Made by a program: the position numbers and the translations under genes | Notes under the pieces: model-generated | What the model was told of the DNA's origin: nothing | The model's database searches: none | The model's input: the letters and a program-made list of their open reading frames with translations, nothing else | DNA from: Subtercola lobariae | GTDB lineage: Bacteria > Actinomycetota > Actinomycetes > Actinomycetales > Microbacteriaceae | Length of the DNA stretch: 64,000 bases | Reading direction: 5' to 3' | Assembly (NCBI RefSeq): GCF_014640255.1 | Contig: NZ_BMGP01000002.1 | Coordinates: 372,001 to 436,000 of the forward strand | Shown: positions 1 to 64,000 of the stretch, piece after piece | Layout: every line of letters starts with the position of its first letter | How positions within the stretch are numbered: position 1 is the first letter of the stretch

Positions 1-27
1 CCCCCACACCGGATGACCGGGCGGGGG
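1..27 (-). terminator. Hairpin downstream of the substrate-binding protein gene
   Basis: An imperfect hairpin with C-rich and G-rich arms (CCCCC/GGGGG outer pairs, CCGG/CCGG inner pairs, ATGA loop) lies just past the stop codon of the minus-strand gene. It is placed as a transcription terminator, but the sequence beyond base 1 is not visible, so a U-tract cannot be checked. Confidence 0.35.
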
Positions 28-62
28 CTTCGGGGTGAGGCGAGTGCCTCAGGCGTTACGAC

Positions 63-1391
63 CTAGTAGGAGGTCTGGCCTTCGATAGCCGACTGGAACT
101 GTGGAACGTTGTTCGCGTCGAACTTGTAGATGCCGATGAAGGCGCTCGAGGGCTCGTTGTGCGAGTTGAGCGGCCCGATTCCGGACTGGCCGGTGTACTG
201 AATCTCGGTACCTGCCGTGACTAGCGGAGCACACTCGGCGTATGACGAGCACTTCGTGCCGCCGTTCGCGCCAGAGACAGCCCCGAGCTGCTTGTTCAGG
301 TCAGCAGAGACATTCGACTTGGCCTTCAGGGCCGCCAGAGCGGTCAAGATGGTCGCGTCATATGACTCGGGGGCGTACGAGAAGTCAGTCAGATCGGCAT
401 TCTCAGCGCCCTTGTACCATGACACCAGCTGGGACTGGAAATCGGTGCTCGGGTGAGCGCCAGGAATGGTGCCCTGAGCTCCGTTCAGCGTTCCGGGCTG
501 GAAGTCCTTGCTGTAGTCGGCAGTGTTGCCGTCTGAGAAGTAGGTCTTCGACATGTTCCAGCCTTGAGCGACGAGCTCGGGCACGATCGACTTGGTCTCA
601 TCGAATGCGAGAACGACGATCGCGTCGGGCTTGGTGGCCAGTGCAGCCGTGACCTCAGCCGAGAACGTGGTCTGGCCGGGAGGGAACTCCTGGCCGGCGC
701 TAGTGGCACCGTAAACAACTGATCCGCCTGCAGCTTCGATGCTCTTCTGGGTGAAGTCACGAAGACCTGTGCCGTAGGAGTCGTTGAACACGATGAAGGC
801 GACCTTCGAGTTACCGTCACCGGTGATCAGCGAACCGAGCGCCGAACCCTGAACCGAGTCTGGCGGGGCGGTGCGGAAGTAGTACGGACCGTACCCAGAG
901 AGCTTGGCCGAGGTGTTGGCCGGCGAGATCTGCGTGATGTTCGCTGACGCGAAGGCGTCGACGACGTTCAGCGAAACACTCGACGAAGCAGCACCGATGG
1001 CGACCGACGGCTTGGCCGTGATCAGCTTCTGGGCCGAAGCGGTCGAAACGCTCAGGTCGGTGGAGTCACCCGAGTCGGTGGCGAGAATACACGCCTGCTT
1101 GCCGGCCACACCGCCGGCAGCGTTGATGTCTGAGACCGCGAGGCCGACACCAGCCTGCTCCGGCGGGTTGAGGTAGGCAAGGCTACCGGTGATGGGGAGG
1201 ATGGTACCAACGACCAGGTTGTTCGATGTTGTCGCATCACTCGCGCAGTCTGCCTCAGAGGCAGAAGCCGACGATGACGCCGACGAAGACGGAGTTGAGC
1301 TGCCACCGGAGGCGCAGCCAGAGAGCATGACGGCAATGATGCCTGCTCCAGCCACGATCGTCGTCCGGAGGGCATACTTGGATTTGATCAT
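63..1391 (-). CDS. ABC transporter substrate-binding lipoprotein (branched-chain amino acid type)
   Basis: Extracellular solute-binding lipoprotein of the Leu/Ile/Val-type periplasmic-binding fold (Peripla_BP_6-like), 442 aa. The ATG at 1391 is chosen because it follows an AAAGGG ribosome-binding site and begins a classical lipoprotein signal: MIKSKYALR, a hydrophobic stretch, then the lipobox LSGC with Cys at about residue 26. A Ser/Ala-rich linker (about 28-45) leads to the binding domain, which opens with VVGTILPITGSLAYLNPP, a typical start for this family. Its ABC permease and ATPase genes are not in the window; they may lie beyond base 1. The ligand cannot be told from sequence alone: amino acids, short amides or urea are all possible for this family. 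Confidence 0.88.
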   Translation of the reverse strand: MIKSKYALRTTIVAGAGIIAVMLSGCASGGSSTPSSSASSSASASEADCASDATTSNNLVVGTILPITGSLAYLNPPEQAGVGLAVSDINAAGGVAGKQACILATDSGDSTDLSVSTASAQKLITAKPSVAIGAASSSVSLNVVDAFASANITQISPANTSAKLSGYGPYYFRTAPPDSVQGSALGSLITGDGNSKVAFIVFNDSYGTGLRDFTQKSIEAAGGSVVYGATSAGQEFPPGQTTFSAEVTAALATKPDAIVVLAFDETKSIVPELVAQGWNMSKTYFSDGNTADYSKDFQPGTLNGAQGTIPGAHPSTDFQSQLVSWYKGAENADLTDFSYAPESYDATILTALAALKAKSNVSADLNKQLGAVSGANGGTKCSSYAECAPLVTAGTEIQYTGQSGIGPLNSHNEPSSAFIGIYKFDANNVPQFQSAIEGQTSY

Positions 1392-1590
1392 CCTGTGAAC
1401 CCTTTCATTGTGCTCGCGAGCCTGGAGCCTCCGGGCGGAGACCCCCTCGCGTTCAATAGGTTCAAACCTAGGGTTTCTATGTTTCGAACGTGTTTTCTGT
1501 GTGTGCCGTGCGAATATCGTTAGCAATTCGTAACCCGGTATTTTGTCAGGTTCAGTCGCCGCTGAGAGTGCGAATGAGCTCTTAAACGCC

Positions 1591-1622
1591 GAACGGCCTG
1601 GGCACCGAAGCCCAGGCCGTTC
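1591..1622 (-). terminator. Intrinsic terminator of groES
   Basis: Perfect 12-bp stem (GAACGGCCTGGG at 1591-1602 with CCCAGGCCGTTC at 1611-1622) with an 8-nt loop, 12 bp beyond the groES stop. The minus-strand tail is only mildly T-rich (GGCGTTTAAGAG). It separates groES from the lipoprotein gene, so groES appears to be monocistronic. Confidence 0.75.
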
Positions 1623-1634
1623 GAAAAGCGGGTG

Positions 1635-1931
1635 TTAGCGAACGATCACAGCAAGAACGTCGCGAGCAGAGAGCACGAGGTACTCTTCGCCGTTGTACTT
1701 GACCTCGGTTCCGCCGTACTTCGAGTACAGAACCTTGTCGCCAACCGAAACGTCGAGAGGCACGCGGTTGCCGTTGTCGTCGATGCGGCCGGGGCCGACG
1801 GCTTCGACGACACCCTCTTGGGGCTTCTCTTTCGCGGTGTCAGGAATGACCAGACCAGACGCGGTGGTCGTTTCTGCTTCGACCTGCTTGATAACGATGC
1901 GATCCTCGAGCGGCTTGATGGAGACCGACAC
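1635..1931 (-). CDS. groES: Co-chaperonin GroES
   Basis: 10-kDa co-chaperonin that caps the GroEL folding chamber in the cytoplasm. The 98-aa length and the motifs [14 protein letters not shown] at the N-terminus, a mobile-loop region around residues 15-35, and [24 protein letters not shown] near the C-terminus are standard. The GTG at 1931 is chosen over an upstream in-frame extension because AAGAGG lies 6 nt before it and the product then has the normal family length. No groEL follows; a terminator and an unrelated gene do. Two CIRCE palindromes upstream predict HrcA heat-shock repression. Confidence 0.95.
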
Positions 1932-1967
1932 AGTTGACCTCTTCTTTCTTCGGTTCAAAAGTCATTT

Positions 1968-1994
1968 TTGGCACACTCACACTGAGAGTGCTAA
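1968..1994. promoter_or_regulatory. CIRCE operator, proximal copy
   Basis: TTGGCACAC, 9-nt spacer, GAGTGCTAA: 27 bp matching the HrcA-binding CIRCE consensus (TTAGCACTC-N9-GAGTGCTAA). The right arm is perfect and the left arm differs at three positions. It lies immediately downstream of the predicted groES start point, in the 5' leader. Confidence 0.8.
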
Positions 1995-1998
1995 CTCG

Positions 1999-2028
1999 AG
2001 TTTAGGGGTTGAATTGGCACTCGGTCAA
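1999..2028 (-). promoter_or_regulatory. Predicted groES promoter
   Basis: On the minus strand, TTGACC (-35, bases 2023-2028) and TAAACT (-10, bases 1999-2004) with an 18-bp spacer. The -35 box lies inside the distal CIRCE copy, so HrcA bound there would block RNA polymerase directly. Confidence 0.55.
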
Positions 2029-2040
2029 CCTGAGTGCCAA
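2014..2040. promoter_or_regulatory. CIRCE operator, distal copy
   Basis: TTGGCACTC, 9-nt spacer, GAGTGCCAA: a perfect 9+9 inverted repeat with correct CIRCE spacing and one symmetrical change from consensus in each arm. Its start lies 46 bp from the start of the proximal copy and it covers the predicted -35 of groES. It is also within 50 bp of the divergent methyltransferase start. Confidence 0.88.
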
Positions 2041-2086
2041 CGCGTGACGAGCCGCTCGCACCGCGCCTCGCGTCTAAACTGACCGC

Positions 2087-3277
2087 ATGGAGCGAACCGA
2101 CCTTGAACAGCTGATGACAGCAGAGGGTCTGCGCCTACTCGACTCGTTGCCGCCCTACACGAACGGTTCGAACATCGTTCGTTCGGTCGCCGCGTTACGC
2201 AAAGAAGGGTACTCGGCCGCACTGGTGGGCGCGGTGATGACCCAGGCGCGACTGCGCGCCAAGGCCAGGTCGAAGTTCGGCGAGTTCGCCGAGCGGATGC
2301 TCTTCACCGAGTCAGGGCTCGAACAGGCGACCCGGCTGAGCGTTGCTGCTTTGCACGCCGGCCGCTTTCGTTCGGCGGGCGTCACCCGGGTGGCCGACCT
2401 CGGCTGCGGTATCGGCGCCGACGCACTCGCCCTTGCCGCCCTCGACCTCAGCGTGACCGCCGTCGACCGCGACGAGGTCACAGCCGCCATCGCGGCCTAC
2501 AACCTCGCTCCGTTTCCCACCGCCGATGTGGTGCACGGCGACGCCCTGACGTTCGACCTGGGCAGCGTGGATGCCCTCTATTTCGACCCCGCACGAAGAA
2601 CCGAGGGGCACACGAACACCTCGCGCATCACCGACCCCGCCGATTTCAGCCCGAACCTCGATTTCGTTTTCGCGGCCGCGCGCGAACGCCCGACCGGAGT
2701 GAAACTCGGCCCCGGCCTCGACCGCGAGCTACTGCCGGCCGACGCCGAAGCGCAATGGATCTCGGTCGACGGGCAGGTAGTCGAGACGGGGTTGTGGTTC
2801 GGCGCGGTGGCCCGGCCGGGCATCCATCGCGCCGCTCTCGTGCTGCGGGGCACCGAACGAAACGAAATGACTGCGGCAGCCGACAGCGATGATGTAGAAC
2901 CGGGGCCGCTCGGCGGCTACCTCTACGAACCCGACGGCAGCGTCATTCGGGCACGACTCATCGGCGACCTCGCCCGAACACTCGGCGCCCACCTGGTGTC
3001 GGCGCAGATCGCCTACGTGACTTCAGACACGCTCGTCGAAACGCCGTTCGCGTCGGCGTTTCGCGTGCGAGAGGTGTTCGCCTACAACGTCAGCAGTCTC
3101 AAGCGTGAGCTTCGAGCCCGCCGCATCGGCAGCCTCGAGATCAAGAAGCGAGGAGTCGACGTCGACCCGGCTGCGCTGCGACCGAAGCTCGCACTTCAGG
3201 GCCCAGAGAAGGCGACGCTCTTCATCACCCGCAGCGAAGGCAAGCACGTGGCGATTCTGGCCGACCGCCTGAGCTGA
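2087..3277 (+). CDS. Class I SAM-dependent methyltransferase with THUMP-like domain
   Basis: Cytoplasmic protein of 396 aa. The SAM-binding motif I is VADLGCGIGADALALA (about residues 102-117), followed by the acidic VDRDE strand and a YFDPARR motif, which resembles the substrate-side motif of nucleic-acid methyltransferases. The C-terminal 90 residues (RELRARRIGSLEIKKRGVDV and after) match the THUMP-like domain often joined to this fold. Substrate is unknown; RNA is a reasonable guess. It is divergent from groES with no gene between. TAAACT lies 7 bp before the ATG, which could make a leaderless transcript. The last codons and stop are caught in a 42-bp tandem duplication. Confidence 0.82.
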   Translation: MERTDLEQLMTAEGLRLLDSLPPYTNGSNIVRSVAALRKEGYSAALVGAVMTQARLRAKARSKFGEFAERMLFTESGLEQATRLSVAALHAGRFRSAGVTRVADLGCGIGADALALAALDLSVTAVDRDEVTAAIAAYNLAPFPTADVVHGDALTFDLGSVDALYFDPARRTEGHTNTSRITDPADFSPNLDFVFAAARERPTGVKLGPGLDRELLPADAEAQWISVDGQVVETGLWFGAVARPGIHRAALVLRGTERNEMTAAADSDDVEPGPLGGYLYEPDGSVIRARLIGDLARTLGAHLVSAQIAYVTSDTLVETPFASAFRVREVFAYNVSSLKRELRARRIGSLEIKKRGVDVDPAALRPKLALQGPEKATLFITRSEGKHVAILADRLS

Positions 3278-3346
3278 GGCGCGCTGGGGCGGCGACCGCA
3301 GGGCGACCGCCTGAGCTGAGTCGCGCTGCGGCGGCGACCGCAGGGC
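3263..3346. repeat. 42-bp tandem duplication over a stop codon
   Basis: Two adjacent 42-bp units (3263-3304 and 3305-3346) starting GACCGCCTGAGCTGAG and ending GACCGCAGGGC, differing at two positions. The first unit contains the last four sense codons and TGA stop of the methyltransferase. Confidence 0.9.
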
Positions 3347-3437
3347 GCGCGATTCGCTGCCGGGCTTCGACCGCAGCACCGCCGTGGCGCGCGCTGCCCG
3401 CTGCGCGTCGCGTCGCGCGATCGACGCCTTAACTGCA

Positions 3438-3469
3438 AGGTGGCGCGAGGCCGAAGTCCCGCGCCACCT
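3438..3469. terminator. Hairpin between convergent genes
   Basis: Perfect 10-bp stem AGGTGGCGCG/CGCGCCACCT with a 12-nt loop, placed between the convergent methyltransferase and DUF4190-type genes. It could end transcription both ways; no clear U-run on either side. Confidence 0.55.
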
Positions 3470-3488
3470 AGCGTGAATCTCTGTCGAA

Positions 3489-4208
3489 TCAGTAGTTGTA
3501 GCTGTACGACGTGTTGATCTGCGCGATCACGAAGATGATGAACGCGATGATGAGGATGATCGACAGCGCGATTCCGGCGAACCCCGTGATGATGCCGGTG
3601 AGCCAGAAGCCTCGAGCGGCAGGCTCCCTGCGGCGACCGATGAAGCCAAGCACGATGCCCGCCACCGAGAAGATGAAACCACCGATGCCCCAGCTGAAGA
3701 TGGAGATCACAAGGCCGAGAATGCCCGCGACCAGCGCGATGATGCTGAGCACGGGTGACCGCGTTCCGACGGGAGCGGCGTAACCGGCTGCAGGAGCACC
3801 GTACTGCGGCGCACCGTACTGGGGCGCGCCGTAACCGGGCGCCGCAGGCGGCGCGGGCGGAGGCGCGCCGTAGTTCGGCGCCGGCGGAGCGGCCGCGTAG
3901 TTCGGGGCCGGAGCGACGGGCGGAGCGGCGTAGCCGGGCGCCGGAGGCGCGGGCGGAGCCGGCGCGACGGGCGGAGCCACCGGAGGAACGGGAGCCGCAG
4001 GCGCAGCCGGAGCGGCCGGCGGAGCGGTGGGCGGCACGGGTGGAGCGACCGGAGGGGCTGCAGGAGCCGCGGGCGGCGCAGTCGGAGGAAGGTTCGGCTC
4101 GGGCGTAGCCGGAGGCGTGTCAGAGCCCGCGGGCGGCGAGGCGAGCGGAGCAGAATCTGGCAGACGCTCGGGTGTGTCGTCGCTTGATGGTGTGTTGGGA
4201 TCGGTCAT
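3489..4208 (-). CDS. DUF4190-type membrane protein with long Pro/Ala-rich cytoplasmic region
   Basis: 239 aa. Residues 1 to about 150 are low-complexity Pro/Ala with repeated PPAAPAAP, PPVAPAPNYAA and GAPQYGAPQYGAP units. The last 85 residues hold two hydrophobic segments (SPVLSIIALVAGILGLVISI and GIALSIILIIAFIIFVIAQ) around a basic turn (GRRREPAARG), the usual arrangement of DUF4190. Role unknown: such proteins are small actinobacterial membrane proteins often found in pairs, and here a shorter paralogue follows at 4313-4594. Start ATG at 4208 has AGGAAGGG upstream. Confidence 0.75.
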   Translation of the reverse strand: MTDPNTPSSDDTPERLPDSAPLASPPAGSDTPPATPEPNLPPTAPPAAPAAPPVAPPVPPTAPPAAPAAPAAPVPPVAPPVAPAPPAPPAPGYAAPPVAPAPNYAAAPPAPNYGAPPPAPPAAPGYGAPQYGAPQYGAPAAGYAAPVGTRSPVLSIIALVAGILGLVISIFSWGIGGFIFSVAGIVLGFIGRRREPAARGFWLTGIITGFAGIALSIILIIAFIIFVIAQINTSYSYNY

Positions 4209-4312
4209 GATGACCCTTCCTTCCGATTGTTCGGTCTGAGGTGCGCTGAACTATCACCGAGCCTAGCGATGCAGCCACCCCCAGCGGCACCCCTTTGCCG
4301 AGCGATTACTGA

Positions 4313-4594
4313 CTAGTAGGTGGTAACTGTCGTAGCGCTAGCCAAGAGAGCGACCCAGACGATAATGAGAATCACTCCCAGAATCAGCTCGATGAAACCG
4401 ATCACGATGCCCGCGATGGCAAGCCCGCGACCACCTTCGCCGGTTCGCTTGATCTGGCTGAGCGCAATAAAGCCGATCACGATGCCGACGACGGTGAAGC
4501 CGACGATCGACACCACCAGCGAGACGATGGCGAGAATGTTGGTTCGGGGTGCGACGGGGCTCGGTGCGGCGCCGTACGGGGCGGGGCTGGTCAT
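4313..4594 (-). CDS. Small DUF4190-type membrane protein
   Basis: 93 aa, with a short Pro-rich N-terminus (MTSPAPYGAAPSPVAPRTN) and two membrane segments separated by ALSQIKRTGEGGRGLA, the hallmark loop of DUF4190. ATG at 4594 is preferred because the protein then begins like its relatives; upstream in-frame ATGs at 4609 and 4636 would add 5 and 14 residues. Shorter paralogue of the 3489-4208 protein. Function unknown. Confidence 0.75.
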   Translation of the reverse strand: MTSPAPYGAAPSPVAPRTNILAIVSLVVSIVGFTVVGIVIGFIALSQIKRTGEGGRGLAIAGIVIGFIELILGVILIIVWVALLASATTVTTY

Positions 4595-4634
4595 GAGGCA
4601 GTGCTCCATTCGAGAGATCAAAGACGCGCTGCCC

Positions 4635-4664
4635 ATAGTGGCAGCGTACGTGACGAAGTGTCAA
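4635..4664 (-). promoter_or_regulatory. Possible promoter of the small DUF4190 gene
   Basis: Minus-strand TTGACA (bases 4659-4664), 18-bp spacer, CACTAT (4635-4640). The -35 is perfect, the -10 weak. It sits about 40 bp upstream of the chosen start, after the end of the tsaD operon. Confidence 0.4.
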
Positions 4665-4720
4665 CGACAATTACTACCATAGCTGATGATTCATCACCTT
4701 ATCTGCGTCGAAATGTGACG

Positions 4721-5824
4721 CTACCGCACCTGAATCTCGGTGACAGGCAAGGTCGAATCGGCGCCGAAGTCGAGCGCCGAGGGAGCATGCCCGCGCATGA
4801 TCAGCTGCGCGCCCAGCGCCGCTATCATCGCCCCATTGTCGGTGCAGAGGGCCAAGGGCGGAATACGCAGGGTCACCCCGGCGAGCGCCGCTCGCTCTTC
4901 GGCGAGCGCCCGAACACGGGCATTCGCAACGACCCCGCCACCGAGCAACAGCCGAGGAACACCCCGATCGGCGCACGCGGCGAGCGCTTTCGTGATCAGT
5001 ACATCGGCAACTGCCTCGCGAAAGCTCGCCGCCACATCGGCGAGCGGAATCTCTTCACCTCGGTCACTTCTGGCCTCGACCCAGCGCGCGACCGACGTTT
5101 TCAGCCCCGAGAACGAGAAGTCGTAGCGGTGCGCGGCCATGTCTTTCGGCTGGCTGAGCCCACGCGGAAAACGGATGGCTTTCGGGTTACCCCCCACTGC
5201 CACACGGTCGATGTGTGGGCCGCCCGGGTACGGCAACCCCAGTACGCGCGCGACCTTGTCGAAAGCCTCTCCCGCTGCGTCGTCGATGGTCTCACCGAGC
5301 AACTCGACGTCGCTCACCAGATCGCGAACGTAGAGCAACGACGTGTGCCCGCCCGACACCAGCAGGGCGATGGTGGGGTATTCCAGTGGCTCCGAATCGG
5401 GAGAGACGAGGTCGACACCGACGTGACCCACGAGATGGTTCACCGCATAAAGCGGCTTTCCAGTGGCAATCGCCAGGCCTTTGGCGGCAGCGACACCCAC
5501 CATGAGTGCGCCCGAGAGCCCTGGCCCTGACGTCACGGCGATTGCGTCGATGTCGGCGAAGCTCAGCTGCGCTTCGCCGAGGGCAGCGTGGATGGTCGGG
5601 GTGAGCGCCTCGAGGTGCGCACGCGCCGCGATCTCGGGCACGACTCCCCCGTACCGCGCGTGCTCGTCCATCGATGAGGCGATTGCGTTCGCCAGAAGCG
5701 TTGTGCCCCGCACGATGCCGATACCCGTCTCGTCGCACGAGGTCTCGATGCCGAGCACCACGGGTCGGCGGAGCGCTTCGCCGGTCAGGCCAGCGGCCGC
5801 GGCGGGTGGGCTGACGGTACTCAT
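4721..5824 (-). CDS. tsaD: tRNA N6-adenosine threonylcarbamoyltransferase TsaD
   Basis: Transfers threonylcarbamoyl from TC-AMP to A37 of ANN-decoding tRNAs (t6A), working with TsaB and TsaE. The 367-aa ASKHA-fold protein shows [16 protein letters not shown] at the N-terminus, the metal-binding region [24 protein letters not shown], and the glycine-rich ATP loop VSGGHTSL. It is the last gene of the operon: its ATG overlaps the rimI stop by 4 bp (ATGA), indicating translational coupling. TsaB and the TsaE domain are encoded just upstream in the same transcript, so all three subunits of the second t6A step come from one mRNA. TsaC/Sua5, which supplies TC-AMP, is not in the window. Confidence 0.96.
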
Positions 5825-6321
5825 GAGAGCGGCTCCCGGGTCTGAAGTTCGAGCCGCATGACCACGGCGTCGACGTTGTCGGGCTGGTAGTAACCGCGGC
5901 GAATACCAATGGAGTGGAATCCGAGTGTCTCGTAGAGGTGCTGGGCGCCCGGGTTGTCGGCGCGAACCTCCAAGAACACGCGACGAGCTCCGCGACGAGC
6001 CGCCTCAATGATCAGCGTGGTCATGAGCGTTCGGCCGAGGCCGTGCCGCCTGGCATCCGGAGCGACGGCGATGGTCTGAATGTCGGCGTCGGCGGCTCCC
6101 TGAGTGCTGAGCAGACCGGCGTAGCCGCCCAGCGGGGCGTCTGGATGCTCGGGATGCTCGGCCACGAGGTAGTAGCAGTGCTTCTGAGCGAGGTCGGCAC
6201 GCATCATCGCGGGGCTCCAGGCGTCGGTGCTGAAGGTACTCGTTTCGAGCGCCATTATCGCGTCGAGGTCTGCGGGTCCGGCGACGCGCAGCGCCCATTC
6301 TGTAGCGTGGAGGTCGCTCAT
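5821..6321 (-). CDS. rimI: Ribosomal-protein-alanine N-acetyltransferase RimI
   Basis: GNAT-fold acetyltransferase of 166 aa that acetylates protein N-termini (S18 in E. coli; broader in some actinomycetes). Visible GNAT features: [18 protein letters not shown] at the N-terminus, the acetyl-CoA loop [17 protein letters not shown], and [23 protein letters not shown], a typical RimI C-terminus. The start at 6321 overlaps the tsaB stop by 4 bp and gives the normal length; a longer in-frame stretch upstream lies within tsaB and is not believed. The tsaB-rimI-tsaD order is widespread in bacteria. Confidence 0.92.
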
Positions 6322-7055
6322 CGCTGCGTCACCCGCTTCACGCCGGTGCTCAGCGTCACGTCGGGTGAACGCAGGTAGAGCGCCTGGTCGGCGGCGAAGG
6401 GGGCGCCCGTGCGCAGCATCTCGAGGGCGACCTGGCCGAGGGCGCCAGCCGAGACGTGAGCCGCATCGAGGGTTGCCGCGTGAACGTGCGGCAGGGCATC
6501 CGGTTTCGCGAGCCCCGGGCCGTCGATGCGCACGGGCGTCTGCCCCGAGAGATCGAACAGCGACCAATACACCTCACGGCGGCGGGCGTCTGAGACCACC
6601 AGCACCTCTCCCGTTCGCCCGGCGCCCTGGGCGGCGAAGGCAATGGCGTCATGGCTCACCACGCGAAGCACCGGCAGGCCGAGCCCGAGGGCGAAGGCGT
6701 TCGCTGCGGCGATACCGACTCGCAGGCCGGTGAATGGCCCGGGGCCCATTCCGGCGACGACACCGGTCAGCTGCTGCGGGCGAATGGATGCCTCGGCCAG
6801 CGCCTGCTCGATCAGCCGGCCGATCACCTCCGCATGTTTCATGGTGTCGAACCCGTTGGCTTCGCTGAGCACGACGGCGCGGTGCGGGGTGGCCTCGGTC
6901 ACCGCGGCGGGGTGGTGGGCCCCGGCGGTCACTGTGCTGGCGGCCGTGGCCGACGACGCCACCTCGCGAGGCTCGCGGTAGTCGCCCTCGACGACGGCCA
7001 CGCTGGTGCCTGCCGAGGTGTCGATGGCGAGCAGCAGCTCGCGGCGGTCGCTCAT
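6318..7055 (-). CDS. tsaB: t6A biosynthesis protein TsaB
   Basis: Inactive ASKHA paralogue of TsaD that forms the TsaB-TsaD dimer scaffold for t6A synthesis. 245 aa; LLLAIDTSAGTSVAVVEG at the N-terminus and GVVAGMGPGPFTGLRVGIAAANAFALGLGLPV (the TsaB signature, about residues 105-135) are clear. About 35 extra residues between strands two and three (PREVASSATAASTV region) are Ala/Thr-rich and look like a loop insertion. Overlaps alr::tsaE upstream and rimI downstream by 4 bp each. Confidence 0.94.
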   Translation of the reverse strand: MSDRRELLLAIDTSAGTSVAVVEGDYREPREVASSATAASTVTAGAHHPAAVTEATPHRAVVLSEANGFDTMKHAEVIGRLIEQALAEASIRPQQLTGVVAGMGPGPFTGLRVGIAAANAFALGLGLPVLRVVSHDAIAFAAQGAGRTGEVLVVSDARRREVYWSLFDLSGQTPVRIDGPGLAKPDALPHVHAATLDAAHVSAGALGQVALEMLRTGAPFAADQALYLRSPDVTLSTGVKRVTQR

Positions 7056-9001
7056 CGGTCTCCTCCGTTCTGCGCCGTGCGGCGGTAGAGGGTGACGCGT
7101 CGCGGTTCGACGGGTTCGTCGGCGCCGACGGTCTCTTCGGTGTCGACCGACGCGCCAGTGCCGCCCGGCTCGTCTGCCGCGAGCGAAGGGTCGGCGTCGG
7201 CGTGGTCAGAGCGTGTAGCCGGTTCGTCGGGGGCGGCTGCGCCGACGGCCACCTCGCCGCGAGGCCGCTCGATCACGAGTTCGAGGTAGTCGTCGACGAT
7301 CGACTCCACCATGCCCGAGCCCCACTCCACCACCACGATCGAGCCGGCGAAGTCGATGTCGAGGTCGTCGAGTTCGGCCGCGCTGGCGAGCCGATAGGCG
7401 TCGACGTGCACGAGGGGCACACCGGTAGCGGCGTTCGGGTGGGTGCGCGCCAGTACGAAGGTGGGGCTCGTGACAGAGCCGCGAACTCCGAGGCCGGCGC
7501 CGAGACCCCTTGTGAAGGTGGTTTTGCCCGCACCGAGCTCACCGGTTAAGACGAGCACGTCACCTGCCCGAAGCCGCCGGGCGAAATCTACGCCGAACTG
7601 GTGCATCGCGTCGGGGTCGCCGATCATCCACTGCCCGACGACGCCGCCGCCGTCACCGACAGCGCCGCCAGCGCCGCCAGTGCCGACAACCACATCGTCG
7701 CGCACCACCCGAGCAGCGTCGACGTCGCCGGCGAGCGTTGCGTCAGACACGTACAAGCGCTCGACCCGCGGGCCCACCCGCGCCACTATTTCGTCGCCGA
7801 TGGTGCGCGCGTACCCGGCCCACTCTTCTGCGGTCGGAATACTTTCTGGGCTACCGGCCGCCGCGCCCGTTCCGCCCGGCACACGGCCCTCGCCGAACAA
7901 CACCACCTCGTCGCCGAGCGCAATCGCGGCGTCGCGGACGTCGACCACGAACTGATCCATCGCGATGCGGCCCACGATGGGGTACCGGTGCCCGTCGATC
8001 CACACCTCGGCGCCGTGACCGTTCGCCGCCCGCGGAACCCCGTCGGCATACCCCAGCGCAACCAGCACCAGCGTCGTGGGCCGCTCGGTGCGAAAGTCGA
8101 ATCCGTACGACACGCCCTGACCGGCCGGCACGCGCTTGACCGAAACCACCGGCGCGACGAGGGTCATCACAGGGCGAAGGCCGAGCTCGAGAGCCGATTC
8201 GTCGTCGAATGGCGTCACACCATACGCAGCAATTCCGAATCGCACCATGTCGAGCCGGGCCTCAGGCATGCGAATGCCGGCCGAACTCGCCGCGAGGTGT
8301 ACCTGCACGAACCGCGCGCCAAGCCCCTCGGCCACCTCGACAGCCGCCCGCAATTCACCCAGCGCGACGGCGTCATCGGCCGGAGACGCATCAGCCAGAT
8401 GCGACCAGGCCGCGTGCAGCTTAACCACGCCGGCAGCGTCTGCGGCGAGCGCGGCACGAACCAGCCCCGGCCACTGCTCAGCGCTTGCGCCGTTGCGGTG
8501 CAGCCCGGTATCGATCTTGAGGTGCACGCGCGGGGCGACGGATGCCCGGGCCGCGGCAATGGCCTCGAGCTGCCACTCGGCCGAAATGCCCAGGTCGATG
8601 TCGGCCTCGGCGGCGTCGCCGAAGCGGGCGTCGGGCGCGTGCATCCACGCGAAAATGGGTGCCGTAACGCCTGCCTCTCGCAGCACCAGCGCCGCCGGAA
8701 TGTCGAGCACGGCAAGCGACGACGCCCCCGCCTCGAGGGCCGCGAAAGCCATCGGCACCATGCCGTGCCCGTAGGCGTCGGCCTTGACGGCGAGCATCGT
8801 CTCAGCCGGCGTCGCCAGCGAACTCAGCACGCGCACGTTGTGCCGAAACGCGTCGAGGTTGATGAGCGCCTGTCGGCGCGGTGCGTCGGAGGGCGCGTGC
8901 GTGGTAGCCGCGTCTCCACCAGCCGCATGCCCGATGACCGCACCGTCTCCACCAGCCGCGTGCCCGATCGCCACGCCGTCGTGTGCCACACCGCCGCTCA
9001 T
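7052..9001 (-). CDS. Bifunctional alanine racemase / TsaE ATPase fusion
   Basis: A 649-aa fusion. Residues about 42-415 are a fold III PLP alanine racemase: the PLP lysine is in AVKADAYGHG (Lys73), the second catalytic Tyr in GVSYGFDFRT, and GRIAMDQFVVDV closes the domain. After a Gly/Val linker, residues about 455-585 are TsaE, the t6A-complex ATPase: Walker A GELGAGKTT (from residue 487), SPTFVL, and HVDAYRL. The remaining 65 residues are acidic low complexity. The ATG at 9001 overlaps the preceding alr stop (ATGA) and is preferred; longer readings run into that gene. The N-terminus carries an 11-aa repeat (GHAAGGD twice) from a DNA duplication. It directly follows a second complete alanine racemase. 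Confidence 0.9.
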   Translation of the reverse strand: MSGGVAHDGVAIGHAAGGDGAVIGHAAGGDAATTHAPSDAPRRQALINLDAFRHNVRVLSSLATPAETMLAVKADAYGHGMVPMAFAALEAGASSLAVLDIPAALVLREAGVTAPIFAWMHAPDARFGDAAEADIDLGISAEWQLEAIAAARASVAPRVHLKIDTGLHRNGASAEQWPGLVRAALAADAAGVVKLHAAWSHLADASPADDAVALGELRAAVEVAEGLGARFVQVHLAASSAGIRMPEARLDMVRFGIAAYGVTPFDDESALELGLRPVMTLVAPVVSVKRVPAGQGVSYGFDFRTERPTTLVLVALGYADGVPRAANGHGAEVWIDGHRYPIVGRIAMDQFVVDVRDAAIALGDEVVLFGEGRVPGGTGAAAGSPESIPTAEEWAGYARTIGDEIVARVGPRVERLYVSDATLAGDVDAARVVRDDVVVGTGGAGGAVGDGGGVVGQWMIGDPDAMHQFGVDFARRLRAGDVLVLTGELGAGKTTFTRGLGAGLGVRGSVTSPTFVLARTHPNAATGVPLVHVDAYRLASAAELDDLDIDFAGSIVVVEWGSGMVESIVDDYLELVIERPRGEVAVGAAAPDEPATRSDHADADPSLAADEPGGTGASVDTEETVGADEPVEPRRVTLYRRTAQNGGDR

Positions 9002-10224
9002 GCGAGATACCGCCGCTCGAATCGCGGCCCGATGCGCGTCACGATCTCGTAGTTGATCGTCTCGGCGGCCTCGGCCCACTCCTCCACTGCGGGGTACCCC
9101 TCCGCGGGGTCGCCGAACAGCACCACGCGGTCGCCCACCTCCACAGCATCGTCGTGCATGTCGACCACGAACTGGTCCATGGCGATGCGCCCCGTCACCG
9201 TGTAAGTGTTGCCGTTGATCCACACCGGCGCCCGGTTCGAGCCCAGCCGCGGAATACCGTCGGCATACCCCAGCCCCACGAGCGCCAACGTCGATTCCGT
9301 CGTCGTGCGGTAGGTGTAGCCGTACGAAACACCACTCTCGGGCGGCACACGCTTCACCGCGATCACCCGCCCCTCGAGCGTCATCGCCGGCCGCAGCCCC
9401 AGCTCGGCCGAGGTCACCCCGTCGAACGGCGACAGCCCATACAGACCGATGCCCAGCCTGACGAGCGACAACCGCGTCTCGGCGAGCCGCAGCGCAGCAG
9501 CCGTTGCGGCGAGATGGATGATCGCCGGGTTCAACCCCGCGCCCCGCGCCTGCTCGACCGCACTTTCGAATCTCGCCAACTGCTCGAGATCGTCATCATC
9601 ACTGGCATTCGACAGGTGGCTGAAGATTCCCACCACGCTCAAGACGCCGCCTGCCTCGAGCTCGGCCGCACGCGCAAAAACGGCCACCCAATCAGCTTCA
9701 ACCGCGCCGTTGCGGCCGAGGCCGGTGTCGACCTTGATCTGCACCCGCGCCGGAGTCGCCGCGTGGTCGTCTCGCGTCTGCCGCCCCACCGCGGGCGTTT
9801 CTGCGGGTTCGCTGCCACTCGGTCGCCCGGCCAGCGCCTCGGCTCCATCGATGACGGCGTCGCCCGCGACCCGCCGCGCGGCGCCTGCGACAGCGTCGAG
9901 TTGTGCCACCGAGCTCACACCCACGTCGATTCCGTAACGAATCGCCACGTCGAAGTACGCCTCGGGCCCGTGCAACCACGCGAGAATCGGCTCGGTGAGG
10001 CCCGCTTCGCGCAAGGCAACACCCTCATCGACGTCTGCGACGCCCAGCCACGTCGCCCCGGCGGTAACCGCGGCGCGCGCGATCTCCGCAGCACCGTGCC
10101 CATAGCCGCCTGCCTTGACGACTGCCATGACGTCGGCGTCGCCGACCACGGCTTTCACCGCCAAAACATTGTGCCGCACTGCGGCGAGATCGATGGTCGC
10201 CAGTCGCAACGGATGCTCGCTCAT
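8998..10224 (-). CDS. alr: Alanine racemase (stand-alone copy)
   Basis: PLP enzyme interconverting L- and D-Ala for peptidoglycan. 408 aa; PLP lysine in AVVKAGGYGHG (Lys37), where most homologues have ADAYGHG or ANAYGHG; catalytic Tyr in GVSYGYTYRT; GRIAMDQFVVDM near the end. An insertion of about 30 residues (AEALAGRPSGSEPAETPAVG region) precedes VQIKVDTGLGRNG, explaining the length above the usual 360-380. Its start overlaps the acpS stop by 4 bp and its stop overlaps the start of the fused alr::tsaE by 4 bp. Two alanine racemases in tandem suggest either duplication with divergence or a different substrate for one. Both keep the catalytic residues. Confidence 0.92.
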   Translation of the reverse strand: MSEHPLRLATIDLAAVRHNVLAVKAVVGDADVMAVVKAGGYGHGAAEIARAAVTAGATWLGVADVDEGVALREAGLTEPILAWLHGPEAYFDVAIRYGIDVGVSSVAQLDAVAGAARRVAGDAVIDGAEALAGRPSGSEPAETPAVGRQTRDDHAATPARVQIKVDTGLGRNGAVEADWVAVFARAAELEAGGVLSVVGIFSHLSNASDDDDLEQLARFESAVEQARGAGLNPAIIHLAATAAALRLAETRLSLVRLGIGLYGLSPFDGVTSAELGLRPAMTLEGRVIAVKRVPPESGVSYGYTYRTTTESTLALVGLGYADGIPRLGSNRAPVWINGNTYTVTGRIAMDQFVVDMHDDAVEVGDRVVLFGDPAEGYPAVEEWAEAAETINYEIVTRIGPRFERRYLA

Positions 10225-10643
10225 ACGTCACCCCGGGCATCCACTGCCCCGCCACCCGCACCACGCCGCCCCGCGTGCCGCGCAACTTCGCCCGGCCCCT
10301 CGGCCACCACGAACGCGCACGCCGAGTCGCCATCGTGACTCAGCGACAGATGCAGAATCGAGATTCCGTGCAACGCCACCTTCTCGGCAGCCTGACCCGC
10401 CAGCAGAAACGACGGACGCCCGTGTTCGTTCGACACGACCTCAACGTCGTGCCAGCGAAACCCGGTGGAGTCACCCACGGCCTTCACCAGCGCCTCTTTC
10501 GCCGCGAACCGCGCCGCTAACGACCGCACCGACAGGTCGCGTTCGCTCAGAGCGAACAGCCGCTCCTTGAGCGCCGGCGTGCGCTGCAGAACGCGCCGAA
10601 ACCGGGGAACGTCGACGATGTCGACGCCGACTCCCACAATCAT
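10221..10643 (-). CDS. acpS: Holo-[acyl-carrier-protein] synthase
   Basis: Transfers 4'-phosphopantetheine from CoA to apo-ACP. 140 aa; signature motifs GVGVDIVDVPRFRRVL (Mg-binding Asp) and RFAAKEALVKAVG (catalytic Glu/Lys), then LSLSHDGDSACAFVVAE. The last 20 residues are Gly/Ala-rich and extend past the family norm of about 120. It starts 9 bp after the glmS stop and overlaps alr by 4 bp, so wall-sugar, lipid and D-Ala supply genes are co-transcribed. Confidence 0.95.
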   Translation of the reverse strand: MIVGVGVDIVDVPRFRRVLQRTPALKERLFALSERDLSVRSLAARFAAKEALVKAVGDSTGFRWHDVEVVSNEHGRPSFLLAGQAAEKVALHGISILHLSLSHDGDSACAFVVAEGPGEVARHAGRRGAGGGAVDARGDV

Positions 10644-10652
10644 GAGCGCCGC

Positions 10653-12500
10653 CTACTCGACCGTGACCGATTTAGCGAGGTTTCGAGGCTGGTCGACGTC
10701 GAGCCCCTTCGCCGTGGCCAGTTCCATCGCGAAGATCTGCAACGGCACCACCGCCAGCAGCGGCTCGAACAACGCCCCCGCCAGCGGAATGGGAATCACC
10801 TCGTCGGCAAACGGCAACACAGCGGCGTCACCCTGCTCCGCCACGGCCAGAATGCGCGCCCCACGAGCGCGAATCTCCTGAATGTTCGAGACCACCTTCG
10901 CGTGCAGCGAATTCGGGTCGCGCGGGCTCGGCACCACCACGAAAACCGGCTGGCCCGGCTCGATCAGCGCGATCGGCCCGTGCTTCAGCTCGCCGGCCGC
11001 AAACCCTTCGGCGTGGATGTACGCCAGCTCTTTCAGCTTCAAAGCCCCTTCGAGCGCCACCGGGTACCCCACATGCCGCCCCAAGAACAGCACAGCCCGG
11101 CTGTCAGACATCCACTTCGCCAGATCACGGATACGGGTCGATGTCTTCAGCACCTTCTCGAGCTTCGCCGGAATCGCCGACAGCTCCTTCAGAGCGCCAC
11201 GAACCTCGGCCGGCATCAGCGTCTCGCGAACCTGCGCAAGATACAGCCCGAAAAGGTAGAGCGCTGCGATCTGCGCCACGAACGCCTTCGTCGACGCGAC
11301 CGCAACCTCAGGCCCGGCGTGCGTATAGATGACGGCGTCAGACTCGCGCGCGATGGTCGCACCCTGCGTGTTGCAGATCGAGAGCGTCTTCGCTCCCGCC
11401 TCGATGGCGTACTTCACTGCCATGAGGGTGTCCATCGTCTCGCCCGACTGACTGATCGATACCACGAGGGTGGTCGGGGTGATGATGGGATCGCTGTACC
11501 TGAACTCGTGCGAGAGCTGCACTTCGACAGGAATGCGAGCCCACTTCTCGATGGCGTATTTGCCGAGCATCCCGGCGTAACTGGCCGTGCCGCAGGCGAT
11601 GATGATGATGCGATCGACCTCACCCAGGTGTGCGGCGAGGTCGCCGAGGTCGGGCAGCACTACGGCGCCGTCGACGATGCGGGTGCGCAGGGTGTTGGCC
11701 ACGGCCTCGGGCTGCTCGCTGATCTCTTTCGCCATGAAGCTCGACCAGCCGCCCTTTTCGGCCGCCTTCGCATCCCACGAGACATGGAATTCGCTGGTCG
11801 GCACGACGGTGCCGAAGAAATCGGTCACGAGCACCGAGATAGGCGTGATGGTCACGATCTGGTCTTGGCCGATGGCCACCGCGCGCTGAGTGTGCTCGAC
11901 GAAGGCTGCCACGTCAGAACCGAGAAAGTTCTCGCCGTCGCCCAGCCCGATGACGAGCGGCGAGTTGCGGCGCGCGCCGACCACCACTCCCGGCTCGTCG
12001 CGGTGCAGCGCGAGTAATGTGAATGCCCCCTCGAGCCGCACCACCACGCGGGCGAGCGCAGCCGCCAGCCCGTCACCCGCGGCGTACTCGTCGCCCAGAA
12101 GTTTCGCCGCCACCTCGGTGTCGGTTTCGCTCTCGAATGTGTACCCCTTGGCCACGAGTTCGGCCTTCAGCTCAGAGAAGTTCTCGATGATGCCGTTGTG
12201 GATGACCGCGAGTTTGCCATCTCGGCTGAGATGCGGGTGCGCGTTGCCATCGGTCGGGCCCCCGTGCGTCGCCCAACGCGTATGACCGATGCCCGTCGAC
12301 CCGTTCTGCAGCTCGTCAGCCGCGAGGTTGTCGACCAGAACGGCCAGCTTGCCAGCGCGTTTACGCGTCACCAGTTCACCGTCTTCGGTGATGATCGCCA
12401 CCCCCGCGGAGTCGTACCCGCGGTACTCCAATCGGCGAAGGCCGCCGAGCAGAACCTCCAGGCTTTGAGGTCGACCGACGTAGCCTACGATTCCACACAT
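10653..12500 (-). CDS. glmS: Glutamine--fructose-6-phosphate aminotransferase GlmS
   Basis: Makes glucosamine-6-phosphate from fructose-6-phosphate and glutamine, the first step to UDP-GlcNAc. 615 aa; start at 12500 places MCGIVGYVG at the N-terminus, exposing Cys2, the glutaminase nucleophile. Glutaminase domain about 2-235 with HTRWATHG; two SIS domains follow ([17 protein letters not shown]), and the end LAKSVTVE is canonical. First gene of the acpS-alr-tsa operon. The -10 box lies so close (9 bp before ATG) that the mRNA is probably leaderless, leaving no room for a glmS ribozyme. glmM is encoded nearby at 13591-14952. Confidence 0.96.
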
Positions 12501-12509
12501 GAATTCGAT

Positions 12510-12515
12510 TTTATA
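12510..12515 (-). promoter_or_regulatory. -10 box of glmS
   Basis: Minus-strand TATAAA ends 9 bp before the glmS ATG; no Shine-Dalgarno lies between. This points to a leaderless transcript, common in actinomycetes. No good -35 was seen. Confidence 0.45.
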
Positions 12516-12584
12516 GGTGCCACCTGTGCGCCCGGCGCGAGGGCGCACCAGCGGGGCTCAGACGTGGGGCAGAATAGAAGACCT

Positions 12585-13538
12585 ATGGCTGATTCCGCAT
12601 CGATTCCGGTAGGGGGTCAGACCAGCCCGTTCGTTGAGATCGACCGTGCCGAATGGGCCGCCCTGGCGCCGGCCACGCCGCATCCGCTTCTCGAAACCGA
12701 AATCGTGCAACTTCGCGGTCTCGGCGAGCCGCTCGACATGACCGAGGTCGCCGAGGTCTACCTGCCGCTCAGCCGGCTGCTGAATCTCTATGCCGCTGGT
12801 CACCACAACCTGCACCGCTCGACCAGCGATTTTCTTGGCGAGAAGGCGCGCAGCACCCCCTTCGTCATCGGCGTGGCCGGCTCGGTGGCGGTGGGCAAGT
12901 CAACCATCGCCCGGCTGCTGCGCGAGTTGCTCGCGCGGTGGGAAGACACCCCGCGCGTCGAACTGGTCACCACTGACGGCTTTCTGCTGCCGAACGCAGA
13001 ACTGGCACGCCGCGGCATCATGGACCGCAAGGGCTTTCCCGAGAGCTACGACCGCCGCGCGCTGCTGCGCTTCGTGAGCGCCATCAAGAGCGGGGTGCCC
13101 GAAGTGCGCGCGCCGTTCTACTCCCACCTCAGCTACGACATCGTCTCAGACGCTCAAATCGTGGTGCGCCAGCCCGACATTCTCATCGTCGAGGGCCTGA
13201 ATGTATTGCAGCCGCCGGCGCCCGGCCATCGGCTCGCGGTCAGCGATCTGTTCGATTTCACGGTCTATGTCGATGCCCGCACCCGCGACATCGCCCGGTG
13301 GTACGAAGAACGGTTTCTGAAGCTGCAGCGCGGCGCCTTCGCCAACCCGAGTTCATACTTTCACCGCTATGCGAGCCTCACCGAAGACGAAGCGCGCGCC
13401 ACGGCCGCCTCGATCTGGGCCTCGATCAACCAGCCGAACCTGGTGCAGAATATTCTGCCCACACGTTCGCGCGCCACACTCGTCTTACGCAAAGACTCGA
13501 ATCACACCGTCAAACGCGTGCTGCTGCGCAAACTCTAA
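12585..13538 (+). CDS. coaA: Type I pantothenate kinase
   Basis: Phosphorylates pantothenate, the committed step to CoA. 317 aa, P-loop kinase: Walker [13 protein letters not shown] (about residues 95-106), [25 protein letters not shown], and YSHLSYDIV and [11 protein letters not shown], all typical of prokaryotic CoaA. ATG at 12585 gives the standard N-terminus ([16 protein letters not shown]); an open frame continues upstream but runs antisense through glmS. Divergent from glmS, 84 bp apart; convergent with glmM. Plus-strand gene in an otherwise minus-strand block. CoA is the donor used by AcpS encoded nearby. Confidence 0.95.
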
Positions 13539-13590
13539 CGCGCCCGTGGGGTCGGGGTCGTGCGTTGACGTCGCCCGTCGGGGTCGTGCG

Positions 13591-14952
13591 TCAGCTCGCG
13601 GCGGGAGCCAGCGCGAGCCGCTCTCGCACGACGTCGGCCAACCGGCCCGCGATGCGGTCGGCTGTCGCCTGGTCGGTGGCCTCGACCATGACGCGCACCA
13701 AGGGCTCGGTTCCGGATGCCCGTAAGAGCACTCGGCCAGAATCCCCCAACTCGAGCTCGGCTTCGGCCACCGCCTCGGCCAGCACCTCGTCGGTGCCCAC
13801 CGCCTCGCGGTCGACTCCGCGCACGTTCAGCAGAATCTGCGGATACACGACCATCACCGACGCCAGCTCGGCAAGCGTCTTACCGGTCGCCGCCATCTGG
13901 CTCACCAACTGCAGCCCGGTGAGAATGCCGTCGCCCGTGGTGGCGTAGTCGCCGAAGATGATGTGGCCCGATTGTTCGCCGCCCAGGTTGTACCCGTTGG
14001 CGTTGATCGCCTCGAGCACATAGCGGTCTCCGACGCGGGTTTCGAGCATCCGAATGCCCTTCGCCGCCATGGCGACGCGAAGCCCCAGGTTGCTCATGAC
14101 GGTCGCCACGAGGGTTCGGTCTTTGAGTTCGCCACGCTCATCGAGGGCAGTGGCGAGAATGGCCATGATCTGGTCGCCGTCGACGATCGTTCCGGTGTGG
14201 TCGACGGCCAGGCAGCGGTCGGCGTCGCCGTCGTGCGCAATGCCGACGTCTGCACCCAATTCGAGCACGGTGTCGATGAGCGCCTGCATGTGGGTCGACC
14301 CCACGCCGTCGTTGATGTTGTCGCCGTCTGGGTCATTGCCCATGACTGTGACAGTTGCGCCGGCAACCGTGAAAACCTCGGGTGATACACCCGCCGCGGC
14401 TCCGTGAGCACAGTCGAGCACGACGTGGATGCCCTCGAGCGAGTGCGGCAACGTGCCCAACAGGTGCACCACGTAGCGGTCTTCGGCGTCAGAGAATCGT
14501 CTGATACGACCGACGTCTGCGCCGAGCGGAACCAGAAACGGCTCGGCGAGGGCTGCCTCGATCTGCTCCTCGATGTCGTCGTCGAGCTTTTTGCCGCCGC
14601 GCGCGAAGAACTTGATGCCGTTGTCAGGCGCGGGGTTGTGCGATGCCGAAATCATGCAGCCGAAATCGGCATCGAAATCTGCCACCAGATAGGCGGCCGC
14701 CGGCGTGGGTATCACTCCGGCGTCGTACACATCGACGCCCGAACTGGCAAAGCCGGCCGCGACCGCTGCGGCGATGAAATCACCGGAGGTACGCGGGTCT
14801 CTGGCGAGAACCGCGACGGGTCTGCGGCCGGCTGAGCGTGCCGGGGCACCGAGCACCACAGCGGCGGCCTGAGCTACGCGAAGGGCCAGGTCTGCCGTGA
14901 CATCCCTGTTCGCGAGCCCACGCACACCGTCGGTGCCGAAAAGGCGAACCAT
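13591..14952 (-). CDS. glmM: Phosphoglucosamine mutase
   Basis: Converts glucosamine-6-phosphate to glucosamine-1-phosphate, the step after GlmS. 453 aa; [15 protein letters not shown] at the N-terminus, active-site phosphoserine in [16 protein letters not shown] (about residue 105), metal-binding DGDADR, the sugar-specificity loop GGEQSGHI, and the phosphate-binding [14 protein letters not shown]. Starts just after rpsI in the minus-strand run and converges on coaA; a 15-bp direct repeat (13551 and 13577) lies in the gap, the second copy touching the glmM stop. Confidence 0.96.
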
Positions 14953-14978
14953 ATGTGCAGTCTAAGTGCGCTGTATGG

Positions 14979-15464
14979 TTAGCGCTTGGAGAACTGCGGA
15001 GCCTTACGGGCCTTTTTGAGGCCGGCCTTCTTGCGCTCTTTGACGCGTGCGTCGCGGCTCAAGAAGCCCGCCTTCTTCAGCGTGGCGCGGTTGTTCTCTT
15101 CGTCGATTTCGTTCAGCGCGCGAGCGATGCCGAGGCGCAGTGCGCCGGCCTGGCCCGAGGGGCCGCCGCCCGAGATCTTCGCGATGACGTCGTAGCTGCC
15201 GAGCAGGTCGAGCAGCTTGAACGGGTCGTTGATCAGCTGCTGGTGCAGCTTGTTCGGAAAGAAGTTCTCGAACTCACGGCCGTTCACCACGATGGTGCCG
15301 GAGCCGGGGGTGAGACGCACGCGGGCGATGGCCTGCTTGCGACGACCGACGGCCGCGCCGCCGACGCTCAGCACGGGGCGAGCAGCCTTCGGGGTCTCGA
15401 CGGTGGGGGTTTCGGTCGAGTAGCTCTCGGGAGCTACGTCAATCTGGTCTGCGATCTTCGCCAC
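14979..15464 (-). CDS. rpsI: 30S ribosomal protein S9
   Basis: 161 aa with GTG start and AAAGGA upstream. Core S9 from about residue 35: [50 protein letters not shown]; the C-terminal tail [12 protein letters not shown] reaches the P-site. The first 34 residues (Glu/Thr/Pro-rich) are an extension common in actinomycetes. Follows rplM by 45 bp. Confidence 0.96.
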
Positions 15465-15509
15465 TTTGGTTACGAATCCTTTGTCTAAAGTCTGTATGAC
15501 CGGCGGGCG

Positions 15510-15956
15510 CTACTGCGCGACCTGGTCGAAGGTGTAGGGAACGGGCTGCTGAGCAGCGTGAGGGTGCTCAGCACCGGCGTACACCTTGAGCTTGGTCAGC
15601 TGCGAGCGGCCGATCGAGTTCTTCGGCAGCATGCCGCGAATCGCCTTTTCGACGGCGCGGGTGGGGTTCTTCTCCAGCAGCTCGGCGTAGGTCACAGCCG
15701 AGAGGCCGCCCGGGTAACCCGAGTGGCGGTAGGCCTTCTTCTGCAGTGCCTTCGAGCCGGTCAGTGCGACCTTCTCGGCGTTGATGATGATAACGAAGTC
15801 GCCGCCGTCGAGGTGCGGGCTGAAGGTGGGCTTGTTCTTGCCACGGAGAATGATGGCGGCGTGGCTGGCCAGGCGGCCGAGCACGACGTCAGTCGCATCG
15901 ATGATGACCCAGTTGCGAACGAGCTCGCTCGCCTTGGGGGAATAGGTACGCGTCAC
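15510..15956 (-). CDS. rplM: 50S ribosomal protein L13
   Basis: 148 aa, GTG start. [31 protein letters not shown] at the N-terminus and [31 protein letters not shown] at the C-terminus are diagnostic. Pairs with rpsI in the conserved L13-S9 operon. The 142-bp gap to truA upstream should hold its promoter; none was convincing. Confidence 0.97.
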
Positions 15957-16098
15957 AGTAGTAGTGCTTTCTTGTCGAAATGAGGTGTTCGTGAAATCCC
16001 GCTCCGTTGGTTATTCCTCGGGCAAGAAGCTCGGGAACCGCCGGTGGAGGGCTCAACTTCGGGTGGCACAGATTGCTGTCGCACACCAAAGAACGAGA

Positions 16099-16968
16099 CT
16101 AGCCTATTTCGGCCCGGCTCGCCAGTTGAGCCGCAAGGGCTTCACGGCTACGGCGCGCCCTGGTCTCTTGAGCGCGCTGGGCCAGCCCCGCGGCATCCGG
16201 GTAGCCCACCTGCATCAGCGTGAGCCCCCGTGCCGGCATCACCTTGAAGGCGCTCGTACGGTCGAGCCTGTCACGCAGCGCCACAACCTCGGCAACCGTG
16301 AGCCGACCTTCACCCACGGCCACCGAAGCACCCACGAGCGCTCGCACCATGCTGTGGCAGAACGCATCGGCTCGAACATCCACCGCCACAACGCCATCGT
16401 CGTCGCGGCTCCACGACAGATGCTGCAGGGTGCGGATGGTCGTGGCGAAAGCCCGAGGCTTGCAGAACGCTGCCCAGTCGTGCAGGCCGAGCAACTCGTT
16501 CGACACCTGCTGCATGGCAATGAGGTCGAGGGGCTTGGTCGTCCACGCGGTCGTGCGCCGCGTCAGCGGGTCTCGGGCGAGCAGAGTGTCGGCGATGCGA
16601 TATTCGTAGCGCCGCCAGAGAGCCGAGAATCGCGCATCGAATCCGTCGTCTGCTACCGAGGTCTGCCGCACCACGATGTCGTTCGACGCCCCGAGCATGC
16701 CGTTCACGCTCAATGCGATGCGGCTCACCGCCACCTTCGAGGCCTGCGCTGCGGTCAGATCGAGATGCGCCACTTGACCGCGGGCGTGCACACCAGCATC
16801 CGTTCGGCCTGCGACCACCAGGTTCGGCAGCTCGCCCAGGCTGGAATACAAGGCGACAAGCGCCTTCTCGATCTCGCCCTGCACTGTGCGAAGGCCCGGC
16901 TGCCTCGCCCAGCCGGCGAACGCCGTGCCGTCATAAGCGATGTCGAATCGCACCCGCACCCGCGTCAC
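16099..16968 (-). CDS. truA: tRNA pseudouridine(38-40) synthase TruA
   Basis: Isomerises uridines 38-40 in the anticodon arm. About 289 aa: RFDIAYDGTAFAGWARQPGLRTVQGEIE at the start, the catalytic Asp in VVAGRTDAGVHARGQVAHLDL, and RALVGASVAVGEGR near the C-terminus. Two consecutive GTG codons (16971, 16968) follow AAGGAG; 16968 is preferred for its 6-nt spacing. The ribosome-binding site abuts the upstream Lrp-type gene, which suggests co-transcription. Confidence 0.94.
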   Translation of the reverse strand: MTRVRVRFDIAYDGTAFAGWARQPGLRTVQGEIEKALVALYSSLGELPNLVVAGRTDAGVHARGQVAHLDLTAAQASKVAVSRIALSVNGMLGASNDIVVRQTSVADDGFDARFSALWRRYEYRIADTLLARDPLTRRTTAWTTKPLDLIAMQQVSNELLGLHDWAAFCKPRAFATTIRTLQHLSWSRDDDGVVAVDVRADAFCHSMVRALVGASVAVGEGRLTVAEVVALRDRLDRTSAFKVMPARGLTLMQVGYPDAAGLAQRAQETRARRSREALAAQLASRAEIG

Positions 16969-16982
16969 CACACACTCCTTGC

Positions 16983-17537
16983 TCAGTTCGCGGCAGCCAC
17001 CGCACCTTCGTCAATGAACGTCTCGAAAATGCGAGACGCAAAGTCATCGGTGTCGACAGTACCAAGACCGAGCAGCGTTTCGGTGCGCAGGATGCCCGGC
17101 AGAGCTGGCACGCGGTCGAGAATCAATTCACGGAGATGAGTCTGGTCGCTGATGCGAAAGCGAGCGATGAGGTCGAAGCGACCTGTCACAATGGTCAGCT
17201 GCTCGAGCTCCACGATCTCGCTCAGTGCGTCGAGAACCTCTTGCCTGCTCTGACCGGGCCGCAGTGTCAAATTCACCACCGCCACAACACCGAGGCCGAG
17301 GCGCGACCAGTCGATCGCCACCGAATACTGCTTGATGACGCCCGTACGCTCGAAGCGAGCGAGTCGCTCAGCCACGGCGGGCGGCGACATTCCCACCTTG
17401 CGGCTCAGCGCACGCTGCGACTGGCGCGAGTCGACAGCGAGCTCGCGCAGCAGCGCAATGTCTTTGCTGTCGAGGTCAACCTCGGGCTCGTCGAACGTGG
17501 CGCCGACATAGGCTGAAAACGGACTGCGTTTCTTCAT
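16983..17537 (-). CDS. Lrp/AsnC-family transcriptional regulator
   Basis: 184 aa. Winged helix-turn-helix at about residues 18-75 (LDSKDIALLRELAVDSRQSQ, then SPPAVAERLARFERTGVIKQ) and a C-terminal RAM-like ligand/oligomerisation domain (VVAVVNLTLRPGQSR, VTGRFDLIARFRI). ATG at 17537 has GGAG at 6-nt spacing; an earlier start would add MCGVL. The AT-rich stretch just upstream (17553-17600) is a natural place for its own binding sites. Target genes unknown; an amino-acid effector is usual for the family. Confidence 0.88.
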   Translation of the reverse strand: MKKRSPFSAYVGATFDEPEVDLDSKDIALLRELAVDSRQSQRALSRKVGMSPPAVAERLARFERTGVIKQYSVAIDWSRLGLGVVAVVNLTLRPGQSRQEVLDALSEIVELEQLTIVTGRFDLIARFRISDQTHLRELILDRVPALPGILRTETLLGLGTVDTDDFASRIFETFIDEGAVAAAN

Positions 17538-17604
17538 CAATACTCCACACAATTGACCCCTAGAATTACAATTGTGAGTATATCTTACTTATCAGTATAA
17601 AAGA

Positions 17605-17640
17605 GAACCCCGGCACTCCTTCTGTGAAATACCGGGGTTC
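17605..17640 (-). terminator. Terminator of the alpha ribosomal operon (after rplQ)
   Basis: 9-bp GC-rich stem GAACCCCGG/CCGGGGTTC with an 18-nt loop; on the minus strand the stem is followed by TCTTTTATACTG, a U-rich tail. On the plus strand it is also followed by TTCTTTGG, so it may work in both directions. Confidence 0.8.
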
Positions 17641-17661
17641 TTCTTTGGTTTAGCGTTCGAG

Positions 17662-18249
17662 CTACTTATCGTCGGCCTTCTCAGCAGCTTCGGTCTCAAC
17701 CTCGTCAGCAGCGGCGCTGGGCTCTTCGGCCTCAACCGGCTCGCTGGTTTCGACTGCGTCGGTCTCCTCGACGGGAACCGAGGTCTCGGCTTCCGTCTCA
17801 TCGGCCTCGGGCTCGTCGGCAGCATCGGCCGCGGGCTCCGTAGCCGCGGCAGGCGCAGCGACCGTACGGGTCGAGCGAACCTTCGGGGTCACTGGCTCGA
17901 GAACGAGCTCGATCTGAACCATCGAAGCATTGTCGCCCTTACGGAAGCCGAGCTTCGTGATGCGGGTGTACCCGCCCTCACGCTCGGCGACCAGAGGCGC
18001 GATCTCGGTGAAGAGCTCGTGCACAACGGTCTTGTCGCCGATGGTCGCGAGAACGCGACGACGAGCGTGCAGGTCGCCGCGCTTGGCGAACGTGATGAGC
18101 CGCTCGGCTACCGGGCGAAGGCGCTTGGCCTTCGTCTCGGTGGTCTTGATGCTCTTGTGCGTGAACAGGGCTGCTGCCAGGTTGGCGAGCATGAGGCGCT
18201 CGTGCGCCGGCCCACCGCCGAGACGAGGCCCTTTAGTTGGGGTTGGCAT
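17662..18249 (-). CDS. rplQ: 50S ribosomal protein L17 with long acidic tail
   Basis: 195 aa. Residues 1-120 are L17: [36 protein letters not shown], then [25 protein letters not shown]. The last 70 residues are Ala/Glu/Asp/Thr-rich and absent from minimal L17. Ribosome-binding site GGAG 8 nt before ATG. Last gene of the alpha operon, 61 bp after rpoA. Confidence 0.96.
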
Positions 18250-18310
18250 GTCTTTTCTCCAGTAAGTGCGATGAAATCAGTGCGGTCGCCCGCGCAGAAT
18301 TCGTAAAGGG

Positions 18311-19300
18311 TTAGATGTTCTCGTCGTCGTAGCCGCCGTAGAAGTGTGCACCGTCGAAGCCGGGCACCGTGTCTTTCAGCGAGAGGCCAAGCTCGACGAG
18401 CTTGTCTTTGACTTCATCGACCGACTTCTGGCCGAAGTTGCGAATGTTCATGAGCTGCGTCTCCGACAGCGCTACGAGCTCGCTGACGGTGTTGATGCCC
18501 TCACGCTTGAGGCAGTTGTACGAACGAACCGACAGGTCGAGGTCTTCGATCGGCACGGCGAGTTCGCTCGAGAGAACGGCGTCGACCGGCGCGGGGCCGA
18601 TCTCGATGCCCTCTGCGGCGGTGTTGAGCTCGCGAGCAAGGCCGAACAGCTCGGTCAGTGTACGACCGGCAGATGCGATGGCGTCGCGCGGCGTAATGGC
18701 CGGCTTCGTCTCGACGTCGACGACCAGGCGGTCGAAGTCGGTGCGCTCACCGGCACGAGTGGCCTCGACGCGGTAGGTGACCTTCAGAACGGGCGAGTAG
18801 ATCGAGTCGATCGGAATCTGACCGGCTTCGCTGAACTCGCTGCGGTTCTGCGTCGACGACACGTAACCGCGACCGCGCTCGATGATGAGCTCGAGCTCGA
18901 ACTTCGCCTTGTCGTTGAGCGTGGCGATGACCAGCTCGGGGTTGTGAATCTCGACGCCGGCAGGCGCAGAGATGTCAGCAGCCGTGACCTGGCCCGAAGC
19001 GTGCTTACGCAGGTAAGCCGTGATGGGTTCGTCATGCTCGCTCGAAACGACGAGGCCCTTGATGTTCAAGATGATCTCGGTGACATCTTCTTTGACACCA
19101 GGAATGGTGCTGAACTCGTGCAGCACGCCGTCGAGGCGGATGCTCGTGACAGCCGCTCCCGGAATGCTCGAGAGCAGGGTGCGGCGAAGTGAGTTACCGA
19201 GGGTGTAACCGAAACCGGGCTCCAGCGGTTCGATGACGAACCGTGAACGGAACTCCGAGATGTTCTCTTCGGTGAGCGTTGGACGCTGTGCAATAAGCAC
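18311..19300 (-). CDS. rpoA: DNA-directed RNA polymerase subunit alpha
   Basis: 329 aa. N-terminal dimerisation domain contains [29 protein letters not shown]; the C-terminal domain (about 250-315) contains [22 protein letters not shown] and [19 protein letters not shown], which contact UP elements and activators. Starts with GTG preceded by AAAGGA at 7 nt. It follows rpsK without rpsD between them, and two hairpins occupy the 131-bp gap. Confidence 0.97.
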
Positions 19301-19318
19301 TGTGGATTCCTTTCGGCT

Positions 19319-19340
19319 AAGTGTCCGCTATATGACACTT
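19319..19340 (-). other. Inverted repeat in the rpoA leader
   Basis: AAGTGTC, 8-nt loop, GACACTT: a perfect 7-bp inverted repeat ending 19 bp before the rpoA start codon and adjacent to its ribosome-binding site. It could be an RNA hairpin or an operator. Confidence 0.4.
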
Positions 19341-19379
19341 GCGATGTAGAGATAGTGAATTTTCAAAGTGAACGGCCTA

Positions 19380-19411
19380 AGCGGCGCGACGCGCACAGGC
19401 GTCACGCCGCT
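19380..19411 (-). other. Hairpin between rpsK and rpoA
   Basis: 13-bp GC-rich stem (AGCGGCGCGACGC with GCGTCACGCCGCT) with one mismatch and a 6-nt loop. It lies where many actinobacteria carry rpsD. The minus-strand tail (TTAGGCCGTTC) is not U-rich, so attenuation or mRNA processing is as likely as termination. Confidence 0.45.
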
Positions 19412-19431
19412 AGGGCAAGAAAGGAATGGAA

Positions 19432-19830
19432 CTACACGCGGCGGCGCTTGGGGGGGCGGCACCCGTTGTGCGCCTGCGGGGTCACGTCGTTGATCGAGCC
19501 GACCTCGAGGCCAGCGGCCTGAAGCGAACGGATCGCGGTCTCGCGGCCTGAACCCGGGCCCTTGACGAAGACGTCGACCTTCTTGACGCCCTGCTCCTGC
19601 GCCTGGCGAGCAGCAGACTCGGCCGACAGCTGTGCGGCGAAAGGGGTCGACTTACGCGAACCCTTGAAGCCGACGGTGCCTGACGAGGCCCAGCTCAACA
19701 CGGCGCCCGAAGGGTCGGTGATGGTCACGATGGTGTTGTTGAACGTCGACTTGATGTGAGCCTGGCCCACGGGAACGTTCTTCTTCTCTTTACGCCGCGG
19801 CTTACGAGCGGCCGATTTTGGTGCTGCCAT
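19432..19830 (-). CDS. rpsK: 30S ribosomal protein S11
   Basis: 132 aa. [43 protein letters not shown] and the C-terminal [22 protein letters not shown] are diagnostic. Platform protein of the 30S subunit. 63 bp after rpsM. Confidence 0.97.
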
Positions 19831-19893
19831 TGTTTTCTCCTAAAAACGTCTATGGCGATGCCTGCTTGGGGGCGCTAGGCCCGCAAGTGTTGG

Positions 19894-20268
19894 CTATCGG
19901 GCCTTCTTCTTGCCTGCAACGGTGCGCTTCGGGCCCTTGCGGGTACGAGCGTTGGTCTTGGTGCGCTGCCCGTGAACGGGCAGGCCGCGACGGTGACGAA
20001 TACCCTGGTAGCTGCCGATCTCGACCTTGCGGCGAATGTCGGCTGCGACCTCACGACGAAGGTCACCTTCAACCTTGTAGGTACCTTCGATGTGCTCACG
20101 CAGAGCGAGCAGCTGCTCGTCGGTGAGGTCTTTGACGCGGGTGTCGCCATCGATTGCGGTGTCAGCGAGAGTCTGAAGAGCCCTCGTGTGGCCGACGCCG
20201 TAGATGTAAGTCAGTGCGACCTCCACGCGCTTGTCGCGTGGAATGTCTACTCCTGCAATACGTGCCAT
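19894..20268 (-). CDS. rpsM: 30S ribosomal protein S13
   Basis: 124 aa. [30 protein letters not shown] at the start and [28 protein letters not shown] at the end, the basic tail that contacts P-site tRNA. Head protein of the 30S subunit. Confidence 0.97.
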
Positions 20269-20417
20269 GGTGGCATGTCTCCTGTAGATGAGTGGAGGTG
20301 TGGGGCAAGACCTGTGCTGCGGCCTCCAACCGCAGGTGTCCCCCGGCGAAACTCGCGTTCCGCCGGGTTCTGGCCTTGCTATCTAGCTTTCGATATTCAG
20401 TTAGAAATAATTTCTGC

Positions 20418-20534
20418 TTAGCCCTGGCGTTGCTTGTGGCGCGGGTTCGACTTGCAGATGACCATCACGTTGCCATTGCGGCGAATGACGCGGCAGTGCT
20501 CGCAGATGGGCTTGACGCTGGGGTTGACCTTCAT
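20418..20534 (-). CDS. rpmJ: 50S ribosomal protein L36
   Basis: 38 aa reading [20 protein letters not shown] and ending NPRHKQRQG. The zinc-ribbon ligands (Cys11, Cys14, Cys27 and His33) are all present, so this is the zinc-binding form. It lies between infA and rpsM as in other bacteria. A 7-bp hairpin (CCCGCCA/TGGCGGG, 20562-20579) lies between it and infA. Confidence 0.96.
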
Positions 20535-20616
20535 GATTGTTCCTTTTTCGCTGTCTTCGTACCCGCCAGATGTGGCGGGCCGTTACTTCTCAGCGATCAT
20601 TACGTGTAGCGGCGGT

Positions 20617-20838
20617 TTACTTGTAGCGGTAAACAATGCGACCACGGGTGAGGTCGTAGGGGCTGAGCTCTACGATCACGCGGTCTTCTGGAAGAATGCG
20701 AATGTAGTGCTGTCGCATCTTGCCCGAAATGTGGGCAAGAACTTTGTGTCCGTTGGTCAACTCGACGCGAAACATCGCGTTGGGAAGAGCCTCGACCACT
20801 GCGCCCTCGATCTCGATGACACCGTCTTTTTTGGCCAT
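20617..20838 (-). CDS. infA: Translation initiation factor IF-1
   Basis: 73 aa OB-fold protein: [20 protein letters not shown] through GRIVYRYK. Blocks the A-site during initiation. First gene of the infA-rpmJ-rpsM-rpsK-rpoA-rplQ transcript. The upstream gap (20839-21000) must hold the promoter; a 7-bp inverted repeat GCACAAT-N10-ATTGTGC (20948-20971) is the only clear structure there. Confidence 0.97.
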
Positions 20839-21000
20839 AACTCACTGTCTGTATAATGCTGCGTTGTAATGATTGCTGGTCGTGCGTTTGTTTTCTCGGT
20901 GTGAATTGGCGCGCTGAACACGCTCGAAACACCAAAGATCGAGCTTAGCACAATCTAGGTGTATATTGTGCCGCGCGGGTGAGTGGATGCTCGCGCGAAC

Positions 21001-21441
21001 CTAGCGCTCGTTGACCACCGAGAGCAGGGCGAAGACCGCCTCATCGCTCGGCGCATGACGCACCTTCTCCACCAGTTCGGCGTCGCTGAAGATGTCGGTC
21101 AGCCGCGCCAGAATCTGGGCCGTGCCCTCTTCATCACTCGCGATCGCCACAACGAAGCGAACCTCGTTGCCGCCCCAATCGACCGGCTTCGAATAGCGCA
21201 CCATCGAGATACCGGGTGTCAGAACAGCGGCCGCCGACTCGGCTCCGCCTCGTGGTGCGGCGAAGAAGTTGCCGACGTAACTCGACTCCGATTCTTCGCG
21301 CGCGAGCATCGACGTCAGGTAGTCGTTGGTCACGGCTCCCGCAGCCAGCAAGAGTTCGTTCGCCTCAGAGATCGCATCGTCTCTCGTTGAAGCACTGCCA
21401 TTGATCTTGATCGATGTCTGGCTCAAAACGTCGTCGCTCAT
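21001..21441 (-). CDS. EIIA-like (mannitol/fructose PTS type) protein lacking the phospho-histidine
   Basis: 146 aa, whole length resembling the PTS EIIA domain of the mannitol/fructose class: AISEANELLLAAGAVTNDYLTSMLAREESE, VGNFFAAPRG, then VDWGGNEVRFVVAIASDEE and LTDIFSDAELVEKVRHA. In active EIIA the third block is GIAIPHG and its His is phosphorylated; here that position is Arg64 (CGA codon at 21250-21252). Phosphotransfer by the usual chemistry is therefore not expected, and a regulatory role is likelier. It stands alone between map and infA, with no EIIB or EIIC gene. ATG at 21441 is chosen; a GTG two codons earlier is possible. Confidence 0.8.
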   Translation of the reverse strand: MSDDVLSQTSIKINGSASTRDDAISEANELLLAAGAVTNDYLTSMLAREESESSYVGNFFAAPRGGAESAAAVLTPGISMVRYSKPVDWGGNEVRFVVAIASDEEGTAQILARLTDIFSDAELVEKVRHAPSDEAVFALLSVVNER

Positions 21442-21474
21442 ACCCACCAGCCTACGCCGCGCTGAGCCCGACGT

Positions 21475-22335
21475 TCACGCGATCGGAACCGGCGTCACAC
21501 CGAGGGCGCGCAGCCCCGCGGCACCACCATCGGCGGCCGTCAGCACCCAAATGCCATCGCGATGCACGGCCACCGAGTGCTCCCAATGCGCGGCCATGCT
21601 CCCGTCGGCCGTCGACACCGTCCATTCGTCGTCGCCCACCACGGTATCGATTCCGCCGGCCGTGATCATCGGTTCGATGGCGACAACGAGCCCCGGTTTC
21701 ACGTCGGGCCCCTTTGCGCGCACCCGATAGTTGAAGACCGGCGGTTCTTCGTGCATGCTCCGGCCGATGCCGTGGCCGATGTAGTCAGTGAGAATGCCGT
21801 ATTCGCCCTGCGACTCCACATATTCTTCGATTGCCGCGCCCACCTCGTTGAGGTGCCGTGCCACTGCAAGTCTGGCGATCCCTCGCCACATCGACGCTTC
21901 TGTAACGTCAGCGAGTCGCTGGCGCTCAGCCACCAGCTCGGGTCGATCGGGGTCAGGCACCACGATGGTGATCGCCGAGTCGCCGCTCCAACCGCCTACG
22001 TCAGCGCCCGAATCGATCGAGACGATGTCGCCAGCCGCAATCACACGTTCGCCCGGGATGCCGTGCACCACTTCGTCGTTCACCGACGAGCAGACGGTGT
22101 GCCGATACCCGGGCACCATCTGAAAGTTCGACACTCCCCCGTGAGCGCGAATCGCGGCGTCTGCGATGTCATTGAGCTGCCTCGTTGTGATGCCGGGGCG
22201 AATGGCCGCACGAACGGCCTCGAGCGACGCGAGCGTGGCAAGGCCAGGAGCCAGCATCAGCCGGAGTTCGGCAGGGGTCTTGTAGAAGTCTTTGCGGGCC
22301 ACGTCAGCTGGCGAGAAGGGCGATGCCACGGGCAT
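21475..22335 (-). CDS. map: Methionine aminopeptidase, type I
   Basis: Removes initiator Met from nascent proteins; pita-bread metalloenzyme, 286 aa. Substrate and metal sites are visible in [37 protein letters not shown] (two Asp), [13 protein letters not shown] (His), IEPMI (Glu) and the final WEHSVAV (Glu). The ATG at 22335 overlaps adk by 32 bp; a GTG at 22302, just past the adk stop, is an alternative start but has no ribosome-binding site. End of the secY-adk-map part of the spc operon. Confidence 0.94.
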
Positions 22336-22894
22336 CGAGAGCCCCGGTGATGCGCGCCGTCACGTCGTCGACCGAACCGAGACCGTCGACCTCGACCACT
22401 AGGCCGCGGTCGCTGTAGATCTCGATCAGCGGGGCCGTCTGCTCGGCGTACACGTCGAGTCGGTGACGAATCACGTCTTCGGTGTCATCGCTTCGACCCT
22501 GCTCGAGTGCGCGTTTCGACAGGCGCTTCACGATCTCATCTGAATCGGCGACGAGCAGCACGACGACGTCGAGTTCGTGGCCCGTGCCAGCCAGAATGTC
22601 GTCGAGCTCAGCCACCTGCGCCGCAGTACGCGGGTACCCGTCGAGCAGAAACCCGTTGTCGACGTCAGGCTCATTCAAGCGGCTTCGAACCAGGTCGTTC
22701 GTCAGGCTGTCGGGAACGTACTTTCCTGCATTCATGAACTCTGCAGCTTTCAGACCGAGTTCGGTGCCGTTCTGAACGTTCGATCTAAAGATGTCGCCGG
22801 TCGAGATTGCCGGCACGTTGCAGGCCTGCGACAGCCGCACAGCCTGGGTGCCTTTGCCGGCGCCGGGTGGACCAATCAGCAGGAGTCGTGTCAA
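22304..22894 (-). CDS. adk: Adenylate kinase (short form)
   Basis: AMP + ATP to 2 ADP. 196 aa; P-loop [10 protein letters not shown] at residues 8-17, [22 protein letters not shown]. The long LID insertion is missing ([21 protein letters not shown] follows directly), which is the short actinobacterial variety. The start overlaps the secY stop region by 4 bp. Confidence 0.96.
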
Positions 22895-24213
22895 CGCAGA
22901 AGCCCTTCGTAATGGCGTTGCTGGAGTTGCGAGTCTATCTGCTTCACGGTCTCGAGCCCGACACCCACAATGATGAGGATCGATGCGCCACCGAACGGGA
23001 AGTTCTGGTTGGCACCGACCAGCACGAACGCGATCAGCGGAATCAGCGCGATGAGGCCGAGGTAGATAGCGCCCGCAAGGGTGATACGGGTCAGAACGTA
23101 GTCGAGGTACTGCGCAGTCGGCCGGCCGGCACGGATGCCCGGAATGAAGCCGCCGTACTTCTTCATGTTGTCGGCAACCTCTTCGGGGTTGAAGGTGATG
23201 GCCACGTAGAAGTACGTGAACCCCACGATCAGCAAGAAGTACAGCAACATATACAGCGGGTGATTGCCGCTGGTGAGGTAGTTCGTGACCCAGGTGACCC
23301 AGGCAGCCGGCTCTTGGCCCGCCTTCGGCTGGTTGAACTGCGCGATGAGCGCAGGCAGGTACAACAGCGACGACGCGAAGATCACGGGCACCACGCCGGC
23401 CATATTGACCTTGATGGGTATGTAGGTGTTGTTGCCGCCGTAGGTTCGCCTGCCCACCATGCGTTTGGCGTATTGCACAGGTATTCGGCGCTGCGATTGT
23501 TCGACGAAGACCACCGCCGCCATGATGGCGACGCCGATCACAATGACGATGGCGAGCACCTCCCAGCCCTGCTGCTGCTGAATGGCAACCAGCGAACCCG
23601 GAAAGCGGGCGGCGATCGAGGTGAAGATGAGCAGCGACATACCGTTGCCGATGCCGCGCTCGGTCACGAGCTCACCCATCCACATGATGAGGCCGGTACC
23701 GGCGGTCATCGTGATCACCATCAGCAGAATCGCATACCAGGCATCGTTCGTGATGAGCTGCGTGCACTGCGTCGTGGTGCTCGTACCGAACAGGGCGCCG
23801 CTTCGCGCCACGGTGATGAGGGTGGTCGACTGCAGCACGCCGAGGGCGATGGTGAGGTAACGGGTGTACTGAGTGAGGCGGCTTTGGCCGGCCTGACCCT
23901 CTTTGTACAGTGTTTCGAAGTGCGGAATGACCACACGCAGCAGTTGCACGATGATCGACGCCGTGATGTAAGGCATGATGCCCAGGGCGAAAATCGAGAG
24001 TTGCAACAGCGCGCCACCGCTGAACAGGTTGACGAGCTCATAGAGCCCCGACGTGTTCTGGTTCGCGGCTAGACAGGCCTGCACGTTGCCGAAGTCGACA
24101 AAGGGCGCGGGAATGAACGACCCGAGCCTGAACAGCGCGACGATGCCGAGCGTGAACAGAATTTTCCGGCGGAGATCCGGAGTACGGAAGATCCTGCCGA
24201 CGGCTCTAAACAA
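22891..24213 (-). CDS. secY: Protein translocase subunit SecY
   Basis: Channel subunit of the Sec translocon, 440 aa, ten membrane segments. Diagnostic pieces: [21 protein letters not shown] at the start, LNIFSGG-like [24 protein letters not shown] (plug region), [27 protein letters not shown], and [30 protein letters not shown]. Sits between rplO and adk as usual; the 152-bp gap to rplO may hold a secondary promoter. Confidence 0.97.
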
Positions 24214-24365
24214 AAAACGGCCTCCTGCTAGGTAAAAACGAGACTTGCGCGGGCACAGTCATCGCAGGAAGTAATTCCCACGAAGACTCTACTCGAACTC
24301 GCCGGGCCGGGAGGCCAAAGGGCGGCTGCCAGAAAGACAGCCGCCCCCGCGACGAGCATGCAGCG

Positions 24366-25097
24366 TTACTTGACGGAGCCACCTGCGGCGACGATCTTCT
24401 GCTCGGCAGAGCCGGAGACCTTGTCGACGGTGACGTTCAGCTTGACCGCAATATCCCCATTGCCGAGAACTTTGACCTTCTCGTTGTTACGAACGGCACC
24501 CTTCGAGACGAGGTCGGCAATCGTGACCTCACCCCCTGACGGGTATAACTCGGCCAGACGGTCGAGGTTCACAACCTGGTACTCGATTTTGAACGGGTTC
24601 TTGAACCCGCGCAGCTTCGGTGTGCGCATGTGCTGCGGCATCTGGCCACCCTCGAACCCGAGACGCACGTTGTAGCGCGCCTTCGTGCCCTTGGTGCCAC
24701 GACCCGCGGTCTTACCCTTCGAGCCTTCGCCACGGCCGACGCGCGTACGCGCCTTCTTCGAACCCGCGGCGGGGCGAAGGTGGTGCACCTTCAGAACCTG
24801 CTCACGAGCTTCGGCCGGCTCGGCCTTCGCCTTCGCAGGCTTGGTCTCCGTCACGGTCTCAGCCTTGGCAGCCTTCGCGGCAGCGGCCTTGGGAGCAGCA
24901 GCCTTCGGGGCCTTCGCGGCGGGGGCGTCGGTCGAAGCCTCAGCCTTCGCTGCAGCAGCCTTGGGGGCCTTTGCAGCAGCGGTCTCAGTCTTCGGCGCAG
25001 CCTTCGCCTTGGGAGCAGCGTCAGCCTTGGGCGCTGCCTTGGTGGCAGGCGCCTTCTTCGGCGCTACCTCGGTAGCGTCGTTCTTCTCGTCAGTCAT
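24366..25097 (-). CDS. rplO: 50S ribosomal protein L15 with a 100-residue N-terminal extension
   Basis: 243 aa. Ordinary L15 begins at about residue 101 ([20 protein letters not shown], then [19 protein letters not shown] and the C-terminal [16 protein letters not shown]). The first 100 residues are made of APKA/AAKA/KAAP-type repeats rich in Lys and Ala, resembling a histone-H1-like tail. The long form is supported by its ATG, which overlaps the rpmD stop in this tight operon, and by open reading through the tail. Confidence 0.95.
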
Positions 25098-25282
25098 TAG
25101 TCAATCTCCTCGACTTTGACCAGGTGAGCGACGTGGCGCACATAGCCACGGTTCTGCGAGTTGTCTTCACGCACGACGAACTGGCCGATGCGGTGAAGAC
25201 CGAGGCTACGCAGGGTATCGCGCTGGTCTTGCTTTTCGCTGATCTTGGACTTGATCTGCGTGATCTTGAGGCTCGTAGCCAT
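25097..25282 (-). CDS. rpmD: 50S ribosomal protein L30
   Basis: 61 aa: [29 protein letters not shown] typical of L30. Its ATG shares one base with the rpsE stop and its stop overlaps the rplO start, showing translational coupling. Confidence 0.95.
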
Positions 25283-25998
25283 TACGCACCTGCCTTTGCG
25301 AGGGCCGCCGCAGCATCTGCGTCAGCCTGGGCACGCAACAGACGAGCCGGCACAACCTGCTCGAGAGTCAGGCCACGGCGTGCTGCCACGGCGCGAGGCT
25401 CTTCGAGTTGCTTGAGGGCTTCGACGGTCGCGTGAACGATGTTGATGGTGTTCGACGACCCGAGCGACTTGCTCAAAACGTCGTGGATGCCCGCACACTC
25501 CAGCACCGCGCGAACGGGGCCACCGGCGATAACACCGGTACCCGCAGCAGCGGGGCGAAGAAGCACAACACCGGCAGCCGCCTCACCCTGAACGGGGTGC
25601 GGAATGGTGTTGGCGACGCGGGGAACGCGGAAGAAGTTCTTCTTGGCCTCTTCGACGCCCTTCGAGATTGCGGTCGGCACCTCACGGGCCTTGCCGTACC
25701 CGACACCTACCAGACCGTTGCCGTCACCGACGACGACGAGAGCGGTGAAGCTGAAGCGACGACCACCCTTCACCACCTTCGAGACGCGGTTGATGGTGAC
25801 AACACGCTCGAGAAACTGGCTCTTCTCAGAGTCACGTGACCCGCGGTCTTTGTTGGGGTTGCGCTCGCGGCCACCACGACGAGCCTCGCGAGGCTCGTTC
25901 TGGGCTGCGGGAGCTTCGGTTGTGGTCGCTTCGGCCGTGGTGGCCGCTGCGGTCGTAGCTTCTGCCACGTCAGCTTCCTTTGCTTTTTCGTCACTCAC
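25282..25998 (-). CDS. rpsE: 30S ribosomal protein S5
   Basis: 238 aa. Core from about residue 60: [47 protein letters not shown] and the second domain [39 protein letters not shown]. The first 55 residues are Ala/Thr/Glu then Arg-rich, an extension longer than in most bacteria. Overlaps rplR by 4 bp. Confidence 0.96.
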
Positions 25999-26366
25999 AG
26001 GTCAAGTCCACCTTCTCGAGCGCCTTCGGCGACTGCCGCCACGCGCCCGGCGTAGCGGTTACCACCGCGGTCAAATACGACTGCTTCGATGCCAGCAGCC
26101 TTGGCGCGCTCGGCGACGAGCTCTCCCACTTTGTGGGCCTTGGCCGACTTGTCACCCTCGAAGGTGCGCAGGTCAGCTTCGAGCGTCGACGCCGAAGCGA
26201 CGGTGAAACCCTTGCTGTCGTCGACGACCTGAACGAATACGTGACGGGCCGAGCGGGTGACCACCAGGCGGGGGCGAACCTCCGTGCCGACGACCTTCTT
26301 GCGAAGGCGGTCGTGGCGACGACCGCGTGCTGCGGCCTTGCTCTTGCCTCTAGTTCCTGTAGCCAT
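25995..26366 (-). CDS. rplR: 50S ribosomal protein L18
   Basis: 123 aa; [31 protein letters not shown] and [25 protein letters not shown] are standard. Binds 5S rRNA. Confidence 0.96.
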
Positions 26367-26368
26367 GA

Positions 26369-26905
26369 TTACTTACCGCTCTTTCCGGCCTTGCGACGAA
26401 CGACCTCGCCGGCGTAGCGCACACCCTTGCCCTTATAAGGCTCAGGCTTGCGCAACTTACGAATGTTGGCAGCTACTTCGCCCACAGCCTGCTTGTCGAT
26501 ACCGCTGACAGTGAGCTTGTTGACGCCCTCGACCGTGAAGCTGATGCCCGCGGGCGGCTCGACGGTGATGGAGTGTGAGTAGCCGAGTGCGAACTCGATG
26601 TTCGCGCCCTTGGCGGCCACGCGGTAACCGGTACCGACAACCTCGAGGCCCTTGGTGTAGCCCTCAGTGACGCCGATGATCTGGTTCGCGATGAGCGTGC
26701 GGGTCAGGCCGTGCAGCGAACGCGATTCGCGCTCGTCGTCGGGGCGGGTGACTAGAATCTGGCCGTCTTCGATCTTCGCCTCGATGGGGGCCTTGACGGT
26801 GAGCGCGAGCTCGCCCTTCGGGCCCTTCACCTTAACGTCTTGACCGTTGATGGTGATGTCGACTCCAGCAGGAATCTCGATCGGTAGTCTTCCAATACGT
26901 GACAT
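26369..26905 (-). CDS. rplF: 50S ribosomal protein L6
   Basis: 178 aa. [33 protein letters not shown] at the start; [27 protein letters not shown] at the end. Lies near the factor-binding centre of the 50S subunit. Confidence 0.97.
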
Positions 26906-26911
26906 CAGTGA

Positions 26912-27310
26912 TCACCACACGTAGGCGAGAACTTCTCCGCCCACGCCTTTCTGTGAGGCCTGTCGGTCGGTCAGAAGACCTGACGACGTCGAAAGAATTG
27001 CTACTCCGAGGCCACCCAGAACGGTGGGAATCTCGGTGGACTTCGCGTAGACGCGAAGGCCGGGCTTCGAAACGCGCTTGATGCCCGCGATGGAGCGCTC
27101 ACGGTTCGGCCCGAACTTGAGTGACAGGGTCAGCGTCTGACCGACGGCAGCGTCTTTGACGTGCCACTCGGAGATGTAACCCTCGCTCTTCAGAATGTCG
27201 GCGATGTGCGACTTGAGCTTGCTGTGCGGCATCGACACGGTTTCGTGGAATGCCGAGTTAGCGTTGCGCAGTCTGGTCAGCATGTCTGCGACCGGATCTG
27301 TCATTGTCAT
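26912..27310 (-). CDS. rpsH: 30S ribosomal protein S8
   Basis: 132 aa from ATG at 27310 (AAGGG 10 nt upstream). [33 protein letters not shown] and the C-terminal [26 protein letters not shown] are diagnostic. A longer in-frame reading adds 11 residues that no S8 has. The 108-bp gap before it, where S14 normally lies, holds only a hairpin. Confidence 0.96.
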
Positions 27311-27374
27311 TGGAGTGTTGCCCTTCTGGCCTGGTTTCGACACCCTTTTCGAGGATGCCGACCTGTGGTCTCTG

Positions 27375-27402
27375 CCAAGCTCAGCCGAATTGCTGAGCTT
27401 GG
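27375..27402 (-). other. Hairpin in the rplE-rpsH gap
   Basis: Perfect 11-bp stem CCAAGCTCAGC/GCTGAGCTTGG with a 6-nt loop, in the place normally held by rpsN/rpsZ. No U-run follows on the minus strand, so it is not a standard terminator. A ribosomal-protein-binding or processing site is possible. Confidence 0.5.
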
Positions 27403-27418
27403 TTTACTGCTGTTCTGA

Positions 27419-28009
27419 CTAGGCGTTGTCTGCCGTGCGGAACGGGAAGCCGAGCGCCTTGAGCAGCGCGCGACCCTCGTCATCGTTCTTTGCAGTGGTC
27501 ACGACAGTGATGTCGAAACCGCGAACGCGGTCGATCTTGTCTTGATCGATCTCGTGGAACATCGACTGCTCTGTGAGACCGAACGTGTAGTTGCCCTGGC
27601 CGTCGAACTGGCGGTCGGAGAGACCACGGAAGTCGCGGATACGGGGAAGAGCGAGAGAGAGCAACCGGTCGAGGAACTCCCAGGCACGGTCGCCGCGAAG
27701 CGTCACGTGGGCGCCGATGGGCTGGCCCTCACGGAGCTTGAACTGGGCGATCGACTTGCGGGCCTTCGTGACCTGCGGCTTCTGACCGGTGATGGCGGTC
27801 AAGTCTTTGACGGCGCCATCGATGATCTTGCCGTCACGGGCTGCCTCACCGACACCGGTGTTCACGACGACCTTGATGAGGCCCGGAACCTGGTGGATGT
27901 TCGTGAAGCTGAAGTCTTTGGTGAGCTGGGGAATGATCTCAGCCTTGTACTTCTGCTTAAGGCGCGGCTGGATTTTGCCAGTCGGCGCTGCAGTTACTGT
28001 GTCAGTCAT
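27419..28009 (-). CDS. rplE: 50S ribosomal protein L5
   Basis: 196 aa: [86 protein letters not shown]. Binds 5S rRNA and contacts P-site tRNA. Its ATG shares one base with the rplX stop. Confidence 0.97.
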
Positions 28010-28368
28010 TAGAGGTCCTTGCCGCTTTTCTTGGCGTAGCGAACGCGAACGTTCTTGGTGACGCCGTCTTTGGTGACCTGCTCGACGCGAAAGCCGACGC
28101 GAGTGGGCTTCTTGGTCTCGGGGTCGATGAGCGCAACGTTCGACACGTGAATCGGGGCCTCGACGGTCTCGATGCCACCGGTCTTGGTGCCGCGCTGGGT
28201 CTGGCCGACGCGCACGTGCTTCTTGACGTAGTTCACGCCTTCGACGATGACGCGGTTCTTTGAGGCCAAAACCTCGATGACGCGACCCTGCTTGCCGCGG
28301 TCTCCGCCACGCTCTTGGGTTGCGCCTGAGATGACCTGAACCAGGTCACCCTTCTTGATGTTCGCCAT
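28009..28368 (-). CDS. rplX: 50S ribosomal protein L24
   Basis: 119 aa KOW-domain protein: [31 protein letters not shown], then [35 protein letters not shown]. Early assembly protein of the 50S subunit. Confidence 0.96.
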
Positions 28369-28370
28369 GA

Positions 28371-28742
28371 TTAGATAACCTCCGGTGCCAGCGAGATGAT
28401 CCGCATGAATGCAGCGTCGCGCAGCTCACGACCGACAGGGCCGAACACGCGGGTGCCGCGTGGCTCCTTGTCGTTCGCGCGCAAGATCACGGCAGCGTTC
28501 TCATCGAACTTGATGTACGAGCCGTCAGAACGACGGGTCTCTTTCTTGGTGCGAACGATGACGGCCTTGACGACCTCACCCTTCTTCACGGTGCCGCCGG
28601 GAATGGCGTCTTTGACGGTGGCGACGATGATGTCACCGAGGCCGGCGTAACGGCGACCTGAACCACCGAGTACACGGATGGTCAGCAGCTCTTTGGCGCC
28701 GGTGTTGTCGGCGACCTTGAGCCGGGATTCCTGCTGAATCAC
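28371..28742 (-). CDS. rplN: 50S ribosomal protein L14
   Basis: 123 aa: [46 protein letters not shown] at the start and [18 protein letters not shown] at the end. First gene of the spc block; only 34 bp separate it from rpsQ, so S10 and spc genes are probably one transcript. Confidence 0.97.
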
Positions 28743-28776
28743 TTCTACTCCTTACGTAAGCAAGCGCGCGGGGCGC

Positions 28777-29088
28777 TTACTTGGCCTTTTCGAGAATCTC
28801 GACCAGGCGCCAGCGCTTGGTAGCGCTGAGCGGACGGGTCTCAGAAATGAGCACCAGGTCGCCGATACCGGCGGTGCCGGCCTCGTCGTGCGCCTTCACC
28901 TTGGAGGTGCGGCGAATGACCTTGCCATACAGCGGGTGCTTCACGCGGTCTTCGACCTCGACGACGATGGTCTTCTCCATCTTGTCGCTGGTGACGTAGC
29001 CACGACGGGTCTTGCGGTAACCGCGCTCGTGATCGGGCGCAGCTACGGTTTCGACTGACGCAGCGGTTGCTGCTTCTGCCTTAGCCAT
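28777..29088 (-). CDS. rpsQ: 30S ribosomal protein S17
   Basis: 103 aa. Core [41 protein letters not shown], then [28 protein letters not shown]. The first 20 residues are an Ala-rich extension. Shares one base with the rpmC stop. Confidence 0.96.
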
Positions 29089-29441
29089 TACTTGGCCTCC
29101 TCGGTTGCTTCTGGTGCTTCGGTTGCCTCAGCTTCTGGCGCCTCTTCAACAGGAGCGGCCTTCGCCTTGCGGGTCTTCTTGGGTGCTGCCTCTACTGGTG
29201 CGACCTCAACGGCGACAGGCGTGGCACGGATGCCCAGCTCGCGCTCGCGAACGATCGTGTAGATGCGTGCAATGTCGCGCTTCACGGCGCGCAGGCGGCC
29301 GTGGCTCTCGAGCTGGCCGGTGGCCGACTGGAAGCGCAAGTTGAACAGCTCTTCCTTGGCCTTGCGCAGCTCTTCTGCGAGACGTGAATCTTCGAATGTG
29401 TCGAGCTCGATGGGAGTGAGCTCTTTAGAACCGATCGCCAT
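29088..29441 (-). CDS. rpmC: 50S ribosomal protein L29 with Ala/Glu/Lys tail
   Basis: 117 aa, nearly twice the normal 60-70. L29 proper is residues 5-72 ([48 protein letters not shown]). The last 45 residues are repeated AP/EA/KA units. Shares one base with the rplP stop. Confidence 0.95.
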
Positions 29442-29860
29442 TATGCGTCGCCCTCCTCGCGCTTGATGATGCGTGCCTTCAAAGGCAATTTGTGAATTGC
29501 ACGGGTGAGCGCCTCACGAGCGACGACGTCAGAGACACCGGAGAGCTCGAAGAGAACGCGACCTGGCTTGACGTTCGCGATCCACCACTCCGGGCTACCC
29601 TTACCAGAACCCATGCGGGTTTCGGCCGGCTTCTTGGTCAGCGGGCGGTCGGGGTAGATGTTGATCCACACCTTTCCGCCGCGCTTGATGTGACGCGTCA
29701 TGGCGATACGAGCTGACTCGATCTGGCGGTTCGTCACGTAAGCCGGGGTGAGGGCCTGAATGCCCCACTCGCCGAATGACACAGTGGTGCCACCGGTTGC
29801 CTGGCCGCTACGGCCGGGGTGGTGCTGCTTGCGGTGCTTGACTCTGCGTGGAATCAACAT
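29441..29860 (-). CDS. rplP: 50S ribosomal protein L16
   Basis: 139 aa: [88 protein letters not shown]. Organises the peptidyl-transferase A-site region. Confidence 0.97.
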
Positions 29861-29862
29861 AG

Positions 29863-30663
29863 TTAGGCCTCAACTCCTGCAGCTGCCACGGGAGCGGCGT
29901 CTGCCTTGGGCGCACTGGTCGTGCCCGCGTTACGACGGGGGCGGTCGCCACCGTCGCGGCGGTCGTCACGACGCTCGGGGCGCGTTGACTTCTGGTTGGC
30001 CTGCTCACGAGCAAGCTCCTTGTTGGTGATGTCGCCCTTGTAGATCCAGACCTTCACACCGATGCGACCGAACGTGGTCTTCGCCTCGTAGAAGCCGTAG
30101 TCGATGTTCGCGCGCAGGGTGTGCAGGGGCACACGGCCTTCACGGTAGAACTCCGAACGGCTCATCTCCGCGCCGCCGAGGCGGCCAGAGACCTGGATGC
30201 GAACACCCTTGACACTCGGCGTGCGCTGGGCGCCCTGCAGGCCCTTGCGCATTGCGCGGCGGAACGCCACACGTGCACTGAGCTGCTCGGCGATGCCCTG
30301 GGCAACAAGCTGAGCTTCGGCCTCGGGGTTCTTCACCTCGAGAATGTTGAGCTGAATCTGCTTCTTCGTGAGCTTCTCGAGGTCGGCACGAATGCGCTCG
30401 GCCTCGGCTCCGCGGCGACCGATCACGATGCCCGGGCGGGCGGTGTGAATGTCGACACGAACGCGGTCACGGGTGCGCTCGATCTCGATGCGGGCGACGC
30501 CTGCACGGTCGAGTGACTTCGTGAGAAGGTTGCGAATCTTGACGTCTTCGGCGACGAAGTCGCTGTAACGCTGACCTACCTTGGTGCTGTCAGAGAACCA
30601 ACGCGACACGTGGTCGGTCGTGATGCCCAGACGGAAACCGTAGGGGTTTACTTTCTGGCCCAT
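29863..30663 (-). CDS. rpsC: 30S ribosomal protein S3
   Basis: 266 aa. [27 protein letters not shown] domain [22 protein letters not shown]-terminal domain [38 protein letters not shown]. The last 50 residues are Arg/Asp then Ala-rich. Shares one base with the rplV stop. Confidence 0.97.
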
Positions 30664-31061
30664 TACTTCTTTCCTGCCTTCTTGGAACCCTGAGCTGTGA
30701 CGCCGGCCTCATCGGGCGTGGCGAGCACGATGGTGATGTGGCTGGTGCGCTTCAGAATCTGGAATGCGCGTCCCTGTGCACGGGGCTGGAAGCGCTTGAG
30801 GGTCGTTCCCTCATCGACGAAAGCCGTCGCGACGAACAGGTCTTGCTCGTCGAGGTAGCTGTTGTCTTTGTCGGCCTTGACCTTCGCGTTCGCGATTGCA
30901 GACTCGACGAGCTTGTAGACAGGCTCGCTCGCGCCCTGCGGGGCGAACTTCAGAATTGCCAGGGCCTCCATGGCCTGCTTGCCGCGAATCAAGTTGACGA
31001 CGCGACGAGCTTTCATGGGGGTGACGCGGATGTGACGCACGCGTGCGATCGACTCCACCAT
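30663..31061 (-). CDS. rplV: 50S ribosomal protein L22
   Basis: 132 aa. The ATG at 31061 is chosen because a full AGGAGG lies 6-7 nt before it; an in-frame start 21 bp upstream would read through that site. [31 protein letters not shown]-type core and [22 protein letters not shown] at the end. Lines the exit tunnel. Confidence 0.96.
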
Positions 31062-31086
31062 TTCTCTCCTCCTTTTCGCCACCGCG

Positions 31087-31368
31087 TTAGCGGCGACGAC
31101 CCTTCTTGTCGTCTTTCACGTGGCCGCGGAAGGTACGCGTCGGCGAAAACTCGCCGAGCTTGTGACCGACCATGGTCTCTGTGATGAACACGGGAATGTG
31201 CTTGCGACCGTCGTGAACGGCGATCGTGTGACCCAGCATTGCTGGGATGATCATCGACCGGCGTGACCAGGTCTTGATGACGTTCTTCGAACCAGCTTCG
31301 TTCTGTACGACAACCTTGCGGAGCAGGTGGTCATCAACGAAGGGGCCCTTCTTGAGACTGCGTGGCAT
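31087..31368 (-). CDS. rpsS: 30S ribosomal protein S19
   Basis: 93 aa: [69 protein letters not shown]. 30S head protein. Confidence 0.97.
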
Positions 31369-31379
31369 CTTCTCGACTC

Positions 31380-32219
31380 CTACTTACGCTTCTTGCCGAC
31401 GTTGCGGCGACGAACGATGAGCTTGTCGCTCTCTTTGTTGGGGTGGCGGGTGCGGCCCTCTTTTTGACCCCACGGGCTGACCGGGTGACGACCACCGGAG
31501 GTCTTGCCCTCACCACCACCGTGCGGGTGGTCGACAGGGTTCATTGCGACACCACGAACGGTGGGGCGAACGCCGAGCCAGCGTTTACGGCCGGCCTTGC
31601 CCCAGTTGATGTTGGACTGCTCGGCGTTGCCGACCTCGCCGATCGTTGCGCGGCAGCGGGCATCCACATTGCGGATCTCACCAGACGGCAGACGAAGCTG
31701 TGCGTAGGGGCCGTCTTTTGCGACGAGGCGAACGGATGCACCGGCTGAACGTGCCATTTTGGCGCCTCCCCCCGGCTTCAGTTCGATCGCGTGAATGACG
31801 GTACCAACGGGGATGTTCTTCAGCGGCAGGTTGTTGCCCGGCTTGATGTCAGCCCCGGCACCCGACTCGATGATGTCACCCTGCGACAGCTTGTTCGGAG
31901 CGATGATGTAACGCTTGGTGCCATCGACGAAGTGCAGCAGCGCGATGCGCGCCGTGCGGTTCGGGTCGTACTCGATCTCGGCGACACGGGCGTTGACGCC
32001 GTCTTTGTCATTGCGACGGAAGTCGATGACGCGATACTGGCGCTTGTGGCCACCACCGATGTGACGGGTCGTGATGCGGCCGGCGTTGTTACGGCCACCG
32101 GTCTTGGGCAGCGGGCGAAGCAGCGACTTCTCAGGCGTGGTGCGGGTGATCTCTGCAAAGTCTGCAACTGAAGAACCGCGACGACCGGGGGTAGTCGGCT
32201 TGTATTTGCGAATAGCCAT
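31380..32219 (-). CDS. rplB: 50S ribosomal protein L2
   Basis: 279 aa: [50 protein letters not shown], and [29 protein letters not shown] with the conserved His-rich loop near the peptidyl-transferase centre. Confidence 0.97.
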
Positions 32220-32242
32220 GTTTTTATCCTCTGGATTCCGAC

Positions 32243-32542
32243 TTAGCCAACAGCCGTGAAGATGTCGATGGTGCCGGACTTGAGGGTGACAATGGCACGC
32301 TTGGTGTCTTTGCGCTTGCCCAGCCCGAACTTGGTGCGGCGGGTCTTGCCGATCTTGTTCATCGTGTTGACCGAGTTGACCTCGACGCCGAAGATCTTCT
32401 CAATGGCGAGCTTGATCTCGGTCTTGTTCGAAGTGGGCGAGACGATGAAAGTGTACTTACCCTCGTCGATCAGGCTGTAGCTCTTCTCGGAGACGACCGG
32501 CGAGATGATGATGTCGCGGGGGTCTTTGTTGTTGCCGCTCAT
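32243..32542 (-). CDS. rplW: 50S ribosomal protein L23
   Basis: 99 aa: [53 protein letters not shown]. Docking site for signal recognition particle and trigger factor at the tunnel exit. Overlaps rplD by 4 bp. Confidence 0.96.
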
Positions 32543-33198
32543 GCTGCAACCTCCTCAGTAGTCTTCGTCTTCGACGAGATGAAGCCGTCGATCGCACCCT
32601 TGGTGAAGACGATGTCGTCGCTCACCAGCACGTCGTAAGCGTTCAGCTGGTCATAGGTCAAAACGTGAACCTCGGGAACGTTGCGAACGCTCTTCACGGC
32701 GATGTCGTCGCCGCGCTCGACGACCACGAGAACGTGCTTCGAGGTTGCGATCTGCTCGAGCAAGGCGATGGCCGTCTTGGTCGAGGGCACAGGGCCGAGG
32801 GTGAGCGAGTCGACAACGTGAACGCGGCTGCCACGGGCACGGTCAGAAAGTGAACCCAGCAGTGCTGCCGCGATCATCTTCTTGGGGGTGCGCTGGTCGT
32901 AGCTGCGCGGGGTCGGGCCGTGCACGATGCCACCACCGGTCATCTGAGGAGCGCGAATCGAGCCCTGACGAGCGCGACCGGTTCCTTTCTGCTTGAACGG
33001 CTTGCGGCCGGCACCAGAAACCTCGCCACGGCGCTTGACCTTGGAGGTACCCTGGCGTGCCGCGGCGAGCTGCGCCACGACGACCTGGTGGATGAGCGGA
33101 ATGTTGGTCTGCACATCGAAGAGCTCTGCGGGCAGCTCGACAGAGCCTGCCTTCTTGCCCTGAGCGTCGATGATGTCGACAGTGGTTACGTCAGCCAT
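32539..33198 (-). CDS. rplD: 50S ribosomal protein L4
   Basis: 219 aa: long loop [61 protein letters not shown] is the tunnel-lining segment. In E. coli L4 represses the S10 operon; whether it does here is not shown. Confidence 0.97.
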
Positions 33199-33201
33199 GA
33201 G

Positions 33202-33858
33202 CTACGCCCCCTTTACAGCGGTACGAACGAAAACGAGACGGCCACGGCCGCCGGGAACGGCGCCCTTGACCAAGATGAGGTTCTTCTCGGCGTCGACCGA
33301 GTGCACGACGAGGTTAAGCACGGTGACGCGCTCGCCACCCATGCGGCCTGCCATGCGCATGCCCTTGAAGACACGGCTGGGAGTCGACGAAGCACCGATT
33401 GAACCGGGCTTGCGGTGGTTGCGGTGCGAACCGTGCGACGACGACACACCCTTGAAGTTGTGACGCTTCATGACACCGGCGAAGCCCTTGCCCTTGCTGG
33501 TGCCGACCACGTCGACCTTCTTGCCTGCCTCGAACACACCGTCAACGGTGAGCTCTTGGCCGAGCGTGTACTCGGAGGCGTCAGCGGTGCGAATCTCGGT
33601 CACGTGACGGCGAGGCGTGACGCCTGCCTTGTCGAAGTGACCGGTCAGCGGCTGGGTGACCTTACGGGGGTCGATCTGGCCCGCCGCGATCTGAACGGCC
33701 TCGTAGCCGTCGATCTCAGGGGTACGAATCTGGGTGACGACGTTCGGCGTGATCTGCACGACGGTCACAGGAATGAGACGGTTGTTCTCATCCCACACCT
33801 GGGTCATGCCGAGCTTGATGCCGAGCAGGCCCTTTGAAGTCTTAGTTGAAGTAGCCAT
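33202..33858 (-). CDS. rplC: 50S ribosomal protein L3
   Basis: 218 aa: [25 protein letters not shown] at the start; [47 protein letters not shown] is the conserved loop reaching the peptidyl-transferase centre. Confidence 0.97.
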
Positions 33859-33863
33859 GATCC

Positions 33864-34172
33864 CTACAGCTTGATCTCGATGTTGACATCGGCCGGAAGG
33901 TCGAGGCGCATGAGCGAGTCGACAGCCTTGGGCGTCGGGTCGATGATGTCGATGAGGCGCTTGTGGGTGCGCTTCTCGAAGTGCTCGAAGCTGTCTTTGT
34001 ACTTGTGCGGCGAACGGATGACCGCAATGACGTTCTTCTCGGTCGGCAGCGGCACGGGGCCGACTACGGTCGCACCCGCACGGGTTACTGTGTCGACGAT
34101 CTTTCGCGCCGAGCTGTCGATGACCTCATGGTCATACGACTTAAGTCGAATGCGGATCTTTTGTCCCGCCAT
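33864..34172 (-). CDS. rpsJ: 30S ribosomal protein S10
   Basis: 102 aa from ATG at 34172: [47 protein letters not shown]. Also called NusE because it joins the NusB antitermination complex. First gene of the S10 operon. An in-frame extension of 42 residues upstream is rejected as it matches no S10. Confidence 0.97.
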
Positions 34173-34566
34173 GTGTGACTCACTCTCTTGTCTTGCGTCG
34201 TACCCCACCAGGTGAGTTTCACCGGAGTTGCATTGGACGCGCTTAGAACACTGTTCTTCTGTCAAATCCCTACCCGCGCCCGCACACATTTCTGGCACGA
34301 TGTGACCGCGCAGAAATCAACGCGATTTCGAGAGGGGATTGTGAAGCTTGAAACACTCTGTTCTGCTACCCGCGGCCTAGCCCTACAAGATCAAGGACCT
34401 ATAGCTATGCACTGCCTGGTAGTGATGCGAGCCAGCCCGTGTGTTGACACAGAACTACCCGAATTACTGAACTAGAAGAGTCTGCCACACCTGAGGGGGT
34501 TCGTGCAACCCGGGCGTGTCGCGGCGGCGTGTCGCGCCAGCACTGGGATGCGGGCCTGTGATGAGC
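34173..34566 (-). other. Gene-free leader of the S10 operon
   Basis: 394 bp with no coding region supported on either strand. It must contain the S10-operon promoter and 5' leader. TTGACA occurs on the minus strand at 34258-34263 but no -10 lies at the right distance. A short palindrome, AGAAC-ACT-GTTCT, is at 34245-34257. Confidence 0.5.
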
Positions 34567-35778
34567 CTACGCGAGCACGACCCCGGCGCGCGCCCTGATT
34601 CGCCAATCGACGAGCCCGAGCACGCCCACCACAACAGCCAAAATCGCCACGAGAGGTGCCACCACGTCGACCGAAGCGGCGAGCCCGAGCCCGGTGGCGA
34701 GCACTCCGGCACCCACCGAGGTCGCTGCCTGAAACACGTAGGCGAAAAGGTACAGGGTCGAGAGCGTAGCCCCACGGTGTTCGGGCGCCGTCACCCGCCC
34801 GATGAGCTGCAACCCGCCCATGAAGGCGAGTGAGTACCCGATTCCGCCCACCACGCACCAGATCAGCACGAGCGCCACCGAACCCGAACTCGCCACGAGC
34901 TCGAGCAGGGCGAGACCGGCGACCGTGATGATGGCGCCGACAATGACCGCCAGATGAGCGTGGATGCGCTGCAGCACAATCGCGGTGGTGCCGATCATGA
35001 TGGAGGAGACCGCTAGAAGAGCGCCGATGACGAGGAGGTTGGTGGTGCCGGTCAGATCCTTCGCGAACGATGAACCGAGGGAGAGAAAAACTGAGCCGAC
35101 GGCGAAAGCAAGCGACACGGCGAGGGTGGCGAGCACAAACACGCGAACACTGCCGCGCGGCACACGGATCGATTGCGGGCGCCAGGCGGCACGGGCATCC
35201 GGAGCCGCCTGGGGCATCAGGTAGACCGCGGCGAACACGACCACACTGAGCACCGAGAGCACGATGAAACTCAGCTGCTCGGGCCACGGCGCGTACTGCG
35301 CAAGGGTGCCCGAGACGATGAGCGCGAGGGTCAGACCGAGGGCAGTGGATGCTGTGGTCAGCGAACTGGCCAGGCGGGGGTTCGACGAGGTGTTGTTCTC
35401 GACGAGGGATGCACTGGCCGCGCCGAGGGCGAAGGCGGTTCCGGCGCCCTGCAGCACCCGGCCCACGTAGAGCCAGCCCACGTCGAGGGCGAACACGAAC
35501 AGTGCGCCCGAAACGAAGATGAGCGTGATGCCGATGAGCATGGCGCGGCGGCGGCCGATGGCGTCGGAGATGTTGCCGAAGAGGAGCAATCCGATGAGGA
35601 GAGCGACGGGATAGGTCGCGAAGACGGTGGTGATGACGATCGACGAGAGGTGCCATTCGCCCGCGTAGGTCGGGTAGAGAACCGACGGCGCACCGCTCGA
35701 CCAGAGGCAGAGGGCGAGTACGGCTGCCGAGGCCCAAAAGCTGCCGCGGCGCGCGAACCGGCGAGGGGAAAGTGTCAT
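34567..35778 (-). CDS. MFS transporter (drug-efflux type)
   Basis: 403 aa, about 12 membrane segments. Between segments 2 and 3 is the MFS motif A region GNISDAIGRRRAMLIG; segment 4 region reads [25 protein letters not shown], as in efflux members. No signal peptide. Divergent from an HxlR-type regulator 63 bp away, the usual arrangement for an exporter under local control; substrates cannot be read from sequence. A promoter predicted at 35785-35813 would start transcription at or next to the ATG. The frame on the same strand at 34472-35737 is a shadow of this gene. Confidence 0.86.
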   Translation of the reverse strand: MTLSPRRFARRGSFWASAAVLALCLWSSGAPSVLYPTYAGEWHLSSIVITTVFATYPVALLIGLLLFGNISDAIGRRRAMLIGITLIFVSGALFVFALDVGWLYVGRVLQGAGTAFALGAASASLVENNTSSNPRLASSLTTASTALGLTLALIVSGTLAQYAPWPEQLSFIVLSVLSVVVFAAVYLMPQAAPDARAAWRPQSIRVPRGSVRVFVLATLAVSLAFAVGSVFLSLGSSFAKDLTGTTNLLVIGALLAVSSIMIGTTAIVLQRIHAHLAVIVGAIITVAGLALLELVASSGSVALVLIWCVVGGIGYSLAFMGGLQLIGRVTAPEHRGATLSTLYLFAYVFQAATSVGAGVLATGLGLAASVDVVAPLVAILAVVVGVLGLVDWRIRARAGVVLA

Positions 35779-35784
35779 GGCAGG

Positions 35785-35813
35785 AGCCTATGCCTCTCAG
35801 TTTGAATTGCCAA
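35785..35813 (-). promoter_or_regulatory. Predicted promoter of the MFS gene
   Basis: Minus-strand TTGGCA (35808-35813), 17-bp spacer, TAGGCT (35785-35790). The expected start point is about base 35778, the A of the ATG, so the transcript would be leaderless. Confidence 0.4.
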
Positions 35814-35841
35814 TCTAGGTGACTGGTTCTATCCTTAAGGC

Positions 35842-36318
35842 GTGGTCACGTCAACGAATTCCCGCTCGAAGAACGAACATCACTGCTCCATTCACCGCAG
35901 CCTCGATCTGGTCGGTGAGAAGTGGTCGCTGCTGATCGTTCGTAATGCGCTGCGCGGGCAGACCCGATTCTCAGAGTTTCGCGACAGTCTCGGGGTGCCG
36001 AGCGACGTTCTGGCCGCGCGGCTGGCGTCGCTGGTCGAGGCAGGTGTGCTCGAGCGGCGGGCCTACCGCGAGCCGGGAGCGCGCGAGCGCTTCAGCTACC
36101 ACCTCACCGCAGAGGGTGCGGCGCTGAAGACAGTACTCATTGCGCTGCAAGAATGGGGCGACGAATTCACTCCGAACGCCGGTGGCCGCGTGTCGCTGAC
36201 CCGCGACACGGCCACCGGGCAGCATGCGTCGCTCGCGTTCGTGGGCGACGACGGCGCGGTGCTCGACCCCGCGACGATCGCGCTCGTGCCTGGCCCGGCG
36301 GCACCTGCCGCCTGGTGA
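35842..36318 (+). CDS. HxlR-family winged-helix regulator
   Basis: 158 aa, GTG start with TAAGG upstream. The HxlR signature is complete: a Cys near the N-terminus (HHCSIHRSLDLVGEKWSLLIVRNALRGQTRFSEFRDSLG), then VPSDVLAARLASLVEAGVLERRAYREPGARERFSYHLTAEG. Cys15 is at the position used as a thiol sensor in some family members. C-terminal 50 residues are variable and include a small beta-rich piece. Probably represses or activates the divergent MFS gene. Confidence 0.87.
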   Translation: MVTSTNSRSKNEHHCSIHRSLDLVGEKWSLLIVRNALRGQTRFSEFRDSLGVPSDVLAARLASLVEAGVLERRAYREPGARERFSYHLTAEGAALKTVLIALQEWGDEFTPNAGGRVSLTRDTATGQHASLAFVGDDGAVLDPATIALVPGPAAPAAW

Positions 36319-36407
36319 CGCAGGCTGCCACTTCTGCCCCAGCCTGCTTCCCTGCCGGGGGTCGCTAGCGCCGTCAGCGCCGCCGCGCATGCTCGCGTGG
36401 GTACTCG

Positions 36408-36467
36408 TGAGTCCGCTGCGTCGTTGTGAGGCCGGTCTAGCGGGCTCAACACGACCGGACGGGCTCA
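36408..36467 (+). repeat. 60-bp interspersed repeat, copy A
   Basis: First of three gapless 60-bp copies (others at 42083-42142, reverse, and 43259-43318). Each begins TGAG, has TGAG again at positions 20-23, and ends GACRGGCTCA; the centre TGAG-GCCGGTCTAGCGGGCTCA folds as a hairpin. Copy A is 45/60 identical to B and 46/60 to C (reverse complement). Confidence 0.8.
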
Positions 36468-36515
36468 CAGTGAGCTACGGGGTCGGGATGCCCGGGGTTC
36501 GCCGAGCATCCTGAA

Positions 36516-37265
36516 TCAGCTGAGCAGCCAGCCGTTCTCTTCGGCGATGCGCACGGCCTCGGCGCGACTGCGGGCGGCCGTCTTGCCGATGGCGCTCGAG
36601 AGGTAGTTGCGCACCGTGCCCTCGGAGAGAAACAGGTCGCGCGCGATGTCTGCCACGCTTCCGCCGCGCTGAGCGGCACGCAGAATGTCGGATTCGCGCG
36701 CCGAAAGCGGGTTGTCGCCTGAGGCCAGCGATTCGGCGGCGAGCGCAGGGTCGACCACGCGAAGGCCTGCGTGCACCCGGCGCACCGCTTCGGCGAGTTG
36801 CCTCGCGGGCGTGTCTTTGACGACGAAACCGCTGGCGCCTGCCGCCATCGCTCGCTTGAGGTACCCGGGCCGGCCGAACGTCGTGACGATGAGCACTCTG
36901 CATCCGGGGAGTGCCTGACGCAGTTGCGCCGCGACCGTAATGCCGTCGAGACCCGGCATCTCCACGTCGAGAAGCGCTACATCGGGGCGATGTTCGAGAG
37001 CCAGCGCGAGAACCTCGTCACCGCGCTCAGCCTCGGCCACGACGTGCAGGTCGGGCTCGAGGTCGAGCAAGGCGATCAGGGCGCCTCGAACGAGGGCCTG
37101 ATCATCCGCTACCAGGAGGCGGATCGGCGCCGAGTCGCGGCCGCCCGCAGCCGCACTCGTGCCGCCACTGTCAGAACTCATGCCGTCACCGTCAGCGCTC
37201 AGAGGGTCAGCGCTCGTGCCGTCACGGCTGCCGCTCATGCCGGCACCGTCAGCGTCGGCGCTCAT
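36516..37265 (-). CDS. NarL/LuxR-type response regulator with repetitive N-terminus
   Basis: 249 aa. Receiver domain about 47-165 (IRLLVADDQALVRGALIALL; phospho-acceptor Asp100 in LLDVEMPGLDG; Lys in FVVKDTP). HTH domain about 185-245 (PLSARESDILRAAQRGGSVADIARDLFLSEGTVRNYLSSAIGKT). The first 45 residues are a Gly/Ser/Asp-rich extension, coded by a 21-bp DNA repeat. ATG at 37265 overlaps the kinase stop by 4 bp; ATGs at residues 10 and 29 are alternatives. Partner of the sensor kinase upstream; the target is probably the exporter in the same operon. Confidence 0.9.
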   Translation of the reverse strand: MSADADGAGMSGSRDGTSADPLSADGDGMSSDSGGTSAAAGGRDSAPIRLLVADDQALVRGALIALLDLEPDLHVVAEAERGDEVLALALEHRPDVALLDVEMPGLDGITVAAQLRQALPGCRVLIVTTFGRPGYLKRAMAAGASGFVVKDTPARQLAEAVRRVHAGLRVVDPALAAESLASGDNPLSARESDILRAAQRGGSVADIARDLFLSEGTVRNYLSSAIGKTAARSRAEAVRIAEENGWLLS

Positions 37266-37281
37266 GCCGTCACCGTCAACA
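37177..37281. repeat. 21-bp repeats across the kinase stop / regulator start
   Basis: Four 21-bp units of type CTCATGCCGTCACCGTCAGCG at 37177, 37213, 37234 and 37261. The last contains both the kinase stop and the regulator ATG. Because 21 is a multiple of 3, copy changes would keep the frame. Confidence 0.75.
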
Positions 37282-38368
37282 CAAAACCGCCAGCGGGCGT
37301 TACCTCGACCGCCATCGACCCGCCGGCGGCAGTCACTCGCTCGGCCAACCCGTTCAACCCGTTTCCTCTCGTCGGCCAGGCCGAATGCTCAACCTCGTTG
37401 CCGCCGCACCCGTCATCGGCAATGGCGATCGAATGCGGCTCGAGGGTGATGGCGCAGCGCCCCGCGCCCGAATGCCGAATGACGTTCGTCACGCCCTCCC
37501 GCACCACCCACGCGAAAAGTCGGCTCGTCTCCCCCGGCACGTTCTCGATGTTGTTCGGCAACTCGGCCTCGATACCCGCACTATTGAGTGCCGCACGGGC
37601 ACCCGACAACTCGGCTGCAAGGCTGACGCCGCGGTATCCCGTCACCGTTGCACGCACATCGGCGAGCGCACCACGGGCGAGGCGCTCGATGTCGGCGACC
37701 TCTGTCTCAGCCCGCTCGGGATGATCGGCAATGAGTCTCTGCGCCAGCTCGGCCTTCACGGTGATGACCGTGAGCGAATGCCCGAGAATGTCGTGAATGT
37801 CACGGGCGACGCGGCCGCGCTCGTGCTCTACCGCGAGCCGAGCGTTCTCGGCCTGAGAGTCGCGCAGACGGCGCACCAGCTGGAGCTGCCGGGCGAAGGC
37901 AGACATCATCATGGCGACAGAGAACGTGATGAGCGGCAGGTAGGTGGCGTTGTCGACCGAATCGACCACCGAGATCACCGCAAAGCTCAGCAGCGAGATG
38001 GCTCCGGCGAAAGCGGCGACCACTCTGATCGAGGGCCCTGCCATGGCGAAGGCGATTGCGACGAACACCCAGAGGCTCGTCACCGCGTCGCCGAGGAACG
38101 GAATGAACAGGAGTGTCGTGACGAAGAAGGCAGACCCGGCGACAACCGTCGCCCGAGCGCTGCGACCCCAGAACAGTGGAGGGCCCACTACGTAGATCGC
38201 CGCCCAAGCGATGAGCAGCCCTTGACCGAGAAGCTCGGCCCAGAATGCGAGTCCGCCGCTCCACAGCACGGCAATCGGAAAGGCGAGCCAGACGAGCCCG
38301 ACCAGCGAGCCGAGATACCAGCGCCGGGCATTCTGGCGCGATAATGCCTCGATCCATCGGCCCCACAT
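37262..38368 (-). CDS. DesK/NarX-type sensor histidine kinase
   Basis: 368 aa. Four to six membrane segments in residues 18-160 with almost no extracellular domain, then coiled coil and HisKA_3 box (phospho-His192 in RVARDIHDILGHSLTVITVKAELAQRL) and HATPase (VVREGVTNVIRHSGAGRCAI, IADDGCGG, GNGLNGLAERVTAAGG). Such intramembrane-type kinases usually sense envelope stress or a transporter. ATG at 38368 is 11 bp after the permease stop; a GTG two codons earlier is possible. The open frame continues upstream inside the permease gene but is not coding. Confidence 0.9.
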   Translation of the reverse strand: MWGRWIEALSRQNARRWYLGSLVGLVWLAFPIAVLWSGGLAFWAELLGQGLLIAWAAIYVVGPPLFWGRSARATVVAGSAFFVTTLLFIPFLGDAVTSLWVFVAIAFAMAGPSIRVVAAFAGAISLLSFAVISVVDSVDNATYLPLITFSVAMMMSAFARQLQLVRRLRDSQAENARLAVEHERGRVARDIHDILGHSLTVITVKAELAQRLIADHPERAETEVADIERLARGALADVRATVTGYRGVSLAAELSGARAALNSAGIEAELPNNIENVPGETSRLFAWVVREGVTNVIRHSGAGRCAITLEPHSIAIADDGCGGNEVEHSAWPTRGNGLNGLAERVTAAGGSMAVEVTPAGGFVLTVTA

Positions 38369-38379
38369 GCTCACGGCGG

Positions 38380-39180
38380 TCAGACCCGCTTCGTGTCGCG
38401 GCGGAACATGCGCGCGGCGAGCAGGCCGAAGATGATGCCCCAGGCGAGCACGTTCACGAGGGCCCACCAGTCGAACCCGTTGCCGAGCAGCGGGGTGCGG
38501 GCGATTGCGCCGACGCCGTACGCCGGCGTGAACTTCGCGATGTCTTGAAGCACCTGAGGCAAGACCTCCAACGGCACGAAAAGCCCACCGAAGAGAGCGA
38601 GAAATGCGAGCAGCGGCCCGAGAATCTGCATCACGTTCTCCGACGGCACGAGGTAGCCAACGAAGAGCCCGAGGGTCGCGAACACCATCGAGCCCACCCA
38701 CGCCACGAGGCCGGAGAGAATCCACACCTGCCACGGCATCGTGATGCCCATGATCGCGCCGACCACGAACACGGCAACCACCGCGATCAGACCGAGAAAC
38801 ATCGCCGAGAGCATCTTGATGGTGATGTAGGCCGCCGGGCGCAGTGGCGTCAGGCGCAGCTGTCTGCTCCAACCCTGCGCACGTTCGACGGCGACCATTC
38901 CGCCGCCACTTGTGGCCGCGAGCATCGCGCCGTAGACCGCGAACGAGATCATGACGTAGGCCGCGTAGGAGTAGCCCGTGTTGCCGAGCGGCTGATCTTT
39001 GTTCGGCAGCGCGAACAGCAGCAGAAACGCCACCGGCATGACGATGGTGAAGATGAGCGTGCGGCGGTTGCGCAGAATCCGCCTGATCTCGAGAGCGAGA
39101 AAGGTGAAGTTGAACCCGCCGAACGGGGGGATGCGCCGCTGTATGCGACTGCGATCGGTGGGTGAAGCGACGGAGGTCAT
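38380..39180 (-). CDS. ABC-2 type transporter permease
   Basis: 266 aa, six membrane segments: FTFLALEIRRILRNRRTLIFTIVMPVAFLLLFAL opens, GGGMVAVERAQGWSRQLRLTPLRPAAYITIKML is the cytoplasmic signature of ABC-2 (DrrB/YadH-like) permeases. Its ATG overlaps the ATPase stop. Forms an exporter with 39177-40112; antibiotic or lipid export is the usual role. Confidence 0.9.
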   Translation of the reverse strand: MTSVASPTDRSRIQRRIPPFGGFNFTFLALEIRRILRNRRTLIFTIVMPVAFLLLFALPNKDQPLGNTGYSYAAYVMISFAVYGAMLAATSGGGMVAVERAQGWSRQLRLTPLRPAAYITIKMLSAMFLGLIAVVAVFVVGAIMGITMPWQVWILSGLVAWVGSMVFATLGLFVGYLVPSENVMQILGPLLAFLALFGGLFVPLEVLPQVLQDIAKFTPAYGVGAIARTPLLGNGFDWWALVNVLAWGIIFGLLAARMFRRDTKRV

Positions 39181-40112
39181 GAGATGCCTTTCGACGAGGT
39201 GAGGGCGAGAAATGCGTCTTCGAGGTTGTGCGAGGTGATTTCGAGGTCACGGGCATCCGTCGCCGTGAGCAGATAGCGAGCCACGGCATCGGAGTCAGAC
39301 GCGTGAATCAGCACCCCGTCGCCGCGTTCTTCGATGGAGTCGACGCCGGGCACGGCGGTCAGGGCTTCGCGGTCGAGATGGGTGACGGTTGCGCGAACGG
39401 TGCGGCCCGAGGCGAGGTTCTTGATCTCGGCGGCGGTGCCGTCGGCCACGATCTCGCCCTCGCGAATGAGCACGATTCGGTCGGCGTAGGCGTCGGCCTC
39501 TTCGAGATAGTGCGTGGCGAAGATCACCGTGCGGCCCGTAGCGGCGTCTTTGCGAATGGCGTTCCAGAAGTCGCGGCGACCCTCGACGTCCATGCCCGTG
39601 GTCGGCTCGTCGAGAATGAGCAGGTCGGGGTCGGGCAGAAGCGCGAGGGCGAATCGCAGGCGCTGCTGCTGGCCGCCCGAGCACTTACCCACCCGGCGGT
39701 CGCCGATGTTCAGGATGCCCGCACGTTCGAGAACCTCGTCGGCGGGCCTCGCGCCAGGGAAGAGTGTCGCCGTGAGCACGACGGTTTCTCGCACCGTCAG
39801 ATCGCGCAGCAATCCGCCGGTCTGCATGACCGCGGCCACCTGGCCCCTGGAAATGGCGACATGGGGAGCCATGCCGTAGATGGTGACCTCGCCCGCGTCA
39901 GGCTTACTGAGGCCGAGAATCATGTCGACCGTGCTCGTCTTGCCGGCGCCGTTGGGGCCGAGAAAGGCCACCACCTCGCCGGGCTTGACGCTCAGGTCGA
40001 GGTTCTTGACGGCCTGCACCTTGCCGAAGCTCTTAGTGAGCCCACGGAGGGCGACGGCGTCGTTCTTCGTGCCTGCGTCGACCCTCGGGTCGCTGAGTGT
40101 TGTGTGTGCCAT
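39177..40112 (-). CDS. ABC transporter ATP-binding protein (DrrA-like)
   Basis: 311 aa. Walker A GPNGAGKTSTVDM, Q-loop VMQTGGL, signature KCSGGQQQRLRFALAL (a Cys-Ser variant of LSGGQ), Walker B LLILDEPTTGMDVEGRR, H-loop FATHYLEEAD. The C-terminal 75 residues are the domain usual in DrrA-type exporter ATPases. First gene of the four-gene unit ATPase-permease-kinase-regulator. Confidence 0.93.
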   Translation of the reverse strand: MAHTTLSDPRVDAGTKNDAVALRGLTKSFGKVQAVKNLDLSVKPGEVVAFLGPNGAGKTSTVDMILGLSKPDAGEVTIYGMAPHVAISRGQVAAVMQTGGLLRDLTVRETVVLTATLFPGARPADEVLERAGILNIGDRRVGKCSGGQQQRLRFALALLPDPDLLILDEPTTGMDVEGRRDFWNAIRKDAATGRTVIFATHYLEEADAYADRIVLIREGEIVADGTAAEIKNLASGRTVRATVTHLDREALTAVPGVDSIEERGDGVLIHASDSDAVARYLLTATDARDLEITSHNLEDAFLALTSSKGIS

Positions 40113-40216
40113 GCAACGATCATCGCGCGTTTGAGTCGCTGGCGCTCGGGGCTACCGTCACTGTTTCGGCATGACATTTGTCACGGCCGCGGTGGCCTGC
40201 TCGAGAGAACCCGTTA

Positions 40217-40254
40217 CAGACGAGAGAAGGCGGGGCAACTCGTTCTCTCGTCTG
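40217..40254 (-). terminator. 12-bp hairpin after the topoisomerase IB gene
   Basis: Perfect inverted repeat CAGACGAGAGAA/TTCTCTCGTCTG with a 14-nt loop. A third copy of the core (CTTCTCTCGTCT) reaches into the topoisomerase stop at 40261-40272, and CGAGAGAA occurs once more at 40202-40209. No U-run, so termination is only likely. Confidence 0.5.
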
Positions 40255-40271
40255 CAGGGGCTTCTCTCGTC

Positions 40272-41252
40272 TCACTCGAAGAGCAGGTTGCGCAATTCGG
40301 TTTCGGCCGACGCAAGCCGGGCCGGGTCGATGGTGATGCCCTCGGTGAACTTGTCGACGATGCGCGGGTCGACGTAGCTCGTACGCGCAATGGTGGGGGT
40401 ATTGCTGAGCACGGCTGCCGCATCGCGCATACTCTGCGCGATGACTCGCTTGCGTTTGAACTCTGAGCTCTGCGGGCCGGCCTTCGCCAGGCTGACGGCT
40501 GCCGCGAGTGTTCCGTGCAGGGTGCGAAAGTCTTTCGCGGTGAAGTCTCCCCCGGTCTGCTCGCGTACGTAGGCGTTGATCTCGGCGGCATCGAGTGGAT
40601 GCCAGCGTGCCGCACTCCTGGGCGCTGCCTTGAACGCAAGCAGGTGGGCGTTCGGGCCCCGCCGCTTGAGCCCGGCGATCACGCGGGCGAGTTCGGCATC
40701 GCGAATGTCGCTCTCCCACGGCTGCCCGCTCTTCGCCGGAAACTTCAGACGCACGTCGTTACCGCTCACCGTGACGTGGGCGCAGAGCAGCGTTGAGAGG
40801 CCGAAACTGCCGTGCTGTTCTGCGTAGCGTTCGCTGCCGACCCGGAGTGAGCCCTGGTCGAGCATCCGAAATGCCGCGGCCGACGCCCGCTCGCGGTCAG
40901 GATGCTCGTGCCTGAGGTCACGGGTGACCTTGCCGCGTGCCGTGGGCAGTGCTTCTGCGAGCATCAGCGCCCGATCGAATTTGATGCGGTCTTTCTGCTC
41001 GCGCCAGGTGGGGTGGTAGATGTACTGCCGCCGACCCGCGGCGTCGATGCCCGTCGCCTGAATGTGGCCGTTGATGTAGGGAGCGATCCACACGTCGTTC
41101 CAGGCGGGTGGAATGGCGAGGTGCTCAATGCGCGCCCGCAGTTCTGCGTCTCGCAGCACCTCCCCCTCGGGGTCTTTGTACGTGAACCCCGTACCCGCGC
41201 GAACCCTGCGATACCCCTCACCAGCGACGTTGCTGCGCCTGAGTCTCACCAT
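40272..41252 (-). CDS. DNA topoisomerase IB
   Basis: 326 aa, poxvirus/eukaryote-like type IB topoisomerase, which relaxes DNA through a 3'-phosphotyrosine link. N-terminal domain: GEGYRRVRAGTGFTYKDPEGEVL, IPPAWNDVWIAPYINGHIQATGIDAAGRRQYIYHPTWR. Catalytic domain: RMLDQGSLRVGSERYAEQHGSFGLSTLL (first Arg), KDFRTLHGT (Lys, Arg, His), and the nucleophile Tyr293 in NTPTIARTSYVDPRIV. All active-site residues are present. Bacterial copies occur sporadically and are non-essential. Not linked to its neighbours functionally as far as can be seen. Confidence 0.9.
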   Translation of the reverse strand: MVRLRRSNVAGEGYRRVRAGTGFTYKDPEGEVLRDAELRARIEHLAIPPAWNDVWIAPYINGHIQATGIDAAGRRQYIYHPTWREQKDRIKFDRALMLAEALPTARGKVTRDLRHEHPDRERASAAAFRMLDQGSLRVGSERYAEQHGSFGLSTLLCAHVTVSGNDVRLKFPAKSGQPWESDIRDAELARVIAGLKRRGPNAHLLAFKAAPRSAARWHPLDAAEINAYVREQTGGDFTAKDFRTLHGTLAAAVSLAKAGPQSSEFKRKRVIAQSMRDAAAVLSNTPTIARTSYVDPRIVDKFTEGITIDPARLASAETELRNLLFE

Positions 41253-41349
41253 GCCTTCACGTTACCGGGCCAGCACCGCTCGCAGCGGGGCCTTGACGCA
41301 GCGCCTGAACTGCCCGCCCGCTCAGCGCATCGACACAATCGGCTCGGGT

Positions 41350-42030
41350 TCAAGACGACCGCGATGCGGCGAGCAGGCTGGAAAGCGATCGACTCACCTC
41401 GGCGGCCTCGCGCTTCGATCCGATGTGCTGGAGAACCCGCTGCGCCTCGTGGAGGTCGGCGACACCCAGCTGCACCTGGCCGAATCGGAAGTGCGCCCTT
41501 CCGGCCCTCTCGAGAGCGAACGCGAGTGCGCAACGCGACTCTGCGCGCGCCTCTTCAGTTGGCGCGCAGCGAGCGACGCGGGCGTCAGACACCGCGCCCT
41601 CGAGAACGGCAACGCTCCTCGGATCGCGTCTACGCAGCAGGTTCGATCCTGCCGTCAAACCTGTTCGTGCAGCACCGTTGAATACCTCGACCATGCGAAA
41701 GGAATCGATTGCAGCCGACCACGCTTCGAGTGCACACTCGAAATGCCCGAGGCGGTACCGAGCTGCGCCGAGCACTTCAAGCGCCAAGCCTGCGATACCT
41801 CCAGCAGACATGGCTCGCGCCGAATCGAGAGCCTCCTCGGCATCTCGGCAGGAAGCTGTTAGCTCACCGAGCTGAATGTAGTAGACGGCGCGCGTCAACA
41901 CCGCCATCACCGGCATCACCTCCTCAGCCAACTCGCCGAGAGCCGCTTCGAGAACTTCACGGATGACTCTCGTTGCGTCGTCTTGCTGGCCGCGCGCCAA
42001 CATCGAATGTGCCGTTGCCATCTCGCTCAT
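41350..42030 (-). CDS. Hypothetical TPR-like helical protein
   Basis: 226 aa, all-helical by composition, with loosely repeated 34-residue TPR-like units (AVYYIQLGELTASCRDAEEALDSARAM, AARYRLGHFECALEAWSAAIDSFRM, LRRRDPRSVAVLEGAVSDARV, AHFRFGQVQLGVADLHEAQRVLQHIG). This pattern is common in the C-terminal part of large LuxR/SARP-type regulators, so it may be a remnant of such a gene, but no DNA-binding part is nearby. Function not assigned. It lies next to repeat copy C and between two unrelated genes. Confidence 0.55.
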   Translation of the reverse strand: MSEMATAHSMLARGQQDDATRVIREVLEAALGELAEEVMPVMAVLTRAVYYIQLGELTASCRDAEEALDSARAMSAGGIAGLALEVLGAARYRLGHFECALEAWSAAIDSFRMVEVFNGAARTGLTAGSNLLRRRDPRSVAVLEGAVSDARVARCAPTEEARAESRCALAFALERAGRAHFRFGQVQLGVADLHEAQRVLQHIGSKREAAEVSRSLSSLLAASRSS

Positions 42031-42082
42031 TGGTGGTGCTCCCTCTGTGTTATTCGGCTCCGGCGGTCTCGGCCCCTACGAG

Positions 42083-42142
42083 TGAGCCCGTCGCGTTGTT
42101 TCGAGCCCGCTAGAACGGGCTCAACTCGAAGTAGTGGGCTCA
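42083..42142 (-). repeat. 60-bp interspersed repeat, copy C
   Basis: Reverse-strand copy aligning without gaps to copies A and B; its central GAGCCCG-TTCTAG-CGGGCTC is a perfect 7-bp hairpin. Its last three bases supply the TGA stop of the AbiEi-like gene, and it is inverted relative to copy B on the other side of that gene. Confidence 0.8.
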
Positions 42143-43105
42143 TGATCGGCCGCGATTGCGTGAACGGAAGGGCAACCCCGCAGCAGACAGCAGAGCGACG
42201 AGACGGCCAGGCTCCTGCAACTCGCGCCAACCCCAGCGAACGACCCGATTTCCCTCGGCGCGCAGGTGGTCTTCGCGCCGCTTCTCTTCGTAGACGACCT
42301 CGCCCGGATCACGGCCGGCGAGCAGCTCATCTTTGAGATACTTGCCGCGACCGTCGAACTCGCCGATCAGCCTGCACTCGGGCCACTCGAAATCGGTGAA
42401 GTACCTGCCGCCGTCGGGATTCGGATGCTCGGTCTGCAGTTGGGGCTGAACGAAGCCGTGCTCGAAAATCGCTATGCGACTGAGCGTCTCTCCTGGGTTA
42501 GCCGAACTACCGGCGGCGAATTCCACAACGCGCAAAGCTCGGGCTGCCCCGTGCCGCGACGAATTGAGAGCTTCGATGAGCTGCGTCTTCGTGACGCGAC
42601 CTTCGTCGAGGCCGCGACGAGTATTGAGGGCAGCGTCGACCGCAACGACCGCATGCCCGAACGACTGTGTACGGGCGATATTTATCAGCGTTCGAGCGGG
42701 ACTCGTCAGCTCGATGCTGGCCCTCACTGCAACGTCGGCTTCGTCGAGGATCTCGCGGTGAAATCGAATTCCGTACTTGCTATGCGCGCCCAGCTGCGGG
42801 GGAACGATCACGTGCACGTCGACCGGCCAGGCACTGACTCGTGGATAGCCCCACAGAGCGGCCGCCGAGCTGTAACCTAGCACCGGAGGGGCGCCGCGCG
42901 TTCGCACCACCGCGTGCACGCGCAGGAGATAGCGTTCTGCTGGGCTTGCTTCGCGCCAGCATTCAGCGTCGATGTACACGCCGCGGCGGAGGCGCAAGCG
43001 CTGACCGGTTTTCACTGAGCGATGGAGGCGGTGGGCATCCATGTCCATCGAACCGGGCGCCCCCACGACGAGCATCTCGGGCAATTGGGTTTCGAAAGTA
43101 ATCAC
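42140..43105 (-). CDS. AbiEi-like protein with C-terminal nuclease-like domain
   Basis: About 321 aa. N-terminal part: a short winged-helix-like start then RLRRGVYIDAECWREASPAERYLLRVHAV, AVLGYSSAAALWGYP-type segment and VHVIVPPQ, as in AbiEi/transcriptional-regulator-like antitoxins of actinomycetes. C-terminal part (about 220-310): YFTDFEWPECRLIGEFDGRGKYL, then EEKRREDHLRAEGNRVVRWGWRELQEP, resembling the DUF559/Vsr-type PD-(D/E)XK fold (Asp, Glu, Lys in order). No AbiEii toxin gene is adjacent. Start uncertain: GTG at 43105, ATG at 43075, or an upstream ATG; none has a good ribosome-binding site. Confidence 0.65.
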   Translation of the reverse strand: MITFETQLPEMLVVGAPGSMDMDAHRLHRSVKTGQRLRLRRGVYIDAECWREASPAERYLLRVHAVVRTRGAPPVLGYSSAAALWGYPRVSAWPVDVHVIVPPQLGAHSKYGIRFHREILDEADVAVRASIELTSPARTLINIARTQSFGHAVVAVDAALNTRRGLDEGRVTKTQLIEALNSSRHGAARALRVVEFAAGSSANPGETLSRIAIFEHGFVQPQLQTEHPNPDGGRYFTDFEWPECRLIGEFDGRGKYLKDELLAGRDPGEVVYEEKRREDHLRAEGNRVVRWGWRELQEPGRLVALLSAAGLPFRSRNRGRS

Positions 43106-43258
43106 GTTTGCAGTGTGCGGCAGCAGCCCCAACCGAAACACTCCGCACGGCCCGACTGTGGATAAGAAGCGCCATTCGCGAACTGTGCAGAACGAGATGG
43201 CTCGCAGGCGCATGGCCCGACCACCCGCCTCATCTGCTCGCCCGCACGCCCACGCCGG

Positions 43259-43318
43259 TGAGACCGTTGCAGCGTTGTGAGACCGGTGCACGAGGCTCAA
43301 AACGCCGCGACAGGCTCA
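43259..43318 (+). repeat. 60-bp interspersed repeat, copy B
   Basis: Plus-strand copy, 45/60 identical to copy A with no gaps: TGAGACCGTTGCAGCGTTGT then TGAGACCGG, GGCTCAAAAC and GACAGGCTCA. With copy C it brackets the AbiEi-like gene in inverted orientation. Confidence 0.78.
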
Positions 43319-43350
43319 AACCCCAGAGCCTGAGACGGGCAGGAACGACG

Positions 43351-43382
43351 AAGGGCCGCACCCCCGGAGGAGTGCGGCCCTT
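43351..43382 (-). terminator. Terminator of tuf
   Basis: Perfect 11-bp stem AAGGGCCGCAC/GTGCGGCCCTT, 10-nt loop, 57 bp past the tuf stop. Neither flank has a long T-run. Confidence 0.7.
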
Positions 43383-43438
43383 CTTGAGCTACATGAGCCG
43401 ATAGTGACGCCCGAGAGGGCGAACCATGAGCGCTGGCG

Positions 43439-44629
<1,191 letters not shown>

Positions 44630-44766
44630 TGGGTCCTCCTCAGGACTTCAATGTAGAGGCCTGATCGTTCAGGCTTCTACGGGGGGATTTCTCTATTTTA
44701 CGTGTTTGGGCAACCGCAATAGTGTAGCTGATTTGCTCGCGGGTAAGGCGAACAGATCAGCGCACG

Positions 44767-46884
44767 CTACTCGCCCTTGTTCTTCTGAATGATCTCGTCT
44801 GCAACGGCTTTCGGCACCTCAGCGTAGCTGTCGAAAGTCATCGAGTACACGGCACGGCCCGAGGTCTTCGACCGCAGGTCGCCGACATAACCGAACATCT
44901 CAGAGAGAGGAACGTTCGCGCGGATGACCTTGACGCCAGTCGCGTCTTCCATCGACTGGATCTGGCCACGGCGGCTGTTCAGGTCGCCGATGACGTCACC
45001 CATGTAATCTTCGGGCGTACGAACTTCGACGGCCATCAGCGGCTCGAGCAGAACGGGCTGCGCCTTGCGAGCCGCCTCCTTGAACGCCATGGTGCCGGCG
45101 ATCTTGAACGCCATTTCTGACGAGTCGACGTCGTGTGCAGCGCCATCCAGCAGGATGCCCTTCACACCGACCATCGGATAACCGGCGAGCACGCCGACGG
45201 CCATTGCCGCCTGGAAGCCCTGGTCGACCGAGGGAATGTACTCGCGAGGAACGCGACCACCCGAGACCTTGTTCTCGAATTCGTAGATCTTCTCGGCCGT
45301 CACTTCGAGCGGCTCGATGGAGATCTGGATCTTCGCGAACTGACCCGAACCACCGGTCTGCTTCTTGTGCGTGTAGTCGTGCTTCTCGACGGTGCGACGA
45401 ATCGTCTCGCGGTAGGCCACCTGGGGCTTACCGACGTTCGCCTCGACGTTGAACTCACGACGCATGCGGTCGACCAAGATGTCGAGGTGAAGCTCACCCA
45501 TACCCTTGATGACCGTCTGGCCGGTGTCTTGATTCTGCTCGGTGCGGAAGGTCGGGTCTTCTTCGGCCAGCTTCTGGATGGCCAGACCCAACTTCTCCTG
45601 GTCGGCCTTGGTCTTCGGCTCGATGGCAACCTCGATGACGGGCTCAGGGAACGTCATCGACTCCAGCACGACGGGGTGCGCCGGGTCAGCCAGGGTGTCA
45701 CCGGTGGTGGTGTCTTTCAGGCCGATGACCGCGTAGATGTGACCGGCGGTCACCGAGTCGACAGGGTTCTCTTTGTTGGCGTGCATCTGGAAGATCTTGC
45801 CGATGCGCTCTTTTTTACCCTTGGTGGCGTTGATGATCTGCGCACCGGAGTTGACGTGACCCGAGTAGACCCGGATGTAGGTCAGACGACCGAAGAACGG
45901 GTGAACCGCGACCTTGAACGCGAGAGCCGCGAACGGGTCCGTCGAGTTGGCGCCGCGCGAGATGATGATCTCTTCGTCGCGCACGTCGTGGCCCTCAACG
46001 TTCGGAACGTCGAGCGGGCTCGGCAGGTAGTCGACAACAGCATCGAGCATCGGCTGCACACCGCGGTTCTTGAACGCAGAACCGCAGAGCACCGGGTAGA
46101 TTTCGCTGTTGACGGTGAGCTTGCGGATGGCCGCCTTGATCTCTGCGACAGAGAAGTCGGTGTCACCGACGAGGTAACGCTCGAGCAGCTCGTCGCTAGT
46201 CTCGGCGACGACCTCGATGAGCTTCTCGCGGTACTCCGCGGCCTGCTCTTTGAGGTCTTCCGGGATCTCTTCGATGTCGTACTTCGCGCCGAGCTCGACG
46301 TCACCCTTGGAGTCACCGCGCCAGGTCAGCGCGCGCATCTCGACCAGGTCGACGACACCCTCGAAGCTCGACTCAGCGCCGATGGGCAGCTGAATGACCA
46401 GCGGGCGAGCGCCGAGGCGCTTCACGATGGTGTCGACGGTGAAGTAGAAGTCGGCACCCAACTTGTCCATCTTGTTGACGAAGCAGATGCGGGGCACGTC
46501 GTACTTGTCGGCCTGGCGCCAGACGGTCTCCGACTGGGGCTCGACGCCCTCTTTACCGTCGAAAACGGCGACAGCTCCATCGAGAACGCGCAGCGAACGC
46601 TCGACCTCGACCGTGAAGTCGACGTGGCCGGGGGTGTCGATGATGTTGATCTGGTGGTTGTTCCAGAAGCACGTCGTGGCAGCAGACGTGATGGTGATGC
46701 CGCGCTCTTGCTCTTGCGCCATCCAGTCCATCGTGGCAGCGCCGTCGTGAACTTCACCGATCTTGTGAGTGATGCCCGTGTAGAACAGGATGCGCTCGGT
46801 TGTGGTGGTCTTGCCAGCATCGATGTGGGCCATGATGCCGATGTTGCGGACCTTGTTCAGGTCGGTAAGCACGTCCTGTGCCAC
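44767..46884 (-). CDS. fusA: Elongation factor G
   Basis: 705 aa translocase GTPase. G1 [20 protein letters not shown]3 [22 protein letters not shown]4 [10 protein letters not shown]-terminal [15 protein letters not shown] and [27 protein letters not shown]. Third gene of the str operon; the 163-bp gap to rpsG holds two perfect hairpins. Confidence 0.98.
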
Positions 46885-46947
46885 GGATTTCCTCCGATAT
46901 GTGTTGCTTCAAAAGTTGAGGCGCTGAGGCTACTCGCAGGGAGTGGC

Positions 46948-47007
46948 CCGGGGCCCGAGACGGGCCCCGGCGCTGGCGTCGCGGCGAGGGCCAGAAATGG
47001 CCCTCGC
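46948..47007 (-). other. Twin perfect hairpins between rpsG and fusA
   Basis: On the minus strand, GCGAGGGCCA/TGGCCCTCGC (46984-47007, 10-bp stem; 4-nt loop) is followed by CCGGGGCCCG/CGGGCCCCGG (46948-46970, 10-bp stem, 3-nt loop). Neither is followed by a U-run. They may act as attenuator, RNase site or transcript-stability element setting fusA level relative to rpsL-rpsG. Confidence 0.65.
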
Positions 47008-47047
47008 TTATAGCTCCAGCGCGCCAGCAAGCTGGTAAATCTGCGAT

Positions 47048-47518
47048 TTACCAGCGGTAGTGCGCGAAGGCCTTGTTCGACTCGGCCATCTTGTGAGTGT
47101 CTTCACGACGCTTCACAGCGGCGCCGAGACCGTTCGATGCATCGAGAATCTCGTTGGTGAGACGCTCGGTCATGGTCTTCTCGCGACGACCCTTCGCGTA
47201 GGTGGTGAGCCAGCGCAGTGCAAGGGTGTTGGCGCGGTGAGGCTTGACCTCGACGGGCACCTGGTACGTCGAGCCACCGACACGGCGGCTTTTGACCTCG
47301 ATGGTCGGGCGCACGTTGTCGAGCGCCTTCTTAAGTGTTACAACAGCGTCGGCACCGTTTTTATTCGATACACCCTCGAGTGCGTCGTAGACGATGCGCT
47401 CGGCGAGGCCCTTCTTGCCATCAAGAAGAATCTTGTTGACGAGCTGGCTGACGATGGGTGCGCCGTAGACGGGGTCTGCGACGACGGGGCGCTTGGGAGC
47501 GGGACCTTTACGAGGCAT
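47048..47518 (-). CDS. rpsG: 30S ribosomal protein S7
   Basis: 156 aa: [81 protein letters not shown]. Starts in a TAATG overlap with the rpsL stop. An extended frame upstream reads through rpsL and is not coding. Confidence 0.97.
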
Positions 47519-47892
47519 TACTTCTTCTCCATCTTCGCGCCGTAGCGGCTGCGAGCCTGCTTGCGGTTCTTGACGGCCTGGGTGTCGAGGGCGCCGCGAA
47601 CGATCTTGTAACGAACACCGGGCAGGTCTTTCACACGACCGCCGCGCACGAGCACCATCGAGTGCTCTTGCAGGTTGTGGCCTTCGCCGGGAATGTAGGC
47701 GGTGACCTCGGTGCCGTTGGAGAGCTTGACACGGGCGACCTTGCGCAGAGCCGAGTTCGGCTTCTTGGGCGTGGTGGTGTACACACGGGTGCACACGCCG
47801 CGCTGCTGCGGGTTGGACTTGAGAGCAGGCGCTTTGGTCTTCGTGACCTTGCGCGTTCGGCCCTTTCGGACCAACTGCTGAATGGTAGGCAC
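47518..47892 (-). CDS. rpsL: 30S ribosomal protein S12
   Basis: 124 aa from GTG at 47892, with AAGGAG 9 nt upstream: [72 protein letters not shown]. The Lys in [10 protein letters not shown] (E. coli Lys42/43 region) is unaltered, so no streptomycin-resistance change is seen. First gene of the str operon. Confidence 0.97.
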
Positions 47893-48021
47893 TACGTAAC
47901 TCCTTGTGTTTACTGCACGGTGACAGTTGTTGCTGATTCGCATTCGAACGCAAATCTTTTGAACGCGGACCTACTTGCGAGCCAGGGCGGTTCGTCGGGG
48001 GTAGGTATGCCGTGGGGGCCG

Positions 48022-48039
48022 ACTGTTCACGAGAACAGT
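48022..48039 (-). other. Hairpin in the rpsL leader
   Basis: ACTGTTC, 4-nt loop, GAACAGT: a perfect 7-bp inverted repeat about 75 nt downstream of the predicted start point and 130 nt before rpsL. Confidence 0.4.
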
Positions 48040-48120
48040 GAAACCCTGCTTTGTATGATCAGGCGTAGCGCGGCGCCACGTTACATGGCACGAGCGCACG
48101 ACAAAGCGCACACCCAGAGA

Positions 48121-48149
48121 ATATTACGCGGTAAAGAGGCCTCGGTCAA
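48121..48149 (-). promoter_or_regulatory. Promoter of the str operon
   Basis: Minus-strand TTGACC (48144-48149), 17-bp spacer, TAATAT (48121-48126): a strong sigma-70-like promoter. The expected start is near 48114, giving a leader of about 220 nt before rpsL. The -35 box overlaps the last codons of the upstream gene, which runs the same way. Confidence 0.7.
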
Positions 48150-49552
48150 ATGGCCGGATACGTGGCAACCGGGCTCTCAGCGACCTTTCGATCGTACTCT
48201 TCGCGCTCGGCGAGGTTCTTCGCCTTGAGCTTGCGGCCGCGCGACGCGATCCAGGCGCCGATCCAGATGGGCACCTCGCGCGCGACGATCGCCGCGGCGA
48301 GGGTCAACGGATCCATCACGAGACCACGCACGAACGTCAGGGCATCGGCCTGAGAGAAGTTCCAGGCCTGAACCGCGAGCAGTGCGCCGAGGATGGCCGC
48401 GCCGTAGACGATGACTGCCACAATGAATCCGCCCAGCACGTAGGCCCACCAGCCGGCGCGATTCACGATGAGAACCACGAGAATGAGGGCGATCGCGAAG
48501 AAGATCACCGGCACGTAGAAGGCGGGGCTGCCGACGAAATCGCCGATGACAGTGCCCAAGCGGTTGGCCGGCACGGTGAAGGCGAGGATGACCGCCGCGA
48601 CCGCTGCGAACACCACTGCATAGGCGACAGCGCCGGTGAGCGCGATGAGTGTGCCGACGCCACGATTGCTGTGTTTCTTCGGGGGCGTGAGCACGGGCAC
48701 CACGATGGCGGTGGGCGCGCCGTAGCCCGCGGGCGGGTAGGCGCCGGCGGGGGCTGCCGCGGGTGGATAGCTGCCCGGCGGGTAGGTTGCGGGCGGGTAG
48801 GCCCCGGGCGTCCCTGGCTCGGCGACAGGCGCCGCCGGGTTCGCCGCGGCCTGGGCGACCCCGGCTGCCACTGCCCCCGTGGCAACGGCTGCCGCGGCAG
48901 CGGGAACTGAATCGAACCCCGCCTCGGACGTCGCCGTCGGCGCTGACTCCTGGCCAGGCGCGACGTAGGGTGCGGGGGTAGTGAAGGCGGCAGCGGGGTA
49001 GGCAATGGGTTCGTCTGTAGGCGCGACCGGGGCTGCGCCCTCGACTGACGATGCGACCGACTCTGCTTCGCCGGGTGCGTCAGCGGGAGTTGCTGCCGGC
49101 TCTGGCTCGGGGGCGGCGGTCGCTTCTGCGTCGGACGAAACGAACGGGCGGTGCTCGGTCGCTGCGGACTCGGGAGCGGCGGTCGCTTCTGCGTCGGACG
49201 AAACGAACGGGCGGTGCTCGGTCGCTGCGGACTCGGGAGCGGCGGGTTCAGGCGAGACGAGGGGCTCCCGCTCGGGGGCTGCTGGCTCGGAGGCTGCGGA
49301 CTCGGAGGCGGCGGGTTCGGGTGAGACGAGCGGCTCCCGCCCGGAGGCTGCCGGCTCGGAGGCGGCAGACTCGGTCGCTGCGGGCTCGGCGTCGGAGAAG
49401 AGGGGCCCAGCGGAGTCGTGACCGGCGAAAGGCTCGCTGGGGGCAACGGGTTCGCTGGCGGCAATCGGCTCGCTGGGCGCGACGGGCTCGCTCGCTGCGG
49501 CCGGCTCGTACGGGGGCACGCCCTGGTCGTCTGGGTGTCGCTCGTCGCTCAT
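48146..49552 (-). CDS. Membrane protein with long repetitive Ala/Ser/Glu/Pro N-terminal region
   Basis: 468 aa. Residues 1 to about 290 are low complexity, built from SEPVAPSEP, ESAASEPAA and two perfect copies of a 21-residue unit beginning ESAATEHRPFVSSDAE, then Pro/Gly/Tyr (GAYPPATYPPGSYPPA) like other actinobacterial membrane-tethered tails. The rest has four membrane segments (GTLIALTGAVAYAVVFAAVA, FYVPVIFFAIALILVVLIV, YVLGGFIVAVIVYGAAILGALLA and LAAAIVAREVPIWIGAWIAS). Function unknown. Its stop codon overlaps the str promoter. ATG at 49552 has GAGCAGC upstream only. Confidence 0.72.
   Translation of the reverse strand: MSDERHPDDQGVPPYEPAAASEPVAPSEPIAASEPVAPSEPFAGHDSAGPLFSDAEPAATESAASEPAASGREPLVSPEPAASESAASEPAAPEREPLVSPEPAAPESAATEHRPFVSSDAEATAAPESAATEHRPFVSSDAEATAAPEPEPAATPADAPGEAESVASSVEGAAPVAPTDEPIAYPAAAFTTPAPYVAPGQESAPTATSEAGFDSVPAAAAAVATGAVAAGVAQAAANPAAPVAEPGTPGAYPPATYPPGSYPPAAAPAGAYPPAGYGAPTAIVVPVLTPPKKHSNRGVGTLIALTGAVAYAVVFAAVAAVILAFTVPANRLGTVIGDFVGSPAFYVPVIFFAIALILVVLIVNRAGWWAYVLGGFIVAVIVYGAAILGALLAVQAWNFSQADALTFVRGLVMDPLTLAAAIVAREVPIWIGAWIASRGRKLKAKNLAEREEYDRKVAESPVATYPAI
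49113..49238. repeat. 63-bp perfect tandem duplication in the coding region
   Basis: Two adjacent 63-bp units, 49113-49175 and 49176-49238, encoding identical 21-residue segments. The lack of silent differences points to a recent event. Confidence 0.9.
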
Positions 49553-49783
49553 GTTGATGCTGCTCCTTCACGGGCCGAGACGCTCACCGGCCTGGTTGGC
49601 CGTGCGCCGCAGTGGCCGCACTGTCACGGCGAGTTCGCCGCAGCCACACTCTAACAATCTCCCTAGCAAAACTGAGGGAACTCGGGCGGGAGTCGGCGGT
49701 GTGCCGTGCGGGGCCAGTTCAGGCGCGGACACCGGCGCGGATACGGGTGAGAGTGCGGCCGCCGCGCCAGTAGAATTCGGTCG

Positions 49784-50746
49784 ATGACATCGTTTCCCTC
49801 GTGCCGGCTGGTTCCCAGCGGACTGCTGGCCGAGATCAGGCCCGACGAGCTGCAATTCGCACGCAAGGGCACCGCCCAGCTCGGGCTAGCGGGCCTCAGC
49901 ACACTGCTGCCGAGCATCCCGCAGCAGGCAGCCGGTCTGCCCGAAGTGAGCCCGCCCGAAGCCGGTCTGCCCGAAGTAGGCCCGCCCGATAGAGCTCTGC
50001 CCGAAGAGGAGGGCGACGGATTCACCCTCTACATCGGCGGAGAGCCGCAGTCGCACGTGTTCACCCGGCACCAGACGCACCTGCTCTTCGACTACCTGCA
50101 GCGCATCGCGAACATCGTCGACCTCTTTTTGCGCGCGGGCGAGCCGATCGTGGCGCTACACCTCGGGGCGGGCGCCCTGACTCTGCCGCGCTACATCGCC
50201 CTGACTCGGCCCGATTCGCACCAGTTCGTGCTCGAGTCGGAAGAAAACCTGCTCGACTTCGTCACGACGAATCTGCCGCTGCCGCCCGGTACCGAGTTCA
50301 CGGTGCGCACTGATGACGCCCGGCGCGGCCTGCCGTGGGCTGCATCGTTCGGGCCCTTCGACCTGATCGTGCTCGATGCGTACTCGGGATCATCCACTCC
50401 CCCGCACCTCACGACACTCGAGTTCTATCGGCAGCTGGCCGCGCTGTTGACGCCGGCCGGCGTGCTCCTGATCAACGTCGCCGACGACGCGGGGCTCGCA
50501 CTCGTCCGCGCCCAGACGGCGACGCTCGCGGCCACGCTGCCCACGGTGTTCGTGCTCGGTTCGAAAGACCTGACCGTGGGGCTGGGCGAGGGCAATGCCG
50601 TTCTGGTCGGGTCGCCGGCCCCGGGCATCCTTGGCCTCGTGCCGCGGCTGGCCGCCGAGGGCCCGCACCCGAACGGGATGGTTCTGCCCGCAGAGTTGGC
50701 GGCGTTCATCGGCGATGCAATGGTGGTGACGGATGCCCGAGTCTGA
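49784..50746 (+). CDS. Spermidine-synthase-like SAM-fold protein
   Basis: 320 aa. C-terminal two-thirds match the spermidine synthase/SAM-binding fold: HTHLLFDYLQRIANIVDLFL, IVALHLGAGALTLPRYIALTRP (motif I), VLESEENLLDFV, FDLIVLDAYSGSSTPPHLTTLEFYRQLAALLTPAGVLLINV. The catalytic Asp region reads VLDAYSG. Such stand-alone proteins in actinomycetes have no proven aminopropyltransferase activity. Residues 50-69 carry a 10-residue duplication (AGLPEVSPPE/AGLPEVGPPD; DNA 49931-49990). TAGAAT ends 7 bp before the ATG, suggesting a leaderless transcript. Overlaps the next gene by 14 bp. Confidence 0.75.
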   Translation: MTSFPSCRLVPSGLLAEIRPDELQFARKGTAQLGLAGLSTLLPSIPQQAAGLPEVSPPEAGLPEVGPPDRALPEEEGDGFTLYIGGEPQSHVFTRHQTHLLFDYLQRIANIVDLFLRAGEPIVALHLGAGALTLPRYIALTRPDSHQFVLESEENLLDFVTTNLPLPPGTEFTVRTDDARRGLPWAASFGPFDLIVLDAYSGSSTPPHLTTLEFYRQLAALLTPAGVLLINVADDAGLALVRAQTATLAATLPTVFVLGSKDLTVGLGEGNAVLVGSPAPGILGLVPRLAAEGPHPNGMVLPAELAAFIGDAMVVTDARV

Positions 50747-51881
50747 GCCAGGCGGCGAGCATCCGTTGCCGGCCGCTGCCCGGGTCGTGGTGATCGGTGC
50801 CGGCCAAGCCGGGCTCTCGGTGGCCTACCAGCTGCAACGCAGGGGCCTGCGTGCAGGCGTGGATCTCGTCATCGTCGATCGAGGGCCCGGCGCGGGGGGC
50901 GCCTGGCAGTTTCGCTGGGAGTCGCTGCGGCTGGGCACAGCTCACCAAGTGAGCGATCTGCCCGCCATGCGAGACCTGGGCATCAGCTTCGAAACCGCGG
51001 ACCAGAGCGGCGCGGCGCGCGACGTGGTTGCCGAATACTACGAGCGGTACGAAGAGCATTTCGGTCTGCGCGTTTATCGGCCGGTGGAGGTGATCTCGGT
51101 GCGGGAGCTGGCCGAAGGAGGCGATCTCGGCGTGACCACGTCTCTCGGCGAGTTGCGAACCGAGATCGTGGTGAACGCGAGCGGAACCTGGGCTACGCCG
51201 TTCCGGCCCCTCTACCGCGGAGCCGAGACGTTTCGCGGCGTTCAGATCGGTACACCGCAGTACCGCTCCGCACAGGATTATGCCGGCAAGCGCGTGGTGA
51301 TCGTGGGCGGCGGCACGTCGGCGGTTGGCTTCGTGCTCGAACTCGAGGGGGTGGCTGCCAGCACGGTATGGGTGACGCGGCGGACCGTGCTGTTCGCCGA
51401 AGAAGACGGCGCCACCGTCTCCGCAAGTCTTGAGTCGCGTCTCGCCGCCGTCAACCGACAAGACGAAGCCGCCAGCGCGGGGCGCGTGCTGCCGAGCATC
51501 AGCAGCGGAACCGGTTTGCCCGGCACGGCCAAGAATCTCGCTGCAGTCGAACGCGGTGTGCTCATCGCCCGGCCGATGTTCGACTCCATCGAGCCCGACG
51601 GCGTTCGATTCGCCGACGGGACCTTCGAACCGGCCGATGTCATCATCTGGGCGACTGGATTCAGGTCAGAGCTGGCCCATCTCGAGCCACTGAATCTGCG
51701 CGAGCAGTCTGGCGGCATTCGGGTCGAGAACGGGCGGGTCGCCCGAAACGGCCGCGTCTTTCTGGCGGGCTACGGGCCGCAGGCGTCGACCATCGGCGCC
51801 AATCGTGCAGGGCGGCTGGTCGCGATGCAGGTTCTGGATGCTCTGCGGCGGCTCGAGCATCCGCAACCAGAAGCAGACTGA
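50733..51881 (+). CDS. Flavin-dependent monooxygenase / NAD(P)-binding oxidoreductase
   Basis: 382 aa. FAD-binding VVVIGAGQAGLSVAYQLQRRG (about 18-38), WQFRWESLRLGTAHQVSDLP, a second nucleotide site KRVVIVGGGTSAVGFVLELEG (about 188-208), and DVIIWATGFRSELAHL near the C-terminus: the plan of class B flavin monooxygenases (FMO, YUCCA, CzcO-like). Substrate unknown. Translationally linked to the spermidine-synthase-like gene by a 14-bp overlap. Confidence 0.85.
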   Translation: MPESEPGGEHPLPAAARVVVIGAGQAGLSVAYQLQRRGLRAGVDLVIVDRGPGAGGAWQFRWESLRLGTAHQVSDLPAMRDLGISFETADQSGAARDVVAEYYERYEEHFGLRVYRPVEVISVRELAEGGDLGVTTSLGELRTEIVVNASGTWATPFRPLYRGAETFRGVQIGTPQYRSAQDYAGKRVVIVGGGTSAVGFVLELEGVAASTVWVTRRTVLFAEEDGATVSASLESRLAAVNRQDEAASAGRVLPSISSGTGLPGTAKNLAAVERGVLIARPMFDSIEPDGVRFADGTFEPADVIIWATGFRSELAHLEPLNLREQSGGIRVENGRVARNGRVFLAGYGPQASTIGANRAGRLVAMQVLDALRRLEHPQPEAD

Positions 51882-51885
51882 ACGA

Positions 51886-51901
51886 CGAGCCGTGCGGCTC
51901 G
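51886..51901. terminator. Small hairpin between convergent genes
   Basis: CGAGCCG-TG-CGGCTCG, between stop codons that face each other 25 bp apart. It may serve both genes; there is no U-tract. Confidence 0.35.
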
Positions 51902-51906
51902 CAGGC

Positions 51907-53769
51907 TCAGCCCGTGAACTTCCATAACGTGATCGTCGCTGTGCGGCCCGAAACCGGGTAACTGCGCGAGTCGACGAACGACAACTCGTCGGCGTACTCG
52001 ACTCCCCAATCGACGGGCTGACAGGCGCTGTCGGTCATGACCCACTGAACGTCGGCCTCTTTCGCGTCTGTCGCGATCTGAAACCCCGACAGACGCTCAT
52101 CGCTGACTCGCTCGACCGCGTCTTTATTGATTGGCCACGCCATGCCACCGTTGAACGTTGCGACAGGTGCCCCGTCGGAGACGATTTTCAGGCCTGCCAT
52201 GTCGATGCACGAATCGCTGTTGAGCAATCCGGCTCCGGTCTTCGGAACCTCTTTGCCGAGTTCACCGATCGCGGCGAAGCGCGGGGTCGAGTAGTCGAGA
52301 AACGCGTGCAGGGGGTAGTCGTTTCGAAAAGTACGGAAATCTGACAGAGATACGACCGCGACCACCGCGCAGAGCAGAACGACGACGAGCGAAATGACAA
52401 CGGAAACCGCCGATCGCCTCGTGCGGACCGCACGAGAGTCGGCTACGGCAGGGTCTGGGCGATGCGGCCAGCGGAGGTAGGAAACCGCCACCATCGCGGC
52501 CACGGGCACCGTGACGAAGGAGACGAGGCAGAACATGTCGAGCCAGAACCGGTACGGTTCCTGGTTCGCGCCCCACAGATCGTTGGTTGCCGTGAGTGCC
52601 CAGGCGGCGATCGCCGCGATCGGGAACGCCATCCAGAGGGTTACACGGCGGTGGATTCCGGCGGCCAGGATGCCCAAAAGCGGCAGCAGAACGGCACCTG
52701 CGGCCACGATGCCGCGCCAGTCGACCCCGAGGTCTTTCGATGAAGCAACCCGGTAGCTGAGAAACGGGTCTTTCGAGACGATTCCGAGCACGGTGGCGAT
52801 CAGCTGCGGCGATGCTGCGGCGACCAAGACGATCAGAGGCAGCGCAGCACGGAGCCGAAAGCGAACGATCAGCACGATCAGACCGGGGGCTGCGGGAAGC
52901 ACCCCGAAAGCGAGCGCGGCGAGCGGGCCGAAGTGCCCAGCCACGAATGGCCCGGCAAGCGCAACCACGACGATCAGCGCAAGCGAGACGACAACGAGCA
53001 ACCACCGCCGTGCGTATACGAGCGCAGCAGCAGCGATCACGAACAAAGCGAGGTAGACCCCGACGAGAAACCCATACGTCTGAACGTTGGCGCTCAGCCC
53101 GATGAAGGCTGCAGAGACGCAGTAAAGTACTGTCTGGCGGGTTCTCGTGGTGACGCGCAGATAGGTCGCCAGCGCCAGCAGCAGCCCGACGGCGCAGAGC
53201 GACAGCGCTACGGTTTCACCATTCAGCGTGTAGTACACCGCGAAGGGGCCCCATAGCACGGCGTGAGAGCTGATGCTCGTGTACCAGCCGCCATTGCTCA
53301 GCTGCGTCGCGAAGGCGCCGATGATGAACGGAACCGGCGCAAGAACGGGCATCCACCACCGTCTGGTGACGAAGTAGATGGCCGTCGCTATGCTCGCCAC
53401 GAGCACCATTTGCACGATGAAGCCGCCCACCGACCAGGCCTCGAGCGGGTTCAGGCCGACCCAGCGCGAGACGGTGCCGATCACGTAGTAGTAGAGATGG
53501 GGGTAGGTGTTGTTGCCCGTGTTGGTGAAGGGCTCGACGTTGGCGAGCCGCCCGTCTGCCGCGTTGGTGACCATCGACATGTACGACAGTTGATCGCCCG
53601 GAAAGTAGGAGCGGAACGAACTCCACGAGAAGTCGGGGCGCTGCCACAGGTACCCCCACTGCAGTGCGACGTGAGCCGCAACCGCACCGAGTACGGCGAC
53701 ACCGGCGAGAATGCGTCGCACCAGATTCGGAAGCAGAAAGCCGGTTTCGGTCGAAGCAAGTGCGCGCAT
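51907..53769 (-). CDS. Large multi-pass membrane protein, glycosyltransferase-39-like or DUF6541-like
   Basis: About 620 aa, 12-14 membrane segments over residues 15-480, then a C-terminal extracellular domain (about 480-620: DYPLHAFLDYSTPRFAAIGE, NSDSCIDMAGLKIVSDG, WVMTDSACQPVDWG). An acidic first loop (SYFPGDQLSYMSMVTNAADGR) is in the place where GT-C enzymes keep a catalytic Asp/Glu. The product could be a polyprenyl-phosphate-sugar-dependent transferase for envelope glycans; this is inference. ATG at 53769 is chosen; the TTG four codons upstream is weaker. Its upstream flank abuts the IS-split rpoBC terminator. Confidence 0.65.
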   Translation of the reverse strand: MRALASTETGFLLPNLVRRILAGVAVLGAVAAHVALQWGYLWQRPDFSWSSFRSYFPGDQLSYMSMVTNAADGRLANVEPFTNTGNNTYPHLYYYVIGTVSRWVGLNPLEAWSVGGFIVQMVLVASIATAIYFVTRRWWMPVLAPVPFIIGAFATQLSNGGWYTSISSHAVLWGPFAVYYTLNGETVALSLCAVGLLLALATYLRVTTRTRQTVLYCVSAAFIGLSANVQTYGFLVGVYLALFVIAAAALVYARRWLLVVVSLALIVVVALAGPFVAGHFGPLAALAFGVLPAAPGLIVLIVRFRLRAALPLIVLVAAASPQLIATVLGIVSKDPFLSYRVASSKDLGVDWRGIVAAGAVLLPLLGILAAGIHRRVTLWMAFPIAAIAAWALTATNDLWGANQEPYRFWLDMFCLVSFVTVPVAAMVAVSYLRWPHRPDPAVADSRAVRTRRSAVSVVISLVVVLLCAVVAVVSLSDFRTFRNDYPLHAFLDYSTPRFAAIGELGKEVPKTGAGLLNSDSCIDMAGLKIVSDGAPVATFNGGMAWPINKDAVERVSDERLSGFQIATDAKEADVQWVMTDSACQPVDWGVEYADELSFVDSRSYPVSGRTATITLWKFTG

Positions 53770-53834
53770 GGTGGTTCTCAACCCTAGCCGAAGTCTGGCT
53801 GCGCTCCGTCTGCGGTCGCCCTGCAGCCGGCCGC

Positions 53835-53852
53835 GAAAAAAAGAGCCCCTCT
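53835..53852 (-). terminator. Distal half of the rpoBC terminator, split by an IS
   Basis: On the minus strand this reads AGAGGGGCTCTTTTTTT: the 3' arm and U-tract of an intrinsic terminator. Its 5' arm, AAAGGGCCCCTCT, is 2.7 kb away at 56584-56596, beyond the IS. Together they make a 13-bp stem (one G-U), and with the flanking bases a UUCG loop. Confidence 0.8.
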
Positions 53853-53859
53853 ACCGGGC

Positions 53860-53882
53860 GGTTTCAAGGGGTCGTTGCAACA
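53860..53882 (+). repeat. IS30 left inverted repeat
   Basis: Starts GGTTTCAAGG and ends GTCGTTGCAACA; 20/23 match to the reverse complement of the right end at 56551-56573. Confidence 0.85.
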
Positions 53883-54299
53883 TGGTGGATGGTTAGGTAG
53901 AAAGTAGCAGGTTCCGTAAACGCTCGGCTGGGGTATCCCAGCCGAGCGTTTTGCGTGGTCGGCTGTTGAGTTCCTGCGCGACGTGTTCGAGATCTTCGAT
54001 GCCGTAGGCGGTCAGGTCGGTGCCCTTCGGGAAGTACTGCCGGAGTAGCCCGTTGGTGTTCTCGTTCGACCCGCGCTGCCAGGGGCTGGCGGGGTCGCAG
54101 AAATATCAGCGATCCGCGCAGGTGTGCCGGCAGGGTACTCATCGTGGCCACGAGGCCGTCGCGGACTTCCTCGGCGGTATGGGTGCGGGGAAGGTGCACG
54201 AGCATCACGTAGCGGGTCGTGCGCTCCACCAGTGTCGCGATCGCGGACTGGTTCAGCGTGCCGGTAAGAAGGTCCCCCTCCTTACGCTGTTGATGTCGG

Positions 54300-54475
54300 G
54301 ATTGTCGTAGTGTTCCGATGACTCTCGGGTGACGGGTATGGCTTAGATCTCCTTGCCGCCTGGACGGCTTACTGGGAATGGCCGCCCGCCGCCCGTGTGA
54401 TGACTCGACCGCTGATTGAGAATTGCGACTCTGATCGCTGTGTAAGGACGTGCCGGCGTGGTTATCCGCAGGGAC
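54300..54475 (+). ncRNA. Predicted IS110 bridge RNA
   Basis: IS110 recombinases use a bridge RNA from the non-coding left end, with one loop pairing the target and one the donor ends. Here the donor loop has ATTGAGA (54415-54421), identical to the right end (55716-55722), and GTAAGGA (54442-54448), complementary to the left end TCCTTAC (54279-54285). Between them is the stem GCGA-CTCTGA-TCGC. The target loop has AGATCTCCTT (54345-54354), 8/10 like the left target, and TGGGAA (54373-54378), complementary to the right target TTCCCA (55723-55728). Between them is GCCG-CCTGGA-CGGC. Both loops share the same plan (4-bp stem, 6-nt loop). RNA ends are estimates. Confidence 0.8.
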
Positions 54476-54504
54476 CATAACTCCACAACAGATAGGGAAT
54501 TTCA

Positions 54505-55708
54505 GTGCCGAAACTCTGGGCCGGAATCGACGCCGGCAAACACGAACACCACTGCGTCGTGATCGACGATGCCGGGAAGAAGCTGCTCTCAGAACGTGTC
54601 GAAAACGACGAGGCCACCCTTCTCGAATTGATCGCCACCGCCGTTGACTTAGCAGCCGGCGAGCAGATCATATGCGCCACGGATCTCAATGCGGGCGGAG
54701 CTGCCCTGCTGATCAGCCTGCTCGCCGACAACGGCCAGCAGTTGCTTTACATCCCCGGCCGGATCATCCATCACGCCTCTGCGACCTATCCGGGGGGATG
54801 GCAAAACGGATGCCAAAGATGCTGCGATCATCGCCGACCAAGCCCGCATGCGCCGCGACTCGCAACCCGTGCGTAACGGCGACCAGATCAGCGTCGATCT
54901 GCAACTGCTGACCTCGTACCGCACCGATGTGATGTGTGGCCGGGTGCGGGTCATCAACCGGCTCCGCGCTGTGATGCTTGAGTACTTCCCTGCTCTGGAG
55001 CGGGCATTCGACTACTCCAAAAACAAAGCAGCCCTGGTAATGCTGTCGCAGTATCAGACCCCTGAGGCGCTGCGCCGCATCGGACGTAACCGGCGGCAAG
55101 CCTGGCTGAAAGCTCGCGGCTGCCGTAACAGCGCCGCGGTAGCAAGCAAAGCCATCGATGCTGCTCAAGCGCAACACACGACCCTCGCAACCCAGGCCAT
55201 GGGCGCAGTCCTGGTCGGCCGCCTCGCAAGCCAGCTGCAGGCAATCGACCTCACCCTCACCGAGCTCGACAACCAGATCGCCGACCTCTTCCAGCACCAC
55301 GGTGACGCCGAAATCATCGTCAGCATGCCCGGCTTCGGCCCCCTGCTTGGCGCGACTTTCCTAGCAACTACCGGCGGCACCATGGATGCCTTCGACTCAG
55401 CCGACAGACTCGCCACAGTTGCAGGGCTCGCCCCAGCACCACTGGACTCGGGACGTATCAGCGGTAACATCCACCGCCCCCGCCGCTTCAACCGGCGGCT
55501 CCTGCGAACCTGCAACCTCGCCGCCCTTTCAAGCCTGAAGAACAGCCCAGCATCCAGGACGTTCTACGACCGCAAACGACGAGAAGGCAAGAGTCACAAA
55601 CAAGCCCTCCTGACCCTCGCTCGACGCCGAATCAACGTTCTCTGGGCCATGCTCCGCGACCACAAACCATACCTCGAACCCGTCGTTACGCTACTCAACG
55701 CTGCTTGA
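54505..55708 (+). pseudogene. IS110-family transposase with one frameshift
   Basis: GTG start with AGGGA upstream. DEDD (RuvC-like) domain: AGIDAGKHEHHCVV, ATDLNAGGAALLISLL, then after the break DGKTDAKDAAIIADQARMRRD. C-terminal Transposase_20 domain: IVSMPGFGPLLGATFLATTGG, LATVAGLAPAPLDSGRISG (catalytic Ser region), RLLRTCNLAALSSLK. A single extra base in CCGGGGGG (54790-54797) throws the frame; removing it restores YRGDGKTDAKDA. About 400 aa if intact, normal for the family. Otherwise well preserved, so the shift may be recent, a sequencing error in the homopolymer, or less likely a recoding site. Confidence 0.85.
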
Positions 55709-56550
55709 CAACAGCATTGAGATTCCCAATGACCTGGAACGGCGCGGTCCTCGACCTCGGCCGGCCGGTCGGCGATCATGACCATCGGGTCAACGAACCG
55801 GGGGCGGCGCGCCTGGCCGGTGTTCTGGGGTTTGCGGCGGGTCCGCCCGGTGCGCAGCGCCGCCTGCACTTCCTTACGCAGCCCGCCGCGGGCCTGGAAG
55901 TAGAGGGCCTGGTAGATCGTCTCGGGTGACACACGCATCTCCTGATCCTCTGGATACTCCCTGATCAAACCATGACTGATATGTTCGGGAGACCAGCGGA
56001 TCGCCAGTTTCTCTTTCACGAAGCTGCGCAGTGCTGGCGGGACCGCTAACTTCGAGTCCTTCGGCCGCGGTCGGCGCTGCGCTGCGACCCGGTGCGCGGC
56101 ATAGGGCTCGTAGGTGCCCGTGCCTGTCGCGTTGCGACGCAACTCCCGGCGGCGACCTCCCGATCAGCTTCGCGATCGCGCGGATCGAGGCACCCGTCGC
56201 GGTGAGGTCGCGGATATTCTCCCGCTCCGGCAATGACAAGTAGCGTGCATCGATGACCGCCTCGAGTGCCGACACGGTTGCGGGTATGAACGTAGTCACC
56301 CCTCGTTTGTAGTCGATCACCCGACCATCGGGATAAATGCGGCGGTTGTTGGTCTTGCGGATGCCCTGATCCCAATCCCGAGCTGTGCGAATGCTCACAC
56401 CGCTCTGACGAGCGGCCGCTGATCGGTGAACCCCGGTGCGGCGTAACGCCAGCGAAAAACCCCGCCTTCTCCTCCCTCGTGTACACACGCTTGATTCCTG
56501 AATTTCCCTTTAACGAAAACACGGCCGTTGCAACTCCCAGAACTACTGAG

Positions 56551-56573
56551 TGTTGCAACGACCGCTAGAACCC
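56551..56573 (-). repeat. IS30 right inverted repeat
   Basis: Reverse complement begins GGGTTCTAGCGG and ends TCGTTGCAACA, pairing with the left repeat at 53860-53882. Confidence 0.85.
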
Positions 56574-56583
56574 AAGCCGAAGC

Positions 56584-56596
56584 AGAGGGGCCCTTT
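56584..56596 (-). terminator. Proximal half of the rpoBC terminator
   Basis: Minus-strand AAAGGGCCCCTCT followed by GCTTCGG, 28 bp beyond the rpoC stop: the 5' arm and the start of a UUCG loop, interrupted by the IS30 element. The pairing arm and U-run are at 53835-53852. Confidence 0.8.
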
Positions 56597-56623
56597 CAGG
56601 AGTAGAACATCGCGCGTGAACGG

Positions 56624-60523
<3,900 letters not shown>

Positions 60524-60570
60524 TGTTTTCTTCTCTCTTGGAAAAACGTTAGCTAAAGAGGGGTGAGGGT

Positions 60571-63500
60571 TTAGATGTCATCAATAGATGAGTTCTCAAA
60601 CCGTGTCGAGATATTGATGCCCAGTTCCTCCGCTGCGCGGAAGACCTCGTCATCGGTGTCGCGCAGGCTGACCGCGGTGCCGTCGGCAGACAACACTTCG
60701 ACGTTCAGGCAGAGCGACTGCATCTCTTTGATGAGCACCTTGAAGCTCTCGGGAATACCCGGCTCCTGGATGTTCTCACCCTTGACGATCGCCTCGTACA
60801 CCTTCACGCGGCCGAGAATGTCGTCAGACTTGATCGTCAGAAGCTCCTGCAGCGCGTACGCGGCACCGTAAGCCTCGAGCGCCCACACTTCCATCTCACC
60901 GAAGCGCTGGCCACCGAACTGAGCCTTACCACCCAGCGGCTGCTGCGTGATCATGGAGTACGGGCCGGTGGAGCGTGCGTGAATCTTGTCGTCGACCAAG
61001 TGGTGCAGCTTCAAGATGTACATGTAACCGACCGAGATCGGGCGCGGGAACGGCTCACCAGAGCGGCCATCGAAGAGCGTCGCCTTACCGGTGCCGTCGA
61101 CCAGGCGGTCGCCGTCACGGGTGACGAGGGTCGAATCGAGCAACCCACCAATCTCTTCTTCGAGCGCACCGTCGAACACAGGCGTTGCGACCTTGGTGTT
61201 CGGAGCGGCCTCGTGCGCGGCCTCGGGAAGACGGCCGGCCCACTTATTGCCCTTGCCTTCGACCTTCCAGCCCTGCTTGGCGATCCAGCCCAAGTGAATC
61301 TCAAGCACCTGGCCGAAGTTCATGCGGCCGGGGATACCGAGCGGGTTGAGCACCACGTCGACGGGGGTACCGTCTGCGAGGAACGGCATGTCTTCGACGG
61401 GCAGGATCTTCGCGATGACGCCCTTGTTGCCGTGACGGCCGGCGAGCTTGTCACCCTCGGTGATCTTGCGCTTCTGGGCGATATAGACGACCACACGCTG
61501 GTTGACGCCCGAACCCAGTTCGTCGTCGTTCTCTGCTGAGAACTCCTTGACGGCGATGATGGTTCCGCGCTCACCGTGGGGCACCTTGAGGCTCGTGTCG
61601 CGAACTTCGCGGCTCTTCTCGTTGAAGATCGCGCGCAGCAGCCGCTCTTCGGCGCTCAGCTCGGTCTCGCCCTTCGGCGTGACCTTGCCCACGAGGATGT
61701 CGCCGGGGCGAACCTCGGCTCCGATGCGAATGATGCCCCGCTCGTCGAGGTCGGCGAGCAGCTCGGGGCTGACGTTGGGGAGGTCACGAGTGATCTCCTC
61801 TTTGCCGAGCTTCGTGTCACGGGCATCCACTTCATATTCTTCGATGTGGATGCTCGACAGCACGTCGTCTTTCACCAGGTTCTGGCTCAAGATGATGGCG
61901 TCTTCGAAGTTGTGACCCTCCCACGGCATGAATGCCACGAGCAGGTTCTTGCCGAGTGCGAGCTCGCCGTTCTCGGTGGCGGGGCCATCGGCGATGACCT
62001 CTCCGACCTCGACGCGGTCACCCTCGTTGACGATGACGCGGTGGTTGTAGCTCGTGCCCTGGTTCGAGCGGTCGAACTTGCGCAGGTAGTACTCCTGCGT
62101 TCCGCCCTCATCGAGTTGAACGCTCACGAAGTCTGCAGAGACCTCCTGAACGACACCCGCCTTGAGTGCGGTGACCACGTCACCGGCGTCGACGGCTGCG
62201 AAGCCCTCCATGCCGGTGCCGACCAGGGGGCTGTCGCTCATCAGAAGCGGAACGGCCTGGCGCTGCATGTTGGCACCCATGAGGGCGCGGTTTGCGTCGT
62301 CGTGCTCGAGGAACGGAATGAGCGATGTTGCAACCGACACCATCTGGCGTGGCGAAACATCCATGTAGCCGATGTCTTCGATGGGGAAGAGGTCGACTTC
62401 GCCACCCTTCTTACGTGCGAGCACGCGAGGGTCGGCGAAACGGGCTTCCTTGGTGAGCGGCGCGTTGGCCTGGGCCACCACGTACTCGTCTTCTTCAGAC
62501 GCGGTCAGGTAGTCGATGGTCTCGGTGACCACGCCGTCGACGACGCGACGGTACGGGGTCTCGATGAAACCGAACGAGTTGATGCGCGCGAACGAGGCGA
62601 GCGAACCGATCAGACCGATGTTCGGGCCTTCAGGGGTCTCGATGGGGCACATGCGACCGTAGTGGCTGGGGTGCACGTCTCGAACCTCGACGCCGGCACG
62701 CTCACGTGACAGACCACCCGGGCCCAGCGCTGACAGGCGGCGCTTGTGGGTCAGGCCCGCGAGCGGGTTGTTCTGGTCCATGAACTGGCTGAGCTGCGAC
62801 GTACCGAAGAACTCCTTGATCGCGGCGACGACGGGGCGCACGTTGATCAGGGTCTGCGGGGTGATCGCCTCGATGTCTTGCGTGGTCATACGCTCACGTA
62901 CGACGCGCTCCATGCGGCTGAGCCCGGTACGAACCTGGTTCTGAATGAGCTCGCCGACGGCACGGATGCGACGGTTACCGAAGTGGTCGATGTCGTCGAT
63001 GTCGAGACGGATGTCGACGGCCTTGCCGTTGCGCTTGCCCGGAAGCGTGATCTGGTTCTCGTGCAGCGCGACCAGGTACTTGATGGTGGCGATGATGTCT
63101 TCGTTCGTGAGAACGGAGTTCGAGAGCGCGGAGTCGATACCGAGCTTGCGGTTGATCTTGTAACGACCGACTTTCGCCAGGTCGTAGCGCTTGGAGTTGA
63201 AGTAGAAGTTGTCAAGAAGCGCGCGTGCAGCTTCGGCGGCAACCTGCTCACCCGGGCGGAGCTTGCGGTAGATGTCTTTCAGCGCCTCTTCTTTGGTGAG
63301 GATCGAATCCTTCTCCAAAGTGGCTTCGATGCTGGAGTAGCCCTTGAACTGCTCGAGAATCTCTTCGCTGGTGAGGCCGAGGGCCTTCAAGAAGACGGTG
63401 ACGCTCTGCTTGCGCTTGCGGTCGATGCGAACGCCGACCTGATCGCGCTTGTCGATCTCGAACTCGAGCCATGCGCCACGGCTCGGAATGATGCGAGCCG

Positions 63501-64000
63501 AGTAGATGTCTTTGTCAGAGGTCTTCTCGAGCTGGCGGTCGAAGTAGACGCCGGGGCTCCGCACGAGCTGCGACACGACGACACGCTCGGTGCCGTTGAT
63601 GATGAACGTGCCCTTTTCGGTCATCAGCGGAAAGTCGCCCATGAACACGGTCTGAGTCTTGATCTCACCGGTGAGGTGGTTCATGAACTCGGCCTCGACG
63701 TACAGCGGAGCGGCGTAGGTCTTGCCGCGCTCCTTGCACTCGTCGATGGTGTACTTCTCGGGCTCGAGGAACGGGCTCGTGAAGCTGAGCTGCATGGTCT
63801 CACCGAGGTCTTCGATGGGAGAGATCTCTTCGAAGATCTCGTCGAGACCCGAGTGCTCCGGCAGGTCTTGACGACCGACCTTCTTGGCTTCGGCTACGCG
63901 CGCTTTCCACGCGTCATCGCCGACAAGCCAGTGAAAGCTCTCGGTCTGCAATGCCAGCAGATCGGGGACAGTCAGGTTGTCTGAAATTTTGGCGAACGAG
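60571..64000 (-). CDS. rpoB: DNA-directed RNA polymerase subunit beta (5' end beyond the window)
   Basis: At least 1142 codons; the frame is open through base 64000 ([22 protein letters not shown]), so only some 20-25 N-terminal residues are missing. Motifs: [95 protein letters not shown]. The rifampicin pocket shows Ala where E. coli has Ser522; the other contact residues are unaltered. Apparent start codons inside this gene, such as 63951, are not real starts. Confidence 0.97.

What the first reader, a model, noticed from the sequence alone, without database searches (positions are those of the whole stretch)
54278..54504. Complete bridge-RNA logic readable in an IS110 leader
The 227-bp left end holds two guide loops of the same design, a 4-bp stem with a 6-nt loop between two guides. 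Donor guides ATTGAGA (54415-54421) and GTAAGGA (54442-54448) match, in the correct sense, the right end (55716-55722) and left end (54279-54285) of the same element, 7/7 each. Target guides AGATCTCCTT and TGGGAA match the flanking IS30 sequence on the left (8/10, one more if G-U counts) and right (6/6). IS110 bridge RNAs are known; this particular RNA and its guide pair look undescribed, and all four guides can be read directly.
Basis: partly seen in the sequence, partly recalled or inferred. Interest (0 to 1): 0.86.

Follow-up and report, generated by a model that had tools for sequence, protein, structure and literature searches.

The report
Guide-RNA transposon aimed at transposase genes
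This is a decayed copy of a small jumping gene that carries its own guide RNA; the related copies examined sit, wherever a junction could be read, in the codons for a catalytic residue of another family of jumping genes.

Summary
Window 54280-55722 is an IS110-group element whose 5' leader (54326-54466) encodes a bridge RNA. Donor guides match both element ends 7/7. Target guides match the split IS30 transposase gene: right 6/6, left 7/10 to the actual flank (8/10 to the inferred empty site). Across 35 leaders the two-loop structure covaries (88 double-change cells against 23.5 shuffled, 0 of 500). In 24 hand-picked representatives the left guide fits its own site 7.04/9, other sites 4.52/9 (0 of 100,000 permutations; stricter set of 19: 6.95 against 4.52).

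Elements identical over 1,050 nt lie in IS30s 76.6% alike over the 400-nt left flank: separate insertions. Mismatches concentrate at third codon positions (21/42 against 8/98). In three distinct relatives a second IS110-type element is nested in the first one's right end.

The window copy is a relic: both transposase genes are frame-broken. The mechanism is known (IS621); the target and nesting were not seen in the papers searched.

The parts
54280..55722 (+). IS110-group element, left-end CCTTAC to right-end ATTGAGA; flanking core dinucleotides CT (54278-54279) and TT (55723-55724)
   Evidence: sequence; close relatives share the same ends; one full copy in its genome, the only other hit being 70 nt
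54326..54466 (+). bridge RNA core: target-binding loop (54326-54395) and donor-binding loop (54399-54466)
   Evidence: RNAalifold and pair counts on 35 leaders, columns mapped to the window
54345..54354 (+). left target guide AGATCTCCTT
   Evidence: 7/10 to actual left flank 54270-54279, 8/10 to inferred empty site; own-site test in relatives
54355..54368 (+). inner hairpin of target loop (4-bp stem, 6-nt loop)
54371..54378 (+). right target guide ACTGGGAA
   Evidence: TGGGAA complementary to right flank TTCCCA 6/6; RTG own-site test 0 of 100,000 permutations
54415..54421 (+). left donor guide ATTGAGA
   Evidence: identical to right end 55716-55722; conserved in close relatives, altered in some outgroups
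54425..54438 (+). inner hairpin of donor loop (4-bp stem, 6-nt loop)
54442..54448 (+). right donor guide GTAAGGA
   Evidence: reverse complement of left end 54279-54285; at least 7 positions fit in 42 of 49 rows
54505..54795 (+). recombinase gene, N-terminal part (RuvC-like DEDD domain); the frame breaks near its end
   Evidence: Pfam DEDD_Tnp_IS110; frame change 54791-54795
54791..55708 (+). recombinase gene, remaining part in another frame (Transposase_20 domain)
   Evidence: PDB sequence hits IS621 8wt6 and ISCro4 9t56
53899..54279 (-). C-terminal half of the IS30 transposase gene (from the G of HWEGD onward), target left flank; itself frame-broken near 54101-54105
   Evidence: tblastn with annotated IS30 transposases
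55723..56398 (-). N-terminal half of the IS30 transposase gene, ending in codons H-W-E, target right flank; frame-broken near 56121-56156
53857..56576 (-). host IS30 element with inverted repeats GGTCGTTGCAAC (53870-53881 and 56552-56563); outer limits approximate, by likeness to ISLxc3 repeats
   Evidence: sequence; ISLxc3 repeats quoted in PMC2516522 (passage)

Best explanation
The leader encodes a bridge RNA of the IS110 group. Its donor loop pairs with the joined ends of the excised circle. Its target loop pairs with the H-W-E-G-D codons at the start of the catalytic domain of an IS30-family transposase gene, on both sides of an NT core. The recombinase joins the circle to that site and splits the IS30 gene. 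The lineage specialises in this site: it is among the most conserved stretches of IS30 genes, and one guide can serve many IS30s because its mismatches fall mostly at third codon positions. Shown here: RNA structure by covariation, guide matches, target identity, independent insertions, site conservation. Inferred from IS621: transcription, circle intermediate, recombination. The window copy is a relic with broken frames.
For: Domains; ends and guides; covariation over 35 leaders, 19 pairs with two-sided change, 0 of 500 shuffles; own-site against swapped-site tests, LTG over 24 and RTG over 17 representatives, 0 of 100,000 permutations each, also without hand-set and similar-guide rows (19 and 15). 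17 of 17 left flanks examined (14 listed first, plus L096, L014, L093) are IS30 transposase genes that begin at residue 229-230 next to HWE; for the window this shows. Empty sites in 4 intact IS30s. Element 100.0% identical with flank 76.6% (L094/L095) and 98.7% with 77.3% (L003/L004). One branch 100/99. HWEGD D-57/58-D-33-E spacing in 4 of 4. Target 16-mer ranks 17 of 957 over 32 IS30s. Third-codon mismatches 21/42 against 8/98.
Against: No expression data. Single-sequence fold not better than shuffles. The window copy and its IS30 are frame-broken. Within the IS30 branch guides do not track the individual IS30. One outgroup, L149, fits its site poorly on both sides (3/9 and 2/9); only the right side is explained, by a nested second element. 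Covariation alone would also fit a DNA cruciform. The two outermost columns of the guide alignment (mismatches 6/14 and 9/14) lie outside the 10-nt guide and were left out of the codon-position count.
Confidence: 0.9

Rival explanations
1. One old insertion into an IS30, after which the IS30-IS110 composite spread and diverged as a unit, so the shared site is common descent and not targeting.
For: All copies share one site, and guides inside the branch hardly vary. L095 and L096 share flank (99.2%) and element (98.5%), so some pairs do look inherited.
Against: L094/L095 elements are identical over 1,050 nt while the IS30 left flanks are 76.6% alike; L003/L004 98.7% against 77.3%; L094/L015 96.3% against 69.8%.
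Confidence: 0.04
2. The recombinase protein alone reads the site; the leader is a structured regulator of translation and the guide matches are incidental.
For: Expression and function of the RNA are untested here; the leader lies directly upstream of the gene.
Against: Guides match their own sites far above swapped sites in the representatives while the recombinases stay related. Published work on IS621 and ISEc21 shows RNA guidance (PMC11208160 sections 6, 8, 12; PMC11187229 passages).
Confidence: 0.03
3. The site is not sought; IS30 genes are merely abundant neutral landing places.
For: IS30-like genes are common in this class (50 of 138 genomes).
Against: The junctions read fall on the same 16 bp, not across IS30, and both guides spell it.
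Confidence: 0.02

Closest known systems
IS621 / IS110-group bridge RNA (Durrant 2024, PMC11208160; Hiraizumi 2024, PMC11208158)
   Same: Leader position, two internal loops, four guides in the same senses, a core whose second base is nearly always T, recombinase family.
   Different: IS621 uses REP elements (passage); here the target is a protein-coding catalytic motif of another transposase family. Durrant reports low mismatch tolerance (section 8), whereas natural sites here carry up to 3 third-codon mismatches.
IS1111/IS110 seekRNA elements (Siddiquee 2024, PMC11187229), including ISEc11/ISXne4 natural reprogramming
   Same: Related elements use different targets through changed guide sequences (passages).
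   Different: IS1111 usually has the non-coding region downstream; here it is upstream. The word IS30 does not occur in that main text.
IS4321/IS5075 on Tn21-family terminal repeats (Partridge and Hall 2003; title seen in a reference list, content recalled)
   Same: An IS110/IS1111-family element that specialises on another mobile element.
   Different: It targets terminal repeats and not codons of the catalytic centre.

Membership tests
IS110 group of IS110 family | DEDD RuvC-like N-terminal domain and Transposase_20 C-terminal domain | tested here: met
   Pfam above cut-off for both parts; IS621 and ISCro4 in PDB by sequence
IS110 group of IS110 family | long non-coding left end upstream of the gene, short right end | tested here: met
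   225 nt upstream, 14 nt downstream of the ORF
IS110 group of IS110 family | bridge RNA with two internal loops | tested here: met
IS110 group of IS110 family | guides pair with bottom strand of left and top strand of right target and donor | tested here: met
IS110 group of IS110 family | core dinucleotide with T second | tested here: met
   CT left, TT right in window; CT or TT on the left in the IS30 branch, NT in most others, with exceptions such as L011 and L078
IS110 group of IS110 family | catalytic DEDD and serine residues intact | not tested
   the window copy is frame-broken; residues were not mapped
IS110 group of IS110 family | RNA expressed, binds recombinase, directs recombination | not testable with these tools
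   needs bench work
IS1111 group | non-coding RNA downstream of the gene | tested here: not met
   leader is upstream, right end is 14 nt

The most novel reading that the evidence does not exclude
A branch of RNA-guided transposons has specialised on the codons of the first catalytic aspartate of IS30 transposases, with a guide that reads protein-constrained bases and tolerates third-position changes. A second RNA-guided element has in turn specialised on the right ends of such IS110 elements, giving a three-storey nest in which the two upper layers are each placed by their own guide RNA.
Probability: 0.75. Interest if true: 0.65.

Novelty: new member of a known kind. Interest (0 to 1): 0.52.

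Why it matters
Bridge RNAs are known, but what natural ones hunt is little charted. Here a whole branch uses some of the most constrained codons of a rival transposase as its home. That gives a natural series of guide-site pairs for measuring mismatch tolerance, and a case of mobile elements preying on mobile elements through guide RNAs. The guide behaves like a probe for a protein motif, much as homing introns and inteins favour active-site codons (analogy recalled).

Tried and rejected
Pattern search for the leader motif ACTGGGAATRGCCGCC hit 4 of 396 phylum genomes, the window's own included, and 12 viral contigs. The leader profile recognised only the window copy among those 16 loci; the rest look like chance. 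The phage collection held only 2 records with a 115-nt partial match. The right half of the IS30 has no second DNA copy in the same genome, so intact IS30s from plasmids served as empty sites. A composite-transposon origin was tested and rejected. Single-sequence folding gave no signal.

Rows dropped: L115 (no target loop) and L063 (no donor guide) left 49 table rows. The 24 representatives were picked by hand from these; L001 stands for the whole IS30 branch. L053, L050, L079 and L077 had left ends set by eye, because the automatic search window stopped short; three of them are among the 24. L068, L144 and L146 have similar guides. One search repeats the tests without L053, L079, L077, L144 and L146 (left guide) and without L144 and L146 (right guide). 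In one search, 14 table rows had no long enough transposase match (L138, the window again, among them) and L014, L093 and L019 were left out as near-duplicates; L005 and L017 were added. L080, a distant relative of the second element with another left flank, was not in the test.

Papers: PMC11208160 outline, sections 6, 8, 12 and passages; PMC11208158, PMC11187229, PMC12500396, PMC2516522, PMC9333248 passages only. That IS110 specialising on IS30 catalytic codons, or on IS110 right ends, is not described rests on searches, whose other hits were seen as listings and not opened, in an open-access library without preprints. ISfinder was not searched.

Full report
Observation. The coordinates in the finding were re-read. 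The donor guides equal or complement the two element ends 7/7. The two loops share the 4-bp stem and 6-nt loop design. The right target guide fits 6/6. By simple arithmetic, a given 7-mer is expected about 0.013 times in a 227-nt leader, so two specified donor matches by chance are unlikely even before looking at relatives.

What it is. The gene is an IS110 recombinase (PF01548 and PF02371), with IS621 and ISCro4 as sequence relatives of solved structure. The long leader is upstream and the right end is short, as in the IS110 group and unlike IS1111. The genome holds one full copy.

RNA. A leader profile gave 51 hits in 134 loci scanned. Thirty-five non-redundant leaders were aligned. The consensus has 37 pairs in four helices: 96.7% of cells pair, 19 pairs change on both sides, and there are 88 double-change cells against 23.5 in shuffles (0 of 500). 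Sliding the partners destroys most of the signal. Against this, the window leader alone folds no better than its shuffles (z +0.44), and no Rfam family reaches its gathering score in the window.

Guides against sites. Left and right targets were read at the junctions. Twenty-four representatives were picked by hand from 49 rows, the IS30 branch counted once. The best left-guide match to the own site averages 7.04 of 9, against 4.52 for other sites (single swapped pairs reach 8). Over the 17 with a readable right end the right guide scores 6.82 against 3.94. No permutation of 100,000 reached either sum. Without three representatives whose left end was set by eye and two with guides like L068, 19 give 6.95 against 4.52 for the left guide; without the latter two, 15 give 6.80 against 3.83 for the right guide; again 0 of 100,000. 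Examples: L071 left guide 9/9; L007 right guide 9/9, running to 12 in the sequence. The exception is L149 (3/9 and 2/9). Its right end is interrupted by a second element; its left side is unexplained.

The IS30 branch. In the tree of 34 transposases the IS30-site copies lie on one branch (100/99) of 14 rows. Twelve were labelled IS30 beforehand; the other two, L005 and L017, were unlabelled in that run (so the label count gives 3 changes) but have the IS30 right junction too. L005 is truncated on the left. Seventeen left flanks were searched with annotated IS30 transposases; two of them (L014, L093) repeat L004 and L003, and L096 is close to L095. All 17 hit IS30 genes; 16 begin at residue 229 or 230, next to HWE, and the window shows the same, its IS30 frame being broken. 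Of 15 right flanks, ten hit IS30 (L003, L093 and L040 ending at residue 226, the others at the HWE codons), one is only 9 nt long, and four (L004 and its repeat L014, L015, L097) run into a second element after which IS30 resumes.

Independent insertions. L094 and L095 are identical over 1,050 nt of element but their IS30 left flanks (400 nt) are 76.6% alike. L003/L004 give 98.7% against 77.3%, and L094/L015 96.3% against 69.8%. L095/L096, with flanks 99.2% alike, look inherited.

Why that site. HWEGD opens the integrase-core domain (PF00665). In 4 of 4 IS30 proteins its D is followed by D after 57-58 residues and E after 33, within the D-(54-61)-D-(33)-E rule quoted for IS30 in PMC2516522 (passage), so it is the first catalytic Asp by spacing. 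Among 32 IS30 genes (28 from genomes of the class, 4 from plasmids) the 16-bp target ranks 17 of 957 windows in conservation. The leading blocks are those of the three catalytic residues plus one more, VYFCDPH.

Third codon positions. Over the 14 guide-site pairs, mismatches at the third positions of the D, G and E codons number 21 of 42, against 8 of 98 at the other seven positions of the 10-nt guide (Fisher p about 1e-7; cells are not independent, since copies are related). Two outer columns, beyond the guide, were not counted (6 and 9 of 14). The closely related elements L094, L095, L097 and L015 share one left guide and sit in four versions of the 10-nt site that differ only at third positions. 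Guides do not track their own IS30 inside the branch (19,750 of 100,000 permutations as good). The simplest reading is a guide matched to protein-constrained bases that tolerates synonymous variation.

Second storey. In L004 (and its repeat L014), L015 and L097 a second element of about 1.38 kb with an IS110-type ORF lies between TTGACA and ATTGAGA of the first element's right end. The second elements are 97-99% alike while the first elements L004/L015 are 76.6% alike, so these insertions are separate. Seven distinct copies with a readable left junction and at least 74% identity (L004, L152, L015, L097, L181, L182, L149) sit within a few bases after TTGACA; in L181 the neighbour is annotated as an IS110 transposase, in L182 as a transposase. 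Four more distant relatives (65-68%: L183, L156, L184, L080) have other left flanks. A stretch near position 73 of its leader fits its own left site in six hand-chosen classes; only the identity arrangement of 720 reaches the observed sum (L080 not included). That the ORF is IS110-type rests on its likeness to annotated IS110 transposases. Its RNA structure was not modelled.

State of the window copy. The recombinase frame breaks near 54791-54795; the IS30 gene breaks near 54101-54105 and 56121-56156. The adjacent 1,299-aa rpoC-like ORF is open (gene name recalled from its sequence), which favours decay over a poor assembly. The copy is best seen as a fossil.

Known or new. Durrant 2024 showed bridge RNAs and covariation family-wide (sections 6, 8, 12); the word IS30 does not occur in that main text nor in the seekRNA paper's. 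Targeting another mobile element has a precedent in IS4321/IS5075 on Tn21 repeats (title only). So the mechanism is a known kind. The target, its coding logic and the guide-directed nesting were not found in searches, whose hits were mostly seen as listings.

Noticed in passing
L004:2312-3692; L015; L097; L152; L181; L182; L149: A second IS110-type element (about 1.38 kb) nests in the right end of other IS110 elements, shortly after TTGACA; a leader stretch near its position 73 matches that site and changes with the site in distant relatives.
   Followed up: partly
54286-54320: The window leader is 3 to 9 nt shorter between the left end and the conserved CGTAGTGT stretch than several close relatives; this might affect a promoter.
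   Followed up: no
53840-53881 and 56552-56600: The host IS30 has repeats like ISLxc3 of Leifsonia and sits beside the rpoC-like gene between two halves of what looks like an inverted repeat (GAGCCCCTCT / AGAGGGGCCC), possibly a terminator.
   Followed up: no
L149: An outgroup element whose left guide does not fit its left flank (3/9); cause unknown.
   Followed up: no
L040: Right junction reads TTCCGACTTCAATGG where most other copies read TTCCCARTG, as if a few bases were added after insertion; its transposase also matches in two frames.
   Followed up: no
54278-54279 and 55723-55724: Left core is CT and right core TT; in the branch the left core is CT or TT while the right is TT wherever it was readable, compatible with donor and target cores that differ.
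   Followed up: partly
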